Source of the DNA: Propionivibrio limicola
GTDB taxonomy: Bacteria > Pseudomonadota > Gammaproteobacteria > Burkholderiales > Rhodocyclaceae
Assembly: GCF_009469695.1 (NCBI RefSeq)
Contig: NZ_SSSR01000006.1
Location: forward strand, 1-64,000
Reading direction: 5' to 3'
DNA: 64,000 nucleotides
The notes below the pieces were generated by a model. That model ran no database searches. It was not told the origin of the DNA and saw only the letters and a program-made list of their open reading frames with translations. How positions within the stretch are numbered: the stretch's first letter is position 1; every line of letters begins with the position of its first letter. Both the position numbers and the translations under genes were made by a program. This document shows, piece after piece, positions 1 through 64,000 of the stretch.

Positions 1-63
1 GCGCTGATCGCGCCGCCTTCCGGTCGGGCCTTCGCCCCTCCCTCTCGGCAACGCGATCAGCGC
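1..63. repeat. 12-bp inverted repeat inside the insertion sequence end
   Basis: GCGCTGATCGCG at 1-12 is the exact reverse complement of CGCGATCAGCGC at 52-63, with a 39-nt spacer. It may extend left of the window. It could be a hairpin terminator downstream of the IS genes, but there is no T-tract. Confidence 0.5.
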
Positions 64-141
64 AAATGAAGTGTCCGGGGTGTGTCAGTTTTGAATCGCT
101 GCCCAACAAAAATCTGTATCAGTTTTGAATCGCCGTTGACA
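1..141. mobile_element. One end of an IS21-type insertion sequence
   Basis: Two copies of TCAGTTTTGAATCGC lie at 85-99 and 119-133, and the segment closes with GTTGACA at 135-141. Read on the minus strand the end begins TGTCAACGGCGATTC and repeats its internal 15-mer 34 bp further in. A 5'-TG end with repeated internal motifs is the arrangement known for IS21-family termini. A 12-bp inverted repeat (1-12 with 52-63) lies inside. The transposase genes would be left of the window, so the family assignment rests on the terminus alone. Confidence 0.65.
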
Positions 142-1055
142 ACCCCAAGCAAGTGGGCGAAATCGTCTACATGATCGGCAACGGACGCGGCAAGCAGCGA
201 GCCAGCCGGACAGGATCGGCGCGGGGCGTGGTGAGCTGGCGCTGTTTCTTGTTGTCCAGTGGCGAACGGACGATAGCCACAACGATGGCCGAAGGCGGAC
301 ACCGGGCAAAGGCAGGGCAAGCGGTGCGCCTTCTCGACATTCCCGTGACAGGAGCTTTCGGCGCGTGGGACACCCTGCATGATTCACCAACGGCGGCGGC
401 ATTCTCTGACGCGATCAAGCAGGCGTCGGCGCGGCAACATGGAGTTGTTGGGCGATCCTTTCTTGAAAAACTGACCAACGACGACCGCAACTTTTGCCAC
501 TTGCTGGAAGAGTTCAAGAATCTACCGCTGTTCGCAACGGATGGAATCGAAGGGCAGGATAAACGGGCGGCGGGCCGGTTCGCACTGATCGGTCTGGCTG
601 GCGAATTGGCGACCGAATACGGGCTAACCGGCTGGGAAGAAGGCGCGGCGATCCATGCGGCGGCGGAAGGCTTCAACCTGTGGCGATCTATGCGCGGCAA
701 AGGCAACGACGAGAAGCGCCAGATTGCCGAGAAGGTATCAGGCTTCGTTGAGCGACACGGCGACGGGCGCTTTTCCGATGCTGACGCGACCGTAGAGATT
801 CAAATTCGTGATCGGGCGGGCTGGTGGCGTGACGATGCCCAAGGCCGTGAGTATCTCTTCACTGCCGACGGAATGCGTGAAGCCTTGAAGGGCTTTGACT
901 TCAACCGGGCGCTCGACGTGCTGCAGGAGCTTGGCGCATTGCCAAAACCGGGGGCGGACGGCAAGCGGGCGCGATCATTCCGAATCGGCGGACGGGTGGC
1001 AAAGCTGTATGCAATCAAACCCGACAAGCTGGCGGGGGGTGAGCATGGCGCTTGA
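142..1055 (+). pseudogene. DUF927-domain protein, 5' end removed by IS insertion
   Basis: The readable frame begins at the IS border as PKQVGEIVYMIGNGRGKQ and runs about 300 residues to the stop at 1053-1055. The piece around GNGRGKQRASR, followed by a strand-helix segment ending in a small tail, resembles the C-terminal part of DUF927 proteins. These are primase/helicase-like proteins common on integrative elements and prophages, and are normally much longer. The GTG at 153 could restart translation but has no clear ribosome-binding site and lies within the domain. Its end overlaps the start of the next gene (1045), as expected for an element operon. The N-terminal part would lie beyond the IS. 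Confidence 0.65.
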
Positions 1056-1524
1056 TTCTTTGCTGGCATCGTTAAAAAACGGGGTTACAGAGGTTACACG
1101 GGTTACGGCCTGTAACGGCAAGGCTTTGCGCTGTAACCCCGAAGAAAAACCACAGGTTACACGGGTTACAACACCCGGAAGGCGGCGCGACTTTGTAACC
1201 CCTGTAACCCCGTGTAACCCGGCAGGGGTTACGCTGGAACCCTTGCCAATACTGGCTGTGCCCTCTGTAACCCGTGTAACCCCGGAAATAATCAATGTCG
1301 GAGCCAGTACGCAAGAACACAAGGCCGCGATCATCTCGCCATTGTCGGAAGCCTCAAACGACATTCAGCACGATGACGACGACCGGCGCTTCTGTAGCCA
1401 ATGCCTGAACCTGCATGGGAGCGTTTGCAGCGTCGCCTGTCCCGGTGGGCTGGTATCGGCGTCAAAGGGTTATCGGCCTGTGCTTGACCTGCTACACCGA
1501 TGTTCTGGATTCACGACGAACTGA
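1045..1524 (+). CDS. Small element-borne protein with Val-Thr repeats and Cys-rich tail
   Basis: A 159-residue protein starting MALDSLLASLKNGVTEVTRV, overlapping the upstream DUF927 frame by 11 bp. Residues about 13-80 are rich in VT dipeptides. The C-terminus has a cysteine cluster (FCSQCLNLHGSVCSVACPGG, later RCSGF) that may bind zinc. Similar small proteins are, from my general knowledge, often found after DUF927 genes on betaproteobacterial elements; their function is unknown to me. The DNA for the VT stretch contains 13 GGTTAC/GTAAC motifs in both orientations, and three of them are read as Cys-Asn instead of Val-Thr, so the DNA motif may matter more than the peptide. Confidence 0.7.
   Translation: MALDSLLASLKNGVTEVTRVTACNGKALRCNPEEKPQVTRVTTPGRRRDFVTPVTPCNPAGVTLEPLPILAVPSVTRVTPEIINVGASTQEHKAAIISPLSEASNDIQHDDDDRRFCSQCLNLHGSVCSVACPGGLVSASKGYRPVLDLLHRCSGFTTN
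1083..1281. repeat. Cluster of 13 GGTTACA/TGTAACC motifs inside a coding region
   Basis: GGTTAC starts at 1083, 1092, 1101, 1155, 1164 and 1227. GTAACC starts at 1133, 1195, 1204, 1214, 1267 and 1276, and GTAACG at 1112. Neighbouring copies are mostly 9-10 bp apart, close to one helical turn. The motif is used in both orientations and in two reading frames. Confidence 0.9.
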
Positions 1525-1532
1525 CGATCAAC

Positions 1533-1557
1533 AAGCCGGAGACGATCCGGCTTTTTT
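1533..1557 (+). terminator. Rho-independent terminator after the element gene
   Basis: AAGCCGGA (1533-1540) pairs with TCCGGCTT (1546-1553) around a 5-nt loop and runs into a T-tract, nine bases after the upstream stop codon. Confidence 0.85.
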
Positions 1558-2150
1558 GTGGCTGTAGTTCCTGCTGAGTCATAAGGACACACACGGGAAC
1601 GGCGGCGATGCCTTCATGGCGTGGGATTGCCGAATGGGTAGGGGCCGTCAAAAGGCTAGACGACAGAAAGCAGTTACCGACTGGTTCCGTTCGCTCGCAA
1701 TAACCTGTAGTTTTAGGCAGGGGGTAGGGACCCGAAAAAGTCTGGAATCCCCAGAAATGTAAACCGCTCGGTATCTCACGCGCAGAAAAAATCCCCTTTT
1801 CAAAAGAAATCAAAAGGCGCTTTAACCGCCTTGCACGGCAAGGGTTTGGCCGGTATTTGATTGGGCGAGAGAATCAGCAGCAAATGGGCTGTTTTCCTGT
1901 GCCTGCCAGCGGAGCCAATACTACGAAGCGTAGAAAGCAGATTTGGGCGACGTCAAAGAAAAGATCGACGGTATGGTTCCTGTTTCGCTGGGCAGAGGTT
2001 GGGCAAGGATGGCATTATTCGGGGTCACTTCAAATTGGTGTGCCCAAATGTGTGCCCATGTCGAAGTTATTGATTTTTAAAACCTAGCAACGGCAAGGCT
2101 TTGCGCTGGTTCGCTAGATTCTGCATCGGAAGCCCGTTTAACGTCGCACC
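1558..2150. other. Gene-poor border of the integrative element
   Basis: I see no convincing gene here. The short open frames around 1857-2087 and 1511-1813 have no recognisable motif and poor start sites. The segment carries a second copy of a 20-bp sequence (2089-2108, AACGGCAAGGCTTTGCGCTG) that also occurs at 1114-1133. The change from element to ordinary chromosome probably falls before the TSUP gene at 2151, but I cannot locate an attachment site with confidence. Confidence 0.5.
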
Positions 2151-2918
2151 GTGACCATCGAACTGACCCAGCTAGCCCTCCTGACCGTGGCGTCCCTTTT
2201 TGCCGGCTTCGTCGATTCCGTGGTGGGCGGGGGCGGCCTGATCCAGATTCCGGCGATTTTCTCGGTGTTGCCGAAGGAAATGCCGGCCACCCTGTTCGGC
2301 ACCAACAAGATTGCCAGCGTCGTCGGCACGGCGAACGCGGCGGTCAGATTCGCCCGCCGTGTGCGCATGCCGTGGGGAACGACGTTGCCGGCCGCCGTCG
2401 CGGCGTTCGGCTGTTCGTATCTCGGGGCGATCGCGGTGGCCTGGCTGCCGCGCGACATGTTGCGGCCGATGATCCTCGTCCTGCTCGTCGGGGCGGCGGC
2501 CTACACGTTTTGGCGCAAGGATTTCGGCGCCATCCACCGGCCGCAGCATGCCGGGCGTCGCGAGTTTTTCTATGCGCTGGCGGTGGGCGGCGTGATCGGG
2601 TTTTACGATGGATTTTTTGGGCCGGGAACCGGCAGTTTCCTGATCTTCCTGTTCATCCGCTTTTTCGGCTTCGATTTCCTGCACGCCTCGGCAGCGGCCA
2701 AGGTGGTGAATGTGGCAACTAACGTCGCGGCCATTGGCTATTTCGTGCCGAACGGCTATTACCTTCCCCTGCTGGCGGCGATCATGGCGACGGCGAATAT
2801 CTGTGGCTCGTTCATCGGCACGAGCCTGGCGCTGCGGCATGGCAGCGGCTTCGTCCGCAAGTTGTTTCTGTTCGTCGTTTGCGCGCTGATCGTCAAATTC
2901 GCCTGGGATACGCTGTGA
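2151..2918 (+). CDS. TSUP (TauE/SafE) family membrane permease
   Basis: A 255-residue integral membrane protein of the TSUP family, whose members move sulfur-containing or organic anions across the inner membrane; the substrate here cannot be read from the sequence. The two internal halves each open with the family's glycine-rich signature: FVDSVVGGGGLIQIPAI near residue 21 and FYDGFFGPGTGSFLIF near residue 150. About eight hydrophobic helices are visible and the length is typical. The start is a GTG with no strong ribosome-binding site. It stands alone, between the element border and the convergent LON-domain gene 13 bp away. Confidence 0.88.
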   Translation: MTIELTQLALLTVASLFAGFVDSVVGGGGLIQIPAIFSVLPKEMPATLFGTNKIASVVGTANAAVRFARRVRMPWGTTLPAAVAAFGCSYLGAIAVAWLPRDMLRPMILVLLVGAAAYTFWRKDFGAIHRPQHAGRREFFYALAVGGVIGFYDGFFGPGTGSFLIFLFIRFFGFDFLHASAAAKVVNVATNVAAIGYFVPNGYYLPLLAAIMATANICGSFIGTSLALRHGSGFVRKLFLFVVCALIVKFAWDTL

Positions 2919-2931
2919 CGACTGTTCGGCG

Positions 2932-3573
2932 TTAGCGAATCACCTCGCGCTGGGCCAGATAGGTGTGGAGGATTTCCAGTCGCGACACCGGATCGTCGAG
3001 TTCGAGCAGTTTCTGCTTGGCGAGCAGTTGTACCGGGAGAATTTCGGTCAAGCGATAGCCGACCCAGTTCGGATCGGAAAAGTCGTGCGGCTCCGGCATT
3101 TTTTCCGGCCCGAGATCGGCGACGATCTTCTTGAGCAGCGGAATCAGATCCTTCAGGCCGGCCGGAATGTCGTGGATTGCCTTCTCGGCCAGCAATTCGA
3201 TGTGGCCCGTCATGAGTCCATCCTGTTCCAGCGTTTGCGAAACGATGCGGAAACGCCGTCCCCCCCTTACCTTCAACGTCATGCTGCCGAGTTGGGGTAC
3301 GTCGGCCGCCTCAATATGGGCGAGGGTGCCGACGGTGTGCGGTGTGGCTGGTTCTCCGCTCTCTTTGCCGCTGGCAATCAGGCAAACGCCGAACGGTGTT
3401 TCGTCCTTGAGGCAGCGCGCTGCCATGTCGAGGTAGCGCGGCTCTGAGATCTTGAGCGCCAGCCGTCCCTCCGGGAAAAGCAGGCCGTTAACCGGGAAGA
3501 GGGGAATGGTCGCCGTTTCGGAGGCGATCTTCCTGCCGGAAGTTCGGCTGCGCAGAAAGCCGAACCAGCTCAT
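2932..3573 (-). CDS. LON substrate-binding-domain protein
   Basis: A 213-residue protein matching the N-terminal substrate-binding domain of Lon protease (ATIPLFPVNGLLFPEGRLAL, then KISEPRYLDM), with no AAA or protease domain after it. Such stand-alone LON-domain proteins are common in proteobacteria and have no settled function. Helix-rich C-terminal half with LPVQLLAKQKLLELDDPVSR, as in the family. I chose the ATG at 3573 because it overlaps the ubiX stop by four bases (ATGA), which implies translational coupling. A longer upstream frame exists but reads through ubiX in another frame. Confidence 0.88.
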   Translation of the reverse strand: MSWFGFLRSRTSGRKIASETATIPLFPVNGLLFPEGRLALKISEPRYLDMAARCLKDETPFGVCLIASGKESGEPATPHTVGTLAHIEAADVPQLGSMTLKVRGGRRFRIVSQTLEQDGLMTGHIELLAEKAIHDIPAGLKDLIPLLKKIVADLGPEKMPEPHDFSDPNWVGYRLTEILPVQLLAKQKLLELDDPVSRLEILHTYLAQREVIR

Positions 3574-4187
3574 TCTTTCCCTTCCTGTTGGCCCCAGCGC
3601 TGCATCAGTTGATGCGGAACGGCCAACTGGTCGAGCAGGCGGGCGACGACGAAATCGACGAGATCCTGCACCGTTTGCGGATGGTGGTAAAAGCCCGGGT
3701 TGGGCGGCAGGATGATGGCGCCGGCGCGTGACAGGCGCAGCATGTTTTCCAGATGGATCGCCGAGAGCGGCGTTTCGCGCGGCACGAGAATCAGCTTGCG
3801 CCCTTCTTTCATGGCGACGTCGGCGGCGCGTTCGATCAGATTGCTGGCCAAGCCTTGGGCAATCGAGGCCAGCGTTCCCATCGTGCACGGGCAGACGACC
3901 ATCGCTTCCGGCGGATTGGAGCCGCTGGCCACCGGCGCAAACCATTCTTCGCGACCGTAAACTTCGAGCGTGCCGGGAAGGTTTGAAAAGCGCTGTTGGA
4001 AAAAAGCCAGCGTTTCGGCAGGGCGCGACGGCAGCTCCAGCCCCATCTCCTGGCGGGCGACAACCTGGGCGACTTGCGAATAGAGCAGCTGTACCCGGCA
4101 ACCGGCCTGGAGCAGGCATTCGAGCAGGCGGATGCCGTAGGGCAGGCCGGAGGCGCCGGTAAAGGCGAGACAGATCGTTTTAGACAT
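3570..4187 (-). CDS. ubiX: Flavin prenyltransferase UbiX
   Basis: A 205-residue enzyme that joins dimethylallyl phosphate to FMN to make prenylated FMN, the cofactor of UbiD-type decarboxylases, including the one in ubiquinone synthesis. The flavin-binding start FTGASGLPYGIRLLE (residues 9-23) and the conserved CPCTMGTLASIAQGLASNLI (near residue 99) and LVPRETPLSAIHLENM segments are present, and the length is normal for UbiX. It overlaps the LON-domain gene by four bases and the upstream Gx-transporter gene by eight, so the three are likely co-transcribed. Confidence 0.95.
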   Translation of the reverse strand: MSKTICLAFTGASGLPYGIRLLECLLQAGCRVQLLYSQVAQVVARQEMGLELPSRPAETLAFFQQRFSNLPGTLEVYGREEWFAPVASGSNPPEAMVVCPCTMGTLASIAQGLASNLIERAADVAMKEGRKLILVPRETPLSAIHLENMLRLSRAGAIILPPNPGFYHHPQTVQDLVDFVVARLLDQLAVPHQLMQRWGQQEGKE

Positions 4188-4722
4188 TTTGCACCCCCGG
4201 GTCGATGCGCGGCAGCGTGGACAGAAGACGGGCGGCGATCAGCCCGTTGATGATACCGAAGGTGAGCGCGGCGACGGCGAAAATGGGAACCAGATAAAAC
4301 AGGCCGTTATGCGGAATCAGCCACAGGCGAGCGAGCAGCAGCTGGCCGCCGATGTGGGCGAAAGCCGCCAGAATGCTCCAGCTGACCGGCCCGAACAAAC
4401 GGTACGGCAGGCGGATGGCCAAGGCCAGCGCGAACAGGCTGAAGACGGCACCGGTCAGGCTCATGAAAAACCCTGGCGAGAGAAACTGGCCGAGCAGGAT
4501 GCCGCCGGCCACGACACGCAGCCCGCACACCCAGGCTGCTGTATTCCAGCCGTAACGGGCGAGCACGATCAGAGTGACGATGTTCGACAACCCCGGTTTT
4601 ACGCCGGGCAGGGGCAACGGAATCGCCGCATCGATCACCGCCAGCCCGATGGCGGCGGCGGCGAGCTGGGCGATGCGATGGTCTTCGGCCGTCGTGACCA
4701 GTCTAATAACTGAGCGAGTCAT
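4180..4722 (-). CDS. Gx transporter family membrane protein
   Basis: A 180-residue membrane protein of the family once labelled heptaprenyl diphosphate synthase component I and now called Gx transporter. Five or six hydrophobic helices are evident. PLPGVKPGLSNIVTLIVL near residue 33 is the family hallmark. Members resemble the substrate-binding membrane subunits of small-molecule importers, but the substrate is not known. The start at 4722 lies within the end of the upstream NusG-II gene (20-bp overlap), and its own end overlaps ubiX, indicating a tight operon. Confidence 0.83.
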   Translation of the reverse strand: MTRSVIRLVTTAEDHRIAQLAAAAIGLAVIDAAIPLPLPGVKPGLSNIVTLIVLARYGWNTAAWVCGLRVVAGGILLGQFLSPGFFMSLTGAVFSLFALALAIRLPYRLFGPVSWSILAAFAHIGGQLLLARLWLIPHNGLFYLVPIFAVAALTFGIINGLIAARLLSTLPRIDPGVQNV

Positions 4723-5077
4723 ACGATTCCTTGCCGCCCGTAATCTGGAGGCTGACCTGATTCGGGGCGCAAATGGCGATCTCTCCCGGCTGTTCCAGCC
4801 ACCCTTGGCGGACGCAGTATTGATGTGGTCCGGGATCGGAAACGACGCGCACCCGGCGCTTTTCCACGGCAATTTTCGTCATGCCCAGCGGGCCGGGCAC
4901 TTCGATCGTCTTGTCGCGGGAAAGATCGAGTTCGGCGAAGACTTCGCCGGATTTTTTGACGACGACTTTCTCGGCGCTGCCGCCGTGCCAGGCCAGCGGG
5001 AAAGAAAGGATGCACAGCGCCAATCCAAGCACAGCGAGCAGCCAGTCGCCGGGTTTGAGCAGCGACAGCCAGTGCAT
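4703..5077 (-). CDS. NusG domain II-containing protein
   Basis: A 124-residue protein with one N-terminal membrane helix (about residues 12-33) followed by an exported domain of roughly 85 residues of the NusG-domain-II type (DUF1312). The end of the domain is seen in HQYCVRQGWLEQPGEIAICAPN, with two conserved cysteines. Proteins of this kind often sit beside a Gx transporter, as here, and probably work with it at the outer face of the inner membrane; the precise role is unknown. The ATG at 5077 touches the rapZ stop codon by one base, which fixes the start. A longer frame lacks support. Confidence 0.8.
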   Translation of the reverse strand: MHWLSLLKPGDWLLAVLGLALCILSFPLAWHGGSAEKVVVKKSGEVFAELDLSRDKTIEVPGPLGMTKIAVEKRRVRVVSDPGPHQYCVRQGWLEQPGEIAICAPNQVSLQITGGKESYDSLSY

Positions 5078-5949
5078 CAGGAATTGCCGGTTTGATTGCC
5101 GGTCTGCGTCGGCGCAAGTTCGCGGTGCCGCACCAGGACGCGTGCCTGAGTCTGGAACTGCCGGGCCAGCCATTCGGCGAAATAGACCGAGCGATGCTGA
5201 CCGCCGGTGCAACCGATGCCGACGGTCAGATAGCTGCGGTTGTCGCGCACATAGCAGGGCAGCCAGGTGGCGATGAAGCGGGCGATATCGTCACGCATGC
5301 GCAGGACTTCCGGTTCGGCTTCGAGGAAGTCGATGACCGGCTGGTCGCGACCGGTGAGGGGGCGCAAAGCGGCGTCGTAAAACGGGTTCGGCAGGCAACG
5401 CACGTCAAAGACCAGTTCGGCGTCGAGCGGAACGCCGTGTTTGAAGCCGAACGATTCGAACAGGAGGGTGAGGCCGTGGCGGCCGTCGGGGGTGATGAAC
5501 TGGCGAATCCACTCGCGCAGGGCATTCGGCTTGAGATCGCTCGTGTCGATATGGTGGCCGAGCTCGGCCAGCTCCTCGAGGCGCAGGCGTTCGTCGGCGA
5601 TGGCTTCGGTTAGCGTGCGCTGCTCGTTGGCGAGCGGGTGGCGACGGCGCGTTTCGGAATAGCGTTTGAGCAGCGTGTCGGTCTTGGCGTCGAGAAAGAG
5701 GAATTGCAGGTCGATGCCGTGGGCGCGCAGGGCAGACAGCTGTTGCGGCAGGCGCTCGATGCTGTCGCCGCCGCGGATATCGATGGCGACGGCGACCTTG
5801 TCGTAGCCCTGATCGCCGAGATGGTCGATGAGGGGCTGCAGCAACTGCGAAGGAAGGTTGTCGACGCAGTAGTAGCCGGAGTCCTCAAGAATGTTGAGGG
5901 CAATGGATTTCCCGGAGCCGGAAAGGCCGCTGATGATCACGATGCGCAT
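5077..5949 (-). CDS. rapZ: RNase adapter protein RapZ
   Basis: A 290-residue protein with a Walker A P-loop (GLSGSGKS, residues 8-15) and the RapZ C-terminal domain ([19 protein letters not shown]). In enterobacteria RapZ binds the small RNA GlmZ and delivers it to RNase E to tune glucosamine-6-phosphate synthase. In other bacteria it is more generally a nucleotide-binding protein with the same fold, so the RNA role here is inferred from family membership. It heads the minus-strand run rapZ, NusG-II, Gx transporter, ubiX, LON. In many proteobacteria rapZ is near PTS genes; none are visible here. Confidence 0.95.
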
Positions 5950-6034
5950 GGTGTGCAGAATAACGGATGCTCAGGAACACGGGCAAGCCGGGGTGGCATA
6001 AACTAAACGCTTGTCCAAACATTCGGATGATGCA

Positions 6035-7207
6035 ATGAAGTTATTGGATATCCCTTTCCTGCGCGATCTTGTTGCCATCCGGCACGACATCCATGCGCAC
6101 CCGGAAACTGCCTATCATGAAGTCCGGACGTCCGACGTCGTGGCGCGCGAACTGGCGGCCTACGGACTGGAAGTGCACCGCGGCCTGGCCACCACCGGCG
6201 TGGTCGGCGTCCTGCGCAAGGGAAACAGTCGCCGCGCTATCGGCCTGCGCGCCGACATGGACGCGCTGCCCATGCATGAAAAGAACGATTTCATGTATCG
6301 CTCGGCGCATCACGGACGCATGCATGCGTGCGGCCATGACGGTCACACGACGATGCTGTTGGGGGCGGCGCGCTATCTCGCCGAGCATCGCGATTCGCTG
6401 AATTTCGAAGGCACCGTGTATTTCATTTTCCAGCCCGCCGAGGAGGCGGAGGGCGGGGCGAATGTGATGATCGGCGACGGCCTGTTCCAGAAGTTTCCGA
6501 TGGACGCGGTGTTCGGCCTGCACAACTGGCCGGGGATTCCGGTCGGTGAAATGGCCGTCATGGCCGGCCCGGTGATGGCCGGAACGTGCGCGCTGGAAAT
6601 AGCGGTGAACGGCCATGGCTGCCATGCGGCGATGCCGAATCTCGGCGTTGATACGATGCTTGTCGCCAGCCATCTCGTAACGACCTTGCAGAGCGTGGTT
6701 GCGCGCAACATCCATCCGTGCGACGCGGCTGTCGTCAGTGTCACGCAGATTCACGGCGGCGATGCGGTCAACATCATTCCCGACGAGGCGGTCATGCGTG
6801 GCACGATCCGCAGTTTCCGGCCCGAGGTGCAGGAGGCCGTGGAACGTTCGATCGAACGTCTGTGCGCTGGCGTCGCCAGCGCCTTCGGCGCCCAGATCAA
6901 GGCGGTTTTCGATCACCGCTATCCGCCGACGATCAACAATCCGACGGAAACCGATTTTTGTCTGCGCGCCGCAAAATCCGTCGTCGGCGAAACGCGGGTC
7001 AGGCGTCACGAGCTGCCCTCGATGGGCGCTGAAGATTTCGCCTACATGCTGCGCGAAAAACCCGGTTGTTACGTCTGGCTCGGCAACGGCGCCGGGACGG
7101 GCAGCTGCTCCCTGCACAATCCGTACTACGACTTCAATGACGATGTTTTGCCTTATGGCGTCAGCTATTGGGTGCGGCTCGTCGAGCAGCGATTGGCGGT
7201 CGGATAG
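6035..7207 (+). CDS. M20 family amidohydrolase (hippurate hydrolase type)
   Basis: A 390-residue metallo-amidohydrolase of peptidase subfamily M20D, which removes N-acyl or N-benzoyl groups from amino acids or opens related amides in the cytoplasm. The metal ligands are visible: Cys in HACGHDGHTT (near residue 99), Glu pair in FQPAEEAEGG (near 136), His in GLHNWPGIPVG and the late His in CSLHNPYYDFND. A dimerisation domain sits in the middle (GHGCHAAMP onward). An in-frame TTG at 6011 would add eight residues; I chose the ATG at 6035. It is divergent from rapZ and stands alone, so the true substrate is open. Confidence 0.9.
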   Translation: MKLLDIPFLRDLVAIRHDIHAHPETAYHEVRTSDVVARELAAYGLEVHRGLATTGVVGVLRKGNSRRAIGLRADMDALPMHEKNDFMYRSAHHGRMHACGHDGHTTMLLGAARYLAEHRDSLNFEGTVYFIFQPAEEAEGGANVMIGDGLFQKFPMDAVFGLHNWPGIPVGEMAVMAGPVMAGTCALEIAVNGHGCHAAMPNLGVDTMLVASHLVTTLQSVVARNIHPCDAAVVSVTQIHGGDAVNIIPDEAVMRGTIRSFRPEVQEAVERSIERLCAGVASAFGAQIKAVFDHRYPPTINNPTETDFCLRAAKSVVGETRVRRHELPSMGAEDFAYMLREKPGCYVWLGNGAGTGSCSLHNPYYDFNDDVLPYGVSYWVRLVEQRLAVG

Positions 7208-7324
7208 CCATTGGTGAGGATTGAACAAAAGATCCGCCGGTGTGCGTCAAGCGAAGGCGCGGCCAAGTCATGAAGGCTTGTCGGGAAATACGCCGGAAAG
7301 CACGGCGTCAGGCGAACTGCCCGT

Positions 7325-7495
7325 TTAGTGCGTTTCGTCCTCGGCGGGCGTTGCCGGTGGCGTGACCGGGATGTTTGGAATCCACGGCGTTACCGGGATC
7401 GGTGGCCGGCCACATGTCAGGCAATAGCCCGTTTCCTCGTCGTAGACACAATAGTTGAGGCAGATGATCGGGTTTTCTTCGGCGTCGGTTGTCAT
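7325..7495 (-). CDS. Small four-cysteine protein related to DUF1289
   Basis: A 56-residue protein with a good ribosome-binding site (GGAGAA about 11 bases before the ATG at 7495). The core ICLNYCVYDEETGYCLTCGR has Cys-x3-Cys, then an acidic turn with ETG, then Cys-x2-Cys. This is the same pattern as in the DUF1289 protein encoded next to it (CVRLCGLDAETGLCRGC), so the two look like distant relatives or an old duplication. The tail is proline-rich (PIPVTPWIPNIPVTPP). Metal binding, probably zinc, is inferred from the cysteines; no function is known to me. Confidence 0.72.
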   Translation of the reverse strand: MTTDAEENPIICLNYCVYDEETGYCLTCGRPPIPVTPWIPNIPVTPPATPAEDETH

Positions 7496-7540
7496 GGTAT
7501 TCGCGGTTCTCCTTCTCCGTGATTGGCGAAGGAACGGATT

Positions 7541-7744
7541 CTACCTTGCTGTCTGAAGGCGCCGTTCAACGGCGGCGAGTATCGCTAGCCGGTCTTCGTC
7601 CGAGCCTTTCCACCAGCCGGTGATTTCGTCGAGGGTACGGAAGCATCCGCGACATAAGCCCGTTTCGGCATCCAGGCCACAGAGGCGAACACAAGGCGAC
7701 GCAACATTGGGGGTTTCTTTGGCGGTAGCGGCAGATTGGGTCAT
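7541..7744 (-). CDS. DUF1289 domain-containing protein
   Basis: A 67-residue protein of the DUF1289 family (Fe-S or zinc protein, function unknown). The conserved core reads SPCVRLCGLDAETGLCRGC, followed by FRTLDEITGWW, as in the family. Four cysteines (Cys-x3-Cys ... Cys-x2-Cys) suggest a bound metal. An in-frame GTG at 7765 would add seven residues; neither start has a strong ribosome-binding site. It is the upstream member of a two-gene run with the 56-residue protein that shares its cysteine pattern. It may be transcribed after the enoyl-CoA hydratase gene, 87 bp upstream. Confidence 0.85.
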   Translation of the reverse strand: MTQSAATAKETPNVASPCVRLCGLDAETGLCRGCFRTLDEITGWWKGSDEDRLAILAAVERRLQTAR

Positions 7745-7831
7745 TGCAGGAACTCGATAAGACACCGCCCATCGGACAAGTCAATTTTCGAAGAGTTCTC
7801 GTTGTTCAATTATTTCGGAAACGTTGCGGAT

Positions 7832-8596
7832 CTAGTCGTCAGCGATGGTGCCGATGTCCTTATCGCCTTCGCCGTAGAGGAGCAGGTTCGCGCCATGCTG
7901 TGCCGTACGTTCAATCACCGATTCGTCGATGGGGCGAGCAGCGACAGAGTGGATCAGTGCCTTGCATTCGGACTGAGCGCCTTGGCTGTTCCTGAGCAGG
8001 CTGTCGATGATTTCGCCGATGGCGTCGTCGAGTTGTTCTTCATCCGGCACGATCTCGTGCAATAGCCCGATGCGATACCCTTCGGCCGCCGAGAAGCGTT
8101 CGGCCGAAAGCATGTAGCGGCGGCCATAGCGGGGGCCGATGGCGGCGAGGATATAGGGGCTGATCACGGACGGCACGACGCCGTGTCTCACCTCGGTAAA
8201 GGCGAACTCCGCATCGTAGGTTGCCAGGGCAATATCGCAGGCGGCGATCAGGCCGATGCCGGCACCATAAGCCGGACCTTGAATACGGGCGATGGTCGGC
8301 TTCGAGAGTTCGTTCAGGGTGGCCAGCAAGTGGGCGAAATAGCGGGCGTCGCGCAGATTTTCCTCGAACGAATGGCTGGCGGCCTTCCTTAACCAGCCGA
8401 TATCGGCACCGACACAGAAGCTCTTTCCCGCCGCCGAGAGAACAATTACCTGGATCGCCGGGTCCGCCTCCATTTCGAGCAGGGCGGTGGTCAATTCACC
8501 AATCAGCCGCTCGTCGAGGGCGTTGTGCCGCTCGGTGCGGTTGAGCGTGATGATGCCGACGGCAGCGTCCGTTTCCGTGATGATCGATGGGTACAT
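7832..8596 (-). CDS. Enoyl-CoA hydratase/isomerase family protein
   Basis: A 254-residue crotonase-fold enzyme. The oxyanion-hole segments are present as SFCVGADIGWLRKA (near residue 65) and the glycine run QGPAYGAGIGLIAACDIALA. The second acidic site is in FTEVRHGVVPSVISPYILAA. The DIGWLRKA, SPYILAAIG and RRYMLSAERF stretches resemble methylglutaconyl-CoA hydratases of leucine breakdown (LiuC type), which would hydrate a branched unsaturated acyl-CoA. No other leucine-pathway genes are nearby, so the specificity remains a guess. The start at 8596 has GGAG at the right distance; a longer frame upstream lacks homology. The C-terminus is shorter than usual. Confidence 0.85.
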   Translation of the reverse strand: MYPSIITETDAAVGIITLNRTERHNALDERLIGELTTALLEMEADPAIQVIVLSAAGKSFCVGADIGWLRKAASHSFEENLRDARYFAHLLATLNELSKPTIARIQGPAYGAGIGLIAACDIALATYDAEFAFTEVRHGVVPSVISPYILAAIGPRYGRRYMLSAERFSAAEGYRIGLLHEIVPDEEQLDDAIGEIIDSLLRNSQGAQSECKALIHSVAARPIDESVIERTAQHGANLLLYGEGDKDIGTIADD

Positions 8597-8707
8597 GCAA
8601 ACTCCGGGAGCATTGGAATTTGCATGGAATACACGGATTTTTCGGGAAACGCAATCCGCCCACCGCATGCGATCAAGCGGCAGGCGGCAGGCCCGGCGGT
8701 CAATTCT

Positions 8708-9553
8708 TCAGTATTTCATCGGGATCCAACGCCGATGGACCATGGGCGCGGCATCGTCGTAGGCGTGCTTTGTGATCCGGTTGGGAAGCTTGACCTTCTT
8801 GCGCGGCTGCTTCTCGTAGGGAAGCTGCTTCAGCAGATGCGAGATCAGATTGAGGCGGGCCCGCTTCTTGTCGTTGCTATCGACGATGTTCCAGGGCGAC
8901 CAGTCTGTGTCGGTGGCCTCCAGCATCTCGTCGCGTGCGCGCGAGTAGTCGTACCAGCGTTCGCGCGAGGGGAGGTCCATGGGCGAGAGCTTCCATTGCC
9001 GTACCGGATCGTCGATGCGCGCCCGGAAGCGGCGCTCCTGCTCCCCGTCACTGACTTCCAGCCAGTATTTGAGCAGGATGATTCCGTTCTCGATGATCAG
9101 TTTCTCGAAAAACGGACATAACTCCAGAAAGCGGTGAGTCAGCTTTTCGTTGCAGAATCCCATGACCCGTTCGACGCCGGCGCGGTTGTACCAGCTGCGG
9201 TCGAAGATCACCACTTCTCCGGCGGCGGGAAAATGCGCCATATAGCGCTGAATGTATATCTGCGTCTTTTCGCGGTCGGAAGGTGCCGGCAGGGCGACGA
9301 TCTTGAACACGCGCGGGCTGACCCGTTCAGTGATTGCCTTGATGGTACCGCCCTTGCCGGCGGCATCGCGGCCCTCGAACAGGATGATGATGCGCTGGCC
9401 GGTGGCGACCACCCAGTCCTGAACGGCGCAAAGCTCGGCCTGCAGTTCGAGCAGGAGTTTTTCGTACTGCTTGGCCTTGAGCTTCGGCTTGCTTTCCGTG
9501 CCTTTGTTGTTGGCGTTATCCACGGGCAGCGTCTTTGCATGTCTGTTTTTCAT
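8708..9553 (-). CDS. ppk2: Polyphosphate kinase 2
   Basis: A 281-residue PPK2-family kinase, which uses polyphosphate to phosphorylate nucleoside diphosphates (or the reverse). Walker A is FEGRDAAGKGGTIK (near residue 59), Walker B is VIFDRSWYNRAGVERVMGF, and the lid is in DDPVRQWKLSPMDLPSRERW. Length and motifs fit single-domain (class I-like) PPK2 proteins. The first 25 residues are a charged, lysine-rich extension. It is a single gene, with its promoter in the 230-bp gap before the divergent RND operon. Polyphosphate metabolism is prominent in Rhodocyclales, which suits the inferred host. Confidence 0.95.
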   Translation of the reverse strand: MKNRHAKTLPVDNANNKGTESKPKLKAKQYEKLLLELQAELCAVQDWVVATGQRIIILFEGRDAAGKGGTIKAITERVSPRVFKIVALPAPSDREKTQIYIQRYMAHFPAAGEVVIFDRSWYNRAGVERVMGFCNEKLTHRFLELCPFFEKLIIENGIILLKYWLEVSDGEQERRFRARIDDPVRQWKLSPMDLPSRERWYDYSRARDEMLEATDTDWSPWNIVDSNDKKRARLNLISHLLKQLPYEKQPRKKVKLPNRITKHAYDDAAPMVHRRWIPMKY

Positions 9554-9784
9554 GGACAGAATCTCCTGTTAGGCATTGAATTGCAACGAATTGGCCGACT
9601 CGGATGAACTACAGTATGGTCAGACAGTGTCGGGTTTTCCAGTTTTTCCGATGGGCAGGCCAGTGCTGACACTTTCGTCAAAGTTGACAAAAAGATTGCG
9701 CTGACCTAACCCTTCTGCTTTTCTTATAGAACGATCGTCAATATCGACTTCGCATCGAACGCTATATTCATAGTGGGAGGGGCC

Positions 9785-10963
9785 ATGAAGCTGCGTGGAT
9801 TGAGTCGTTCTCCGAGTGCTCTTTCTCTTAAGAGAATTTCCATCGGCTTTTCTTGTTTGGTCGTGGCCCTTTTTGCTGGCTGCGAGAAAGCCGCACCGCC
9901 CGCGCCCACTCCGCCGCTGGTCGAAGTTCTTAGCGTGGAAGGGAGGGACGTGCCGATTTATCGCGAGTGGGTCGGCTCGATCGACGGTGACATCAATGCG
10001 ACGATCCGGCCTCAGGTCACTGGCTATCTCATCAAGCAGAACTACCGCGAAGGCGATGTCGTCAAGAAGGGGCAGGTTCTCTTCGAAATCGACCCGCGTA
10101 CGTTCCAGGCGGCTGTCGATCAGGCCAAGGCGGCGCGCAGCCAGCAGCTGGCCAATCACGCGACCGCCGCGGCCAACCTGGCGCGCATCAGGCCGCTGGC
10201 TGAAAAGAATGCCGTTAGCCGCAAGGACCTGGACGATGCCATCGGCTCAGAATTATCGGCACGCGCGCTCCTTGACCAAGCCACGGCAGCGCTGGATACG
10301 GCCAGGCTCAATCTGGAGTTCACCCGAATTGTTTCCCCGATCAACGGTATTGCCGGGATCGCCAAGGCGCAAATTGGTGACCTGCTGAGTCCCACCGCGC
10401 AAACCGAATTGACGACCGTATCGTCGGTCGATCCGATCAAGGTGTACATCAACATCAGCGAGCGCGAGTACCTGCAATTCAATCAGGGAGAACAGGCGGG
10501 CACGCGCAAGGATCTCCCGCTTGAGCTGATTCTCGTCGATGGCAGTACCTACCCCAAGCCGGGGAAGTTCGGCCTGATGGACCGACAGGTTGACCCGACG
10601 ACCGGCACCTTCAAGGTGGGGGCGCTGTTTGCCAACCCCGACGGCCGTTTGCGTCCCGGGCAGTTTGCCAAGATCAGGGCGACGCTTGAAGTGGACAAGG
10701 GCGCGTTGCTCGTGCCCCAGCGTGCCGTTACCGAAATTCAGGGCCAGTATCTGATCGCCGTGGTTGGCGAAGGCAACAAGGTTGATCTGCGGCAGGTCAA
10801 GCCGGGTGAGCGGATCGGTTCGGATTGGATCATCAAGGAAGGGCTCAAGCCGGGCGAGAAAATCGTGGTTGAGGGAACGCAAAAGGTGCGCGCCGGCGCT
10901 ATCGTCACTCCCAAACCATTCGGGCCGGCTGCGTCGGAATCGCCTGCGCCAGCGAAGGGGTAA
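9785..10963 (+). CDS. RND efflux periplasmic adaptor lipoprotein (MexA/AcrA type)
   Basis: A 392-residue membrane fusion protein that links the inner-membrane pump to the outer-membrane channel. The N-terminal signal ends in a lipobox (LFAGCEKAAPP), so it should be lipid-anchored in the inner membrane. Then come a biotinyl-lipoyl-like domain (TGYLIKQNYREGDVVKKGQV), a coiled-coil hairpin (residues about 105-180) and beta-barrel segments (VDPIKVYINISEREYLQF). GGGAGGGG precedes the ATG at 9785. The permease gene follows after 6 bp, making the first gene of a three-gene efflux operon. No dedicated regulator lies beside it. Confidence 0.95.
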   Translation: MKLRGLSRSPSALSLKRISIGFSCLVVALFAGCEKAAPPAPTPPLVEVLSVEGRDVPIYREWVGSIDGDINATIRPQVTGYLIKQNYREGDVVKKGQVLFEIDPRTFQAAVDQAKAARSQQLANHATAAANLARIRPLAEKNAVSRKDLDDAIGSELSARALLDQATAALDTARLNLEFTRIVSPINGIAGIAKAQIGDLLSPTAQTELTTVSSVDPIKVYINISEREYLQFNQGEQAGTRKDLPLELILVDGSTYPKPGKFGLMDRQVDPTTGTFKVGALFANPDGRLRPGQFAKIRATLEVDKGALLVPQRAVTEIQGQYLIAVVGEGNKVDLRQVKPGERIGSDWIIKEGLKPGEKIVVEGTQKVRAGAIVTPKPFGPAASESPAPAKG

Positions 10964-10969
10964 GCCGCC

Positions 10970-13900
10970 ATGTCCAAGTTTTTTATCAATCGCCCGATCG
11001 TGGCGATGGTCATCTCCATCCTGATGACCATCATCGGACTGGTCGCCATGTCCGGCCTGCCGACCGCGCAGTTTCCCAACATCGTTCCGCCGGAAATCAA
11101 GGTCAACAGCACCTACACCGGTGCCGATGCCCTGACCGTCGAGCAGTCCGTCGCGACGCCGATCGAACAGCAGATGTCCGGCGTCGACAACATGAACTAC
11201 ATGTACTCGGTCAACGCCAATAACGGCCAGTCGACGCTGACGGTCAACTTCGACGTCGCCACCGACTCCAACACCGACCAGTTGCTGACGCAGATGCGCC
11301 AGGGACAAGCCGAGTCGCAGCTGCCGGCCGACGTGCGCAACTACGGTGTCACGGTGGCCAAGTCGACGGCCTCGCCGTTGATCATGTTCGCGCTGACCTC
11401 GCCGAACGGAACCTACGACAACGTCTTTCTCGCCAACTACGCGTACATCAACATCAACGATCAGATGACGCGGGTCAAGGGCATCGCCAGCGTCACCGTG
11501 TTCGGTGCCGGGCAGTACGCCATGCGCCTGTGGGTCAGCCCGGATCAACTGGCCAAGCTCAATATCACGATTCCCGAAATCACCAACGCGATTAGTGCCC
11601 AGAACACGGTCAATCCGGCCGGTACGGTCGGGGCCGAACCGGTGCCGGCCGGGCAGGAATTCACCTACGCCGTCCGTGCCCAAGGGCGGCTGCAAAGTCC
11701 GGAAGAATTTGGCGAGGTCGTCCTGCGTGCCAATACCGACGGATCGATCGTCCGGGTCAAGGATGTGGCACGCATCGAACTCGGCGCCCAGACCTACAGC
11801 CAGTTGGGCCGGCTGAACGGCAAGCCGGCGGCCGTCATCGCCCTCTACCAGATGCCGGGTGCCAACGCGATCGAAGCGGCGGCCGGCGCCCGGGCGGTCA
11901 TGGAGAAGATCAAGGAAGGTTTCCCGCCCGATCTCGACTACGTCGTGGCGCTGGACACCACGCTGTCGATTACCGAAGGCATCAATGAAATCAAGCACAC
12001 GCTGATCGAAGCCTTGGTGCTCGTCATTCTCGTCGTCTTCCTCTTCCTGCAGGGCTGGCGTGCCACGCTGATCCCGCTACTTGCGGTTCCGGTGTCGCTG
12101 GTCGGCACTTTCATGCTCTTCCCGATGTTCGGCTTCTCGATCAACACGCTCTCGCTGTTCGGGCTGGTGCTGGCGATCGGCCTCGTCGTTGACGACGCGA
12201 TCGTCGTCGTCGAAGCCGTCGAGCATCACATCGAGCACGGTTTGTCGCCGAAGGAAGCGACGTTCAAGGCCATGGAAGAGGTGACCGGCCCGGTCATCGC
12301 CATTGCCGTCATCCTGGCCGCCGTGTTCGTGCCGACCGCCTTCATCCCCGGAATTACCGGTCAGCTTTACCAGCAGTTCGCTGTCACTATCGCCATCTCG
12401 GTGATCATCTCGGCGTTCAACGCACTGACGCTGAGTCCGGCCCTGTGCGCCATGCTGCTCAAGCCGAAAACCAAGAGCAACGGCCCGGTGCAGAGGTTCT
12501 ACGACTGGTTCAATCGCGGCTTCGGCAAGGTGACGAATGGCTACGTCGGCGTCTGCCGTTTCGCCATCAGGAAGAGCGTTCTCAGCATGATCTTCCTGAT
12601 CGCCGTCGCTGCCGTCGCCGGGTTGTTCGGTAAATCCGTCGCCACCGGCTTCCTGCCCGACGAGGATCAGGGCTACGTCTTCGCCGCTGTCCAGCTGCCC
12701 GACGCCTCTTCGCTGCAGCGCACCAGTGAAATTGCCAAACAGGCCGAAGAACTCATTCTGTCTACGCCGGGCGTCGAATACGCGACGACCGTCGTCGGCT
12801 ACAACATGCTGAGTTCGGTGACCAATACCTACAGCGCCTTCTTCTTCGTGACGCTGAAAGAATGGTCGGCACGCCAGGCGCCGGAGGAAAAGTACGAGGC
12901 GATCAAGGCGGCGCTGTCCAAGAAGCTGGGCAGCCTGCCCGGCGCCATCGGCTTCTCGTTCCCGCCGCCGGCGATTCCCGGCGTCGGCACGTCGGGCGGT
13001 GCAACGTTCATCCTTGAGGATCGGGCCGGCAAGGACATCGAGTACCTCGCAGAAAATACGGCCAAGTTTGTCGAAGCGGCCAGAAAGCGGCCCGAATTGG
13101 CGGGCGTTTCGACAACTTTCCGTCCAACCGTGCCGCAGATCTTCATCGACGTCGACCGCGATCAGGTGCTCAAGCAAGGGGTGAATATCTCGGACGTCTA
13201 CAAGACACTCCAGAGCTTCCTCGGCAGCGGCTTCATCAACTACTTCAACCGTTTCGGCCGCCAATGGCAGGTCTACATCCAGGCGGAGGGAGACTACCGG
13301 ACGAATATCGAGAACGTCGGACAGTTTTATGTGCGCAATGCCAAGGGCGAATCAGTTCCGCTCTCGGCGCTGACAACGATCCGTCGTATTTCCGGACCGG
13401 AATTCACCATGCGCTACAACCTCTACCGCAGCGCCCAGATCAACGCTTCCGGCGCGCCGGGCGTGAGTTCAGCGCAGGTCATGCGCGCGCTCGAGGAAGT
13501 GTTCGCCGAGACGATGCCCAAGGAAATGGGGTACGACTACATGGGCATGTCGTATCAGGAACAGAAAGCGCAGCAGGGCATCTCGCCGATGGTGATCTTC
13601 GCCTTCTCGCTGCTTTGTGTGTTCCTGATCCTCGCCGCGCAGTATGAAAGCTGGTCGCTGCCGTTCTCGGTGCTGCTCGGCACGCCGATTGCGGTCGCTG
13701 GTGCCTTTGCAGCGCTGCTCATGCGGGGCCAGGAAAACAACGTCTATGCCCAGATCGGTCTCGTCATGCTCATCGGCCTGGCCGCCAAGAACGCCATCCT
13801 GATCGTCGAGTTCGCCAAGATGGAGTCTGAAAAAGGCGAGCGCACGCTGATCGAAGCGACGCTCGAAGGCGCCCGTCTGCGTTTGCGGCCGATCCTGATG

Positions 13901-14137
13901 ACCTCGTTCGCCTTCATCCTCGGCTGCGTGCCGCTGGCCATCGCTCAGGGCGCCGGCTCGATTTCGCGGCAGGTGATGGGCAGCACGGTGATCGGCGGCA
14001 TGCTGGCCGCGTCGTTCATCGCCATTTTCATCGTGCCGGTCACTTTCTATGTGGTCGAGAAACTCGGCCGCAAAGGGGAAGGGGAGGCGCCACCCCACGC
14101 TGCCCCGGTCAAGGAAGGAGGCGACGATCATGCGTAA
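10970..14137 (+). CDS. RND efflux pump permease (HAE-1/AcrB type)
   Basis: A 1055-residue inner-membrane drug/proton antiporter. It starts MSKFFINRPIVAMVISILM, with twelve expected membrane helices and two large periplasmic loops. The proton-relay aspartates of helix 4 are in GLVLAIGLVVDDAIVVVEAV (near residue 410). Full length for the HAE-1 family, with no frameshift seen. It forms a trimer that works with the adaptor upstream and the outer-membrane factor downstream, whose start overlaps its stop by 8 bp. Substrates cannot be named; typical ones are antibiotics, dyes and solvents. Confidence 0.97.
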   Translation: MSKFFINRPIVAMVISILMTIIGLVAMSGLPTAQFPNIVPPEIKVNSTYTGADALTVEQSVATPIEQQMSGVDNMNYMYSVNANNGQSTLTVNFDVATDSNTDQLLTQMRQGQAESQLPADVRNYGVTVAKSTASPLIMFALTSPNGTYDNVFLANYAYININDQMTRVKGIASVTVFGAGQYAMRLWVSPDQLAKLNITIPEITNAISAQNTVNPAGTVGAEPVPAGQEFTYAVRAQGRLQSPEEFGEVVLRANTDGSIVRVKDVARIELGAQTYSQLGRLNGKPAAVIALYQMPGANAIEAAAGARAVMEKIKEGFPPDLDYVVALDTTLSITEGINEIKHTLIEALVLVILVVFLFLQGWRATLIPLLAVPVSLVGTFMLFPMFGFSINTLSLFGLVLAIGLVVDDAIVVVEAVEHHIEHGLSPKEATFKAMEEVTGPVIAIAVILAAVFVPTAFIPGITGQLYQQFAVTIAISVIISAFNALTLSPALCAMLLKPKTKSNGPVQRFYDWFNRGFGKVTNGYVGVCRFAIRKSVLSMIFLIAVAAVAGLFGKSVATGFLPDEDQGYVFAAVQLPDASSLQRTSEIAKQAEELILSTPGVEYATTVVGYNMLSSVTNTYSAFFFVTLKEWSARQAPEEKYEAIKAALSKKLGSLPGAIGFSFPPPAIPGVGTSGGATFILEDRAGKDIEYLAENTAKFVEAARKRPELAGVSTTFRPTVPQIFIDVDRDQVLKQGVNISDVYKTLQSFLGSGFINYFNRFGRQWQVYIQAEGDYRTNIENVGQFYVRNAKGESVPLSALTTIRRISGPEFTMRYNLYRSAQINASGAPGVSSAQVMRALEEVFAETMPKEMGYDYMGMSYQEQKAQQGISPMVIFAFSLLCVFLILAAQYESWSLPFSVLLGTPIAVAGAFAALLMRGQENNVYAQIGLVMLIGLAAKNAILIVEFAKMESEKGERTLIEATLEGARLRLRPILMTSFAFILGCVPLAIAQGAGSISRQVMGSTVIGGMLAASFIAIFIVPVTFYVVEKLGRKGEGEAPPHAAPVKEGGDDHA

Positions 14138-15566
14138 GATTGCCTCGACATCCATCACGTTGCTGGCGCTGCTGACGGGCGGCTGCATGATCGGGCCTGA
14201 CTATTACCGACCGGCGGTCGATACGCCCCAGGCTTGGCGACTCACCGACGAGGGCGCAAAGGACTTGGCCAATACTCCATGGTGGGAGCAGTTTGATGAT
14301 CCGGTGCTCAACGAATTGGTGGCTACGGCACTGCGTGAGAACAAGGATCTGTTAATCGCCATCGCACGCATCGATGAGTATGCGGGTCGCTACGGCATTA
14401 CCCGTTCCGCCTTATTCCCGCAAATCGGTGCGGGCTACGATGCCGCAAAACAAAAAAACACCCTACCCGGCACGAGCGTGCAGGACGTCTACAACACGTA
14501 TGACGCGTTTCTCGGAGCCAGTTGGGAAATTGACCTGTGGGGCAAGATCCGCCGCCAGAGCGAAGCGGCGCGCGCCCAGCTCGTTGCCAGCGAGCAAGGA
14601 AGACAGGGCGTCATTCTTTCGCTGGTCGCCAACGTGGCCAGTGCGTATATCAATTTGCGCGACCTCGACCGGCAACTGGAGATCGCGGTCAGTACGGCGA
14701 AGGCCCGGGAAGGTTCGTACAAACTGTTTCAGGATCGCTATGCGGGTGGCGTGATTTCGCTGCTCGAACTGAGCCAGAACAAGTCGCAGTATGAAGAGGC
14801 GCTGGCGACCATCCCGTCGCTCGAAAAATCGATCGTGCAGCAGGAAAACGCACTGAGCGTCTTGCTCGGTCGTAATCCGGGGCCGATTGCCCGTGGAAAA
14901 ACGATTGATGAATTGATGCCGCCGGCCACCCCGGAAGGCTTGCCCTCAAGTCTCCTGGAGCGTCGCCCGGACATTCTGGAAGCTGAACAGCTCCTGATCT
15001 CCGCCAACGCGCAGATCGGTGCTGCCAAGGCGGCTTATTACCCGACCATTTCGCTGACCGGTTTGTTGGGTTCGGCCAGCAGCAATCTTTCCGATCTCTT
15101 TAGCGGTCCGGCGAAGGTCTGGCAGTATGGCGCGGCGATAAACCTGCCGATTTTCACCGGCGGGCTGCTTGCCGGCCAGGTTCAGGTTGCCGAGGCGCAG
15201 CAGCAGCAGGCATTGCTTTCCTACCAGAAGGCGATCCAGAACGCCTTCCGCGAGGTGAATGATGCGCTGATCGACCAGGATAGAACCCGCGCCCAATTGG
15301 CCACGCAGCGCCTTCAGGTCGAAGCGCTGCAGCAATACTCTGACACCGCGCGGCTGCGCTACGACAATGGTTACACCAGCTATATCGAAGTCCTCGATGC
15401 CGAGCGCAGCCTGTTCAATGCCCAGTTGCAATATACCCAGACGCAACAGACGCGACTTCAGGCCGCGATCAACCTGTACAAGGCCATGGGCGGCGGCTGG
15501 GTGGCGGAGGCGGAGAAGTTGAGCCTTCCCGCCGAGAAAAAGGCGGCCGGGAGCGGTCCTTCGTAA
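14130..15566 (+). CDS. Outer-membrane efflux lipoprotein (OprM/NodT type)
   Basis: A 478-residue outer-membrane channel lipoprotein. The signal peptide ends at a lipobox (LLTGGCMIGPDYYRP), as in OprM. Two TolC-type repeats form the barrel and periplasmic tunnel, visible as paired heptad-rich segments (residues about 70-270 and 280-470). The family end KAMGGGW is present. AAGGAGGC precedes the ATG at 14130, which lies within the end of the permease gene. It completes the RND operon. Confidence 0.95.
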   Translation: MRKIASTSITLLALLTGGCMIGPDYYRPAVDTPQAWRLTDEGAKDLANTPWWEQFDDPVLNELVATALRENKDLLIAIARIDEYAGRYGITRSALFPQIGAGYDAAKQKNTLPGTSVQDVYNTYDAFLGASWEIDLWGKIRRQSEAARAQLVASEQGRQGVILSLVANVASAYINLRDLDRQLEIAVSTAKAREGSYKLFQDRYAGGVISLLELSQNKSQYEEALATIPSLEKSIVQQENALSVLLGRNPGPIARGKTIDELMPPATPEGLPSSLLERRPDILEAEQLLISANAQIGAAKAAYYPTISLTGLLGSASSNLSDLFSGPAKVWQYGAAINLPIFTGGLLAGQVQVAEAQQQQALLSYQKAIQNAFREVNDALIDQDRTRAQLATQRLQVEALQQYSDTARLRYDNGYTSYIEVLDAERSLFNAQLQYTQTQQTRLQAAINLYKAMGGGWVAEAEKLSLPAEKKAAGSGPS

Positions 15567-15733
15567 CAGGAAACCGTTTCTTGGGTTCTGCGCGTACTTG
15601 CTGAGCGCGGGGTGTGCTGGTTAGCCTGGTTTGTGGTGTGCAGCAGCCACCGGTTTGGCGGTGTGCGACGCGCGTAATGCACCTGCTTGCTTCTATATAT
15701 ACTCTGCGCTTCACCTGTCAGCCGCCCAATACC

Positions 15734-17293
15734 ATGCGTTTCCAGCAAGCCATCGACCGCGCCCTGTGGCAGATCGCCGTCGATCTTTCCAACACCATGC
15801 CCGGCGAAATCCAGTTCCAGCGGCTGGTCAATGCGATCGGTTCGGTGTTGCCTTGCGACGCCGTGACGCTCATGCACCTGCAGGACGGCGTGCTAGTGCC
15901 GATGGCCAGCCACGGACTGGCGCCGGACCTGATGGGGCGGCGGTTCGACCCCGCGGCGCACCCGCGTCTGGCAGCGATTCTCGCTTCGGTGAACCCGGTG
16001 CGCTTCCCGGCCGGCAGCGAATTGCCCGATCCGTTCGACGGTCTGCTCGCCGACGACGCCGAACACGAAATGCCGGTGCATGCCTGCCTCGGCGCCAGCC
16101 TGCACGTCGACCGCGAGCTGGTCGGCGTGCTGACGCTCGATGCGCTCGACGCCCATGCCTTCGACCGATTGCCCGATTCGACCGTTGCCGCGTTTGCTGC
16201 GCTGGCCGCCGCGACGCTGCGCAACGTCGCGCTGATCCGTGCGCTTGAGCAGGCCAGCGAACGGCAGCGGGCGATTGCTCGCGACCTGATGCAGGAGGCG
16301 TTGCGGCGCGAAGGCAACCTGATCGGCAACAGCCGCGCGATGAGCCGCCTGCGTCAGGAAATCGCCATGGTCGCCGCCACCGACCTGGCCGTGCTGATTA
16401 CCGGCGAGACCGGCACCGGCAAGGAACTCGTGGCGCGCACCGTGCATGCCCTGTCGCCACGCAGCGAGCAGGCGCTGGTGCAGATCAACTGCGCGGCGCT
16501 GCCGGAATCGGTGGCCGAAAGCGAACTCTTTGGCCACAAGAAAGGCGCGTTCACCGGCGCCACGTCGGATCGCGCCGGCAAGTTCGAACTGGCGCATGGC
16601 GGCACGCTGTTCCTCGACGAAATCGGTGAACTGCCGCTGAGCCTGCAGGCGAAACTGCTACGCGCCCTGCAGCAGGGCGAGATCCAGCGCGTCGGCGCCG
16701 ACGCGATCATTCGCGTCGATGTGCGCCTCATTGCCGCCACCAATCGCGACCTGCTGCACGAGGTCGAGGCCGGGCGTTTCCGCAGCGACCTCTACCACCG
16801 CTTGCATGTCTACCCGATTGCGGTACCGCCATTGCGCGAGCATCGCGAAGACCTGGCCGTGCTCGCCGGTTATTTTCTCGATGCGGCGCGGCACAAGCTC
16901 GGCATCGAGCGCATCGACCTGCACCCGTTGTCGCTGGCGGCGCTGGCCGCCTACGACTGGCCGGGCAACGTGCGCGAACTGGAACATCTGCTGCTGCGCG
17001 CCGGCCTGAAAGCGGCGCAACGCGATCCGGAGAAGGTCGTCGTCCGGCCGGGCGATCTCGGTTTGTCTGGCGCGACAGGTGGCGCCGAGGTCGAGTCGGC
17101 GTCGCCGCCTGTCGTGCCAGCTCTGCCGGAAACCGGCATGCGCGAGGCGGTGGACGCCTACCAGCGCCAGCTGATCCGGGCGGCGCTCGATGCCTGTGAG
17201 AACAACTGGACGCAGGCCGCCAAGCGTCTGGGGCTCGATCGGGCCAATCTGCAACGGCTGGCAAAAAGGCTGGAAATGAGCGGCCGGGGATGA
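15734..17293 (+). CDS. norR: Nitric oxide-responsive sigma-54 activator NorR
   Basis: A 519-residue enhancer-binding protein. Residues about 20-170 are a GAF domain with the NorR-like segments LPDPFDGLL and HACLGASLHVDRELVG, which hold the non-haem iron that senses NO. A sigma-54 AAA+ domain follows with Walker A GETGTGKE, the GAFTGA loop and Walker B GGTLFLDEIGELP. The C-terminal helix-turn-helix is ENNWTQAAKRLGLDRANLQR. The start at 15734 (MRFQQAIDRALWQIAVDLS) matches NorR proteins; a longer frame adds only unrelated sequence. Three NorR-type operators upstream of hcp, about 1 kb downstream, indicate its target. Confidence 0.92.
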   Translation: MRFQQAIDRALWQIAVDLSNTMPGEIQFQRLVNAIGSVLPCDAVTLMHLQDGVLVPMASHGLAPDLMGRRFDPAAHPRLAAILASVNPVRFPAGSELPDPFDGLLADDAEHEMPVHACLGASLHVDRELVGVLTLDALDAHAFDRLPDSTVAAFAALAAATLRNVALIRALEQASERQRAIARDLMQEALRREGNLIGNSRAMSRLRQEIAMVAATDLAVLITGETGTGKELVARTVHALSPRSEQALVQINCAALPESVAESELFGHKKGAFTGATSDRAGKFELAHGGTLFLDEIGELPLSLQAKLLRALQQGEIQRVGADAIIRVDVRLIAATNRDLLHEVEAGRFRSDLYHRLHVYPIAVPPLREHREDLAVLAGYFLDAARHKLGIERIDLHPLSLAALAAYDWPGNVRELEHLLLRAGLKAAQRDPEKVVVRPGDLGLSGATGGAEVESASPPVVPALPETGMREAVDAYQRQLIRAALDACENNWTQAAKRLGLDRANLQRLAKRLEMSGRG

Positions 17294-17363
17294 GCGGCTG
17301 ATGGCCATCGCCCGGATATGTTGATATCTTGAACTGACTGACTTCCTGCCAACTTCACGAAAA

Positions 17364-18266
17364 ATGAATAATCAAATCGCCCAAGACCTTCGTGCCTCCG
17401 GTTCCGGCTGGCTGGGTTCGGAGAAAAAGCAAGGTATCGCACTCGTGCTGGTGACCATGCTGTTCTTCGCCATCTACGACGCGCTGTCCAAGTATCTCGC
17501 CCGTTATTACCCGGTGCCGGAACTGCTCTGGGTGCGTTACCTGACGCACGCGACGTTCATGCTGGCCGTGTTCGGCCCGCGCATGCGCTGGCAGCTGTTG
17601 AAAACGAGTCGGCCATTTCTGCAGATCGTGCGCGCCTTGCTGCTCGTCGTCGTTACCTTCCTGTTCATGAACGGCTTGCGCTATATCCCGCTGGCCGACG
17701 CCACCGCCATCAATTTCCTGGCGCCGCTGCTGGTGACGGCGCTGTCTTCGCCGCTGCTCGGCGAAAAGGTCGATTTCCGTGGCTGGATGGCCGTGCTGTT
17801 CGGCTTCATCGGCGTGCTCGTCATCGTTCGTCCCGGTGGTGCGGCGCTCAATTGGGCGGTGCTCTTTCCCTTCTTTTCGGCGGTTTGCTACAGCTTCTAC
17901 CAGATCCTGACGCGCAAATTCAAAGGCGCCGAGCATCCATTAACCACCCATTTCATTACCGGTCTGGTCGGTGTCGTTGTCACTAGTTTTGCCTGGCAAC
18001 CTGGCTGGACGATGCCGAGCCTGAATCACGCGCTGCTCATGGTTTGCCTCGGCATTTCCACCGGGGTCGGGCATTACCTGTTGATCGAGGCCTTCCAACG
18101 CATGGGTCCCGCCGTCGCGGCGCCGTTCACCTATACGCATCTGGTGTGGGCCGTTCTGTTCGGTAGCGTGGCGTTCGGTGAAATACCCGACCCGGGCACG
18201 CTGTTGGGAATCCTGATCATCGCCGGCAGCGGAATGTACGTTGCCCGCCAGCACGCCAGAAAATAG
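17364..18266 (+). CDS. DMT/EamA family transporter
   Basis: A 300-residue membrane protein with ten predicted helices in two EamA repeats (drug/metabolite transporter superfamily). The first repeat carries YIPLADATAINFLAPLLVT and the second PAVAAPFTYTHLVWAVLFGS, the usual conserved turns before the fifth and tenth helices. Substrate unknown; relatives export amino acids, purines or other metabolites. It lies 70 bp after norR on the same strand and ends 30 bp before the first NorR operator of hcp, so it may be co-transcribed with norR. Confidence 0.9.
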   Translation: MNNQIAQDLRASGSGWLGSEKKQGIALVLVTMLFFAIYDALSKYLARYYPVPELLWVRYLTHATFMLAVFGPRMRWQLLKTSRPFLQIVRALLLVVVTFLFMNGLRYIPLADATAINFLAPLLVTALSSPLLGEKVDFRGWMAVLFGFIGVLVIVRPGGAALNWAVLFPFFSAVCYSFYQILTRKFKGAEHPLTTHFITGLVGVVVTSFAWQPGWTMPSLNHALLMVCLGISTGVGHYLLIEAFQRMGPAVAAPFTYTHLVWAVLFGSVAFGEIPDPGTLLGILIIAGSGMYVARQHARK

Positions 18267-18296
18267 CCCGGCCCCGTGCAGGCGGGGTACGGCTGA

Positions 18297-18351
18297 GTCA
18301 TTATGACTTGTCAGAGTCTTAATGACGCGATTCGCCTTGCGTCATTAAGAC
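18297..18351 (+). promoter_or_regulatory. Three NorR-type operators (GT-N7-AC)
   Basis: GTCATTATGAC at 18297-18307, GTCTTAATGAC at 18316-18326 and GTCATTAAGAC at 18341-18351 are three near-identical palindromes, each fitting GT-N7-AC, the known NorR binding consensus. E. coli norVW also has three such sites. They lie upstream of a sigma-54-type promoter and hcp. Confidence 0.88.
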
Positions 18352-18406
18352 CCGCTTTGCACTGCTCGTGCAGACAATATGCAGTAAAAACAAGGTGTTG
18401 CCGCGT

Positions 18407-18422
18407 TGGCACGCTTCTCGCA
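18407..18422 (+). promoter_or_regulatory. Sigma-54 promoter of hcp
   Basis: TGGCACGCTTCTCGCA has a perfect -24 element (TGGCAC), five bases, then TCGCA at the -12 position (consensus TTGCA). It sits 47 bp before the hcp ATG and 56 bp after the last NorR operator, proper geometry for an activator acting through looping. Confidence 0.82.
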
Positions 18423-18468
18423 ATAGCTCTTGTCGATTTCATCCCCAATTCGATCAAAGGAGCTGTCC

Positions 18469-20133
18469 ATGTTTTGCGTGCAATGCGAACACACCATCCG
18501 TACCCCCCAAGGCGACGCCGGCTGCAGCTACGCGCGCGGCATGTGCGGCAAGACCGGCGAAGTTTCCGATCTGCAGGACATGCTCGTGCATCTGCTACAG
18601 GCCGTTTCCACCTACGCGGTGGCAGCGCGCAAGCTCGGCATCGTCGATGCGGAAATCGACAACTATGCGCCGCAAGCCTTCTTTTCGACGCTGACCAACG
18701 TCAACTTCGACGCCGACCGCATCATCGACTTCAGCCGTCGTGCCGAAGCCTATCGCAACGATCTGCGCCGCCGCTACGAGGCGGCTTGCGCGGCGCAGGG
18801 CGTGACGCCGGAAGCGCTGCCGCCCGCGGCACACTACAAGCTGCCCGATGCCAAGACCGTCATGCTCAGCGATGCGCTGCAATTCGCGCTGAACCGTCAG
18901 AAGAAGGAAGTCGGCGAGGATGTGATCGGCCTGCGCCTGCTTTGCCTGTACGGCCTGAAGGGCGCGGCCGCCTACATGGAACACGCTCGCGTGCTCGGCC
19001 AGACCGATGCGGAAGTCGCTGGCAAGTATCACGAATTCATGGCCTTCCTCGGCACGCAGCCGACCGACATGGGGGCGCTGTTCCAGTGCGCGATGGACAT
19101 CGGCAAGCTCAACTACCGCATCATGGCAATGCTCGACAAGGGCGAGACCGAAACCTTCGGCCACCCGGAACCGACGCGCGTGAACACGGTGCCGGTCAAG
19201 GGCAAGGCGATCCTGGTTTCCGGCCACGACCTGCACGACCTCGAACTGATCCTGCAACAGAGCGAAGGCAAGGGCATCAACGTCTTCACGCACGGCGAAA
19301 TGCTGCCGGCGCACGCCTACCCGGCGTTCAAGAAGTACCCGCATCTGGTCGGCAACTACGGCACCGCCTGGCAGAACCAGCAGAAGGAATTCGCCGCCTT
19401 CCCGGGCAGCATCGTGATGACCTCGAACTGCATCATCGACCCGAACGTCGGCCAGTACGGCGCGCGCATCTTCACGCGCAGCATCGTCGGCTGGCCCGGT
19501 GTCACGCACATCGACGACAACGACTTCTCCGCCGCGATCGATGCTGCACTGGAGCAACCGGGCTTCACCGAAGACGCCGCGCCGGTTTACACCACCACCG
19601 GTTTTGCGCGCAACGCGCTGATGGGTGCCGCGCCGGCGGTCATCGAACAGGTGAAGGCCGGCAACATCAAGCACTTCTTCCTGATCGGCGGTTGCGACGG
19701 CGACAAATCCGAGCGTACCTACTTTACCGATCTGGCCAAGGCGGTGCCGCAGGATGCGCTGGTGCTGACGCTCGCCTGCGGCAAGTTCCGCTTCAACACC
19801 CTCGAATTCGGCGAGATCAACGGCATCCCGCGCTTCCTCGACATCGGTCAGTGCAACGATGCCTACTCGGCGATCCAGTTGGCGCTGGCGCTGGCCGATG
19901 CGTTCGAGTGCGGTGTGAACGAGCTGCCGCTGTCGCTGGTGCTGTCGTGGTTCGAGCAGAAGGCTATCGTTGTCCTGCTCACGCTGCTGTCGCTCGGCAT
20001 CAAGGACATCCGCGTCGGCCCGACCGCGCCCGGCTTCCTCACGCCGAACCTCGTCGGCGTGCTCAACCAGCAGTTCGGCCTGCGCCTGATCTCGAACGTC
20101 GAAGACGACCTCAAGGAAATGCTGGCCGCCTGA
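18469..20133 (+). CDS. hcp: Hydroxylamine reductase / hybrid cluster protein
   Basis: A 554-residue hybrid-cluster protein. It reduces NO (and hydroxylamine in vitro) and protects against nitrosative stress; in E. coli it also drives protein S-nitrosylation. The N-terminal cysteines C3, C6, C19 and C26 ([13 protein letters not shown] ... GCSYARGMC) hold the first iron-sulfur cluster. The hybrid cluster ligands lie in later segments such as [40 protein letters not shown] and [18 protein letters not shown] precedes the ATG. Expression should need NorR and sigma-54, given the operators and promoter upstream. Its reductase hcr follows. Confidence 0.97.
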
Positions 20134-20162
20134 GCGGTTTCCAAAGCATAAACCTCGTAACC

Positions 20163-20318
20163 GCTTTCAACGCAGAGTGCGCAGAGCACACAGAGTTCGC
20201 AGAGAAAACCGGGGAAAAAGAAGAGAGAAAAATTCAGGAAAGTGTTATCGCCCACTGGGTGAAACCTGGTTTTTCTCTGCGTTCTCCGCCCCTCTGCGAT
20301 CTCTGCGTCGAAAGCGCT
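20163..20318. repeat. CGCAGAG hairpin repeat, copy A
   Basis: The left arm has four CGCAGAG-like units exactly 9 nt apart (from 20170), ending in GAAAACC. The right arm is its imperfect inverse, GGTTTTTCTCTGCG through CTCTGCGTCGAAAGCGC. It starts 30 bp after the hcp stop and ends about 20 bp before hcr. Related copies are at 47213-47362 and 57461-57546. Confidence 0.85.
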
Positions 20319-20337
20319 TCCTTTCGAGTTTTTCACC

Positions 20338-21387
20338 ATGAACGCAATCGCAGAACACCACCTTTTCTGGCAAGGCGAAACGCCGCTGACCTGCATTTCC
20401 CGCACCGAGGAAACGCACGATACGGCGACGTTCGAACTGGCCGCGCCGTCGGCGCAATTTTTCGATTTCCTGCCCGGCCAGTTCGTTTCGGTCGGCGCAG
20501 CCATCGACGGCAAGACGCTCTGGCGCGCCTACTCGATCTCGTCAAGTCCGACGCGGCCGGAAACGCTGTCGATCACCGTCAAGCGCGTCGCCGGCGGACG
20601 GGTCTCCAACTGGCTGCTCGACAACGTGCAGCCGGGCGTGGAACTGCCGGCGCTGGCCCCGGCCGGCGATTTCGCCCTCCGCCCCGATGACGTGGCGGGC
20701 AGCGTGGCGTTGTTTTCGTCCGGTTGCGGCATCACGCCGATGATGTCGATGACGCGCTGGCTGCTGGAAAACCGCGCCGATACCGAAATTCACTTCTTTC
20801 ACAGCGCACGCAGCGAGGACGATTTCATCTTTCGCCAAGAATTGCGGGCAATGGCTGAAGCCCATGCCAACCTGAAACTGCATCTGTTCCTGACCCAGCC
20901 GCAGGGAAGGATGTCCTGCCATCATGGCCGGCTCGACGCCGGGCGGGTGCAAAGCCTGCTGCCGGAAGGGGCCGGTATCCGGGCGTATCTGTGCGGGCAG
21001 GAGCATTACATGGACTCGGTCAGCGATTGGCTGTGCGCGGCCGGTGTTCCGGAATCCGCCATCCATCGTGAAAACTTCGCGCCCGTTGCGGCTGACGTGT
21101 CAGTTGGCGTGCCGGTCAGCGCCGAACGCTTCAGTCTCAACGTTCCGGCCTTCGGCAAGACAGCCGAAATCGCCGAAGGAGAACTGCTGCTCGATGTGCT
21201 CGAACGCGAGGGGTTGCCGATCATCGGTGCCTGCCGCACCGGCGTGTGCGGCTCCTGCAAATGCAAGGTCGCCGCGGGCGAGGTTGACTCGGGCAGCGCA
21301 TTGCCGCTGACGCCGGAAGAGATCGAAGCCGGCTACGTGCTGGCCTGCAGTTCCGTGGCCAAGGGCGATCTGGTGATTGAGCTATAG
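20338..21387 (+). CDS. hcr: NADH oxidoreductase Hcr (Hcp reductase)
   Basis: A 349-residue electron-transfer flavoprotein that passes electrons from NADH to Hcp. Order: FAD-binding barrel (RAYSISSSPTRPETLSITVK, near residue 63), NAD-binding domain (FSSGCGITPMMSM and YLCGQEHYMD), and a C-terminal plant-type 2Fe-2S ferredoxin domain (CRTGVCGSCKCKV with a last Cys in YVLACSS). This domain order and length match E. coli Hcr. It lies 204 bp after hcp with a hairpin repeat between them, so the two may be joined in one transcript with different mRNA stability. Confidence 0.93.
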   Translation: MNAIAEHHLFWQGETPLTCISRTEETHDTATFELAAPSAQFFDFLPGQFVSVGAAIDGKTLWRAYSISSSPTRPETLSITVKRVAGGRVSNWLLDNVQPGVELPALAPAGDFALRPDDVAGSVALFSSGCGITPMMSMTRWLLENRADTEIHFFHSARSEDDFIFRQELRAMAEAHANLKLHLFLTQPQGRMSCHHGRLDAGRVQSLLPEGAGIRAYLCGQEHYMDSVSDWLCAAGVPESAIHRENFAPVAADVSVGVPVSAERFSLNVPAFGKTAEIAEGELLLDVLEREGLPIIGACRTGVCGSCKCKVAAGEVDSGSALPLTPEEIEAGYVLACSSVAKGDLVIEL

Positions 21388-21429
21388 AATTTCGGCCATT
21401 GCAATCAACTTACTAAACAGGAGACCCTC

Positions 21430-21678
21430 ATGAGCGAATCGATCCACGGTCACGACGTCATGCATTTCATGCTGGAACAGGGCGGCGGTTTCTCCCGCGA
21501 AAGTCTGAAAACAGCCGTCGAGGCGCGGTTTGGCGCGGAGGCGCGCTTTCATACCTGCAGCGCGCAGGATATGACGGCAGAGCAACTGATTGATTTTCTT
21601 GCCGCCAAGGGCAAATTTGTCGAGAGCGTCAGCGGTTCCGGCTTCAACACACAGCCCGAGAAGATTTGCAACCACTGA
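21430..21678 (+). CDS. YecH family protein
   Basis: An 82-residue protein resembling the YecH family (DUF2492), small proteins thought to bind metal and often encoded with hcp genes. Features: HGHDVMHFML near the start, FHTCSAQDMTAEQLIDFL in the middle, and a C-terminal Cys-His end (KICNH). The three conserved His/Cys clusters could bind a metal; function unknown. CAGGAGACC precedes the ATG, 42 bp after hcr, and a strong terminator follows, so it is the last gene of the hcp-hcr unit. Confidence 0.8.
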   Translation: MSESIHGHDVMHFMLEQGGGFSRESLKTAVEARFGAEARFHTCSAQDMTAEQLIDFLAAKGKFVESVSGSGFNTQPEKICNH

Positions 21679-21696
21679 TCGTCGCGTGATGGATGT

Positions 21697-21728
21697 GCAT
21701 CCCCTGATTTCGGCGATGCGTTTTTTTT
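21697..21728 (+). terminator. Terminator of the hcp-hcr-yecH unit
   Basis: GCATC (21697-21701) pairs with GATGC (21715-21719), with a further CC-GG pairing across one mismatch, followed by a run of eight T. Confidence 0.8.
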
Positions 21729-21733
21729 GAAGA

Positions 21734-21764
21734 AAAAAATGTGTGATCGGAGTGCACATTTTTT
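21734..21764. terminator. A/T-tailed palindrome before the tRNA promoter
   Basis: AAAAAATGTG (21734-21743) is the exact inverse of CACATTTTTT (21755-21764), around an 11-nt loop. It may act as a second terminator; its right arm overlaps the likely -35 region of the tRNA promoter. Confidence 0.5.
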
Positions 21765-21781
21765 CCAGACAAGGCTATAAT
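21753..21781 (+). promoter_or_regulatory. Promoter of the tRNA-Asn/tRNA-Gly unit
   Basis: A perfect TATAAT at 21776-21781 is preceded, 17 bp upstream, by TGCACA (4 of 6 with TTGACA) and followed by a GC-rich start region. A 7-bp hairpin (TTCAGGC/GCCTGAA, 21791-21810) lies in the leader before the first tRNA. Confidence 0.7.
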
Positions 21782-21823
21782 CGCGCTCCTTTCAGGCGGT
21801 GCTGCCTGAAGTGATTGGACGAT

Positions 21824-21899
21824 TCCCCGATAGCTCAGTTGGTAGAGCGCCGGACTGTTAATCCGTAGGTCCCTGGTTCGAGCCCAGGTCGGGGAGCCA
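21824..21899 (+). tRNA. tRNA-Asn (GTT)
   Basis: A 76-nt cloverleaf with acceptor stem TCCCCGA/TCGGGGA, D-arm TAGCTCAGTTGGTAGAGC, anticodon loop CTGTTAA with anticodon GTT, T-arm GGTTCGAGCCC, discriminator G and encoded CCA. It is the first of two tRNA genes behind the promoter at 21753-21781. Confidence 0.97.
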
Positions 21900-21930
21900 A
21901 AAAAAAGCAGGTCAAGCTGATTGTGACCCT

Positions 21931-22006
21931 GCGGGAGTAGCTCAGTTGGTAGAGCGCAACCTTGCCAAGGTTGAGGTCGCGAGTTCGAGACTCGTCTCCC
22001 GCTCCA
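21931..22006 (+). tRNA. tRNA-Gly (GCC)
   Basis: A 76-nt cloverleaf with acceptor stem GCGGGAG/CTCCCGC, D-arm TAGCTCAGTTGGTAGAGC, anticodon loop TTGCCAA with anticodon GCC, T-arm GAGTTCGAGACTC and encoded CCA. It follows tRNA-Asn by 31 bp and is probably in the same transcript. Confidence 0.97.
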
Positions 22007-22172
22007 GCCTTACGGCTGTTGATTGGCGCCATAAAGCAGGCGCCCCGAATTAAAAATCCCGATTGTTTTTGCATGCGTGCCTTGGACGAAGCGGCACCGT
22101 GTTGGCTCGTTCGTCGCCAGCGCTCGGGGGCTTTGTTGCCACAAAAGAATCGAAGAAAGCAGGACCGGATAC

Positions 22173-22379
22173 ATGAGCAAAACTGTCAGGCCGCTGAAAA
22201 TCCCGGCCGACTTGAATGTCGTCGAGCGACTCGCGGTCTTGCGTAAAAAGCATGCTACCGGTTATTTCCGCCCCGGCGCCAAAGTTCAACCCGAAGCACG
22301 CGAAAAAGCCGCGCACGGGAAGGTGGTGCACCTGCATCTGTTTCGCGCCGACAAGCCGGATTCCGGCACTCCTGTCTGA
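22173..22379 (+). CDS. Small basic hypothetical protein
   Basis: A 68-residue protein rich in lysine, arginine and histidine, starting MSKTVRPLKIPADLNVVERL. No membrane segment, signal or known motif. AGGA lies about 8 bases before the ATG, and a stem-loop follows about 28 bp after the stop, so it reads as a complete small transcription unit after the tRNA genes. The basic charge could fit nucleic-acid binding, but that is only a guess. I do not recognise the family. Confidence 0.55.
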   Translation: MSKTVRPLKIPADLNVVERLAVLRKKHATGYFRPGAKVQPEAREKAAHGKVVHLHLFRADKPDSGTPV

Positions 22380-22406
22380 TTTTCTTCCCGCCATCAATTG
22401 ATCAGT

Positions 22407-22438
22407 GCCCCGCAGGATGGCGGGGCGGTTGCTTCGTT
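22407..22438 (+). terminator. Terminator-like stem-loop
   Basis: GCCCCGC (22407-22413) pairs perfectly with GCGGGGC (22420-22426) around a 6-nt loop. The following bases are only moderately T-rich. Confidence 0.5.
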
Positions 22439-22521
22439 TTCCGCTTCGGCGTCTAATCTTTCCGGTTGGCGGGAGCGCGCTTCGCGCTTCTTTCGCCGCT
22501 AAAACGTCAAAAGGGGGAAAT

Positions 22522-24150
22522 ATGGGTGGGTTGAACTCGTTGCGTGTATCGACACGCATGCAGTTGCTGGTCGGGCTGACGCTGGTGGGCCTGCTCGTCT
22601 TGTGCTTCATTGCCTTGCTGCAGTTGAAAGACAGCATGATGGAGGATCGGCGCGACAAGACAAAAAATATCATCGAGATCGGCATGGGTGTGCTTGAGCA
22701 TCACCAGAAGCTGGCGCAAGAAGGGAAATTGTCCGAGGAGGAGGCGAAAAACGCCGCCCGCGAAAGCCTGCGCAACCTGCGCTACGGCAGCAACGACTAC
22801 TACTTTGTGCTCGATACCAACCACGTCTATGTGTTGTTGCCGCCGAAAGTCGAGTTCGAAGGACAGAACAAGGCCGACATGAAGGATGCCAACGGCAAAT
22901 TGCTCATCCAGGCCATTGTGTCGACGGCGGTCAATGGCGGCGGTTTTCTCGATTACTGGTTCCCCCGCGCCGGTCAGCAAACGCCGGAGCCGAAGCTGGC
23001 CTACACCGCGTTGTTCAAACCGTGGGGCTGGGTGCTCGGGACCGGCATCTATATCGATGACGTCGATACGCAATACCGGCAGGCGGCGCTGCTGCTCGGT
23101 GGCGTTTCCCTGCTGCTCGTCCTGTTGCTCAGCTTCTTCGGCTGGCGGATCGGGTCCGGCATCCTGCGCCAGCTCGGCGGAGAGCCGACCGAGGCGGTGG
23201 CCGTCATGCAGCGCGTCGCCGGCGGCGATCTCACCGCGTCCGTTGGTGCGGCGCCGCGCGGCAGCCTGCTGCATGCGCTCGATGCGATGGTCGCCTCGCT
23301 GCGCGAACTGGTGCGCGAAATCAACAGCAGCGCCAATCAGCTGGTCGATAACGCCGAACAGATCAACCATGCGTCGACCGAAGTATCGCGGGCGGCCAGC
23401 GAGCAATCCGATGCCACTTCGGCGATGGCGGCGGCGATCGAGGAATTGACGGTCAGCTCGACCCACATTTCTGACAGCGCGCGCGAGACGGAGAGTGACT
23501 CGCGCGAAGCGATGGCGCTCGCCAGCGAAGGCAGCGAACGCGTCGAGCAGGCGACGGCGGCGATCCAGCGGATTTCGGCGACGGTGTCCGGCGCCTCGGA
23601 ACGCATTCGTGCCCTCGAAGGGCGGGCGGCCCAGATTTCGTCGGTCGCCAGCGTCATCAAGGACATTGCCGGGCAGACCAATCTGCTGGCCTTGAATGCG
23701 GCGATCGAAGCGGCGCGGGCCGGCGAGCAGGGGCGTGGTTTTGCCGTGGTGGCCGACGAGGTGCGCAAACTGGCCGAGCGCACGTCGCTGGCGACGACCG
23801 AGATCGAGCAGATGATCGCCGGCATCCAGGGCGATACAACGGGGGCCGTCGAGGCGATGAACGAGGCATTGCCGGAAGTCGAAGGCGGCGTTCAGCTGGC
23901 CCGTTCGGCGACGGAGTCGTTGCACGCGATCGAGCACGGTGCCGAGCGGACGCTAGCGCGCGTGCGCGAAGTGGCTGACGCGACGCACGAACAGGGCAGC
24001 GCCAGCACGTCGATTGCCCAGCGTGTCGAACAGATTGCCCAGATGGTCGAGGAAACCACGGCGACGATCCGCCACACGGCCGATACGGCGGTACATCTTG
24101 AGCAGATTGCGCAAGGTTTGCAGGCGCAGGTCACTCGTTTCCGCGTCTGA
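22522..24150 (+). CDS. Methyl-accepting chemotaxis protein with single-Cache sensor
   Basis: A 542-residue chemoreceptor. First membrane helix at about residues 13-33, a periplasmic single-Cache (sCache_2) domain at about 40-185 ([15 protein letters not shown], then [18 protein letters not shown]), second helix at about 192-212, HAMP, then the signalling coiled coil with the invariant tip [20 protein letters not shown] (near residue 383). The ligand is unknown; related sensors bind small organic acids. AAGGGGG precedes the ATG at 22522, which is preferred to a longer frame from 22405 that lacks a signal. No C-terminal CheR-binding pentapeptide is seen. Confidence 0.95.
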
Positions 24151-24299
24151 TTCGGGACGAACCGGAAAAGCGGTCCGCGTCGGCGTGAAAGCGCGGGTGC
24201 CGGGCCGCGGATATTTACACTTTTTTTATTTTCGCCGCCGGACAATGGCCGCCTTCTTGATGAACGCGCATCGCTTATGCGGTTGCGTGGAGGCTCGAT

Positions 24300-25852
24300 A
24301 TGCGGACCATTGCAACCATCCCCGCTAGCGGTCGGCCCGGACTGGCCGGCTGGCAGCGCTATCTGCTGACCATTCTGGCGTGTGCCGCGATGGCGCTCGT
24401 TGCCACGCCGCTACGCGATGTGCTCGATCTGGCCAACATCGTGATGCTGTTCCTGCTCACGGTGTTGCTGGTCGCCGTCACGCTCGGCTTGCGGGCGGCG
24501 CTGCTGGCGGCGTTTCTCAGCGTCGGGCTGTTCGACTTCTTTTTCGTGCCGCCGCGCTTCTCCTTTGTGGTCAATGACGGCCAGTATCTGGTGACCTTCG
24601 CCGTCATGCTGGCGGTGGCCATCATCACCGGCCGGCTGACGGCCGGGTTGCGCCAGAAGGCCGACGAATCGGCGACCGAAGCCGCGCGGGCGCAGGCGCT
24701 CTACGAAATGGCGCGCGACTTGACCGGGGCGTTGACGATCGAGCAGGTCGTCGACAGCACATCCCATTTCCTGGCTAACGTTCTCGATGCACGTGCCGCG
24801 CTGCTGTTCGCGGACAGCGCGGGGCGGATGCAAACGGCCGGGGCGTCGGTCGGCGTCGAGCCGCGTCTGGCGACGATCGCCTTCGAGCAGGGCCGGCCGG
24901 TCGACTGCCAGCCGCTGGCCGCCGGTTATGCCGTGCTTTATCTGCCGTTGAAAGCGCCGATGCGCGTGCGCGGGGTGATTGCCGTGGCCCCGGCGGACAG
25001 CACGCTGGCTACGGAAGCGCTGCTCGACCAGCGGCAGCGTCTGGAGGCGATGGCCTCACTGGTGGCGATTGCCATCGAGCGCCTGCATTACGTCGAGGTC
25101 GCCCAGCGCACGCAGGTGCAGATGGTTGCGGAGCGGTTGCGCAGTTCGATTCTCTCGGCGGTCTCACACGATCTGCGCACGCCGTTGACGGCGCTGGTCG
25201 GGCTCGCCGATTCGCTGACGGTGAGCAAGCCGCCGCTATCTAGCGCAGCGCGGGAGACGGCCGAGGCCATCCGCGAGCAGTCGGAACAGCTGTGCAGCCT
25301 TGTCGGCAATCTGCTCGACATGGCGCGCCTGCATGCCGGCGAAGTCACGCTGCGCAAGGAGTGGCAGCCGATCGAGGAAGTGATCGGGTCGAGCATCAAG
25401 CTGCTCGGCCGGGCGCTCGCCGAGCATCCGGTCAAAGTGACGCTGGCGCCCGGCTTGCCGCTGATCGAATTCGATTCGGTGCTGATCGAGCGCGTCTTTT
25501 GCAACCTGCTCGAGAACGCGGCCAAATACTCGCCGCCGGGCGCCGGGATCGAGATTCGCGTGCAGGTCGAGGAGGGGCGGGCGCGAGTCGATGTCATCGA
25601 CGGCGGTCCCGGCTTTCCGGTGCGCGATGGGGCGCCGCTCTTCGAAATGTTCGTGCGCGGTGCTGCCGAGTCGACGACGCCGGGCGTCGGTCTCGGGCTG
25701 GCCATTTGCCGCGCGATCATCGAGGCGCACGCGGGAGCCATTGCTGCCAGCAACCTGCCGCAAGGCGGTGGATGTCTCACCTTCTTCCTGCCGCTCGGTA
25801 CGCCGCCGGTGATCGAAGAAGAGGTGGCCGTGCCGCAACCGGGGAGCGAAAC

Positions 25853-25856
<4 letters not shown>
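24300..25856 (+). CDS. KdpD-like sensor histidine kinase lacking the N-terminal Kdp domain
   Basis: A 518-residue membrane kinase. Four membrane helices of the DUF4118 type found in KdpD (residues about 20-112, with LSVGLFDFFFVPPRFSF), then a GAF-like domain, HisKA with phospho-accepting H290 (SAVSHDLRTPL), and an ATPase domain (NLLENAAKYSPPG, GVGLGLAICRAIIEAH). The roughly 370-residue cytoplasmic KdpD/Usp input region of standard KdpD (about 890 residues) is missing. GGAGG precedes the start. It overlaps the KdpE-like regulator by four bases, and kup follows, so it probably reports potassium or turgor status to control Kup, an inference from position. Confidence 0.9.
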
Positions 25857-26542
<686 letters not shown>

Positions 26543-26603
26543 AGCCGACCGAGCTGAGCAACAACGCGTTCGATCGCCAATTCAAAAACCAAGGGAACCT
26601 TTC

Positions 26604-28496
26604 ATGAGTCATTCCACATCATCTTCCATCGCCGGCAAGACCGGCGCCGGTGGTCTGGCGCTGGCGGCGCTCGGCGTCGTCTATGGCGACATCGGGACGA
26701 GTCCGCTCTATGCGCTCAAGGAAACGTTCGGCAGTCCGCACCATCCGGTGCCGATCACGCCGGACAACGTGCTCGGCATCCTCTCCGTCGTGTTCTGGGC
26801 CCTGATGCTGGTCGTCACCGGCAAGTACGTCTCTTTCATCATGCGTGCCGACAACCGGGGCGAGGGCGGCATCATGGCGCTGATGGCCTTGGCCTTGCGC
26901 GATGAGCGGGACGGACCGCAACGCCGTATCGTTCTCATGCTCGGCCTGGCCGGCGCGGCGCTGTTCTATGGCGACGGCGTGGTGACGCCGGCGATTTCGG
27001 TGCTCTCCGCCGTTGAGGGGCTGGCGATCATCACGCCGGCCTTCGAGCAACTCGTCATCCCGCTGGCGCTTGTTGTGCTGACCGGCCTGTTCCTCATCCA
27101 GCGGCACGGCACGGCCAGCGTCGGCAAGCTGTTCGGACCGGTCATGCTGCTCTGGTTCGCGACGCTCACCGTGCTTGGACTGACCAACATCGTGGCGGCG
27201 CCCGGCGTCGTGCGGGCGCTCAATCCGGCGTGGGGCATCGCTTTCTTCATAAATAACCCGCTGCTCGGTTTTTTCACGCTCGGCGCGGTCGTGCTGGTGC
27301 TGACCGGCGGCGAGGCGCTGTATGCCGACATGGGACACTTCGGGCGGCGGCCGATCCAGCTCGCGTGGTACTCCGTCGTCTTGCCGGCGTTGCTGATCAA
27401 TTATTTCGGGCAGGGCGCGTTGCTGCTCAGCAACCCGGCCGCCGTTGAAAATCCCTTCTACCGCATGGCGCCGGGCTGGGCGCTGATACCGTTGCTGCTG
27501 CTGTCGACGATGGCAACCGTCATCGCCTCTCAGGCTGTCATCTCGGGAGCCTTTTCGCTGACCCAGCAGGCGATCCAGCTTGGCTACACGCCGCGTTTGC
27601 GCATCCTGCACACGTCGGAGCGGGAGATGGGGCAGATTTACCTGCCGGCCATCAACTGGCTGTTGCTCGGTTCGGTGATCGCCCTGGTGCTCGGCTTCAA
27701 GTCGTCGAGCAATCTGGCGGCGGCGTACGGCATTGCGGTGACCGGCACCATGCTGATCACCAACCTGCTGGCTTTTGTCGTCATCCGCCAACAGTGGCGC
27801 TGGAACCGCTGGCGGGCGCTGGCCTGCGTCGTGCCTTTTGCGCTCGTCGATGTGGCGTTCTTTGCCGCCAACTCTCTGAAGATTGCTGATGGCGGCTGGT
27901 TCCCGCTCGTTTTCGGCCTGTTTGTCCTGGGCGTGCTGACGACCTGGAAACGCGGCCGGGAATTGCTGAGCGAGAAACTCGGCGGCAGTGCGATCAGCCT
28001 GAACGAATTCATCGCGAGTCTGGCGTTGGGCGGTGCGACGCGCGTTCCCGGTACCGCTGTCTTTCTGACCAGCCGGCCGGAAGGCGTGCCGCGTACGATG
28101 TTGCACAGCCTCAAGCACTACAAGGTGCTGCACGAGCGCATGGTGATCGTGACGATCCAGTTCTTCGATGTGCCTTACGTGCCGGAGATCGATCGCGTCG
28201 AAGTGCACCCGCTCGACGAGAATTTCTGGCAGATCACCGTCCAGTACGGTTTCCGCGACGAACCGGACCTGCCGCATGCACTCGAACTGTGTGCCCATTT
28301 CGGGCTGGAGTTCGACATGATGGCCACGTCCTTCTTCCTCGGCCGCGATACCTTGCTGGTCCAGCGCGGCAAGGAGATGGCCTACTGGCGTGTGCTGCTT
28401 TTCGCCACCATGTACCGCAACGCCAACAGCTTCGCCAACTTCTTCAAGATTCCGTCGAACCGCGTGGTTGAACTGGGATCGCAGGTGGCGCTGTAG
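26604..28496 (+). CDS. kup: Low-affinity potassium uptake protein Kup
   Basis: A 630-residue K+/H+ symporter of the KUP/HAK/KT family. Twelve hydrophobic helices fill residues about 18-465, opening with the family signature LGVVYGDIGTSPLYALKE, then FYGDGVVTPAISVLSAVEGL and GGEALYADMGHFGR. The C-terminal cytoplasmic domain (about 470-630) includes GTAVFLTSRPEGVP and MATSFFLGRD. Full length. The start at 26604 follows AAGGGAAC. It is in line with the KdpDE-like pair and likely controlled by it. Confidence 0.95.
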   Translation: MSHSTSSSIAGKTGAGGLALAALGVVYGDIGTSPLYALKETFGSPHHPVPITPDNVLGILSVVFWALMLVVTGKYVSFIMRADNRGEGGIMALMALALRDERDGPQRRIVLMLGLAGAALFYGDGVVTPAISVLSAVEGLAIITPAFEQLVIPLALVVLTGLFLIQRHGTASVGKLFGPVMLLWFATLTVLGLTNIVAAPGVVRALNPAWGIAFFINNPLLGFFTLGAVVLVLTGGEALYADMGHFGRRPIQLAWYSVVLPALLINYFGQGALLLSNPAAVENPFYRMAPGWALIPLLLLSTMATVIASQAVISGAFSLTQQAIQLGYTPRLRILHTSEREMGQIYLPAINWLLLGSVIALVLGFKSSSNLAAAYGIAVTGTMLITNLLAFVVIRQQWRWNRWRALACVVPFALVDVAFFAANSLKIADGGWFPLVFGLFVLGVLTTWKRGRELLSEKLGGSAISLNEFIASLALGGATRVPGTAVFLTSRPEGVPRTMLHSLKHYKVLHERMVIVTIQFFDVPYVPEIDRVEVHPLDENFWQITVQYGFRDEPDLPHALELCAHFGLEFDMMATSFFLGRDTLLVQRGKEMAYWRVLLFATMYRNANSFANFFKIPSNRVVELGSQVAL

Positions 28497-28509
28497 TTCC
28501 TCAGGTCTG

Positions 28510-28532
28510 AAGGCGCCGTGGCGTGGCGCCTT
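28510..28532. terminator. Perfect stem-loop between convergent kup and polA
   Basis: AAGGCGCC (28510-28517) and GGCGCCTT (28525-28532) form an 8-bp perfect stem with a 7-nt loop. It lies between the kup stop and the polA stop codon, overlapping the latter by two bases. No strong T-tract follows on either strand, so its termination strength is uncertain. Confidence 0.45.
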
Positions 28533-31275
28533 AGTGCGCTTCGTCCCAGTTGGCGCCGACGCCGACTTCGACGGCGAGCGGTACGCGCAACTGAGCGACT
28601 TGCGTCATCAGCGGCGGCAATTCGACGCGTACGCGCACGAGTTCGTCGTCGGGTACTTCGAGGATCAGTTCGTCGTGGACCTGCATGACGAGGCGAGTTT
28701 TGAGCTTTTCGCGCTTGATCCAGTCGTGTACGGCGATCATCGCCAGCTTGATCAGATCGGCGGCGGTGCCTTGCATCGGCGCGTTGATGGCGGCGCGTTC
28801 GGCGCCTTGGCGGCGGCCGACTTGCGCGGCGGTGATTTCCGGCAGCCAGAGGCGGCGGCCGAAGACGGTCTCGACGTAGCCATGCATCTTGGCCGTGTTG
28901 CGCGTGCTTTCCATGTATTTGGCGACGCCGGGGTAGCGGGTGAAATAGCGCTCGATGTAGCTCTGCGCGGCCGAGCGTTCGAGGTCGAGCTGGCGGGCGA
29001 GGCCGAAGGCGCTCATGCCGTAGATCAGGCCGAAGTTGATGACCTTGGCGACGCGCCGCTGGTCGGGGCCGACTTCGAGCGGCGTGACGCCGAAAATTTC
29101 GGCCGCGGTGGCGCGGTGCACGTCCTCGCCGTGGGCGAAGGCGTCGAGCAGGCGCGCGTCTTCCGAGAGGTGGGCCATGATGCGCAGTTCGATCTGCGAG
29201 TAGTCGGCCGAGACGATGCTGGCGCCCGGCGGAGCGATGAAGGCCGAGCGGATGCGCCGCCCTTCGGCGGTGCGCACCGGAATGTTCTGCAGGTTGGGAT
29301 CGCTCGACGCCAGCCGGCCGGTGACGGCAACGGCCTGCGCGTAGCTGGTATGCACGCGCCCGGTCTGCGCGTTGACCATCTTCGGCAGCTTGTCGGTGTA
29401 GGTGCCCTTGAGCTTGGCGAGCTGCCGCGATTCGAGCAGCACCTTGGGCAGCGGGTAGTCGAGCGCCAGTTCGGAGAGCACTTCCTCGTCGGTCGACGGC
29501 GTGCCGGACGGCGTTTTCTTCTTCACCGGCAGGCCGAGCTTGTTGAACAGGATGTCGGCGAGCTGCTTCGGCGAATTGACGTTGAACGGTTGGCCGGCGA
29601 TTTCGTAGGCCTGCTTTTCCAGTTCCAGCAGGCGGCTGCCGAGTTCGTGGCTTTGCCGGGCGAGCCGGTCACTGTCGATCAGAACGCCGATGCGTTCCAT
29701 ATGAAACAGAACGTCGCGTACCGGGATTTCGATGTCGCGATAGACGTGCAACTGGCCTGGATTGGCGTCGAGTTGCGGCAGCAGCCGCTCGTTGAGACGC
29801 AGGCACAGGTCGGCGTCCTCGGCGCCGTATTCGGCGGCCTGTTCGACGGCGACCTGATTGAAACCGATCTGGCTGGCGCCCTTGCCGCACAGGTCCTCGT
29901 AAGCGATGGTTTCCAGCCCGAGGTGGCGCAACGCGAGCTGGCCGAGGTCGTGACCGCGCACACCGGATTTTCCCGCTTCGAGCACGTAGGACTGCAGCAG
30001 CGTGTCGTGTGCGACGCCGGCCAGCGCGATGCCGTGGTTGGCGAAGACGTGCTGGTCGTACTTGAGGTTCTGGCCGATCTTGGCGTGCGTGGCCGCTTCC
30101 AGCCAGGGTTTCAGGCGGGCCAGCGCTTCGTCGCGCGGCAGTTGGGCCGGTGCGCCGGCGTAGTCGTGGGCGAGCGGCAGGTAGGCGGCTTCGCCGGGGG
30201 TGACGGCGAACGAAATGCCGACGATGCGCGCGGCGAACGGGTCGAGGCTCGTCGTTTCGGTGTCGAGCGCGGTGAGCGGCGCGGCTTCGATTTTCTTCAG
30301 CCAAGTGTCGAATGTCGTCCAGTCGAGGATCGTCGCGTAGCCGGCGCGATGCGAGCCGTCGGCCAGCAGGTTGGTCGGAGGTGCTGCCGCCGTGGGTGTT
30401 GCCGGCGTTTCACTGGCCGGGGTCGTTTGCACTTCCTTGAGCCATGATTTCATCTCGTAGCGGGCGAACAGTTCGGCCAGCTTTTCGCGGTCCTGTGGGC
30501 GTGGCGTGAGGTCGGCGAGTGGTTTCGGCAGTTCGACGTCGCAGCATACGGTAACGAGCCGCCGCCCGAGCGGCAGGAAGTCGAGCGCCTGCCGCAAATT
30601 CTGGCCGACGACGCCGCCGATGTCGGCCGCGGCGGCGATGACGCCGTCGAGCGAGCCATATTGCGCCAGCCATTTGACCGCCGTCTTCGGCCCGACCTTG
30701 GCGACGCCGGGCACGTTGTCGACGGTGTCGCCGATCAGACTCAGGTAGTCGACGATGCGCTCCGGCGGCACGCCGAACTTGGCGAACACGCCGGCTTCGT
30801 CGAGCACCTCGTTGCTCATCGTGTTGACCAGCGTGATATGGGCATCGACGAGTTGCGCCAGATCCTTGTCGCCGGTCGAGACGACGACGTCGATGCCCTG
30901 CGCGGCGGCCTGTTTCGCCAGGGTGCCGATCACGTCGTCGGCTTCGACGCCGTCGACCATCAGGATCGGCCAGCCGGCGGCCTCGATGCAGGCGTGGATC
31001 GGCTCGATCTGGCGGGCGAGATCGTCCGGCATCGGCGGCCGGTGCGCCTTGTACTCCGGGTACCAGTCGTCGCGGAAGGTTTTGCCCTTGGCGTCGAAGA
31101 CGCACGCCCTGTAAGCTACGTCGTGCGCCTTGTAGTCGCCTTCGAGCCGACGTAGCATGTTCAGCACGCCGTAGATGGCGCCGGTCGGTTCGCCCTGCGT
31201 GTTGCGCAGATCGGGCATGGCATGAAAAGCGCGGTAAAGGTAGGACGACGCGTCGACCAGCAGCAAGGTAGGCAT
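28531..31275 (-). CDS. polA: DNA polymerase I
   Basis: A 914-residue repair and Okazaki-fragment polymerase with all three domains. The 5'-3' exonuclease covers about residues 1-290 (MPTLLLVDASSYLYRAFHAM, VEADDVIGTLA). The 3'-5' proofreading domain covers about 330-520 and keeps the DxE pair (TALDTETTSLDP), unlike proofreading-dead relatives. The polymerase covers about 530-914 (SADYSQIELRIMAHLSED; FGLIYGMSAFGLARQL; MQVHDELILEV). Divergent from the LOG-family gene with only 23 bp between the start codons, so its promoter must overlap the neighbouring coding region. No good ribosome-binding site precedes the ATG. Confidence 0.97.
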   Translation of the reverse strand: MPTLLLVDASSYLYRAFHAMPDLRNTQGEPTGAIYGVLNMLRRLEGDYKAHDVAYRACVFDAKGKTFRDDWYPEYKAHRPPMPDDLARQIEPIHACIEAAGWPILMVDGVEADDVIGTLAKQAAAQGIDVVVSTGDKDLAQLVDAHITLVNTMSNEVLDEAGVFAKFGVPPERIVDYLSLIGDTVDNVPGVAKVGPKTAVKWLAQYGSLDGVIAAAADIGGVVGQNLRQALDFLPLGRRLVTVCCDVELPKPLADLTPRPQDREKLAELFARYEMKSWLKEVQTTPASETPATPTAAAPPTNLLADGSHRAGYATILDWTTFDTWLKKIEAAPLTALDTETTSLDPFAARIVGISFAVTPGEAAYLPLAHDYAGAPAQLPRDEALARLKPWLEAATHAKIGQNLKYDQHVFANHGIALAGVAHDTLLQSYVLEAGKSGVRGHDLGQLALRHLGLETIAYEDLCGKGASQIGFNQVAVEQAAEYGAEDADLCLRLNERLLPQLDANPGQLHVYRDIEIPVRDVLFHMERIGVLIDSDRLARQSHELGSRLLELEKQAYEIAGQPFNVNSPKQLADILFNKLGLPVKKKTPSGTPSTDEEVLSELALDYPLPKVLLESRQLAKLKGTYTDKLPKMVNAQTGRVHTSYAQAVAVTGRLASSDPNLQNIPVRTAEGRRIRSAFIAPPGASIVSADYSQIELRIMAHLSEDARLLDAFAHGEDVHRATAAEIFGVTPLEVGPDQRRVAKVINFGLIYGMSAFGLARQLDLERSAAQSYIERYFTRYPGVAKYMESTRNTAKMHGYVETVFGRRLWLPEITAAQVGRRQGAERAAINAPMQGTAADLIKLAMIAVHDWIKREKLKTRLVMQVHDELILEVPDDELVRVRVELPPLMTQVAQLRVPLAVEVGVGANWDEAH

Positions 31276-31298
31276 AGTGAAAGAGAATTGAGAAGAAG

Positions 31299-32024
31299 AT
31301 GACCGAAAAAGACAAAATTCCCGAATTGGCCGATCACGCGGCAGCCAAGTTCACAGCCTCGCAGGAGGCCTGGCGGGTCTTCGGCATTATGTCAGAGTTC
31401 GTCGAGGCGACGCAGCGCCTGTCCTCGATTCGTCCAGCCGTGTCGATCTTCGGCAGCGCCCGCACGCCGCCTGAGTCACCGTATTACAAACTGACCGAGG
31501 AAATCGCTCGCCTGCTGTCGGATGCCGGTTTTTCGGTCATCTCCGGCGGCGGTCCGGGGATCATGGAAGCCGCCAACAAGGGCGCCTACCACGGCAAGTC
31601 GCCGAGCGTCGGGCTCAACATCCAGCTGCCACACGAGCAGACGTCGAACAGGTTCCAGGATATTTCGCAGACCTTCCGCCACTTTTTTGCCCGCAAGTAC
31701 ATGTTTGTGCGCTTTGCCAATGCTTATGTGGTGATGCCGGGCGGCTTCGGCACGCTCGACGAGTTGATGGAGGCGTTGACGCTGGTGCAGACTGGCAAGA
31801 GCCAGAAGATTCCGATCATCCTCGTGCATTCACCGTTCTGGCAGGGAATGGTTGACTGGCTGCGCGACCGGCTGGTTGATGAGGGCATGATTTCGCCCGA
31901 AGACATGGATCTGATCCAGTTGATCGATGAACCGGCCGATGTGGTCGAGGCCATCTTCAAGCATTACGAGACGCGCGGCTTTGCCCCGTTGCCGTGCGAG
32001 CGGGAGATGTTGCTCAATTTGTAA
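31299..32024 (+). CDS. LOG family protein (cytokinin riboside phosphoribohydrolase-like)
   Basis: A 241-residue lysine-decarboxylase-like Rossmann protein. The LOG signatures are SGGGPGIMEAANKGA (near residue 82) and PGGFGTLDELMEAL (near residue 147). Characterised members hydrolyse nucleoside monophosphates to base and ribose phosphate; many bacterial ones are labelled TIGR00730. The N-terminal 45 residues are a helical extension typical of the longer subgroup. AGAAGAAG precedes the ATG. It is divergent from polA and followed by the DUF2782 gene 53 bp later. Confidence 0.9.
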   Translation: MTEKDKIPELADHAAAKFTASQEAWRVFGIMSEFVEATQRLSSIRPAVSIFGSARTPPESPYYKLTEEIARLLSDAGFSVISGGGPGIMEAANKGAYHGKSPSVGLNIQLPHEQTSNRFQDISQTFRHFFARKYMFVRFANAYVVMPGGFGTLDELMEALTLVQTGKSQKIPIILVHSPFWQGMVDWLRDRLVDEGMISPEDMDLIQLIDEPADVVEAIFKHYETRGFAPLPCEREMLLNL

Positions 32025-32077
32025 TACAATCAACGCCCTTCGGTTTCCCCGCCTCATTGCCAAACGGATTATTTGCC

Positions 32078-32422
32078 ATGCGCCGCTTTCTCCCCTTCGT
32101 CTTCCTGCTGGCCTGTGCCGCCGCACCGGTTTCGGCCCAGGTTCAGACGCCGGCCGCTCCGCCAGCCGTGCCGGATGCTCGTCCGCCAGTCGTGGAGGTG
32201 ATCGACGAGTCGGTCGAGCCCGAAGTGACGATCAAGCGCCAGGACACCGATACGATCGAGGAATACCGGGTGAATGGCCGTCTGTACAAGATCCGGATTA
32301 TTCCGAAGAACGGTGTGCCCTATGAACTCGTCGACCAGAGGGGCGACGGCAGCTTCACCATCCTTGACGGACCGGGCACGTCGGGGCTGAGCATCCCGAT
32401 GTGGGTGATCGGCACCTTCTGA
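32078..32422 (+). CDS. DUF2782 family exported protein
   Basis: A 114-residue protein with a signal peptide (residues 1-21, ending PVSAQ), a Pro/Ala-rich stretch and the DUF2782 core (VTIKRQDTDTIEEYRVNGR, YKIRIIPKNGVPYELVD). It should be periplasmic; function unknown. In related betaproteobacteria a gene of this family sits by polA, matching this context. The ATG at 32078 is chosen because it starts the signal peptide; the frame is open further upstream without a plausible start site. Confidence 0.85.
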   Translation: MRRFLPFVFLLACAAAPVSAQVQTPAAPPAVPDARPPVVEVIDESVEPEVTIKRQDTDTIEEYRVNGRLYKIRIIPKNGVPYELVDQRGDGSFTILDGPGTSGLSIPMWVIGTF

Positions 32423-32588
32423 CGCCCTGCTCATGTGCCGTCCGCGCGGTGTTCACCGGGACGGTCCGGGATCGGGAGCCGGTGCGGATTTGCTGCCTGC
32501 GCTCCCGTTGTTTTTCCGGTTTCCTCCTTTCTTCCTGAACCTCTCCGATTGACTTGCCGGCCTTGCGGCCGCCTCTAGGGACGACGCC

Positions 32589-33326
32589 ATGGACCCATTT
32601 CCGATTCAGGCCCCGGCTTTCAACGGCGAGAGCCGTGTGGTCGAAGCCGGCAGCGCCTTTGAATGGCTGCGCCAGGGTTGGGGGCTGTTCGCCACCAATC
32701 CGGGGATGTGGATTGCGATGACCGTCGTGCTGCTCGTCATCTTTTTCGGCTTGCAGATCGTGCCGTTTGTCGGGTCGCTGGCGGCGCACCTCTTGACGCC
32801 GGTTTTGCTGGCCGGCTTGCTGCAAACCAGCCGCAGGCTGGAGTCGGGAGAAATGCCGGAGATCGCCGACCTGTTCGTCGGCTTCAAGCAGCAGACCGGC
32901 AGCCTCGTCACGCTCGGTGTTCTCTATATGGCGGCCATGCTGGTCATTCTCCTGATTGGCCTGCTGCTGGGCGGCGGCAGTCTGGCCGGCGGCATGATGA
33001 TGGGCCGGCCGGCCGGTTTCGGCGTGGCCATGGGCGGCATGATGCTGACGATGCTGGTATCGCTGCTGCTCTCGGTGCCGGTGCTCATGGCCCTGTGGTT
33101 CGCTCCGGCGCTGGTGTTGTTCAACCGCATGCCGCCGGTGGACGCGGCGAAAGCCAGCTTCAACGCCTGTCTGAAGAATCTGCTGCCGTTCATCGTCTAT
33201 GGGCTGATGCTTGCCGTCCTGATGTTCTTCGCCGCGCTGCCCGTGCTGCTCGGCTTTCTGGTACTCATCCCGGTCATTGCCGGGTCGGTGTATGCCGCCT
33301 ATCGGGATATTTTCGTTGCCCTCTGA
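32589..33326 (+). CDS. BPSS1780-type membrane protein, first copy
   Basis: A 245-residue protein with about six membrane helices (e.g. GMWIAMTVVLLVIFFGLQIV and VTLGVLYMAAMLVILLIGLL) and the ending AGSVYAAYRDIFVAL. The Gly/Met-rich middle (GGGSLAGGMMMGRPAG) is unusual. The end pattern YAAYRDIF is shared with the next gene (YVSYRDVFVI), so the two are paralogues of the BPSS1780 membrane family, whose function is unknown. GCGxxGCC surroundings give no clear ribosome-binding site. The pair leads into nadD. Confidence 0.8.
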   Translation: MDPFPIQAPAFNGESRVVEAGSAFEWLRQGWGLFATNPGMWIAMTVVLLVIFFGLQIVPFVGSLAAHLLTPVLLAGLLQTSRRLESGEMPEIADLFVGFKQQTGSLVTLGVLYMAAMLVILLIGLLLGGGSLAGGMMMGRPAGFGVAMGGMMLTMLVSLLLSVPVLMALWFAPALVLFNRMPPVDAAKASFNACLKNLLPFIVYGLMLAVLMFFAALPVLLGFLVLIPVIAGSVYAAYRDIFVAL

Positions 33327-33344
33327 TTTTCGTGTCGTGACCTC

Positions 33345-34115
33345 ATGCAAGCTTTGACCCTTCCCGCCAGCCGCGGCTGGCGCTGGCTGACCGACGGCTT
33401 TGCCATCTTCCGCCGCAAGCCGTTCCAGTTGTCGGTCCTCGTGCTCGGCTACTGGCTGGCGATGGCGTTGATCAACGCCGTTCCGTTCATCGGGCAGCTG
33501 CTCGGCTTCATCCTGATTCCGGCCTTTTCGGTCAGTCTGATGAACGCCTGCCGGGCGGTCGATCAGGGCGTCGAGGCGCCGCAACCGGTGCTTTTTTCCG
33601 GTTTCCATGCCCATCTGCAGGCGCTGATCCAGCTCGGCGGGGTGTACTGCGTTTTCAGCATCGTTGTGCTCGGCGTGACGACACTGATCGATGGCGGCGT
33701 CCTGTTCCAGCTCGTTGTTCTTGGGCAGCCGCCGGGCGAGGAGGCAATGGCCAGCGGCAGCGTGATGGCGGCCGGCCAGCTGGCGCTTTTTTTGCTGCTG
33801 CCGATCATGATGGCCAACTGGTTTGCGCCGGTGCTGGTGGCCTGGCATGGCTTGCCGGTCGTCAAGTCGCTGTTTTTCAGTTTCATCGCCTGCCTGCGCA
33901 ACTGGCGCGCCTTCTTCGTCTATACCGTGGCAGTCATCGTCGTCGGCGCGCTCGTGCCGGGGTTCGTGCTCGGCTTGCTCAAACCGGCGGGCGGTGGCGA
34001 GCTGTTTTCGGCGGCGATGACGTTCTTCGTCATCGGTGTCTTGTTGCCGACGCTGTACGCCAGTTTCTACGTCAGCTACCGCGACGTGTTTGTCATCATC
34101 GACGAGAATGTCTGA
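33345..34115 (+). CDS. BPSS1780-type membrane protein, second copy
   Basis: A 256-residue protein with about six membrane helices. It starts with RGWRWLTDGFAIFRRKPFQL, the equivalent of FEWLRQGWGLFATNPGMW in the first copy, and ends with ASFYVSYRDVFVIIDENV. The two copies diverge in the middle. Only 18 bp separate it from the first copy, and its stop overlaps the nadD start by 8 bp (ATGTCTGA), giving translational coupling of a membrane protein of unknown role to an NAD-synthesis gene. Confidence 0.8.
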   Translation: MQALTLPASRGWRWLTDGFAIFRRKPFQLSVLVLGYWLAMALINAVPFIGQLLGFILIPAFSVSLMNACRAVDQGVEAPQPVLFSGFHAHLQALIQLGGVYCVFSIVVLGVTTLIDGGVLFQLVVLGQPPGEEAMASGSVMAAGQLALFLLLPIMMANWFAPVLVAWHGLPVVKSLFFSFIACLRNWRAFFVYTVAVIVVGALVPGFVLGLLKPAGGGELFSAAMTFFVIGVLLPTLYASFYVSYRDVFVIIDENV

Positions 34116-34782
34116 CGCGGTGCAAAACCAGCCGCTTGGCGTTTTTGGCGGCACCTTCGACCCGGTGCATTATGGTCACCTGCGTCTGGCCGAAGAGGCG
34201 GCGGATGCGCTCGGCCTGGCCGCCGTGCGCTGGATTCCGGCCGGCCGGCCGGCCTTGCGTGAATCGCCGCGGGTCAGTGCGGCGCAGCGATTGGCGATGG
34301 TGCGGCTGGCCATAGCCGGGAATCCGCGTTTTGAACTCGACGCCGCCGAGGTCGAAGCGGCGCAGCCCAGTTACACCGTGCCGACGCTCGAACGGCTGCG
34401 CCAGCCGGAGCATTGCGGTACTGCGCGTCCGCTGGTGTTGCTGGCCGGCGCCGATGCCTTTGCCGGGATGACGAATTGGCACCGTTGGGAACGCCTGCTC
34501 GAACTGGCGCACATCGGCGTCGCCCATCGTCCCGGCTATTCGATCGACGCGGCCAGTCTGCCGCCGGCGCTGGCGGCGCTCTACCGCGAGCGCGGCAGCA
34601 CCGATCCGGCCGATCTCACCGGTGCGCCGGCCGGGCGCATCGTGACCTTCGCCATGACGCCGCTCGACATTTCGGCAACCCGCATCCGCGAGCTGTTGTC
34701 GAAGGGTTTGAGTCCGCGTTATCTGCTCCCCGACAGCCTCGTGGATTACATTCGCAATCACCATTTTTACTTGGGAAACTGA
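34108..34782 (+). CDS. nadD: Nicotinate-nucleotide adenylyltransferase
   Basis: A 224-residue enzyme that adenylates nicotinate mononucleotide to deamido-NAD in NAD synthesis. The nucleotidyltransferase motif GVFGGTFDPVHYGHLRLAEE (near residue 9) and the C-terminal ISATRIREL are both present. The start at 34108 overlaps the end of the upstream membrane-protein gene; further upstream the frame has no homology. It is followed after 7 bp by rsfS, the usual nadD-rsfS-rlmH order. Confidence 0.96.
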   Translation: MSDAVQNQPLGVFGGTFDPVHYGHLRLAEEAADALGLAAVRWIPAGRPALRESPRVSAAQRLAMVRLAIAGNPRFELDAAEVEAAQPSYTVPTLERLRQPEHCGTARPLVLLAGADAFAGMTNWHRWERLLELAHIGVAHRPGYSIDAASLPPALAALYRERGSTDPADLTGAPAGRIVTFAMTPLDISATRIRELLSKGLSPRYLLPDSLVDYIRNHHFYLGN

Positions 34783-34789
34783 AAACGTA

Positions 34790-35152
34790 ATGAACGTATC
34801 GCAACTGGAAAAAATCGTCGTCGACGCGCTTGAGGACATCAAGGGCCGCGACATCGAAGTCATCGACACGACCCGCCTCACTTCGCTCTTCGAGCGCATC
34901 GTCGTCGCCTGCGGCGACTCCAATCGCCAGGTCAAGTCGCTGGCGCGCAACGTGCAGGACAAGGTGCGCGAGGCGGGCGGCGAAGTCATCTCGAGCGAAG
35001 GCGAGGACACCGGCGAATGGGTGCTGGTCGACCTCGGCGACATCGTCGTGCATGTCATGCAGCCGGCCATCCGCAGCTACTACAACATCGAAGAGCTGTG
35101 GGGTGGCAAGGGGCCGGAGCGCGTCCGCAAGGCGGCCGCGGCCCACGCGTAA
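34790..35152 (+). CDS. rsfS: Ribosome silencing factor RsfS
   Basis: A 120-residue protein that binds large-subunit protein uL14 and blocks subunit joining when nutrients are short. The family core is clear: IVVACGDSNRQVKSLARNVQ (near residue 37), GEWVLVDLGDIVVHVMQP and YYNIEELWGG. Full length. It sits between nadD and rlmH, in the conserved cluster, with only 7 and 12 bp on either side. Confidence 0.97.
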   Translation: MNVSQLEKIVVDALEDIKGRDIEVIDTTRLTSLFERIVVACGDSNRQVKSLARNVQDKVREAGGEVISSEGEDTGEWVLVDLGDIVVHVMQPAIRSYYNIEELWGGKGPERVRKAAAAHA

Positions 35153-35164
35153 GAGGGTGCGAGC

Positions 35165-35635
35165 GTGAGGCTGGCCATCCTTGCCGTCGGGCACAAGCTG
35201 CCCGGCTGGGTCGCCGACGGCTGCGCCGAATACCTCAAGCGCATGCCGCGCGAGCTGCCGCTTTCGGTCGTCGAGATCAAGCCGGAGCCGCGCGGCTCGA
35301 AGACGCGCGAGCAATTGCTGGCCGCCGAAAAGGGGCGGCTCGACCAGGCGCTGCAAGGATTCGCCCGGATCGTCGTGCTCGACGAGCGCGGCGCCGATCT
35401 GACGACGCTGAAACTGGCGCAGCGGCTGGAAAACTGGATGCAGGAGGGCGGCGACACCGCCTTCATCATCGGCGGTGCCGACGGCATCGACGAGGAGCTG
35501 AAGCGGCGCGCCAGCGACATGATCCGCCTCTCCAGCCTGACGCTGCCGCACGCCATGGCGCGGCTCGTGCTGTGCGAGCAGCTTTACCGCGCCGTCAGCG
35601 TCGTCAAGAACCACCCGTATCACCGGGAAGGCTAG
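35165..35635 (+). CDS. rlmH: 23S rRNA pseudouridine-1915 N3-methyltransferase RlmH
   Basis: A 156-residue SPOUT-class methyltransferase acting on pseudouridine 1915 in helix 69 of 23S rRNA. The SAM-binding trefoil knot is in FIIGGADGIDEELKRRA (near residue 100) and LSSLTLPHAMARLVLCEQLY, with the family end NHPYHREG. GTG start, with GAGGGTGCGAGC upstream as the ribosome-binding region. Twelve bp after rsfS, same operon. Confidence 0.96.
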   Translation: MRLAILAVGHKLPGWVADGCAEYLKRMPRELPLSVVEIKPEPRGSKTREQLLAAEKGRLDQALQGFARIVVLDERGADLTTLKLAQRLENWMQEGGDTAFIIGGADGIDEELKRRASDMIRLSSLTLPHAMARLVLCEQLYRAVSVVKNHPYHREG

Positions 35636-35653
35636 CCGGAGAGGAGGAACAAA

Positions 35654-36277
35654 ATGCCGATCGATACACGCAATCCACGCCTCTACCTCGCCTCGCGCAG
35701 TCCGCGCCGGCGCGAGCTGCTGACGCAGATGGGCATCCAGTTCGACACCCTCGCCTTCCGCGGCGGGGCGCGCGAGGATAGCGAAGTCGACGAGACGCCC
35801 CATGCGGACGAGGCTCCCGTCATATACGTCGACCGCGTCGCCCGCGCCAAGGCGGTGCACGGAGCGAAGATTGCCGGCTGGCGCAGGCTCCGGCCGCAGC
35901 CGGTGCTGGCCGCCGACACGACGCTCGAATTCAACGGAGAGATCATCGGCAAGCCGGTTGATGCCGAGGACGCGCGGTTCATCCTGCGCCGGCTTTCCGG
36001 TCGCACACATCGTGTGCTGACCACCGTCGCCGTCGCCTTCGAAGGGCGGCTCGAATCGGTGATCTCGGTCAGCGAAGTCTGTTTCGGCGAACTGACGGAC
36101 GACGAGATCCGCCGTTACGTCGCCAGCGGCGAGCCGATGGACAAGGCCGGCGCCTACGGCATCCAGGGGCGCGCCGGCCTGTTCGTCAAGCATCTGACCG
36201 GCAGCTACACGGGCGTGATGGGGTTGCCGCTCTACGAAACCAGCGTTCTGCTCAAGCGTTTCGGATTTCCCCTCTGA
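35654..36277 (+). CDS. maf: Maf family nucleotide pyrophosphatase
   Basis: A 207-residue Maf/HAM1-like enzyme that hydrolyses non-standard or excess nucleoside triphosphates (the YhdE-type group acts on dTTP and UTP). It begins RLYLASRSPRRRELLTQMG, has AADTTLEFNGEIIGKP in the middle, and AYGIQGRAGLFVKHLTGSYT (near residue 171), typical of the YhdE branch. An insertion after residue 35 (REDSEVDETPHADEAP) fits the family's variable loop. GGAGAGGAGG precedes the ATG. It ends the nadD-rsfS-rlmH-maf run. Confidence 0.93.
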   Translation: MPIDTRNPRLYLASRSPRRRELLTQMGIQFDTLAFRGGAREDSEVDETPHADEAPVIYVDRVARAKAVHGAKIAGWRRLRPQPVLAADTTLEFNGEIIGKPVDAEDARFILRRLSGRTHRVLTTVAVAFEGRLESVISVSEVCFGELTDDEIRRYVASGEPMDKAGAYGIQGRAGLFVKHLTGSYTGVMGLPLYETSVLLKRFGFPL

Positions 36278-36299
36278 GGGAGGTGCTTAAGTCAACAAG

Positions 36300-36368
36300 C
36301 GTCATTCCGGCGAACGCCGGAATCCAGAAGAATCAACGAACTGGACACCGGCTTTCGCCGGTGTGACG
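36300..36368. repeat. Dispersed double-hairpin repeat
   Basis: CGTCATTCCGGCGAACGCCG begins the left arm, which folds on itself (ATTCCGGC/GCCGGAAT). The right arm, CTGGACACCGGC then GCCGGTGTGACG, folds on itself and also partly mirrors the left. This is the common CGTCATTCC-type dispersed repeat seen in many proteobacterial genomes. It lies between the convergent ends of maf and the HD-GYP gene. Confidence 0.8.
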
Positions 36369-36383
36369 AATAAAAGGGCTTCC

Positions 36384-37802
36384 TCAGATCGCCAGCTTTT
36401 CGACGAAGGGGCGGTAGCGCTGGTCTTCCTCGAAAATGTGCTGCTTGAGCCAGTCCTTGAGAAACGCCAGCACCGGTTCGCCCAGCGCTTTCTTCCCGTA
36501 GGCGATGAAGTCGTCGCGGAAGTCTTCGACCCATCTGACGAACTCCTGGTGCATGCGCTGGTGCTCGTCGAAGTGGGGGAAGTCGGCGGATGACATCAGC
36601 TTCTCTTCGAAATCGAAGTGGAAGGCCGCATAGACGAGGAGTTCGTCGATGATCATCGCCACCGCGTAGTGGTTGTGCAGGCTGCCGACGCCGGCCAGCT
36701 GGTTCACCGTGTCGATGAGGATGCGGTGTTGTTCGTCGATGCGCGGATTGCCGACGCTCATCGCGTCGTCCCACGGGAACAGGCAGGCGGTTTCGCGCTC
36801 CTTGATGACCTCGACGAAGGCGGCAACGACCGCGGGGTCGAACTGCGAGCCGCTCTTTTCCTGGATCCGGTGGAGGGCCTGCTGGGCCGTCCAGGGTGTT
36901 TTGTAGGGGCGGTGCGAGGTCAGCGCGTCGAACACGTCGGCCACCGTGCAGATGCGGCCGGCGAGCGAAATTTCCGCACCGGCGAGGCTGTGCGGATAGC
37001 CGCCGCCGTCGAACCATTCGTGGTGCGTGAGGGCAATCTCGGCGCCCATGTCGAGATAGGGGTTGTCGCCCATGGTCAGCTTGGCCTGCCGGATGAGGCG
37101 GGCGCCGATGGTCGTGTGCTCCTGAATCGTCTGCCGCTCGGTGGCCGAGAGTTCTCCCGTCTTGAGCAGGATATGGTCGGGCGTGGTGATTTTGCCGATG
37201 TCGTGCAGGATGCTGGCGGTGGCGGCCCGTTCGATGAATTCCTCGTCGATCACCGCCCTGAATTTACCGAGCATCATCAGCTTGCGCGCTGTCTGGCCGA
37301 CGAGCCGGGCGACGCGCAGCACGTGGATGCCGGTGTCGGCATCGCGGTGTTCGGCGAGATTGGCCATGGCGATGACCGATGCCTTGGCGCTGCGCCGCTG
37401 CAATTCGCGCAGGCGGCGGGTCTCGCTGACATCGTGATAGACATACACATAGCCGCCGCCGGGGAGTGGCACGGCCGAGATCGACAGGGCGACGCCGTTC
37501 GGCCGCACCCGTTCGACCTTGAACGACTCGCGGTTGCGCAGGATCGGCAGGTGATCGCTCAGGTAGCGCTCGACCTCGCCGTCGACGAATTCACCGCGCT
37601 GCTGCAACGACCGCAACAGTTCCTGGAACGGGCGGCCGATGAACGTTTCCAGCTCGCCGTCGAGTTCCATCAATTGCTGGTAGGTGGCGTTATGCCCGAC
37701 AACGCGAAGATCGCCGTCGAGCCAGAGCAGGCCGTGATCGACCGAGGCGTTAGCTCCGGCGGTGGTCGTCTGGTCGGCAGTCAGTGCGTTCGGGTCGGAC
37801 AT
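36384..37802 (-). CDS. PAS/HD-GYP/hemerythrin fusion: cyclic-di-GMP phosphodiesterase
   Basis: A 472-residue three-part signalling protein. Residues about 20-130 form a PAS-like domain. An HD-GYP phosphodiesterase follows (about 145-320) with the HD pair in ILHDIGKITTPDHILLKTGE, then HHEWFDGGGYP and GRICTVADVFDALTSHRPYK. The C-terminal part (about 340-470) is a bacteriohemerythrin with iron ligands in RIDEQHRILI, FHFDFEEKLM, HFDEHQRMHQEF and LKQHIFEEDQ. It should break down cyclic-di-GMP under the control of oxygen or NO bound at the di-iron site. The start at 37802 lies inside the end of the glycosyltransferase gene. Confidence 0.93.
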   Translation of the reverse strand: MSDPNALTADQTTTAGANASVDHGLLWLDGDLRVVGHNATYQQLMELDGELETFIGRPFQELLRSLQQRGEFVDGEVERYLSDHLPILRNRESFKVERVRPNGVALSISAVPLPGGGYVYVYHDVSETRRLRELQRRSAKASVIAMANLAEHRDADTGIHVLRVARLVGQTARKLMMLGKFRAVIDEEFIERAATASILHDIGKITTPDHILLKTGELSATERQTIQEHTTIGARLIRQAKLTMGDNPYLDMGAEIALTHHEWFDGGGYPHSLAGAEISLAGRICTVADVFDALTSHRPYKTPWTAQQALHRIQEKSGSQFDPAVVAAFVEVIKERETACLFPWDDAMSVGNPRIDEQHRILIDTVNQLAGVGSLHNHYAVAMIIDELLVYAAFHFDFEEKLMSSADFPHFDEHQRMHQEFVRWVEDFRDDFIAYGKKALGEPVLAFLKDWLKQHIFEEDQRYRPFVEKLAI

Positions 37803-38947
37803 GGGGACGGTAGTGATGCGTCGGAGCGGTGGCTGGTAGCGCACGATTCTACCAATTCCACAGGCGATACCGGCGCGGATAGATGTTCGGCGATGAGGGC
37901 GGCCGCTTCCTCCGCGCCGGATGGAAGCGGCGGCGGGGGCGGCGTTTCTTCCCACAGCGTTCGCAATCCGGCGAGCGTCATCCCTGAGAGCAGGTCGGCT
38001 TCCGTGGTTTCCAGGCCGCGTCCATGCGCGGCGAGCCAGTCGATCAGGCAGTCCTGTTCCGGCCAGTCGTCGCGGCGCAGGAAAACGACCGGCGTGCCGT
38101 TGCAGGCTGCCTCGGTGAACGTGCCATAACCCGGCTTGGTGAGCACGGCATCGACGCTGCGCAACAGGTCGGTGAAGGGCAGGCCGAGCGGTGCGAAGGC
38201 GGAAAAATCCGGGCGGCGGATGTCCCAGTGTGCCGGCACCAGCCAGCGCACACCGGGATGGTGCGGCCAGCGCTCGGCGGCGAGCGGCTTGTCGAAGCCG
38301 CCGAAGGCGACGAGCACCCGTTTTTCACCGGCCGGGCCGGGTAGCCGGGCATCGAGTTCGGCGAGCCGATCCTGTCCGAGCGAAGCCACCGGCGCGATGG
38401 TGCGCGTGCGCGGCAGGCCCGGCATCGGCATGGCCGGCGTCAGGCGCAGGAAGCAGCAGGCGCTGCGGTAGGCGGCCAGTATCTCGCCGTGAATCCTGGC
38501 CGCCCAGGGTTCGTGATCGAACGTGTGCTCAAAGAGATCGGCCCAGTTGAGCGAACTCATGGCGAGGCTCGGGATGCCGGCGACGGCCGCGGCGGCGAGC
38601 GGCAGATAGGCGACGTCGGTGAGGACGAGATCGGGGGCGAGCTGCTTCAACAAGGCGGCGTCTTCGGCGACGCGCCGCGGCCAGTCGGCGTGCCACTCCC
38701 GGTAGGCCACCGCCGTGGCTTCGCGGTCGATACGCGTGGCGTCGATCATGACGAAGCCGAAATCGCTGCGTCCCGGAATGTGTTCGAAAGCGGGGCGGAT
38801 ACGGGCGCGCAGCATTTCCGGCGCAAGGCCGCTGCGGAGGGTCAGGCGAAGCCCGGGCAGGCGTTCGGCGAGCGCATTGAGGACTGGCGCAGTCTGCGCC
38901 AGATGGCCGAGGCCGTGCGAGGAAATGTCGACGAAGAGATGCGGCAT
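37781..38947 (-). CDS. MurG-like glycosyltransferase family protein
   Basis: A 388-residue protein resembling GT-B enzymes of the MurG/UDP-GlcNAc type. It opens LFVDISSHGLGHLAQTAPVL, a nucleotide-sugar transferase start also seen in L-arabinokinase N-domains. The C-terminal donor site is in DAVLTKPGYGTFTEAACNGT (near residue 275) and VVFLRRDDWPEQ. No signal or membrane segment. The last 40 residues are low complexity. It overlaps the HD-GYP gene by 22 bp and lies 49 bp after the arginase gene, so the three may form one transcript. Substrate unknown. Confidence 0.8.
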   Translation of the reverse strand: MPHLFVDISSHGLGHLAQTAPVLNALAERLPGLRLTLRSGLAPEMLRARIRPAFEHIPGRSDFGFVMIDATRIDREATAVAYREWHADWPRRVAEDAALLKQLAPDLVLTDVAYLPLAAAAVAGIPSLAMSSLNWADLFEHTFDHEPWAARIHGEILAAYRSACCFLRLTPAMPMPGLPRTRTIAPVASLGQDRLAELDARLPGPAGEKRVLVAFGGFDKPLAAERWPHHPGVRWLVPAHWDIRRPDFSAFAPLGLPFTDLLRSVDAVLTKPGYGTFTEAACNGTPVVFLRRDDWPEQDCLIDWLAAHGRGLETTEADLLSGMTLAGLRTLWEETPPPPPLPSGAEEAAALIAEHLSAPVSPVELVESCATSHRSDASLPSPCPTRTH

Positions 38948-38996
38948 GAAAAATGGGGAGCGGCGAAGAGTGCGAACGGCATGATACGCCGCTTCC

Positions 38997-39914
38997 TCAG
39001 GTGCGCATCAGCGTGCTCTTGCCGAACAGGCTTTCGATCAGATCGACGGCCAGTTCGGCGGTGCGGTTCCGTAAGTCGAGGGCCGGGTTGAGCTCGACGA
39101 CATCGAGCGAGGCCAGCCGCCCGCTGTCGGCGATCATCTCCATGCACAGCTGCGCTTCGCGGTAGGTCGGGCCGCCGCGTACCGTGGTGCCGACGCCCGG
39201 CGCGATGTCGGGGTCGAGAAAGTCGACGTCGAGGCTGACGTGCAGATGCGTGTCCGGACCGATCAGCGCGAGCGCCAGATCCATCGTATGGCGCATGCCC
39301 ATTTCGTCGATGAAGCGCATGTCGAACACCTCGATGCCGGCGTCGTGCACGAGGCGCTTCTCGCCGGCATCGACGCTGCGGATGCCGATCTGGCGGATGT
39401 CCCTGGCGCGCATGGCAGGCACGAAGCCGGCCAGGTCGACGAGTCCGGGCGGGCCGAAGCCGCACAGGCTGGCGACCGGCATGCCGTGCAGGTTGCCGGA
39501 AGGCGTCAGCGCGGCGGTGTTGAAGTCGGCGTGCGCGTCGAACCACAGCACGCGCAGCTTCTTCTGCCGCGCGCGGCAGTGGCGGGCGACGGCGCTGATC
39601 GAGCCGACCGCCAGCGAATGGTCGCCGCCGAGCAGAATCGGCAGACGGTCCGCGGCCAGCTCGCCATGGATGGCGTCATGCACCGCGCGGTTCCAGGCGA
39701 TCACCTCGGGCAGATGGCGGAAACCGTCGACAGGCGGCTGGCCAGGATTGGGCGGGCCGCTGACGTTGCCGATGTCGTGCACCGCGAAGCCGAAGCGGGC
39801 GATGGCGTCGGCAATCCCGGCCACGCGCAGCGCTTCCGGCCCCATGCGGGCGCCCGGCGTGCCGGCGCCGATGTCGGTCGGCGCGCCGATCAGACTGACC
39901 GTTTGTGTTTGCAT
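38997..39914 (-). CDS. rocF: Arginase
   Basis: A 305-residue ureohydrolase that splits arginine into ornithine and urea with two manganese ions. The three metal motifs are GGDHSLAVG (near residue 98), WFDAHADFNT and SLDVDFLDPDIAPGVGT. Rocf-type start (VSLIGAPTDIGAGTPGARMG) and end (VVELNPALDLRNRTAELAVD). I start at the ATG at 39914, since 27 upstream residues in the same frame have no homology. It leads a run with the glycosyltransferase and HD-GYP genes. Confidence 0.93.
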   Translation of the reverse strand: MQTQTVSLIGAPTDIGAGTPGARMGPEALRVAGIADAIARFGFAVHDIGNVSGPPNPGQPPVDGFRHLPEVIAWNRAVHDAIHGELAADRLPILLGGDHSLAVGSISAVARHCRARQKKLRVLWFDAHADFNTAALTPSGNLHGMPVASLCGFGPPGLVDLAGFVPAMRARDIRQIGIRSVDAGEKRLVHDAGIEVFDMRFIDEMGMRHTMDLALALIGPDTHLHVSLDVDFLDPDIAPGVGTTVRGGPTYREAQLCMEMIADSGRLASLDVVELNPALDLRNRTAELAVDLIESLFGKSTLMRT

Positions 39915-39991
39915 CTCGTTGGCCCCCGTTGTCAAAAGCGCTTTCGTCACTGTTCCGAGTGTAGCGATTTTCGCGGCGCCGCGCGGTGCTC

Positions 39992-41023
39992 TCACACGGC
40001 CAGATCGATCTGCTGCAGGCTGCCGGCGCGGCCGTCTTCGTTGAGATAGATGCCGCTGCGGCGGATCTGGGCGAGCGTGCGGTTGTCGTCGTCCTTGAGC
40101 GTGAACGGCGTCGCCGTCTCGCCGAGGTAGAGCGCGCCGATGCCCTGGTCGCGCAGGCTGGCGAGCGTGCCCGATGTATCAGCGCTTTCGCCATTGAATT
40201 GCCAGACGCGCAGCGCGTCGAACGCCGCGTCGGCCTCGTCGAGCCAGTAGTTACCGTCGCTGTCGAGCTTGGCGAGATCGGCAAAGCCGTTGCCGGAACG
40301 CGTGCCGAACAGCTCGCTGCCGTCGTTGATGCAGCCATCGCCGTTCGCGTCGATGCACAGATAGCCGCTACCGGCGGCGAGGCCGGCGAGCGATTCAGAT
40401 GTGCTGTCGTAATCCAGGTCGAAGGCGAAACGCTTGCCCGACAGTTCGGCGGCGTTACCGTCGAAGTTGATGACCAGCGGGTCGCGCAACTCGATTCGCT
40501 CGCTCGTCGTACTCGTCCGCGTGCAGGAATAGTCGCGGCACATGCCGAGTTCGAGCGAAAAATCGAGCTGGCGGCCGTCGGCGGTGTGCACCTGTCCTGC
40601 GGCGGCGAACGTGGTGCGCTCGTGCTCCTCGATGCGTTCGCTGACCGTTTTCGTCCATTCGATTTCGATCGTCCGCGCGGGCGTGAATGGCAGCGCGGCC
40701 CGAGTTGCCTGGCCTGTCTGCAGATTGCCGCAGTTTTGCAGCAGATCGCTCAGGCCGTTCTGGCCGGCGTTGCCTTGCGTTGCATAGAGCATTTCGAACA
40801 GGTTGGCCGTCAGTTTCTGGATAAAGAGCTGCAAGCGGGCCTGCAACGATCCAGCCGTCGGCAGGGCGCTGTCGATGGCCGTCGGCGTGTCGCCGGATTC
40901 GGCGAGTTGATTGAACAGCGAGCGGAAGCTCGGTAGCGAAGCGGAGAGCTGCGACGTCGTTTCACACTCGCTGCGCAATTCGTGCTCGGCCTGAAGGCAA
41001 ACGGCGGCGTCTTCGATTTTCAT
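39992..41023 (-). CDS. Calcium-binding-repeat (EF-hand-like) protein
   Basis: A 343-residue protein, apparently without a signal peptide. The C-terminal half has two EF-hand-like calcium loops: CIDANGDGCINDGSELFG (near residue 229) and LDSDGNYWLDEADAAFDALR. The stretch from FAFDLDYDSTSES on resembles the module found near the ends of large RTX-type or adhesin proteins, here as a stand-alone protein. The N-terminal half (residues 1-150) is helical and not recognised; two cysteines in CRDYSC may pair. AAGGAG precedes the ATG at 41023. Function unknown; calcium binding is inferred from the loops. Confidence 0.72.
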   Translation of the reverse strand: MKIEDAAVCLQAEHELRSECETTSQLSASLPSFRSLFNQLAESGDTPTAIDSALPTAGSLQARLQLFIQKLTANLFEMLYATQGNAGQNGLSDLLQNCGNLQTGQATRAALPFTPARTIEIEWTKTVSERIEEHERTTFAAAGQVHTADGRQLDFSLELGMCRDYSCTRTSTTSERIELRDPLVINFDGNAAELSGKRFAFDLDYDSTSESLAGLAAGSGYLCIDANGDGCINDGSELFGTRSGNGFADLAKLDSDGNYWLDEADAAFDALRVWQFNGESADTSGTLASLRDQGIGALYLGETATPFTLKDDDNRTLAQIRRSGIYLNEDGRAGSLQQIDLAV

Positions 41024-41174
41024 GGGGTGCTCCTTGTTGTCCGTGCGGAGCACTGTTGTCGCAAAGCCTGTGCCATACGCCAAAATGCAGCAAGATCAAT
41101 GAGTTGCCCATGGCGTGGCGTTGCCGCCGGCAAAATCGGCCCTCAGGTCGGCAAGTTTGGCATGCCACCGCAAA

Positions 41175-41202
41175 ACAAAAAAAGGGCGCCGCAAGGGCGC
41201 CC
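41175..41202 (-). terminator. Terminator of the glnK-amtB operon
   Basis: Read on the minus strand, GGGCGCC pairs with GGCGCCC (41184-41190 with 41196-41202) around a 5-nt loop and runs into a tract of seven T followed by GTTTTG. It lies 28 bp after the amtB stop. Confidence 0.93.
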
Positions 41203-41230
41203 AAAGAACTTCCGAGGAGAAACAGAATGC

Positions 41231-42727
41231 TTAGTTGTGGTAGGCCTGTTCGCCGTGCGAGGTGAGGTCCAGACCTTCGCGTTCCTGGTCTTGCGGCACG
41301 CGCAGACCGATGAACATGTCGACCAGTTTGAAGGCCACTACCGAGACGATGGCAGACCAGACGACGGCCACACCGACGCCCCACAGCTGGCTGATGACTT
41401 GTGCCGTCATGTTGTATTCGCCGACGGCGTTGGCCACGTAGTCGTAGACACCCGTACCACCGAGCGACGGATCGCAGAAGACACCGGTCAGGATGGCACC
41501 GAGGATACCGCCGACGCCATGCACGCCGAACACGTCGAGCGAGTCATCGACACCGAGCATGCGCTTCAGGCCATTGACACCCCACAGGCAGACGACGCCG
41601 GCGAGGAGGCCGATGATGATGGCGCCCTTGATGCCGACGAAACCGGCGGCCGGGGTGATCGCCACGAGGCCGGCCACAGCGCCGGAAGCGGCACCGAGCA
41701 TCGAGGGCTTACCCTTGAGCATCCATTCGGCGAACATCCAGGAGAGCGTTGCGCAAGCGGTGGCGACCCAGGTGTTGACCATGGCCAGGGCGGAACCGCC
41801 GTTGGCTTCGAGCGCCGAGCCGGCGTTGAAACCGAACCAGCCGAACCACAGCAGCGAGGCGCCGATCATGGTGAAGGTCAGGCTGTGCGGAGCCATCGAC
41901 TCGCGGCCGAAGCCGATCCGCTTGCCGATCATGATGGCGCCGACGAGACCGGCGACAGCGGCGTTGATATGCACAACGGTGCCGCCAGCGAAGTCGAGTG
42001 CGCCTTTCTGGAACAGGAAGCCGGCGGTCTTGCCAGCCGCTTCAGCGGCCGCGGCGTCGACGTAGGCATCCGGACCCGCCCAGTACCACACCATGTGAGC
42101 CATCGGGATGTAGGAGAAGGTGAACCAGATGACCATGAAGGCGAGGATGGCGGCGAACTTGGCGCGCTCGGCGAAGGCGCCGACGATCAGCCCGCAGGTG
42201 ATCGCCGCGAAGGCGCCCTGGAAGATGACGTAAGCGAGTTCGGAGATGACCACGCCCTTGCTGAAGGTGGCGGCGACCGACTCAACCGTGACACCGTTCA
42301 GGAACAGCTTGTCGAGCGTACCGAAGAAGGCGCCGCTCTCGGTGAAGGCCAGCGAGTATCCGTAAACAACCCAGAGAACGCTGATCAACGAGAACGTGAC
42401 GAACACCTGGATCAGCACCGAGAGCATGTTCTTGGTGCGGACGAGGCCGCCATAGAAGAGGGCCAGGCCCGGAATCGACATCAGGATGACGAGCGCGGCG
42501 CTGATCATGATCCAAGCGTTGTCGGCCTTGTCGGCAACGGGGGCCGGCGCCTGCTCGGCGGTGGCCGGTGTCGCGGTGGCCGCTGCTGGAGCTGCCGCTG
42601 CCGTGGCAGCGGGGGCTTCGGCAATGGCCGTGGCGATGGTGGCGTCGACCGGCTTTTCTTCGGCCCAGGTCGGAGCGCTGACCAGCATCGCACCGACGAG
42701 AGCAAGAGCAGCAAACAGTTTCTTCAT
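41231..42727 (-). CDS. amtB: Ammonium transporter AmtB with N-terminal Ala/Pro linker
   Basis: A 498-residue ammonium channel. A signal peptide (residues 1-22, ending PTWAEE) is followed by an Ala/Pro-rich stretch to about residue 67 and then eleven membrane helices. Signature parts: PGLALFYGGLVRTKN, then DFAGGTVVHINAAVAGLVGA (near residue 245) with one conductance histidine, and VFGVHGVGGILGAILTG with the other. The linker is longer than in E. coli AmtB. It follows glnK after 13 bp, so ammonium entry and its PII regulator are made together. The operon promoter is of sigma-54 type. Confidence 0.96.
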   Translation of the reverse strand: MKKLFAALALVGAMLVSAPTWAEEKPVDATIATAIAEAPAATAAAAPAAATATPATAEQAPAPVADKADNAWIMISAALVILMSIPGLALFYGGLVRTKNMLSVLIQVFVTFSLISVLWVVYGYSLAFTESGAFFGTLDKLFLNGVTVESVAATFSKGVVISELAYVIFQGAFAAITCGLIVGAFAERAKFAAILAFMVIWFTFSYIPMAHMVWYWAGPDAYVDAAAAEAAGKTAGFLFQKGALDFAGGTVVHINAAVAGLVGAIMIGKRIGFGRESMAPHSLTFTMIGASLLWFGWFGFNAGSALEANGGSALAMVNTWVATACATLSWMFAEWMLKGKPSMLGAASGAVAGLVAITPAAGFVGIKGAIIIGLLAGVVCLWGVNGLKRMLGVDDSLDVFGVHGVGGILGAILTGVFCDPSLGGTGVYDYVANAVGEYNMTAQVISQLWGVGVAVVWSAIVSVVAFKLVDMFIGLRVPQDQEREGLDLTSHGEQAYHN

Positions 42728-42740
42728 GGTTGTCTCCTGA

Positions 42741-43953
<1,213 letters not shown>

Positions 43954-44012
43954 AGAGTTGACTCCTCGATTTAGTGAATGGTGACGAAGGCAATGCCTTG
44001 CGAGAGACATTT

Positions 44013-44028
44013 AGCATGAGTCGTGCCA
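44013..44028 (-). promoter_or_regulatory. Sigma-54 promoter of the porin-glnK-amtB operon
   Basis: On the minus strand TGGCACGACTCATGCTA gives a perfect -24 element (TGGCAC), five bases, then ATGC at the -12 position (consensus TTGC). It lies 60 bp before the porin start codon. Confidence 0.83.
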
Positions 44029-44091
44029 GATTTAATTATGCAAATAAAACAAAGAATTAAAACGATTTGTTTCGATCCTGCCAAAACCTTG

Positions 44092-44137
44092 GCACGTTGC
44101 TGGCGCGATGATTGAAGGGTTTGCACCAAAGCGGTGC
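44092..44137 (-). promoter_or_regulatory. Two NtrC-like enhancer sites
   Basis: GCACCAAAGCGGTGC (44123-44137) matches GCACCA-N3-TGGTGC in 11 of 12 positions. A weaker site, GCACGTTGCTGGCGC (44092-44106), matches in 9 of 12. Their centres are 31 bp apart, three helical turns, and the strong one lies about 100 bp upstream of the -24 element. This is the layout of NtrC enhancers such as those of E. coli glnA. Confidence 0.8.
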
Positions 44138-44198
44138 CGGCGGCTGGCCTAGTCCGCTGTGCTAAACTCAAAGCCTCTCCCGCCACAGGAAAAACGCC

Positions 44199-44450
44199 AT
44201 GCTCGATCCCAAAATCCTAGAGGAATTCAGCAGCCGGCTGAGCGCGCTGGTTGCCGCCAGCCCGGCCGCCGACATCGAAAAAAATGCTCGCGCCTTGCTG
44301 TCGGGGTTGTTCGGCAAGCTCGATCTGGTCAGCCGCGAAGAATTCGACATTCAGGCGCAAGTGCTGCAGCGTACGCGCGAAAAACTGAAAGCGCTCGAAG
44401 AACGCGTCGCCCGCCTGGAAAATCCGGGTGACAGCGGCGACGCGGCATAA
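44199..44450 (+). CDS. ubiK: Ubiquinone biosynthesis accessory factor UbiK
   Basis: An 83-residue helical protein, formerly YqiC or BMFP. It begins MLDPKILEEFSSRLSALVAA and ends with a coiled coil (FDIQAQVLQRTREKLKALEE). UbiK binds the UbiJ lipid-binding protein and supports aerobic ubiquinone synthesis, in the cytoplasm and at membrane lipids. It lies 27 bp before comM, a common neighbour in betaproteobacteria. Confidence 0.93.
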   Translation: MLDPKILEEFSSRLSALVAASPAADIEKNARALLSGLFGKLDLVSREEFDIQAQVLQRTREKLKALEERVARLENPGDSGDAA

Positions 44451-44477
44451 ACGCCCTTCGCTGTCGAAACCCCCGTT

Positions 44478-45977
44478 ATGCCGCTCGCCATCGTTCACAG
44501 CCGTGGCCTGGACGGACTCTCCGCCCCGGAAGTCGCGGTCGAAGTGCATGTCGCGGGTGGCTTGCCCGGCGTGACGCTGGTCGGGCTTCCCGACACCGAG
44601 GTCAAGGAAGCGCGCGACCGGGTGCGGGCGGCGTTGCAGAATTCGGGCTTCGAGTTTCCTGCCAAACGCATCACCATCAATCTGGCGCCGGCCGATTTGC
44701 CGAAAGAATCGGGGCGTTTCGATCTGCCGATTGCGCTCGGGATTTTGGCCGCGTCGGGGCAGATTCCTGCCGAAGCGCTCAACGAATATGAATTTGCCGG
44801 CGAGCTGTCGCTGTCGGGGCATGTGCGCCCGATTCGCGGCGCACTGGCCATGGTGCTGGCCGCCGGTCAGTGCGGCCGCCGTTTCATCCTGCCGGCGGTG
44901 AGCGCCGAGGAAGCGGCGCTGGCGCGGGACGGGCGGGTTCTCGCGGCGCATACGCTGCTCGAAGTCTGTGCTCATTTGTGTGGTCAGGGCGCCCTCAATG
45001 CGTGCGAAGCGGACGCGGACTGTGACGATGACGGTGCCGGCTATCCCGATTTGCGCGACGTGCGCGGGCAGGCGCAGGCCAAGCGCGCGCTGGAAATCGC
45101 CGCCGCTGGCGGTCACTCGCTGCTGATGGCCGGGCCGCCGGGCACCGGCAAGTCGATGCTCGCCAGCCGTTTGCCGGGGCTGTTGCCGCCGATGACGCAG
45201 GAAGCGGCGCTCGAATCGGCGGCCGTACTTTCGTTGGCCGGGGCGTTCCAGCCAGCGCATTTTGGCCGCCATCCGTACCGCTCGCCGCACCATACCGCCT
45301 CCTCGGCGGCGCTCGTTGGCGGCGGTGGCGTGCCGCGTCCAGGCGAAATCTCGCTGGCCCATCGCGGCGTGCTTTTCCTCGATGAGCTGCCGGAATTCGA
45401 CCGGCGCGTTCTCGAAGCGTTGCGTGAGCCGATGGAAAGCGGCCGCGTCCACATTTCGCGTGCCGCCCGGCAGGCCGAGTTTCCGGCGCAATTCCAGCTC
45501 ATCGCGGCGATGAATCCATGTCCGTGCGGGCATCACGGCGATCCGAAAGGGCGCTGCCGGTGCACGCCGGATCAGGTCAGCCGCTATCGTGGCAAGCTCT
45601 CCGGCCCGCTGCTTGACCGTATCGATCTGCAGATTGAAGTGCCGGCGCTGCCGGCCGAAGCTTTGCAACAGGCGCCGGATGGCGAATCCTCGGCGACGGT
45701 GCGGGCTCGCGTGATGCAGGCGCGCGAGCGGCAAATGCGGCGCCAGCAGAAGACCAACGCCCGTCTGGAAACGCGGGAAATCGACACCCATTGCCAGCCC
45801 GACGAGACGGGCGCCGCGCTGCTCAAAAGCGCCGTCACGCGCCTTCACCTGTCGGCCCGCGCCTACCATCGCGTGCTCAAGGTCGCGCGCAGCATTGCCG
45901 ATCTCGCCGGTAGTGACGCCATTCTGGCGCCGCACGTCGCCGAAGCGATCCAGTACCGCCGCTTCAGTCAGGAATGA
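44478..45977 (+). CDS. comM: ComM/YifB family Mg chelatase-like AAA+ protein
   Basis: A 499-residue helicase of the YifB/ComM family, which drives branch migration during natural transformation. An N-terminal Lon-C-like domain (residues about 1-170, LPGVTLVGLPDTEVKEARDR) precedes the AAA+ core with Walker A GPPGTGKSMLASRLPGLLPP (near residue 215), HTASSAALVGGG and Walker B FLDELPEF, then the zinc-type loop CPCGHHGDPKGRCRC. Start ATG at 44478. It overlaps the next gene by four bases (ATGA). Confidence 0.95.
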   Translation: MPLAIVHSRGLDGLSAPEVAVEVHVAGGLPGVTLVGLPDTEVKEARDRVRAALQNSGFEFPAKRITINLAPADLPKESGRFDLPIALGILAASGQIPAEALNEYEFAGELSLSGHVRPIRGALAMVLAAGQCGRRFILPAVSAEEAALARDGRVLAAHTLLEVCAHLCGQGALNACEADADCDDDGAGYPDLRDVRGQAQAKRALEIAAAGGHSLLMAGPPGTGKSMLASRLPGLLPPMTQEAALESAAVLSLAGAFQPAHFGRHPYRSPHHTASSAALVGGGGVPRPGEISLAHRGVLFLDELPEFDRRVLEALREPMESGRVHISRAARQAEFPAQFQLIAAMNPCPCGHHGDPKGRCRCTPDQVSRYRGKLSGPLLDRIDLQIEVPALPAEALQQAPDGESSATVRARVMQARERQMRRQQKTNARLETREIDTHCQPDETGAALLKSAVTRLHLSARAYHRVLKVARSIADLAGSDAILAPHVAEAIQYRRFSQE

Positions 45978-47212
45978 ATCAGTCAGGAAACCCCATGCAG
46001 CACACTTCCTCAGGTACCGAACCGCCGCGCGGCATTGCCGTCCTGTTGGCCGCCCTCGGCGCGATCGGGCCGTTCGCCATTGATACCTATCTGCCGTCCT
46101 TCCAGGACATCGGGCAATCGCTTGGCGCCACGCCGCTGCAGGTACAGCAAACGCTGACGGCTTATCTGGTGCCGTTCTCCTTCATGGCGCTCTGGCATGG
46201 CGCCATTTCCGATGCCGTCGGGCGCCGCCTCGTCATCCTCGTTTCCCAGCTGCTTTTCGCGCTCGCCTCGTTCGGGTGCATTTTCGCCACCGCCATCGAG
46301 CACATATGGATTCTGCGCGCCGTGCAGGGCATTTGCGCGGGCGCCGGGATCGTCGTCAGCCGGGCCATCGTGCGCGATTTGTTCGAGGGGCCGGGCGCGC
46401 AACGCCTGATGTCGCACATCACGATGATGTTCGCCTTCGCGCCGGCGATTGCGCCGGTGATCGGCGGGCGTCTGCAGGCGTGGTTCGGCTGGCGCTCGGT
46501 GTTCGTGTTCCTGACCGTGGCGACGCTCATCCTGCTCGTGACAAGCTGGCGCTTGTTGCCGGAAACGCTGCCGCGGGAAAAGCGCCAGTCGTTGCATCCC
46601 GGCTATCTCGGCCGCGCCTACTGGAAGGTGCTGACCTCGCCGGTTTTTCTGCTCGCCTGCGCCGGGCTGACCTTCAATTTTTCCGGTTTCTTCCTCTACG
46701 TGATGTCGGCACCGGAATTCCTGATGCACCACCTTGGCGTGGCCGAGACCGGGTTTCTCTGGCTGTTCGGCCCGGGCATGCTGGGGATGATGCTGGGGTC
46801 GTGGGTGTCGGGCCGGCTGGCCGGCAAATTGTCGCCCGAGCGGACGATCTGGCGCGGCTTCGCGATCCTCGGCGTTGCTGCGCTGACCAACGTGGCAGTC
46901 AGCTTCTGGCTGCCGGCCGGGTTGCCGTGGAGCATCCTGCCGATTCCGATCTACACCTTCGGCATGTCGCTCGTCGCGCCCAGCCTGACGCTGATGGCGC
47001 TTGAGCCGTTCCCTGACCAGCGCGGGCTGGCGGCCTCCTGCCAGATGTTCTTCCAGTCGGGATCGAACGCCCTCATCGCCGGCCTGCTCGCGCCGCTGCT
47101 CTGGGGCTCGACACTGACGATGGCCCTGGGCATGACCGGTCTGGCGGCTGGCGCCATGCTGGCCGTCTGGCTGCATCACCGGTTCGCACGGCAGTCGCTT
47201 GATCTTGGCTAA
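45974..47212 (+). CDS. Bcr/CflA family multidrug exporter
   Basis: A 412-residue major-facilitator antiporter with twelve hydrophobic helices. It has the early ALGAIGPFAIDTYLPSFQDI segment (residues about 18-37) and the MFS motif GAISDAVGRRLVILVSQ between helices 2 and 3, both typical of the Bcr/CflA group that exports drugs such as bicyclomycin and chloramphenicol. The specific substrate is unknown. Its start overlaps comM by four bases; an internal ATG at 45995 is also possible. It ends exactly where a CGCAGAG hairpin repeat begins. Confidence 0.92.
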   Translation: MNQSGNPMQHTSSGTEPPRGIAVLLAALGAIGPFAIDTYLPSFQDIGQSLGATPLQVQQTLTAYLVPFSFMALWHGAISDAVGRRLVILVSQLLFALASFGCIFATAIEHIWILRAVQGICAGAGIVVSRAIVRDLFEGPGAQRLMSHITMMFAFAPAIAPVIGGRLQAWFGWRSVFVFLTVATLILLVTSWRLLPETLPREKRQSLHPGYLGRAYWKVLTSPVFLLACAGLTFNFSGFFLYVMSAPEFLMHHLGVAETGFLWLFGPGMLGMMLGSWVSGRLAGKLSPERTIWRGFAILGVAALTNVAVSFWLPAGLPWSILPIPIYTFGMSLVAPSLTLMALEPFPDQRGLAASCQMFFQSGSNALIAGLLAPLLWGSTLTMALGMTGLAAGAMLAVWLHHRFARQSLDLG

Positions 47213-47362
47213 CCGCCTTCAACGCAGAGATCGCAGAGCCGCAGAGAACACAGAGAGAAAACCGTTTTTCCCTCAATGGGTAGGGAAAACGATTTTTGGC
47301 ATCCATCTTTTTGGTTTTCTCTGCGTTCTCTGTATCTCTGCGCACTCTGCGTCGAAAGCGCT
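47213..47362. repeat. CGCAGAG hairpin repeat, copy B
   Basis: It begins right after the exporter stop codon with CGCCTTCAACGCAGAG and four CGCAGAG-like units 8-9 nt apart, then AGAAAACC. The far arm GGTTTTCTCTGCG ... CTCTGCGTCGAAAGCGC is the imperfect inverse. It ends 20 bp before the convergent HicA-like gene. Confidence 0.87.
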
Positions 47363-47381
47363 TAAAACGGCGATTTCAGAA

Positions 47382-47666
47382 TCAATCGGCCTTCTGGCTC
47401 GCTTCGTAGGCCGATAACGTGACACCGGCACGGGCGAGGGCTTCGCGCAACTGCTTGATTTCCTGGCGCTGGCAGGTGGCGTTGTTGTGCGGTTGGTGCA
47501 GATAGAACTCGATCCTGTTCAGCACGACGCGGAAACGGGCGCCGTGCGCCGGTTCGACCGTGGCGCCGAGATGCGACAGCAGCGACTCGACCTCGCGCCA
47601 GTGGATGTTGGCACTCGGCGGGTCACGGTAAATCGCTTCGAGCAGATGCAGGTGTTTGTGGCTCAT
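47382..47666 (-). CDS. HicA-like protein without visible HicB partner
   Basis: A 94-residue protein with a HicA-like double-stranded-RNA-binding pattern: IHWREVESLLSHLGA (near residue 21), ARFRVVLNRIEFYLHQPHNN with candidate catalytic histidines, and QEIKQLREALARAGVT. HicA toxins cleave mRNA and are neutralised by a HicB encoded beside them, but no HicB-like gene is found on either side. Relatives of this solitary type are frequent, so it may be a non-toxic or differently regulated member. It lies 58 bp downstream of hsdM on the same strand. Confidence 0.72.
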   Translation of the reverse strand: MSHKHLHLLEAIYRDPPSANIHWREVESLLSHLGATVEPAHGARFRVVLNRIEFYLHQPHNNATCQRQEIKQLREALARAGVTLSAYEASQKAD

Positions 47667-47724
47667 GGCGGGCTCTCCCTAATCCCCTGATTGTGCGCCT
47701 ATGGTACCGCTGCTTGAGCTTGTA

Positions 47725-49650
47725 TCACTCAGGTATCTCAGGCGCGGCCATCAGTGCATTCAAGCGCGCCAGAGCTTCTGCAACGATGCGGCCCTGCGCC
47801 TCGATGCTCTCGATGATTTCGCCGGGCGTGCGCTCGTCCACGACCGTCACCGCGTTTGGATTAACGGCTTTCAGGTCGAAAACGGCGGCATCGATGGCGG
47901 CAGCCTCGGCTTCCAGATCGCGTGCCGCTTTTTCCTGTTCGCGGATGTCCGCTTCCAGCGCCTCGATCTTCTCTTCGGCCGCCTTGTCCTTCTTCAGCTG
48001 CTTGAGGTCTTCCTTCCGATCGACCACGGCCGCTTTGATGTCTGCGGCCTTGTCCAGCAGCGGCTGCATTTCTTCGCGCGCCTTGGCTCGACGGTCTGTG
48101 AAATCCACCGCCCATGAATAACGGCTTTCTCCCTCGGGTTTGCCGTGGTTTTTCAACATGCGGGCGTAGCTGGGGAACGGCTTGCCTGCGTTCGCCTCGT
48201 CGGCCTGCCAATCGGCGGCGAGGATGGCGGGCAAGGCGTCATCGCTGAGCGTCTCGCCGTCTTTCCCGAAACCGAAGTGCGCCAGCGTCAGCGGCGTCTT
48301 CTTGCCCACCTTCACCCACGACAGGTCGTAGTACCAGATGCGCTCGGTCTTCTTGCCCTTGGTGAAGAACAGAAGATTGGTCTTCACGCCCGCGCCCGCC
48401 GTCGAAAACACCCCGCCGGGAAGGCTGACGATGGCCCACAGATCGCACTCGTCGGTGAGTTTCCGCTTGGTCTCGACGAAGGCGCTTTCGTTGGTGCGGA
48501 ACAGCAAGCCCTCGTCCAGCACGATGGCGCAGGTGCCGCCCGGCGCGAGTTCGGCCAGAATGTCCTGCACGAACAGCACCTGCGTGGCGCCGGTCTCGAA
48601 GGCGAAATTCTTCTGCGCATCCTTGCCTTCCTTGCCGCCAAAGGGCGGGTTGGTCAGGATCACGTCGAACTGCGCCGGCGCATGCCGGAACAATTCGGCG
48701 TAGGTCGCGCGGCGCGTCAGCGAGTTGCCGTGCCACAGGTTCGGCTGGTCGATGCCGTGCAGCACCAGATTGGCCAGCGCGATCGGGAACACCAGATTCT
48801 CCTTCTCGCGCCCGAAGAAAGTGTCGTGCTTGAGCGCTTCAATGTCCGTGCTCGCCGCCGCCTTGCCCAGCTTGCGCGCCATATGCTCGTAGGCCACGGC
48901 CAGAAAGCCGCCGGTGCCGCAGCACGGGTCATAGACTGTCTGGCCCAGCGCGGGATCGACGGTATGCACCATCGCCCGGATCACCTCGCGCGGCGTGAAG
49001 AACTGGCCGCCGTCGGAATTCTTCTCGCCCATCTTCAGCAGCAGGTCTTCATACACCTGCGACAGCGTGAAGAAATGCGTGTCGTCGATGTGATCGATGC
49101 TGATCTCATGCACGCGGTCGAGGATGTCGCGCAGATTGGCTTCGTCATCCACGCGCACGCGCTCCACTGCCGTCATGATGCGGCCGATGATGCGCTGCTT
49201 GGGGCTGGCCGCCGGGTTCGGCAGATTCGTGCGCGGATCAACGTCCAGCGCGTGCAGGTGCGGCAGCAATTCTTTGTTGATGAAGTCGAACAGCCGGCCG
49301 TCACCGGCGGCGAATAATTCCTGCCGCTTCCAGCCCTGCATCTTGCCGTCCGTGGTTTGCGGATGACCGGCCTTGTCCGACCAAGGCGCCGCCCAGTCCT
49401 GCCAGCGGTAAGGGCTGCACAACGCGGGCGAAAACTCCGCGCCCAGCGCCTCGGCCTGTTCCGCCTCGCGCGCTTCCTGCGCGTCGAGGATGCGCAGGAA
49501 CAGAATCCAGGTCAGTTCCGGCACGTATTGCAAGGCGCTGGCGCAGTTGGAGCGGCGCATCACATCGCAGATGCTCTTGACGAAGCTGGAGAGCGACTGG
49601 GTGGAGGCGATGGCCTTGGGGGCTTTTTCGGCTATTTTCTGTCGGGCCAT
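47725..49650 (-). CDS. hsdM: Type I restriction-modification methyltransferase subunit HsdM
   Basis: A 641-residue adenine-N6 methyltransferase. Helical N-terminal domain (residues about 15-180), then SAM-binding YDPCCGTGGFLAVAYEHM (near residue 238) and the catalytic NPPFGG motif (VILTNPPFGGKEGKDAQ). The C-terminal 120 residues are a long coiled coil (ADIREQEKAARDLEAEAAAI), which contacts HsdS. It modifies host DNA at sites chosen by HsdS. Unusually it is last in the operon, after dinD, and separated from it by an 88-bp gap with a large inverted repeat. Confidence 0.96.
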   Translation of the reverse strand: MARQKIAEKAPKAIASTQSLSSFVKSICDVMRRSNCASALQYVPELTWILFLRILDAQEAREAEQAEALGAEFSPALCSPYRWQDWAAPWSDKAGHPQTTDGKMQGWKRQELFAAGDGRLFDFINKELLPHLHALDVDPRTNLPNPAASPKQRIIGRIMTAVERVRVDDEANLRDILDRVHEISIDHIDDTHFFTLSQVYEDLLLKMGEKNSDGGQFFTPREVIRAMVHTVDPALGQTVYDPCCGTGGFLAVAYEHMARKLGKAAASTDIEALKHDTFFGREKENLVFPIALANLVLHGIDQPNLWHGNSLTRRATYAELFRHAPAQFDVILTNPPFGGKEGKDAQKNFAFETGATQVLFVQDILAELAPGGTCAIVLDEGLLFRTNESAFVETKRKLTDECDLWAIVSLPGGVFSTAGAGVKTNLLFFTKGKKTERIWYYDLSWVKVGKKTPLTLAHFGFGKDGETLSDDALPAILAADWQADEANAGKPFPSYARMLKNHGKPEGESRYSWAVDFTDRRAKAREEMQPLLDKAADIKAAVVDRKEDLKQLKKDKAAEEKIEALEADIREQEKAARDLEAEAAAIDAAVFDLKAVNPNAVTVVDERTPGEIIESIEAQGRIVAEALARLNALMAAPEIPE

Positions 49651-49670
49651 GGTTCAGGCGACCAAGTGAA

Positions 49671-49721
49671 TTTGTGACATCAGTGGTGGCACTTTTTTTG
49701 TCTCACCACTGACGAGACAAA
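49671..49721. promoter_or_regulatory. Large imperfect inverted repeat upstream of hsdM
   Basis: TTTGTGACATCAGTGGTG (49671-49688) and CACCACTGACGAGACAAA (49704-49721) match as an inverted repeat in 15 of 18 positions, around a T-rich spacer. In the direction of hsdM there is no T-tract after the stem, so an operator or attenuator is more likely than a terminator. Confidence 0.6.
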
Positions 49722-49738
49722 TAGACGATGTGGAGTGG

Positions 49739-50590
49739 TCATTCTTCCGGCCTCTTCAACTGCTTTTTCTTCGCCGACGAGACCTGCTGAATGCTGTTCT
49801 CGGGCACCGGCAGATTCTCGGGCATGGTGCCGCCCAATTCGGCAATGGTCTGGCGTACTTTCTGGCCGACCGCGTAGTGCGTGCGATTGGCCTGCGTTTT
49901 GCCTTGTACGCCCTCGCGACGCAGCTTCTCCTCGGTCTGGGTAGCGCGAAACAGGTTGGCCGCCAGTTCGGCGCTCCCCATGTGATCCAGAATTTTCTGG
50001 CTCTTCTTCAGCGCCTTCCGAGCATGAATATCCTTGGCACCCAATCCGCCATACAGGCCCTTATAGCCATGATCCTGAAAGATGGCATAGTCCACAGGCG
50101 ATTCCACCCCGCTATCCTTGGCGGCGGCAGCCAGATGCTTGTTGTGTTCGGCCAGCTCGTTGCGAATGGCCAGACGCTTGTCGTCCTCGGTGAGTTGTGC
50201 AAACTTCGCTTCATCGGCCAACTCCTGCCGACGCGTCTGAAGGGCAAAGTAGGTCTGACCGTTGGCGATCACCGGTTTGGACGGGTCGCCGTTCTGCACG
50301 ATCAGGTAGCAGGCGTAGCGGGACAACCGTACGTCTTCCACTTCACGTCGCGCGCCGGAGCCGATTTCGACCATTTCGAGGACATCCTCGAAATGGTCGA
50401 CAAATTCCTGGCCACTGGTCTGACAAGCCGTTTTCGCGCGCTCAATGACGGGCATGAAGTGCCGGTATTCGGAATACTCCAACACCTTGGCCAACTGGCG
50501 TGCTCGCCAGAACTCGTTGCCATTCGCATCGACCTGGCGGATATCGTCGAAGGTCGCCTGATGCGCTTGGCTGATTTTCTTCCGGGTCAT
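49739..50590 (-). CDS. dinD: DNA damage-inducible protein D
   Basis: A 283-residue protein with a BRO-N-like N-terminal domain (NEFWRARQLAKVLEYSEYRH, near residue 25) and the DinD core (VEDVRLSRYACYLIVQNGDP, then GYKGLYGGLGAKDIHARKAL). E. coli DinD is SOS-induced and counters RecA-mediated strand exchange. A dinD copy inside type I R-M operons is common. No LexA-type box is seen here, so control probably comes from the operon. Its start overlaps the hsdS stop by four bases. Confidence 0.92.
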   Translation of the reverse strand: MTRKKISQAHQATFDDIRQVDANGNEFWRARQLAKVLEYSEYRHFMPVIERAKTACQTSGQEFVDHFEDVLEMVEIGSGARREVEDVRLSRYACYLIVQNGDPSKPVIANGQTYFALQTRRQELADEAKFAQLTEDDKRLAIRNELAEHNKHLAAAAKDSGVESPVDYAIFQDHGYKGLYGGLGAKDIHARKALKKSQKILDHMGSAELAANLFRATQTEEKLRREGVQGKTQANRTHYAVGQKVRQTIAELGGTMPENLPVPENSIQQVSSAKKKQLKRPEE

Positions 50591-51807
50591 TCTGTTTCTC
50601 CTTGAGGGGTGAAGGCCTGCGCCAGCAGCTTCTGCGGCAGGCGTTCGATCTCGGCGAGTTGCGCGGCGGCGGCTTGGGCGATGGCGGCGGCTTCGGCGAG
50701 TTGGGTTTTCAGGCGGGATGCGATGTTGCGCTGCTCATCAAGCAACAGCAATGGCAGCATCACTGCTTCCACTTGGCCCGGCGAGATGTGCGGCACACCG
50801 AGACTCTGGTCGTGCCCTGAGATAGCCTGAATGAAGTACGAGGATTGCAGAAAGGCGTAAAGGAAATCGGGATCAATCAATCCCGGTTTCAGCAGGAACC
50901 GGCCTACTCGTTGCAACAGAAGCGCAGGCAAATCGTTCGCTCTCACGCGTGCAACCTTAATGCCGCTCGAAATCAGCGGACGATCCAGACTGATAAGGAT
51001 GTCACCTGCTTCGAGGGCATAACTTGGGTAGCGCCAAGACTCGCGCTCATCGATACAAACGACATCATCCCAATACACCTTGCCGGGAAGAATGTTGGTA
51101 TTTCGCAACAAGCGGATGCCGGAAGAGGTGAAATCCTCACTCTTGAAGGCATAGCCAGATTGCACCTTGGCCACAGCACCGATGGGCTGCCATTGGTTAC
51201 ATTCCGCGAAGGCAGCATCAATCAGCGCTGTGCAAAGCAAATCAGCATCCCGCACCTGCACCTGCGCCGCCTGCCGCGCGGTTTCCACTTCGGCCAGTTG
51301 AGCTTTCAGGCGGGCGGCGATGAGGTGCTGTTCCTCGATATTTGGAACATGAAGTTCGTGTTCCAAATACTGCTTCATTTGCAAATTGCGAATCCCAGTG
51401 GTCGCTGTTTGATACTTTTCTGTGTCGCCCCGCACATGCCAGAAACTTAGCGAGTACATCAAATAAAGCGGATCAACGACTGAACGCTTTGGGACCAAGC
51501 GAGAGATGAAGTTGCCACAAATGAACTTCTTTCTTTCATCCGTTTCCCAAAAACCCGCGACTCGACCAACCGGCTGAAGCGGTCCTCCACCAGATCGCTC
51601 CAGCAAGAGGTCGCCAAGATAGAGCTTCTTCTTCTGGTAGGTACGCTCATCTATGGAAAGGATTGCTTGGTTTTCAAACGACAACTCACCTCCGCTTCTG
51701 AAATTCGTGGAGCGCAGCACAGAAACACCAGTTGATGGATCGGCTGGCTCACCCCATGCACCCGCATCCCAGCTTTCCAAAACGTCCTTGAGTGGCGTGT
51801 AGTTCAT
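50587..51807 (-). CDS. hsdS: Type I restriction-modification specificity subunit HsdS
   Basis: A 406-residue DNA-recognition subunit with two target-recognition domains. The first ends before a conserved helix (QHLIAARLKAQLAEVETARQ, near residue 205) and the second (CNQWQPIGAVAKVQSGYAF on) ends before a matching helix (QRNIASRLKTQLAEAAAIAQ). The two helices are near repeats that set the spacer length of the DNA target. The start at 51807 overlaps the hsdR stop by four bases; a longer frame is antisense noise from hsdR. Recognition sequence not predictable by eye. Confidence 0.94.
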   Translation of the reverse strand: MNYTPLKDVLESWDAGAWGEPADPSTGVSVLRSTNFRSGGELSFENQAILSIDERTYQKKKLYLGDLLLERSGGGPLQPVGRVAGFWETDERKKFICGNFISRLVPKRSVVDPLYLMYSLSFWHVRGDTEKYQTATTGIRNLQMKQYLEHELHVPNIEEQHLIAARLKAQLAEVETARQAAQVQVRDADLLCTALIDAAFAECNQWQPIGAVAKVQSGYAFKSEDFTSSGIRLLRNTNILPGKVYWDDVVCIDERESWRYPSYALEAGDILISLDRPLISSGIKVARVRANDLPALLLQRVGRFLLKPGLIDPDFLYAFLQSSYFIQAISGHDQSLGVPHISPGQVEAVMLPLLLLDEQRNIASRLKTQLAEAAAIAQAAAAQLAEIERLPQKLLAQAFTPQGETE

Positions 51808-54221
51808 ACCCCAAACAACCTCATCTTCGCGTCCTGCATTACCTGCGACGGCTTGCCCAACATGCGCAGCGCCTCCAGCCCCCCCGCCTGCGCGATTTCC
51901 GGCACGGCCCACAACGAATTGCTTTCCAGCGCCTCGGTGCCGCCCTGGGCGAACTGCGAACCGAAGCCCTTGAGGACGATGGCCGATTTGGCGTCCATAC
52001 CCGCGAACCACGCGGCGTTGCCGCTCACGTATTCCGCTCCGCGCTGCGGGCGTTTCAGTGCGCGGGCGTTGTAGCCGTATTTTCCGAACACATCGAACAG
52101 ATCGAACTCGTCCATCTGCTCGGCGTTGCGTACCAAATCCGGGACGTAGTGGTCGCCGAGCAGATGGTCGATCAACTGGCGGCGCTTCTTCGCCTCGACC
52201 CACAACCCCCGGAAATCATCGAGGTTGTGCGCCTCGGCGAGCACGCGGGTGATGACTTCGCGCCGGTATTCATCCACCGGGATCGGCGTGGCGACGCCGC
52301 CCCGGTTGCCAAGAATGAAGCGGCCCTGCGCGTTGACGATAACCGACTGCCCACCGATGACCGGCACGGCGGGGCCATCGTCGTCACCATCTTCATCGCC
52401 ACCACTGCCGCCACCCTTTCCACCGCCGCCGCCGGGACGCGGCGGATTGGTGATGAAGTCGGTGCCAAACAGATCGGTGACGCCGGTGTAGTCGTAGAGC
52501 CAGAACTTGTACTTCTGCGTTTCTTCGTGGATGCGCGTGCCGCGCCCGACCATCTGGTAGAACTTGATCGCCGATTGCAGGTAGCGGAAAAACACCACGG
52601 CATTCAGGCGCTCGATGTCCACGCCGGCTTCCAGCAAATCGACTGTACAGGCGATGAAGGCGCGCTCGCCACTGCCGCGCATGATCTCGATCTTCTCCGC
52701 GCCGCCAGCAGCGGTGCATTTGAAGGCGTAGTCGTCCTTGCGCGGCTGGCCTTTTTGCTTGCACCATTGGGCGTAGAGGTTGTTCATCTGCATCGTCACG
52801 CGGTCGGCGTGCAGGTCGCGGGTGCAGAAGATGATGACCTTCTGCTCCGGCCCGCCGTTTTCGCACAGGAGCTTGAACAGGTCTTCGCACATTTTGGGCG
52901 TGCGCAGGTCGATGAACAGTTCGTCGTCGAAATCCTTGCCGGTGTATTCGGCTTTGATCAGATCTTCTTCAGTGAGTGGCTTACCGGTTTTGATGTCCCT
53001 GACGCCCGCCTTGAGGATTTCTTCGCGGGTGAAGGTGCGCGAATCGATGTCGGCCTTGCGCTTGAGGATTTCGCAGGCGGCGAGATAGCCGTCTTCCTGC
53101 GCCTGCGCCAGCGTGTATTCGTACACCGGTTCGCCGAAGTACTCGACGTTGTGCGCGGTGATGGCGTCGTCTGCCGCGATGGCCGCTTCGATGTCCTTCG
53201 CTTTCTTTTCGCGCTTTGGCGATTCGAGCTTGCGCGGGGTGGCGGTCAAGCCGATATGGATGGCGTTGGGGTTGCGCGTGAGGACCTGCGACCACTTGCC
53301 CCAGGCCGAGCGGTGGCATTCGTCGATGATGATGACTGAAAAGGCGTCTTCGCCGTAATGGTCGGTGAGGAAGCTGCCATCGCCGTTTTCATCAATGCCC
53401 AGCGTTTGGTAGGTGGCGATATGGATGCGGGCATTGGCCGCCGCATTTTGGCCTCGCTCAGTCTCCACGATGCGGGCGTTGCCGCCGAACGCGGCCTTGA
53501 GTTTGTTGTAGGCCTGTTCGCGCAGCTCGTCGCGGTCGCACAGGAAGAGCGCGGGCTTGGGCAACAGCCCCGCCTGCGCCATGCGCCAGAGCAGGTTGGT
53601 GGCGATGATGGTTTTTCCCGCGCCGGTGGCGAGCGTGAGCAACACCTTGGGAGCGTGGCCCGCCTGCCGTTCGCGGATGATCTTTTCGAAGGCGGCGCGG
53701 ATGGCGGCGTCCTGATAGTAGCGCGAGGCTGACCACGCCGGGCTGTCAGGCTGGAACAGCAGGGCGGCATCGGGCGAGGCCAGATCGATGCCCTTGTCCG
53801 TTGCGTAGCGCACGCACAGGTCGGGATGTGGCGGGAAGTCTTCCAGCGGATGCGGCCCGGTCTGGATGCCGCTGGGCTTGTCGTAGTCACCATAAAGATG
53901 GCCGTTGCTGGCGAAGACGTATTGCACGTCAAAGCGCTTGCAGTCCGCGTAGCCCTTGGCCTGCTCCATGCCCTTGAGCGGATCTTCACTTTCGCGCTTG
54001 GCTTCGAGTACGGCGACCGGCAGCGGTTTGGGCATGTCGCCCACCTGCACGCAGAGCAGGTAATCGGTGCGCCCGCCGCGCTTGCTGCGGCGGCCCTTCG
54101 GCCCGGTCGGCTCGACCGGGGCAGGGGTTTCCAGCCGGATGCGCTGCGGGTCGTCGTAACCCTTGCGGCGCAGCACCGGATCGATGAGGTGAAAGCGAGT
54201 TTCTTCTTCGTTGTAGGCCAC
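51804..54221 (-). CDS. hsdR: Type I restriction endonuclease subunit HsdR
   Basis: An 805-residue motor-nuclease. The N-terminal nuclease domain has the PD-(D/E)xK pattern (GGRTDYLLC, then VAVLEAKRE near residue 70). The SF2 helicase core has Walker A ATGAGKTIIATN (near residue 204), DECHR Walker B and TATPRKLESP, then motif VI in QMVGRGTRIHEETQ. A Gly/Asp-rich linker (GGGKGGGSGGDEDGDDDG) joins it to the C-terminal part. It starts 8 bp after the excisionase-like gene. All motifs look intact. Confidence 0.95.
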   Translation of the reverse strand: MAYNEEETRFHLIDPVLRRKGYDDPQRIRLETPAPVEPTGPKGRRSKRGGRTDYLLCVQVGDMPKPLPVAVLEAKRESEDPLKGMEQAKGYADCKRFDVQYVFASNGHLYGDYDKPSGIQTGPHPLEDFPPHPDLCVRYATDKGIDLASPDAALLFQPDSPAWSASRYYQDAAIRAAFEKIIRERQAGHAPKVLLTLATGAGKTIIATNLLWRMAQAGLLPKPALFLCDRDELREQAYNKLKAAFGGNARIVETERGQNAAANARIHIATYQTLGIDENGDGSFLTDHYGEDAFSVIIIDECHRSAWGKWSQVLTRNPNAIHIGLTATPRKLESPKREKKAKDIEAAIAADDAITAHNVEYFGEPVYEYTLAQAQEDGYLAACEILKRKADIDSRTFTREEILKAGVRDIKTGKPLTEEDLIKAEYTGKDFDDELFIDLRTPKMCEDLFKLLCENGGPEQKVIIFCTRDLHADRVTMQMNNLYAQWCKQKGQPRKDDYAFKCTAAGGAEKIEIMRGSGERAFIACTVDLLEAGVDIERLNAVVFFRYLQSAIKFYQMVGRGTRIHEETQKYKFWLYDYTGVTDLFGTDFITNPPRPGGGGGKGGGSGGDEDGDDDGPAVPVIGGQSVIVNAQGRFILGNRGGVATPIPVDEYRREVITRVLAEAHNLDDFRGLWVEAKKRRQLIDHLLGDHYVPDLVRNAEQMDEFDLFDVFGKYGYNARALKRPQRGAEYVSGNAAWFAGMDAKSAIVLKGFGSQFAQGGTEALESNSLWAVPEIAQAGGLEALRMLGKPSQVMQDAKMRLFGV

Positions 54222-54229
54222 GATTCCCC

Positions 54230-54424
54230 TCAGCTCCGGTCCTTGTGCTCATCTGCGCCACCGGCGCGCACCCAGTCATCGACTTCGCTGATCTTGAACT
54301 TCCAAAGCCGCCCGACGCGATGCGCGGGCAGGTTCTTGCGGTCGATCCAGCGGTAGATCGAATCGCGCGTGACGCCCAGATGCTCGGCGATCTGGTCCAC
54401 GGACACCCATGATTCAGTCGTCAC
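54230..54424 (-). CDS. Excisionase-like helix-turn-helix protein
   Basis: A 64-residue protein with a MerR/excisionase-type winged helix-turn-helix: SVDQIAEHLGVTRDSIYRWI, then DRKNLPAHRVGRLWKF and VDDWVRAGGA. Small proteins of this type are common first genes of type I R-M operons and may regulate them. I chose the GTG at 54424 (VTTESWV) with GGAG just upstream; an ATG at 54487 would add 21 unlikely residues. It leads the operon, with hsdR starting 8 bp later. Confidence 0.8.
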   Translation of the reverse strand: MTTESWVSVDQIAEHLGVTRDSIYRWIDRKNLPAHRVGRLWKFKISEVDDWVRAGGADEHKDRS

Positions 54425-54559
54425 GGCAGCGCTCCGGCAGCAGGGGTTCGGGTTGCATAAAGTCGGCTTCAGTCGCAAAGGGTGCAATTTAGCAGCTTGG
54501 CAGTGGGCCGGCGAGCGCCGCCTGATTTTTCGGCACTGCGCTCTCTGTGTTGCAAGCGG

Positions 54560-55909
54560 TTAGCGCTTGCCGTCTACGGCGACCGGCAAGCGCATCGCCA
54601 CTTCCAGTCCGCCGCTCGGTGCGTCGGCGAGTGTCATTTCGCCGCCGCAGGCGTCGACGATGCGGTGCACGATGGCCAGTCCGAGGCCGCAGCTGCCGCG
54701 CGTTGCCCGTGCCGGTTCGAGCTGGATGAACGCTTCGAGTGCCCGTTCGCGCTGTTCCGGGGCGATGCCGGCGCCGTGGTCGCGCACCTTGAGGACGACG
54801 AAACCGGGTTGGCCGTCGCGCCCGAGTGAAACCTCGATCGGCGGTGCGCCGTATTGCAGGGCGTTGTCGATCAGGTTGTCGAGCAGGCGTTGCAGGCTGC
54901 CGTGGTCGATGGCGACCTGGCACGCCGCCACCTCGCCGCTGACGGTCATTTCGACCGGTCGCCCCAATTCGCGCTGGCGTGCCACTTCGTTGCTGACCGC
55001 TTCGGCGAGGATGAGCGGTTCGGTGGAGCGCTGTTTGTTTTTGTCTTCCTCCTCGCTGCGCAGGAAGCCGAGGCACTGGCTGACGATGCGTTCCATGTCG
55101 TCGGCGTCGCGTTCCAGCCCGCCGCGCTCCGCGTCGTTCTCGAGCAGGGCCAGGCGCACGCGCAGGCGGGCGAGCGGGGCGCGCAGGTCGTGGGTGAGGC
55201 CGGCCAGCATTTCGCGCCGTTCGGCGTCCGACTGCGCCAACTGGTCGAGCATGGTGTTGTGTTGTTCGGCGAGTTGTCGAACCTCTTTCGGGCCTTCCGG
55301 CGTGACCGTGCGCGCTCGGCCTTTTCCGGTGGCGGCGACGGCGTCGCCCAAGCGTCGCAGCGGGCCGACGATCCCCCAGACGAATACGCCGGCCATGAGC
55401 ACGAGAGCGGCCAACGCCACGCCGAGATTTCCCCACAGATCGGGCGGCAAGCCTTTCGGCTTGAAGCGCGGCGGCGGCAAGACCAGCCACCAGCGCTCGC
55501 CGGCGGCGACAAAGCCGATCCAGAGTCCGCCGTGTTTGCCTCGTCCGGCATGCCGCAGCTCGATTTTCTCGCCGAGCATCCGTTCCAGTTCGTTGGCCAG
55601 ATCGCGCGCGAAACCGAATTCTGGTGCGCGCGGCGGCACGCCGCGGCTGTCCGGTCTTAACGGTAGCCACTGTTCGCCGGGAACGGGAGATTCGAGGCGT
55701 TCGCGTGCTGCGTCATTGAGTCCGGGTAACACGCTCTGTAGGAGGCGCACCTGACCGGCGATATAGCGGGCCGTCTGATCCTTGTGCGTGACGCGTTCGT
55801 TCTGCATCACCAGCGAGAAGGTGGCGATTTCGGCGACCACGACGACGGCGATGACGAGCAGTACGGTGCGAACGGCCAGCGAGTCGAAGAGAAGCTTTAT
55901 TCGCTTCAT
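54560..55909 (-). CDS. EnvZ/CpxA-type sensor histidine kinase
   Basis: A 449-residue membrane kinase. Helix 1 at about residues 12-35, a periplasmic sensor of about 120 residues, helix 2 at about 161-181, HAMP, then HisKA with phospho-accepting H240 (LAGLTHDLRAPLARLRVRL) and an ATPase domain (LLDNLIDNALQYG, GLGLAIVHRIVDACGG). It overlaps its response-regulator gene by four bases. The divergent neighbour is a Spy/CpxP-like gene, which suggests an envelope-stress signal. Confidence 0.93.
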   Translation of the reverse strand: MKRIKLLFDSLAVRTVLLVIAVVVVAEIATFSLVMQNERVTHKDQTARYIAGQVRLLQSVLPGLNDAARERLESPVPGEQWLPLRPDSRGVPPRAPEFGFARDLANELERMLGEKIELRHAGRGKHGGLWIGFVAAGERWWLVLPPPRFKPKGLPPDLWGNLGVALAALVLMAGVFVWGIVGPLRRLGDAVAATGKGRARTVTPEGPKEVRQLAEQHNTMLDQLAQSDAERREMLAGLTHDLRAPLARLRVRLALLENDAERGGLERDADDMERIVSQCLGFLRSEEEDKNKQRSTEPLILAEAVSNEVARQRELGRPVEMTVSGEVAACQVAIDHGSLQRLLDNLIDNALQYGAPPIEVSLGRDGQPGFVVLKVRDHGAGIAPEQRERALEAFIQLEPARATRGSCGLGLAIVHRIVDACGGEMTLADAPSGGLEVAMRLPVAVDGKR

Positions 55910-56640
55910 TCGCCGGTCGCTCCGGCGGCGTCATTGTCCGGCACGAACACATAGCCGACGCCCCATACCGTTTGCAGGTAGCGCGGTTGCGACGGGTCGG
56001 CTTCGATCAGGCGACGCAGGCGGTGGATTTGCACGTCGATGGCGCGGTCGAACGATTCGCTGTCCTCGCCGCGCGTCAGTTCGAGCAGGCGTTCGCGCTT
56101 CATCGGCCGGCCGGCGTTGCTGACCAGTGCGTTGAGCAGGGCGAATTCGCCGCTCGTCAGGGCGACACTTTCTTCGCCGTTATTGCTTTGGCGGGCAAGT
56201 TTTCGCGTTGCGCGGTCGAACGACCAGTCGCCGAAGCGGAAAACGCCGCCGTTCGCCACCGGCGCGGCGGCGGGCTGGGCGCCGCGCCGCAGGACGGCTT
56301 CGATGCGGGCGACCAGTTCGCGCGGGTCGAACGGCTTGCCGACGTAATCGTCGGCGCCCATTTCCAGCCCGATCACCCGGTCGACCGGCTCGTCGCGCGC
56401 CGTCAGCATGATGATCGGCAGCGTCTCGCCGCGCCCGCGCAGGCGCCGGCAGGCGGCGAGACCATCCTCGCCGGGCATCATCAGGTCGAGCACGATCAGG
56501 TGCGGCTGATAGCGTTCGAGAAAAGCGTCGAGCTGGCGCGTGTCGGGCAGCAGCAGCGTGTCGTAGCCGTGCCGCGCGAGGTAGGTGGCGAGCAACTGGC
56601 GCAGTTCGGGGTCGTCATCGACGAGCAGGATCTTTTTCAT
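55906..56640 (-). CDS. OmpR-family response regulator
   Basis: A 244-residue regulator. Receiver domain with acidic residues in LVDDDPELRQLL, phospho-acceptor D52 (LIVLDLMMPGEDG) and lysine in DDYVGKPFDPRELVAR. The C-terminal winged helix (SVALTSGEFALLNALVSN through YLQTVWGVGYVF) binds DNA. First gene of the pair with the kinase. It reads away from the Spy-like gene, whose 208-bp shared upstream region is the likely target. Confidence 0.94.
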   Translation of the reverse strand: MKKILLVDDDPELRQLLATYLARHGYDTLLLPDTRQLDAFLERYQPHLIVLDLMMPGEDGLAACRRLRGRGETLPIIMLTARDEPVDRVIGLEMGADDYVGKPFDPRELVARIEAVLRRGAQPAAAPVANGGVFRFGDWSFDRATRKLARQSNNGEESVALTSGEFALLNALVSNAGRPMKRERLLELTRGEDSESFDRAIDVQIHRLRRLIEADPSQPRYLQTVWGVGYVFVPDNDAAGATGE

Positions 56641-56716
56641 GGGGCAAACCGTGAGGCAATCGGGACGAACGCCATTGTATGTCCGGCTATTTCACCCGGC
56701 GGAGCGATGAAACAAA

Positions 56717-56755
56717 TTGCAACGAAGTGGCCGGGTGGCGAAATCGTTTGCAACG
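56717..56755 (+). promoter_or_regulatory. Direct TTGCAACG repeats in the shared upstream region
   Basis: TTGCAACG occurs at 56717-56724 and 56748-56755, 31 bp apart (three helical turns), between the divergent regulator and Spy-like genes. The first copy is part of a longer sequence also found upstream of ppk2. These are plausible binding sites for the adjacent regulator. Confidence 0.4.
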
Positions 56756-56848
56756 GGGGCGGGCAGAAAATGGCTCCGTCAGCAAACGGCGGTCGGGCCG
56801 ATAGCCGGACGCCCGCTGAACGATCAACCCGACAAAAGGAGTCCTGTC

Positions 56849-57445
56849 ATGAAACAACGTTTTTCCCCCCGCCTTCTCGTCGCCGCCCTCGCCATGTCGC
56901 TCGGGCTGGCCGCCAACAGTTTTGCCGGACCACGCGGCGGATCGGGTGGCGAAGCGGTCGGCCCCGGCTTCGATCGCCCGGGACATCATCAAATGTTCCT
57001 CGGCGGCAAAGGCATGCAGCGTTTGCACGACGACCTGAAGCTTGATGCCCGCCAGGAAACGCTCTGGAAAGCGGCTGAATCCTTCGCCAAGGAAACGCAT
57101 GACGGCATGCGCGAACGCTTCCGCAAGCACCATGAAGAGATGAAGGCGTTGATCGACAAACCGAATGCCGACCTGCGCGCGCTGGCCAAGCGCGCGGATG
57201 ATTTCCGCGCCGAAGGACAGAAGCTGCGCGACACGGTGCGCGACCGCTGGCTCGCCGTCTATGACTCGCTCAATCCCGAGCAGAAGGAGAAGGCGCGCCA
57301 GTTCCTCAAGGCCGGTTTTGACCGCATGGAGCGCAAGGGTGGTCGCCATGATCGAGACGACCGCCGTGGTCGCCGTGGCGATCGTGATGACCAGCGGCCA
57401 AGGCGCGGCGACGCCAAGGGCGACATGCCGCCGCCGAAGGGCTGA
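56849..57445 (+). CDS. Spy/CpxP-like periplasmic protein
   Basis: A 198-residue exported protein with a signal peptide (residues 1-26, ending NSFAG). The helical body resembles the LTXXQ/Spy family (QRLHDDLKLDARQETLWKAA; DSLNPEQKEKARQF), periplasmic chaperones or CpxA inhibitors. The last 40 residues are very basic and acidic repeats (DRDDRRGRRGDRDD), an unusual tail. AAAGGAG precedes the ATG at 56849. Its divergent position next to a two-component pair mirrors the cpxP/cpxRA arrangement. Confidence 0.83.
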   Translation: MKQRFSPRLLVAALAMSLGLAANSFAGPRGGSGGEAVGPGFDRPGHHQMFLGGKGMQRLHDDLKLDARQETLWKAAESFAKETHDGMRERFRKHHEEMKALIDKPNADLRALAKRADDFRAEGQKLRDTVRDRWLAVYDSLNPEQKEKARQFLKAGFDRMERKGGRHDRDDRRGRRGDRDDQRPRRGDAKGDMPPPKG

Positions 57446-57460
57446 CGGAAAACGCGAAAA

Positions 57461-57546
57461 CCGCTTCTGACGCAGAGAGGGCACATTTTATGTTGTGTTT
57501 TCTCTGCGTTTTCCACCTTTCCCTGCGGACTCGGCGTTGAGTGCGG
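57461..57546. repeat. CGCAGAG hairpin repeat, copy C (decayed)
   Basis: CCGCTTCTGACGCAGAGAGG on the left and TTTTCTCTGCG with CGGCGTTGAGTGCGG on the right are a shortened, decayed form of copies A and B. It starts 15 bp after the stop of the Spy-like gene. Confidence 0.65.
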
Positions 57547-57659
57547 TTTGTTGATTAACGCGAATTTACCTGCGGCGTTTCCTGTCTGGCGTCATGCCTT
57601 GGGGTAGGCCGGCCGATAATGCTGGTTTGTCCGTTGCCGTCTTTTCATTCGAGTTGCCT

Positions 57660-59111
57660 GTGGATCGTCACCTACGCCGGAACCTGTTTTTCACATCCAG
57701 TCTTGCGCTGCTGGGTGGTTGCGCCTCGCTCGAACAGTGCCTGGCGGATGTCCAGTCGGCCGCGACGGTCAGTGTTCCGGGCGGCTGGAGGTCACACGAT
57801 TCCCGCCTCCGGGCTGGCGCCCCCTCTGAAAACCTCGCCGTCTGGTGGCGGCAGTTCAACGATGCCGATCTCGACGCGCTGATCGTCGTCGCCATGGACG
57901 CGGCGCCGGATGGGCGTACCGCCCGCGCCAAATTGCGGCAAGCGCGTGCGGCGCGCGATCTGGCGACCGCCAACCTGTGGCCGAGTCTTGGCGCTTCGGC
58001 CGGGGCGACGCGCTCGCGCGTCGGTTCTGACAGCGGTGGTTCCGGCAAATCGCAGACGCTCTACGCCGCTGGCTTTGACGCCAGCTGGGAACCGTCGATT
58101 TTCGGCGGCCTGCGCGACGCGGCCGATGCGGCGAGCGCCGATGCCGCGTCGGCCGAAGCTACGCTGCAATCGACCTACGCCTCGCTCGCGGCGGAGGTGG
58201 CGCTCGAATACGTGACCCTGCGCGCCAGCCAGCAGCGGTTGGCGATTGTCCGTGCCAACGTCGCCAGTCAGGCCGAAACGCTGCAGATCGCCGAATGGCG
58301 CGAACTGGCTGGCCTCGTGACGCGCCTCGACGTCGAACAGGCGCGCACCAATCTCGAACAGACGCGCGCCACGATTCCCAGCCTGGAAACCGCGCGCGCC
58401 GCCGCCGAGTACCGGCTCGCCATCCTCACCGGCCGCGCGCCGGGCAGCCTGCGCGAAACGCTGCGGGAAGCACGGCCGCTGCCCGTGCCGCCGGGCGAAA
58501 TCGCCGTCGGCATTCCGGCCGACACGCTGCGCCAGCGACCCGACGTGCGCGCCGCCGAATTCACGCTGAAAGCCGAAATCGCCCGCACCGCCGAAAGCGA
58601 GGCCGAGCGCTACCCGAGCCTGACGCTCGGTGGCTCGTTCGGCTGGCAGGCCTTCAGCGCGTCAGCCTTGGGCGGCAGCGATACGCTGGTGCGTTCGCTG
58701 GCCGCCAGCCTGGCCGGCACGTTGTTCGACGGCGGCCGCATCAGCAGCCGCATCGCCGTGCAGAGCGCGGTGCAGGAACAGGCGCTGGTCGCCTACGAAT
58801 CGAGCCTGCTGACGGCGCTTGAAGATGTCGAAAATGCGATGACCGCCTACGCCAACGGCCGCGAACGCGTCGATGCCCGCCGCAAGGCCGCCACGGCCGC
58901 CGCCAACGCCGCCGAATTGGCGCGCATCCAGTATCAGGCCGGCGCCGCCGACTTCCAGAACGTGCTCGAAACCGAACGCACCCTGCTTACCGCCCAGGAC
59001 AATCTGGCCAGCGCCGAAGCCGACGTGCTGAGCGCCGTCGTCCAGCTCTACAAGGCGCTCGGCGGCGGCTGGCAAGCTACTTCCGCACTCACGGACACGA
59101 ATAAATCATGA
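57660..59111 (+). CDS. Outer-membrane efflux lipoprotein (NodT/TolC type)
   Basis: A 483-residue outer-membrane channel lipoprotein with a lipobox (ALLGGCASLEQ). Two TolC-like halves and the family end KALGGGW are present. An in-frame GTG at 57660 gives the shortest start with a full signal peptide (VDRHLRRNLFFTSSLALL); the weak start region makes this uncertain. It overlaps the MacA-like gene by four bases, so the channel, adaptor, ATPase and permease form one operon. Confidence 0.85.
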   Translation: MDRHLRRNLFFTSSLALLGGCASLEQCLADVQSAATVSVPGGWRSHDSRLRAGAPSENLAVWWRQFNDADLDALIVVAMDAAPDGRTARAKLRQARAARDLATANLWPSLGASAGATRSRVGSDSGGSGKSQTLYAAGFDASWEPSIFGGLRDAADAASADAASAEATLQSTYASLAAEVALEYVTLRASQQRLAIVRANVASQAETLQIAEWRELAGLVTRLDVEQARTNLEQTRATIPSLETARAAAEYRLAILTGRAPGSLRETLREARPLPVPPGEIAVGIPADTLRQRPDVRAAEFTLKAEIARTAESEAERYPSLTLGGSFGWQAFSASALGGSDTLVRSLAASLAGTLFDGGRISSRIAVQSAVQEQALVAYESSLLTALEDVENAMTAYANGRERVDARRKAATAAANAAELARIQYQAGAADFQNVLETERTLLTAQDNLASAEADVLSAVVQLYKALGGGWQATSALTDTNKS

Positions 59112-60405
59112 CCGCGCCCGAATCCCGAAACATTAATTCTGACAACGCTAACAACGCCCTCCCCGATTTTCTCAAGGCCGGCACGTCTTCCCGTTTCCTC
59201 GGCCGCTCGAAGCGCTTTTGGGCGATGGCCGGTGCGACCAGCCTCGTCGTGCTGCTTGCCGTGGCGTTTTCCGGCGGCGGCAAAGGGCAGGCTGGCCAAT
59301 ATCTGACCGAAGAGGCGGCCACCGGCAACCTCGTCGTCAGCATTTCGGCGAGCGGCACGCTGGCGCCGACGCGCTCGGTCGATGTCGGCAGCGAACTGTC
59401 CGGCACGCTCGAAGCCGTGCTCGCCAACGAAAACGACAAGGTGACGAAGGGGCAGATCGTCGCCCGCCTCGACACGGCCAAGCTGCGCGATGCCGTCGCC
59501 AAGTCGCAGGCTGCGCTCGACGCCGCCGCAGCCACCGTGGCGCAGACCGAGGCGACGCTCGGCGAAGCGCGCGCCAACCTCGACCGGTTGCGGCACGTCG
59601 CCGAGCTGTCGGGCGGCAAGGTGCCGTCGAAGACTGAGCTGGACAGCGCCGAAGCCGTCTGGCGCCGTGCCGTGGCCAATCTCGCCAGTGCGCGCGCCTC
59701 GGTCTCGCAGGCCAAGGCGACGTTGCAGACCGACCAGACCAACATCGAGAAGGCCGTCATCCGCTCGCCGATCAACGGTGTCGTGCTGACGCGCAAGGTC
59801 GAACCGGGGCAGACGGTGGCCGCGCAGATGACGACGCCGGTGCTGTTTACGATTGCCGAAGACCTGACCAAGATGGAACTGCAGGTCAAGGTCGACGAGG
59901 CCGACGTCAGCAACGTGCAACTCGGCCAGCCGGCCAGCTTCGCCGTCTCGGCCTGGCCGGGACGCAGTTTTCCGGCGACGATCCAGCGCGTCGGCCTCGG
60001 CTCGACGACGACCGACAACGTGGTCACCTACAAGACGGTGCTCACCGTCACCAACGACGATCTGGCGCTGCGTCCCGGCATGACGGCAACGGCGCGCATC
60101 ATCACCGCCAAGCGCGACGACGTGCTGCTCGTGCCGAACGCCGCGCTGCGCTTTTCGCCGCCGAACGGCCCCGAGGCCGGGCCGCAGGGTGGCATCATCT
60201 CTCGCCTGATGCCGCGTCCGCCGATGCCAAAGAAGCAGGCGCCGAAAGCGCAAGCGGACAACAAGCAGATCTGGGTGCTGCGCGACGGCCAGCCGGTGCC
60301 GGTTCCGGTGCAGACCGGCGCCAGCAACGGGCGGCAGACCGAGATCACCGGCGGCGCGTTGAAGGCCGGCATGGCGGTGATCGTCGACTATCAGGAAAAA
60401 GCCAA

Positions 60406-60409
<4 letters not shown>
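59108..60409 (+). CDS. MacA-like periplasmic adaptor
   Basis: A 433-residue membrane fusion protein. One N-terminal membrane anchor (about residues 38-54), lipoyl-like domain (VVSISASGTLAPTRSVDVGS), coiled-coil hairpin (about 110-200) and barrel domains (DLALRPGMTATARIITAKRD). A lysine/proline-rich insertion near residues 365-385 (MPRPPMPKKQAPKAQ) is unusual. It couples the MacB-type ABC transporter to the outer-membrane channel upstream. It overlaps neighbours by four bases on both sides. Confidence 0.92.
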
Positions 60410-62324
<1,915 letters not shown>

Positions 62325-62337
62325 GAATTCATGATTG

Positions 62338-62362
62338 TTGCGCGCCAGTTAAAGTGGCGCAA
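62338..62362. promoter_or_regulatory. Inverted TTGCGC/GCGCAA repeat before the Fic-like gene
   Basis: TTGCGCGCCA (62338-62347) faces TGGCGCAA (62355-62362) across 7 bp, an imperfect inverted repeat 34 bp before the start codon. The 10-mer TTGCGCGCCA occurs again within the gene at 62600-62609. Confidence 0.55.
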
Positions 62363-62395
62363 TAATCTGCTGGTTCCTTTCTCGATGCGTGTAAC

Positions 62396-63853
62396 GTGCC
62401 AAAAAAAATCGCTACTCAGGAATTTGACCAGGTTCTCTCGCTGATCGCGCACCATCCGGATGGTGCAAGCGTGGAAATGTTGCAGGCGCTGGCGGATGGC
62501 GCTCTCTCCCGGCGGACACTGCAACGCCGGCTGGCGGCATTGGTCGCCGAAAAGCGCATCGAGAGTTTTGGCGAAGGGCGCGCGACCCGTTATCGTCTTT
62601 TGCGCGCCAATATGGAGGCGCAATTTGCGCCAGTTATTGCGCCGGAAAAGGTAAGTGCGCCACAAACGTCCGGTGTCGCGCCACAACGCTCGCTGCGCAT
62701 GCCGGTCGTTTCGTACGGAGGGAGTACCGCTTACGTTCCTGTGTCGCCCGAGGGCGAGGAAATTCGCCGTTACGTCAGCCAGCCGCGTCAGAAACGCACG
62801 CCGGTTTCCTACGAGACCGGCTTTCTGGAGCAATACCAGCCCAATCACACCTTTTATCTGCCGGAATCCCTGCGCGCTCAATTGCACAGCATGGGCCGCT
62901 CGCCTGCCGAGCAGATGCCGGCGGGCACCTTCGCCCGCGACATCCTCAACCGTTTGCTGATCGACCTCTCCTGGGCCTCGTCGAAGCTCGAAGGCAACAC
63001 CTACAGCTGGCTCGATACCGAGCACCTCATCGCCCACGGCCAGGCCGCCGACGACAAGGATGCGCTCGAAACCCAGATGATCCTCAACCACAAGGCCGCC
63101 ATCGAATATCTCGTGCATGACGGCCAGAGCGCCGGCGTTTGCCCGGAAACGATCATCGCCCTGCATGCGCTGCTGGCCGATGGCCTGATGGCCGACCCGC
63201 TTTGTGTTGGCCGCCTGCGCATCCGGCCCGTCGGCATCGGCAACAGCGTCTACCTGCCGCTCGCCGTGCCGCAGAGCATCGAGGAGCTGTTCGGGATCGT
63301 CCTGCAAATGGCTGCCGAAATCGACGACCCGTTCGAGCAGAGCTTCTTCCTGATGGTGCATCTGCCCTATCTGCAGCCGTTCGAGGACGTGAACAAGCGC
63401 GTCTCGCGGCTCGCTGCCAACATTCCGCTGATTCGCCATAACCTCTGTCCGCTGGCGTTCATCGATGTGCCGCAGCAGGCCTACGTCGATGCGCTGATCG
63501 GCGTGTACGAACTAAACCGCGTCGAACTGCTGCGCGACGTTTATCTCGCCGCCTACGAGCGCTCGTGCCAGCAATACGTCGCCGTGCAGCGCGAAATGGT
63601 GCTGCCCGACATCTTCCGCCTGCGCCACCGCAACGAACTGGCCGAAACCGTCCGCGCCCTCGTGCGCGGCGGCTTGCCAGTGAGCGAAGCCACCGTCGCC
63701 GCGCACACCCCAGTGCGCGTCGCCGATGCCGACCGCCCGCGCTTCATCGCGCTGGTCATCGACGAATTCCGCGCCCTCACCCCCGGCAATGCGATTCGCT
63801 TCGGCTTGCGCCCGCTGGAGTTCGCCGGATGGCAGGGCGGGCGACAGGAGTAA
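62396..63853 (+). CDS. Fic-fold protein with degenerate active site
   Basis: A 485-residue protein. A winged helix-turn-helix (about residues 8-70) precedes a Fic domain (about 180-370). The canonical active-site HPFxxGNGR is replaced by QPFEDVNKR at residues 327-335: the catalytic histidine is Gln and both loop glycines are changed. The inhibitory-type sequence SSKLEGN (195-201) is kept. The GTG start at 62396 fits the N-terminal domain. The change predicts loss of standard AMP transfer, though other chemistry or a regulatory, DNA-binding role is possible. It ends with a basic tail. It is 71 bp downstream of the MacB permease gene but has its own operator-like sequences. Confidence 0.88.
   Translation: MPKKIATQEFDQVLSLIAHHPDGASVEMLQALADGALSRRTLQRRLAALVAEKRIESFGEGRATRYRLLRANMEAQFAPVIAPEKVSAPQTSGVAPQRSLRMPVVSYGGSTAYVPVSPEGEEIRRYVSQPRQKRTPVSYETGFLEQYQPNHTFYLPESLRAQLHSMGRSPAEQMPAGTFARDILNRLLIDLSWASSKLEGNTYSWLDTEHLIAHGQAADDKDALETQMILNHKAAIEYLVHDGQSAGVCPETIIALHALLADGLMADPLCVGRLRIRPVGIGNSVYLPLAVPQSIEELFGIVLQMAAEIDDPFEQSFFLMVHLPYLQPFEDVNKRVSRLAANIPLIRHNLCPLAFIDVPQQAYVDALIGVYELNRVELLRDVYLAAYERSCQQYVAVQREMVLPDIFRLRHRNELAETVRALVRGGLPVSEATVAAHTPVRVADADRPRFIALVIDEFRALTPGNAIRFGLRPLEFAGWQGGRQE
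62617..62631. repeat. GGCGCAA/TTGCGCC palindrome within the Fic-like gene
   Basis: GGCGCAATTTGCGCC is a 7-1-7 palindrome. Related GCGCC(A) sites follow at 62637, 62656 and near 62677, all within the linker after the helix-turn-helix. Confidence 0.6.
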
Positions 63854-63948
63854 ATGGAGCACGGACGAACTGAGACTCCAGAAGAATAGTTGTCGCGACG
63901 TGGCGGCGGCTTTGCGATAATTCCTTGTTTTATGACAAGGAGAAGTCA

Positions 63949-64000
63949 ATGACTCGCCCGCACACCCCGAACCACATCGACTACATCGAATTTCCCGTGT
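63949..64000 (+). CDS. VOC (glyoxalase) family protein, cut by the window end
   Basis: Only the first 17 residues are in the window (MTRPHTPNHIDYIEFPV). NHIDYIEFPV fits the first strand of vicinal-oxygen-chelate/glyoxalase-family proteins, with a metal-ligand histidine. AAGGAG lies 8 bases before the ATG. With so little sequence the family call is tentative. Confidence 0.6.
   Translation, partial: MTRPHTPNHIDYIEFPV

Follow-up and report, generated by a model that had tools for sequence, protein, structure and literature searches.

The analysis described here identifies, with high probability, a dense array of short DNA words, carried inside a small gene at the end of a disrupted rep gene, as the origin of replication in a small PICI-type (phage-satellite) element. 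The array lies at 1083-1281 of the window, that is, of the whole stretch analysed, which takes up 64 kb at the start of contig C53, and consists of 13 GTTAC/GTAAC words read directly in the sequence: 12 are copies of GGTTAC on one strand or the other, and the 13th is GTAACG at 1112. In the whole 64-kb window, GGTTAC occurs 19 times on both strands together, against 7.6 expected by shuffling, and the array has a score of 11.8, whereas none of 20 dinucleotide shuffles exceeds 3.8. The preliminary description had counted thirteen copies in both orientations, mostly 9-10 bp apart; our recount agrees, with six words in + and seven in - orientation, start-to-start distances of 9, 9, 10, 21, 23, 9, 30, 9, 10, 14, 39, and 9, and a spacing of 9-10 bp in 7 of the 12 intervals. 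The features are as follows.

1-145, no strand: terminal part of an IS21-like insertion, at the contig end; the border and the family name are by eye and presumptive
153-1055, + strand: 3' part of rep (end of DUF927 and C-terminal winged helix), severed from the 5' part by the IS
771-1037, + strand: C-terminal winged helix of Rep, residues 207-295, as predicted in the AlphaFold2 model
972-1016, + strand: predicted wing hairpin, residues 274-288, holding columns 275 and 282
1045-1524, + strand: small gene, 159 aa (1045-1521) plus stop, containing the whole putative origin
1083-1169, + strand: putative left half-origin, sites + + - + + at 1084, 1093, 1133, 1156, and 1165, gaps 9/40/23/9
1102 (+) and 1112 (-): extra sites in the left half-origin
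1117-1127, - strand: mirror of the spacer box in the left spacer, AAAGCCTTGCC on this strand, read from the sequence
1170-1194, no strand: gap between the half-origins, 25 bp, AT 0.36, not AT-rich
1195-1281, + strand: putative right half-origin, sites - - + - - at 1195, 1204, 1228, 1267, and 1276, gaps 9/24/39/9
1214 (-): extra site in the right half-origin
1236-1256, + strand: spacer box GGAACCCTTGCCAATACTGGC in the 39-bp spacer, 16/21 identical to the EcCICFT073 origin box
2117-2131, + strand: attR core GATTCTGCATCGGAA, 15 bp, common to the mnmE 3' end on contig C3 (4780-4794)

Read by start-to-start distances, the array resolves into two mirrored five-site modules, 9/40/23/9 |30| 9/24/39/9, corresponding to the mirrored two sets of iterons of a PICI-type origin, and its first site lies about 30 bp past the rep stop, immediately 3' of rep as in such origins. 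The origins of GN-PICIs are described as located 3' of rep, with two iteron sets flanking an AT-rich region (Fillol-Salom 2018, PMC6092414). For EcCICFT073, colonies are reported to have grown at the restrictive temperature when the plasmid carried both rep and ori; the rep mutant yielded none, and deletion of ori significantly lowered their number (PMC6092414). The EcCICFT073 origin, in which the word TCTACC/GGTAGA was picked by eye, has the site spacing 9/46/22/11/9 |31| 11/22/46/9. Like the array in the window, it stands immediately 3' of rep and comprises two mirrored modules with 30-31 bp between them, its left module having the layout of the left half-origin; it differs from the window in its long gaps (46 versus 39-40 bp), in an extra site in one module, in the opposite sense of the GG...CA words within the modules, and in its location between annotated genes, whereas the window array is in-gene. 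Because the Rep of EcCICFT073 is of the D5_N/DUF5906 type and that of the window of the DUF927 type, the layout is common to two Rep types. No AT-rich region is found between the iteron sets of the window, where the AT content is 0.36 in the middle and 0.38 and 0.41 in the spacers, and the array is therefore called a putative variant that would work like a PICI origin. The six other whole origins measured have a middle AT content of 0.71 (L129) or 0.54-0.69 (L174, L175, L206, L211, and L215) and a right-spacer AT content of 0.62-0.74.

Relatives were collected from a class-level sample of 185 genomes, 15 of them (own included) with a DUF927 match, from GTDB genomes (80 of 154 loci taken in), from IMG/VR (33 and 66 loci, two common to both), and from plasmid and phage records (50 and 5 with a match, 8 of the 55 used). 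Left out before counting were 29 of 64 new loci, which look like near-copies, L079, L026, and L028, which are on the same contigs as L082 and L127, and L040, which has no tblastn match; for L047, the end assigned to rep lies beyond the stop codon, so that its positions are shifted, and the match end of L078 is 6 bases too far in the same frame. Among the 168 loci used, the sequence of 163 includes the stop codon and a further 350 bp, and reduction to below 90% identity left 133, the window included; a word was given to 94 of these 133, in 17 cases with the help of the layout, and the layout-free assignment covers 77 loci. When the top word cluster of the whole locus was located without regard to genes, it fell at -150 to +1500 of the rep stop in 98/168 loci, inside the rep ORF in 25 (18 centred at -1725 to -1954), and elsewhere in 45. 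A dense two-orientation array above all 20 shuffles was present at -60 to +400 of the rep stop in 92 of the 133 non-redundant loci and lacking there in 41, compared with 16/132 and 14/116 for control stretches, which beat the shuffles about 12% of the time versus 5% expected; an array score of 6 or more was reached by 75/133 loci versus 5/132 and 0/116 controls.

The layout is kept across these relatives while the word and the encoded peptide (VT, DT, GT, and AT) turn over. Oriented words include GGTTACA, CGTAACA, GGTATCA, GGGAACA, GGCAACA, GGTGACA, TGTCACA, GGTTTCA, and TGGGACA, and the distance between same-orientation neighbours is most often 9 bp (238 cases), followed by 10 bp (38 cases). 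With words assigned layout-free, the five-site pattern 9/24/39/9 occurs downstream of rep in 37/77 loci, against a mean of 0.2 and a maximum of 2 in 30 shifted-gap controls. This kept layout with a changing word supports the earlier proposal of iteron-like sites, carried in a gene, for a protein of the element. On a tree of 68 Reps, the fewest word changes are 29; the window groups with L101, L107, and L108, all three outside the split class (see below), in a clade with support of 100/98, and its nearest neighbours outside this clade are split elements, the forks between being weakly supported. An IMG/VR locus with the same word GGTTACA (L049) has its sites downstream and in-gene, the strict layout fitting the right module only. 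A three-copy pattern of the window word was found, among 300 genomes of the order, in the own genome only, as is expected if the word differs between elements. Mirrored 9/39/24/9 modules may permit the origins of DUF927 satellites, perhaps also of D5-type ones, to be found from sequence alone.

The small gene that contains the array begins with an ATG 8 bases ahead of the rep stop codon (1053-1055) and follows a plan of a conserved start MxLxxLLxxL, the origin as a linker, and a Cys-rich C-terminal domain. In 59 of 94 loci, an ORF of at least 60 aa from the rep stop takes in 80% or more of the sites, 34 of these 59 starting with M[AGS][LS]; in others, for example L129, L156, L174, L175, L206, L211, and L215, no sites lie in such an ORF. 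The Cys-rich domain of the window recurs in 7 relatives at E 0.01 or better, with codon-position differences of 105/118/183 over 311 codons. Judged by these sequence characteristics, the small gene is a real gene. Its protein matched no Pfam family at the family cut-off (best E 0.057) and nothing in PHROG or NCBIfam at E 0.01; searches of plasmids by repeat-only blastn (distant) and small-protein tblastn gave no match, and a small-protein scan of the genome contigs confirmed 0 of 76 candidates. In the small genes of L084, L094, L101, L109, L111, and L127, the same start is joined, by eye, to different C-terminal modules, as would be seen if domains were exchanged at the origin linker.

Within this gene, Val-Thr is the translation of ten words and Cys-Asn that of the other three (1112, 1133, and 1214), the same as first reported. 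All ten Val codons of the Val-Thr pairs are GTT or GTA, which had been regarded as poor choices and indeed amount to 12.6% of the codons used for Val by seven chromosomal ORFs in the window (P ~1e-9 for 10/10). If the Val-Thr repeat were selected for the small protein, with the DNA word as a by-product, most words would be expected in one frame of a real gene, and the small gene is real and phase 0 accounts for 289 of the 424 sites that lie in genes; this reading is nevertheless very improbable, since more than one frame is used in 41 of the 59 in-gene arrays (all three in 15), the ten Val codons of the window are all rare ones, the arrays of the seven loci named above lie outside such an ORF, and the peptide follows the word, GTTAC/GTAAC giving mainly VT, GTATC DT or VS, GTTCC GT or VP, and GTTGC AT, so that DT, GT, or AT replaces VT where the word differs. 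Relatives retaining Val-Thr with free codon choice would have spoken for a protein repeat; the relatives examined, in a non-systematic look, show the opposite pattern. The claim that the DNA word is under selection has held: by the arrays that recur after rep in relatives, by the peptide that follows the word, and by its frame use, the word is selected as DNA. Such proteins would thus contain linkers whose sequence is set by a replication origin, not by protein function, which would account for their odd Val-Thr, Asp-Thr, and Gly-Thr repeats.

The Rep encoded next to the array is, by profile comparison, a member of the SaPIbov1 Rep/Cch helicase family. DUF927 (PF06048) is matched at 5.5e-85 by the 5' piece on contig C3 and at 7.7e-6 by the window piece, and a profile of 12 relatives, the window not among them, matched among PDB sequences SaPIbov1 Rep (8TCH, 6e-43) and SCCmec Cch (5DGK, 1.7e-29), with no other PDB match at E 0.1. 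The AlphaFold2 model of the window part of Rep has a mean pLDDT of 80, with the winged helix mostly above 90 (88-96 over residues 201 to 290), and Foldseek placed 8TCH and 5DGK first (E 1.2e-3 to 2.9e-3, probability 1.0, TM 0.33-0.41), matches that are weak though top-ranked, none reaching E 0.001 and the TM-scores being low over the model. The element Rep thus resembles SaPIbov1 Rep and Cch in profile and C-terminal fold and differs from them in its fusion to PriCT_2 and Toprim and in an adjoining word that varies by element. SaPI Rep is described as recognizing iterons directly downstream of its own gene through its C-terminal domain (PMC7581432), and the C-terminal winged helix of the DUF927 protein is likely to be the binder of the word, for which it is a putative candidate on the following grounds.

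Among pairs of equal helicase identity in 68 Reps, the column that best tracks the word is 282, followed by 275, out of 300 compared; half of the ten best columns (5) fall in the wing 274-288 (P 3e-5), a link to be read as an association, since the Rep pairs are non-independent. With stricter words (layout-free and strand-merged; 53 Reps), 275 and 282 are still the top two, but the wing holds only 3 of the top 10 (P 0.01). By plain mutual information, column 275 ranked first and 282 third, but the average excess in the winged helix (0.193) did not surpass that in the helicase part (0.190); the identity-matched test was run after mutual information because phylogeny inflated many columns. The specificity of initiator for origin may thus offer a candidate code, with many natural words and two candidate wing residues.

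The next Foldseek match after 8TCH and 5DGK is TcpK, a relaxosome winged-helix protein solved with oriT DNA, which would suit an array serving as an oriT transfer site or a parS-like partition site for a protein of the element. Such a role is barely credible: no relaxase or partition gene was recognized among the integrase gene, the 95-aa regulator-like gene, rep, and the small gene, and the layout is that of a replication origin. The accompaniment of Rep by arrays has no bearing on this alternative, the loci having been collected by Rep. Of the three functions first envisaged for the word-binding protein, replication is by far the best supported, because the gene just 5' of the array encodes a helicase of the SaPIbov1-Rep type and the array has the two-module layout of the tested EcCICFT073 origin.

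The remainder of the element is found on contig C3, at the edge of which the other rep piece (85-2106, - strand) encodes PriCT_2, Toprim_3, and DUF927. Upstream of it are the gene for a 95-aa regulator-like protein and that for a tyrosine integrase (PF00589, 7.8e-25), which adjoins mnmE; together with the core shared by attR and mnmE, the element thus has the tyrosine integrase and attachment repeats of a PICI. The 95-aa protein, considered as a possible AlpA-type regulator of a PICI, has no Pfam match at E 0.1 and only weak resemblances, to a PHROG regulator (E 0.007) and to RepC_IncLM (E 2.6e-4, below the cut-off), and no capsid or packaging gene was recognized among the C3 ORFs looked at and the four element proteins scanned. 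The two parts together make up a small integrative element, with about 4.7 kb on C3 (85-4794) and 2 kb in the window, the IS not counted. Very small size and the combination of integrase, regulator, and primase without capsid genes are also found in PICMI, the model of which needs AlpA, a DUF3987/DUF5906 primase, and a fis site (PMC10803314); the element has PriCT_2, Toprim_3, DUF927, and an mnmE site instead. The C3 piece, which includes the Toprim-DUF927 linker, contains no GGTTAC array. Because the IS splits rep, the window copy is probably unable to replicate alone and would need help in trans.

In other relatives, the putative origin is divided between two genes. The mirror pattern 9/39/24/9 occurs downstream of rep in 16 of 94 loci and in the Toprim-DUF927 linker of rep in 21, and never in both places (0/94, both being visible in 89); with words assigned layout-free, the numbers are 16 and 15, and the unmirrored pattern was found in 0 of 73 rep linkers. 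The left half of the split relatives thus lies about 1.9 kb upstream, within the rep linker, in an open rep frame in 20 of the 21, and the linker peptides likewise follow the word (VTGVT, VSGVS, VPGVP, and GTGGT). Of these 21 loci, 15 have a strict right half after rep and 19 have their downstream sites inside the next gene; the median number of downstream sites is 6 with a linker module (21 loci) versus 10 (59 loci). The split or whole state requires at fewest 6 changes among 49 classified Reps, with 19 unclear ones left out. It is probable that the origin is a mirrored, two-part one, and that the stretch of its initiator gene encoding the helicase can come to lie between the two halves, and we likewise consider it a good probability that origin and initiator keep rewriting the linkers of two proteins, with word turnover going with two wing residues. 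Split origins would provide a clean test of the maximum distance between two helicase-loading sites.

In the favoured reading, which is held to be very probable, each GGTTACA serves as an iteron for the DUF927 Rep, whose C-terminal winged helix would bind it. This Rep would be an AAA+ helicase that loads itself and has PriCT_2 and Toprim primase domains in the same chain. In the predicted mechanism, which would take the observed array through binding, oligomer loading, melting, and replication, each mirrored five-site half-origin would seat one Rep oligomer (hexamer), and two helicases would be loaded head to head, open the DNA, and unwind it outward, their recruitment and direction being presumed; the Toprim part of Rep would do the priming. 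The putative origin is read through as the linker of the next gene, the DNA word dictating a Val-Thr-rich peptide that would be tolerated, and sister elements have the left half-origin in the Toprim-DUF927 linker of rep instead. This arrangement is worth comparing with that of phage P4, in which ori and crr, two separated cis sites, are bound by alpha, a primase-helicase with a C-terminal winged helix; P4 resembles the split relatives in having two separated cis sites and one primase-helicase, and its Rep family differs. In lambda too, the iterons of the initiator are written in a gene, but as four 19-bp iterons in the middle of O, its initiator gene (PMC3985674), whereas those of the window are in the next gene and those of split relatives in rep and the next gene. 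In the portions of the PICI literature available, we found no description of an origin inside one gene or split over two; what appears to be new is thus that the putative origin lies in coding sequence, that it can be split, and that the word varies together with the wing residues and the linker peptides.

The array might instead be a transcription operator or silencer, regulating rep itself or the downstream gene. Iteron arrays of initiators often repress their own gene as well, the array is near the start of the downstream gene, and a sequence like the spacer box precedes a probable alpA (named by eye) in L096; still, an operator and not an origin is distinctly unlikely, considering that the array is 3' of rep and away from the rep promoter, that its two mirrored modules are laid out like those of EcCICFT073, the origin of which has a published test, and that the half within rep in the split form is far from the rep start. 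The spacer box motif GAAAGCCGCGCCATTACTGGC is matched at 16 or more of 21 positions on the same strand in 18 of 94 loci (16 in the window) and on the other strand in 5, none of 1880 shuffled-motif trials reaching 16 (maximum 15), although the motif was picked after the likeness had been seen and many of the 18 loci are close kin. A reverse-strand match of 16/21 was also scored in the window. The box is present at L229:14185-14205, at 1236-1256 of the window, and at L096:8870-8890, in origins of different Rep types; the copy ahead of alpA in L096 is a second one (4730-4750, 3 mismatches) and hints at a regulatory RNA or a protein target.

A stem-loop in the 39-bp spacer was considered and dropped, the best pairing being 0.53 versus a shuffle mean of 0.48 and maximum of 0.54 (gap 39); a set of 5 sequences with gap 41 gave 0.63 versus a shuffle maximum of 0.60. 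No RNA family was found at the array in window 900-2150, and microRNA matches at the EcCICFT073 origin were sub-threshold only and taken as chance. The 20-bp segment 1114-1133 in the left spacer has an exact copy at 2089-2108 (+), just inside attR, and the 16-bp core of this repeat occurs in the own genome at these two places only. L030 (2708-2931) and L032 (2589-2874, both in rep-oriented coordinates) also have dense word arrays at a distance of over 7 kb upstream of rep; in L030, the upstream word is GTAAAC versus GGGACAA downstream, and the upstream array may belong to a second replicon. Finally, the DUF927 rep-ori stretch of L175 matches 464 of 5426 complete E. coli genomes, 446 of them at 95% identity or more, and all of these matches are chromosomal.
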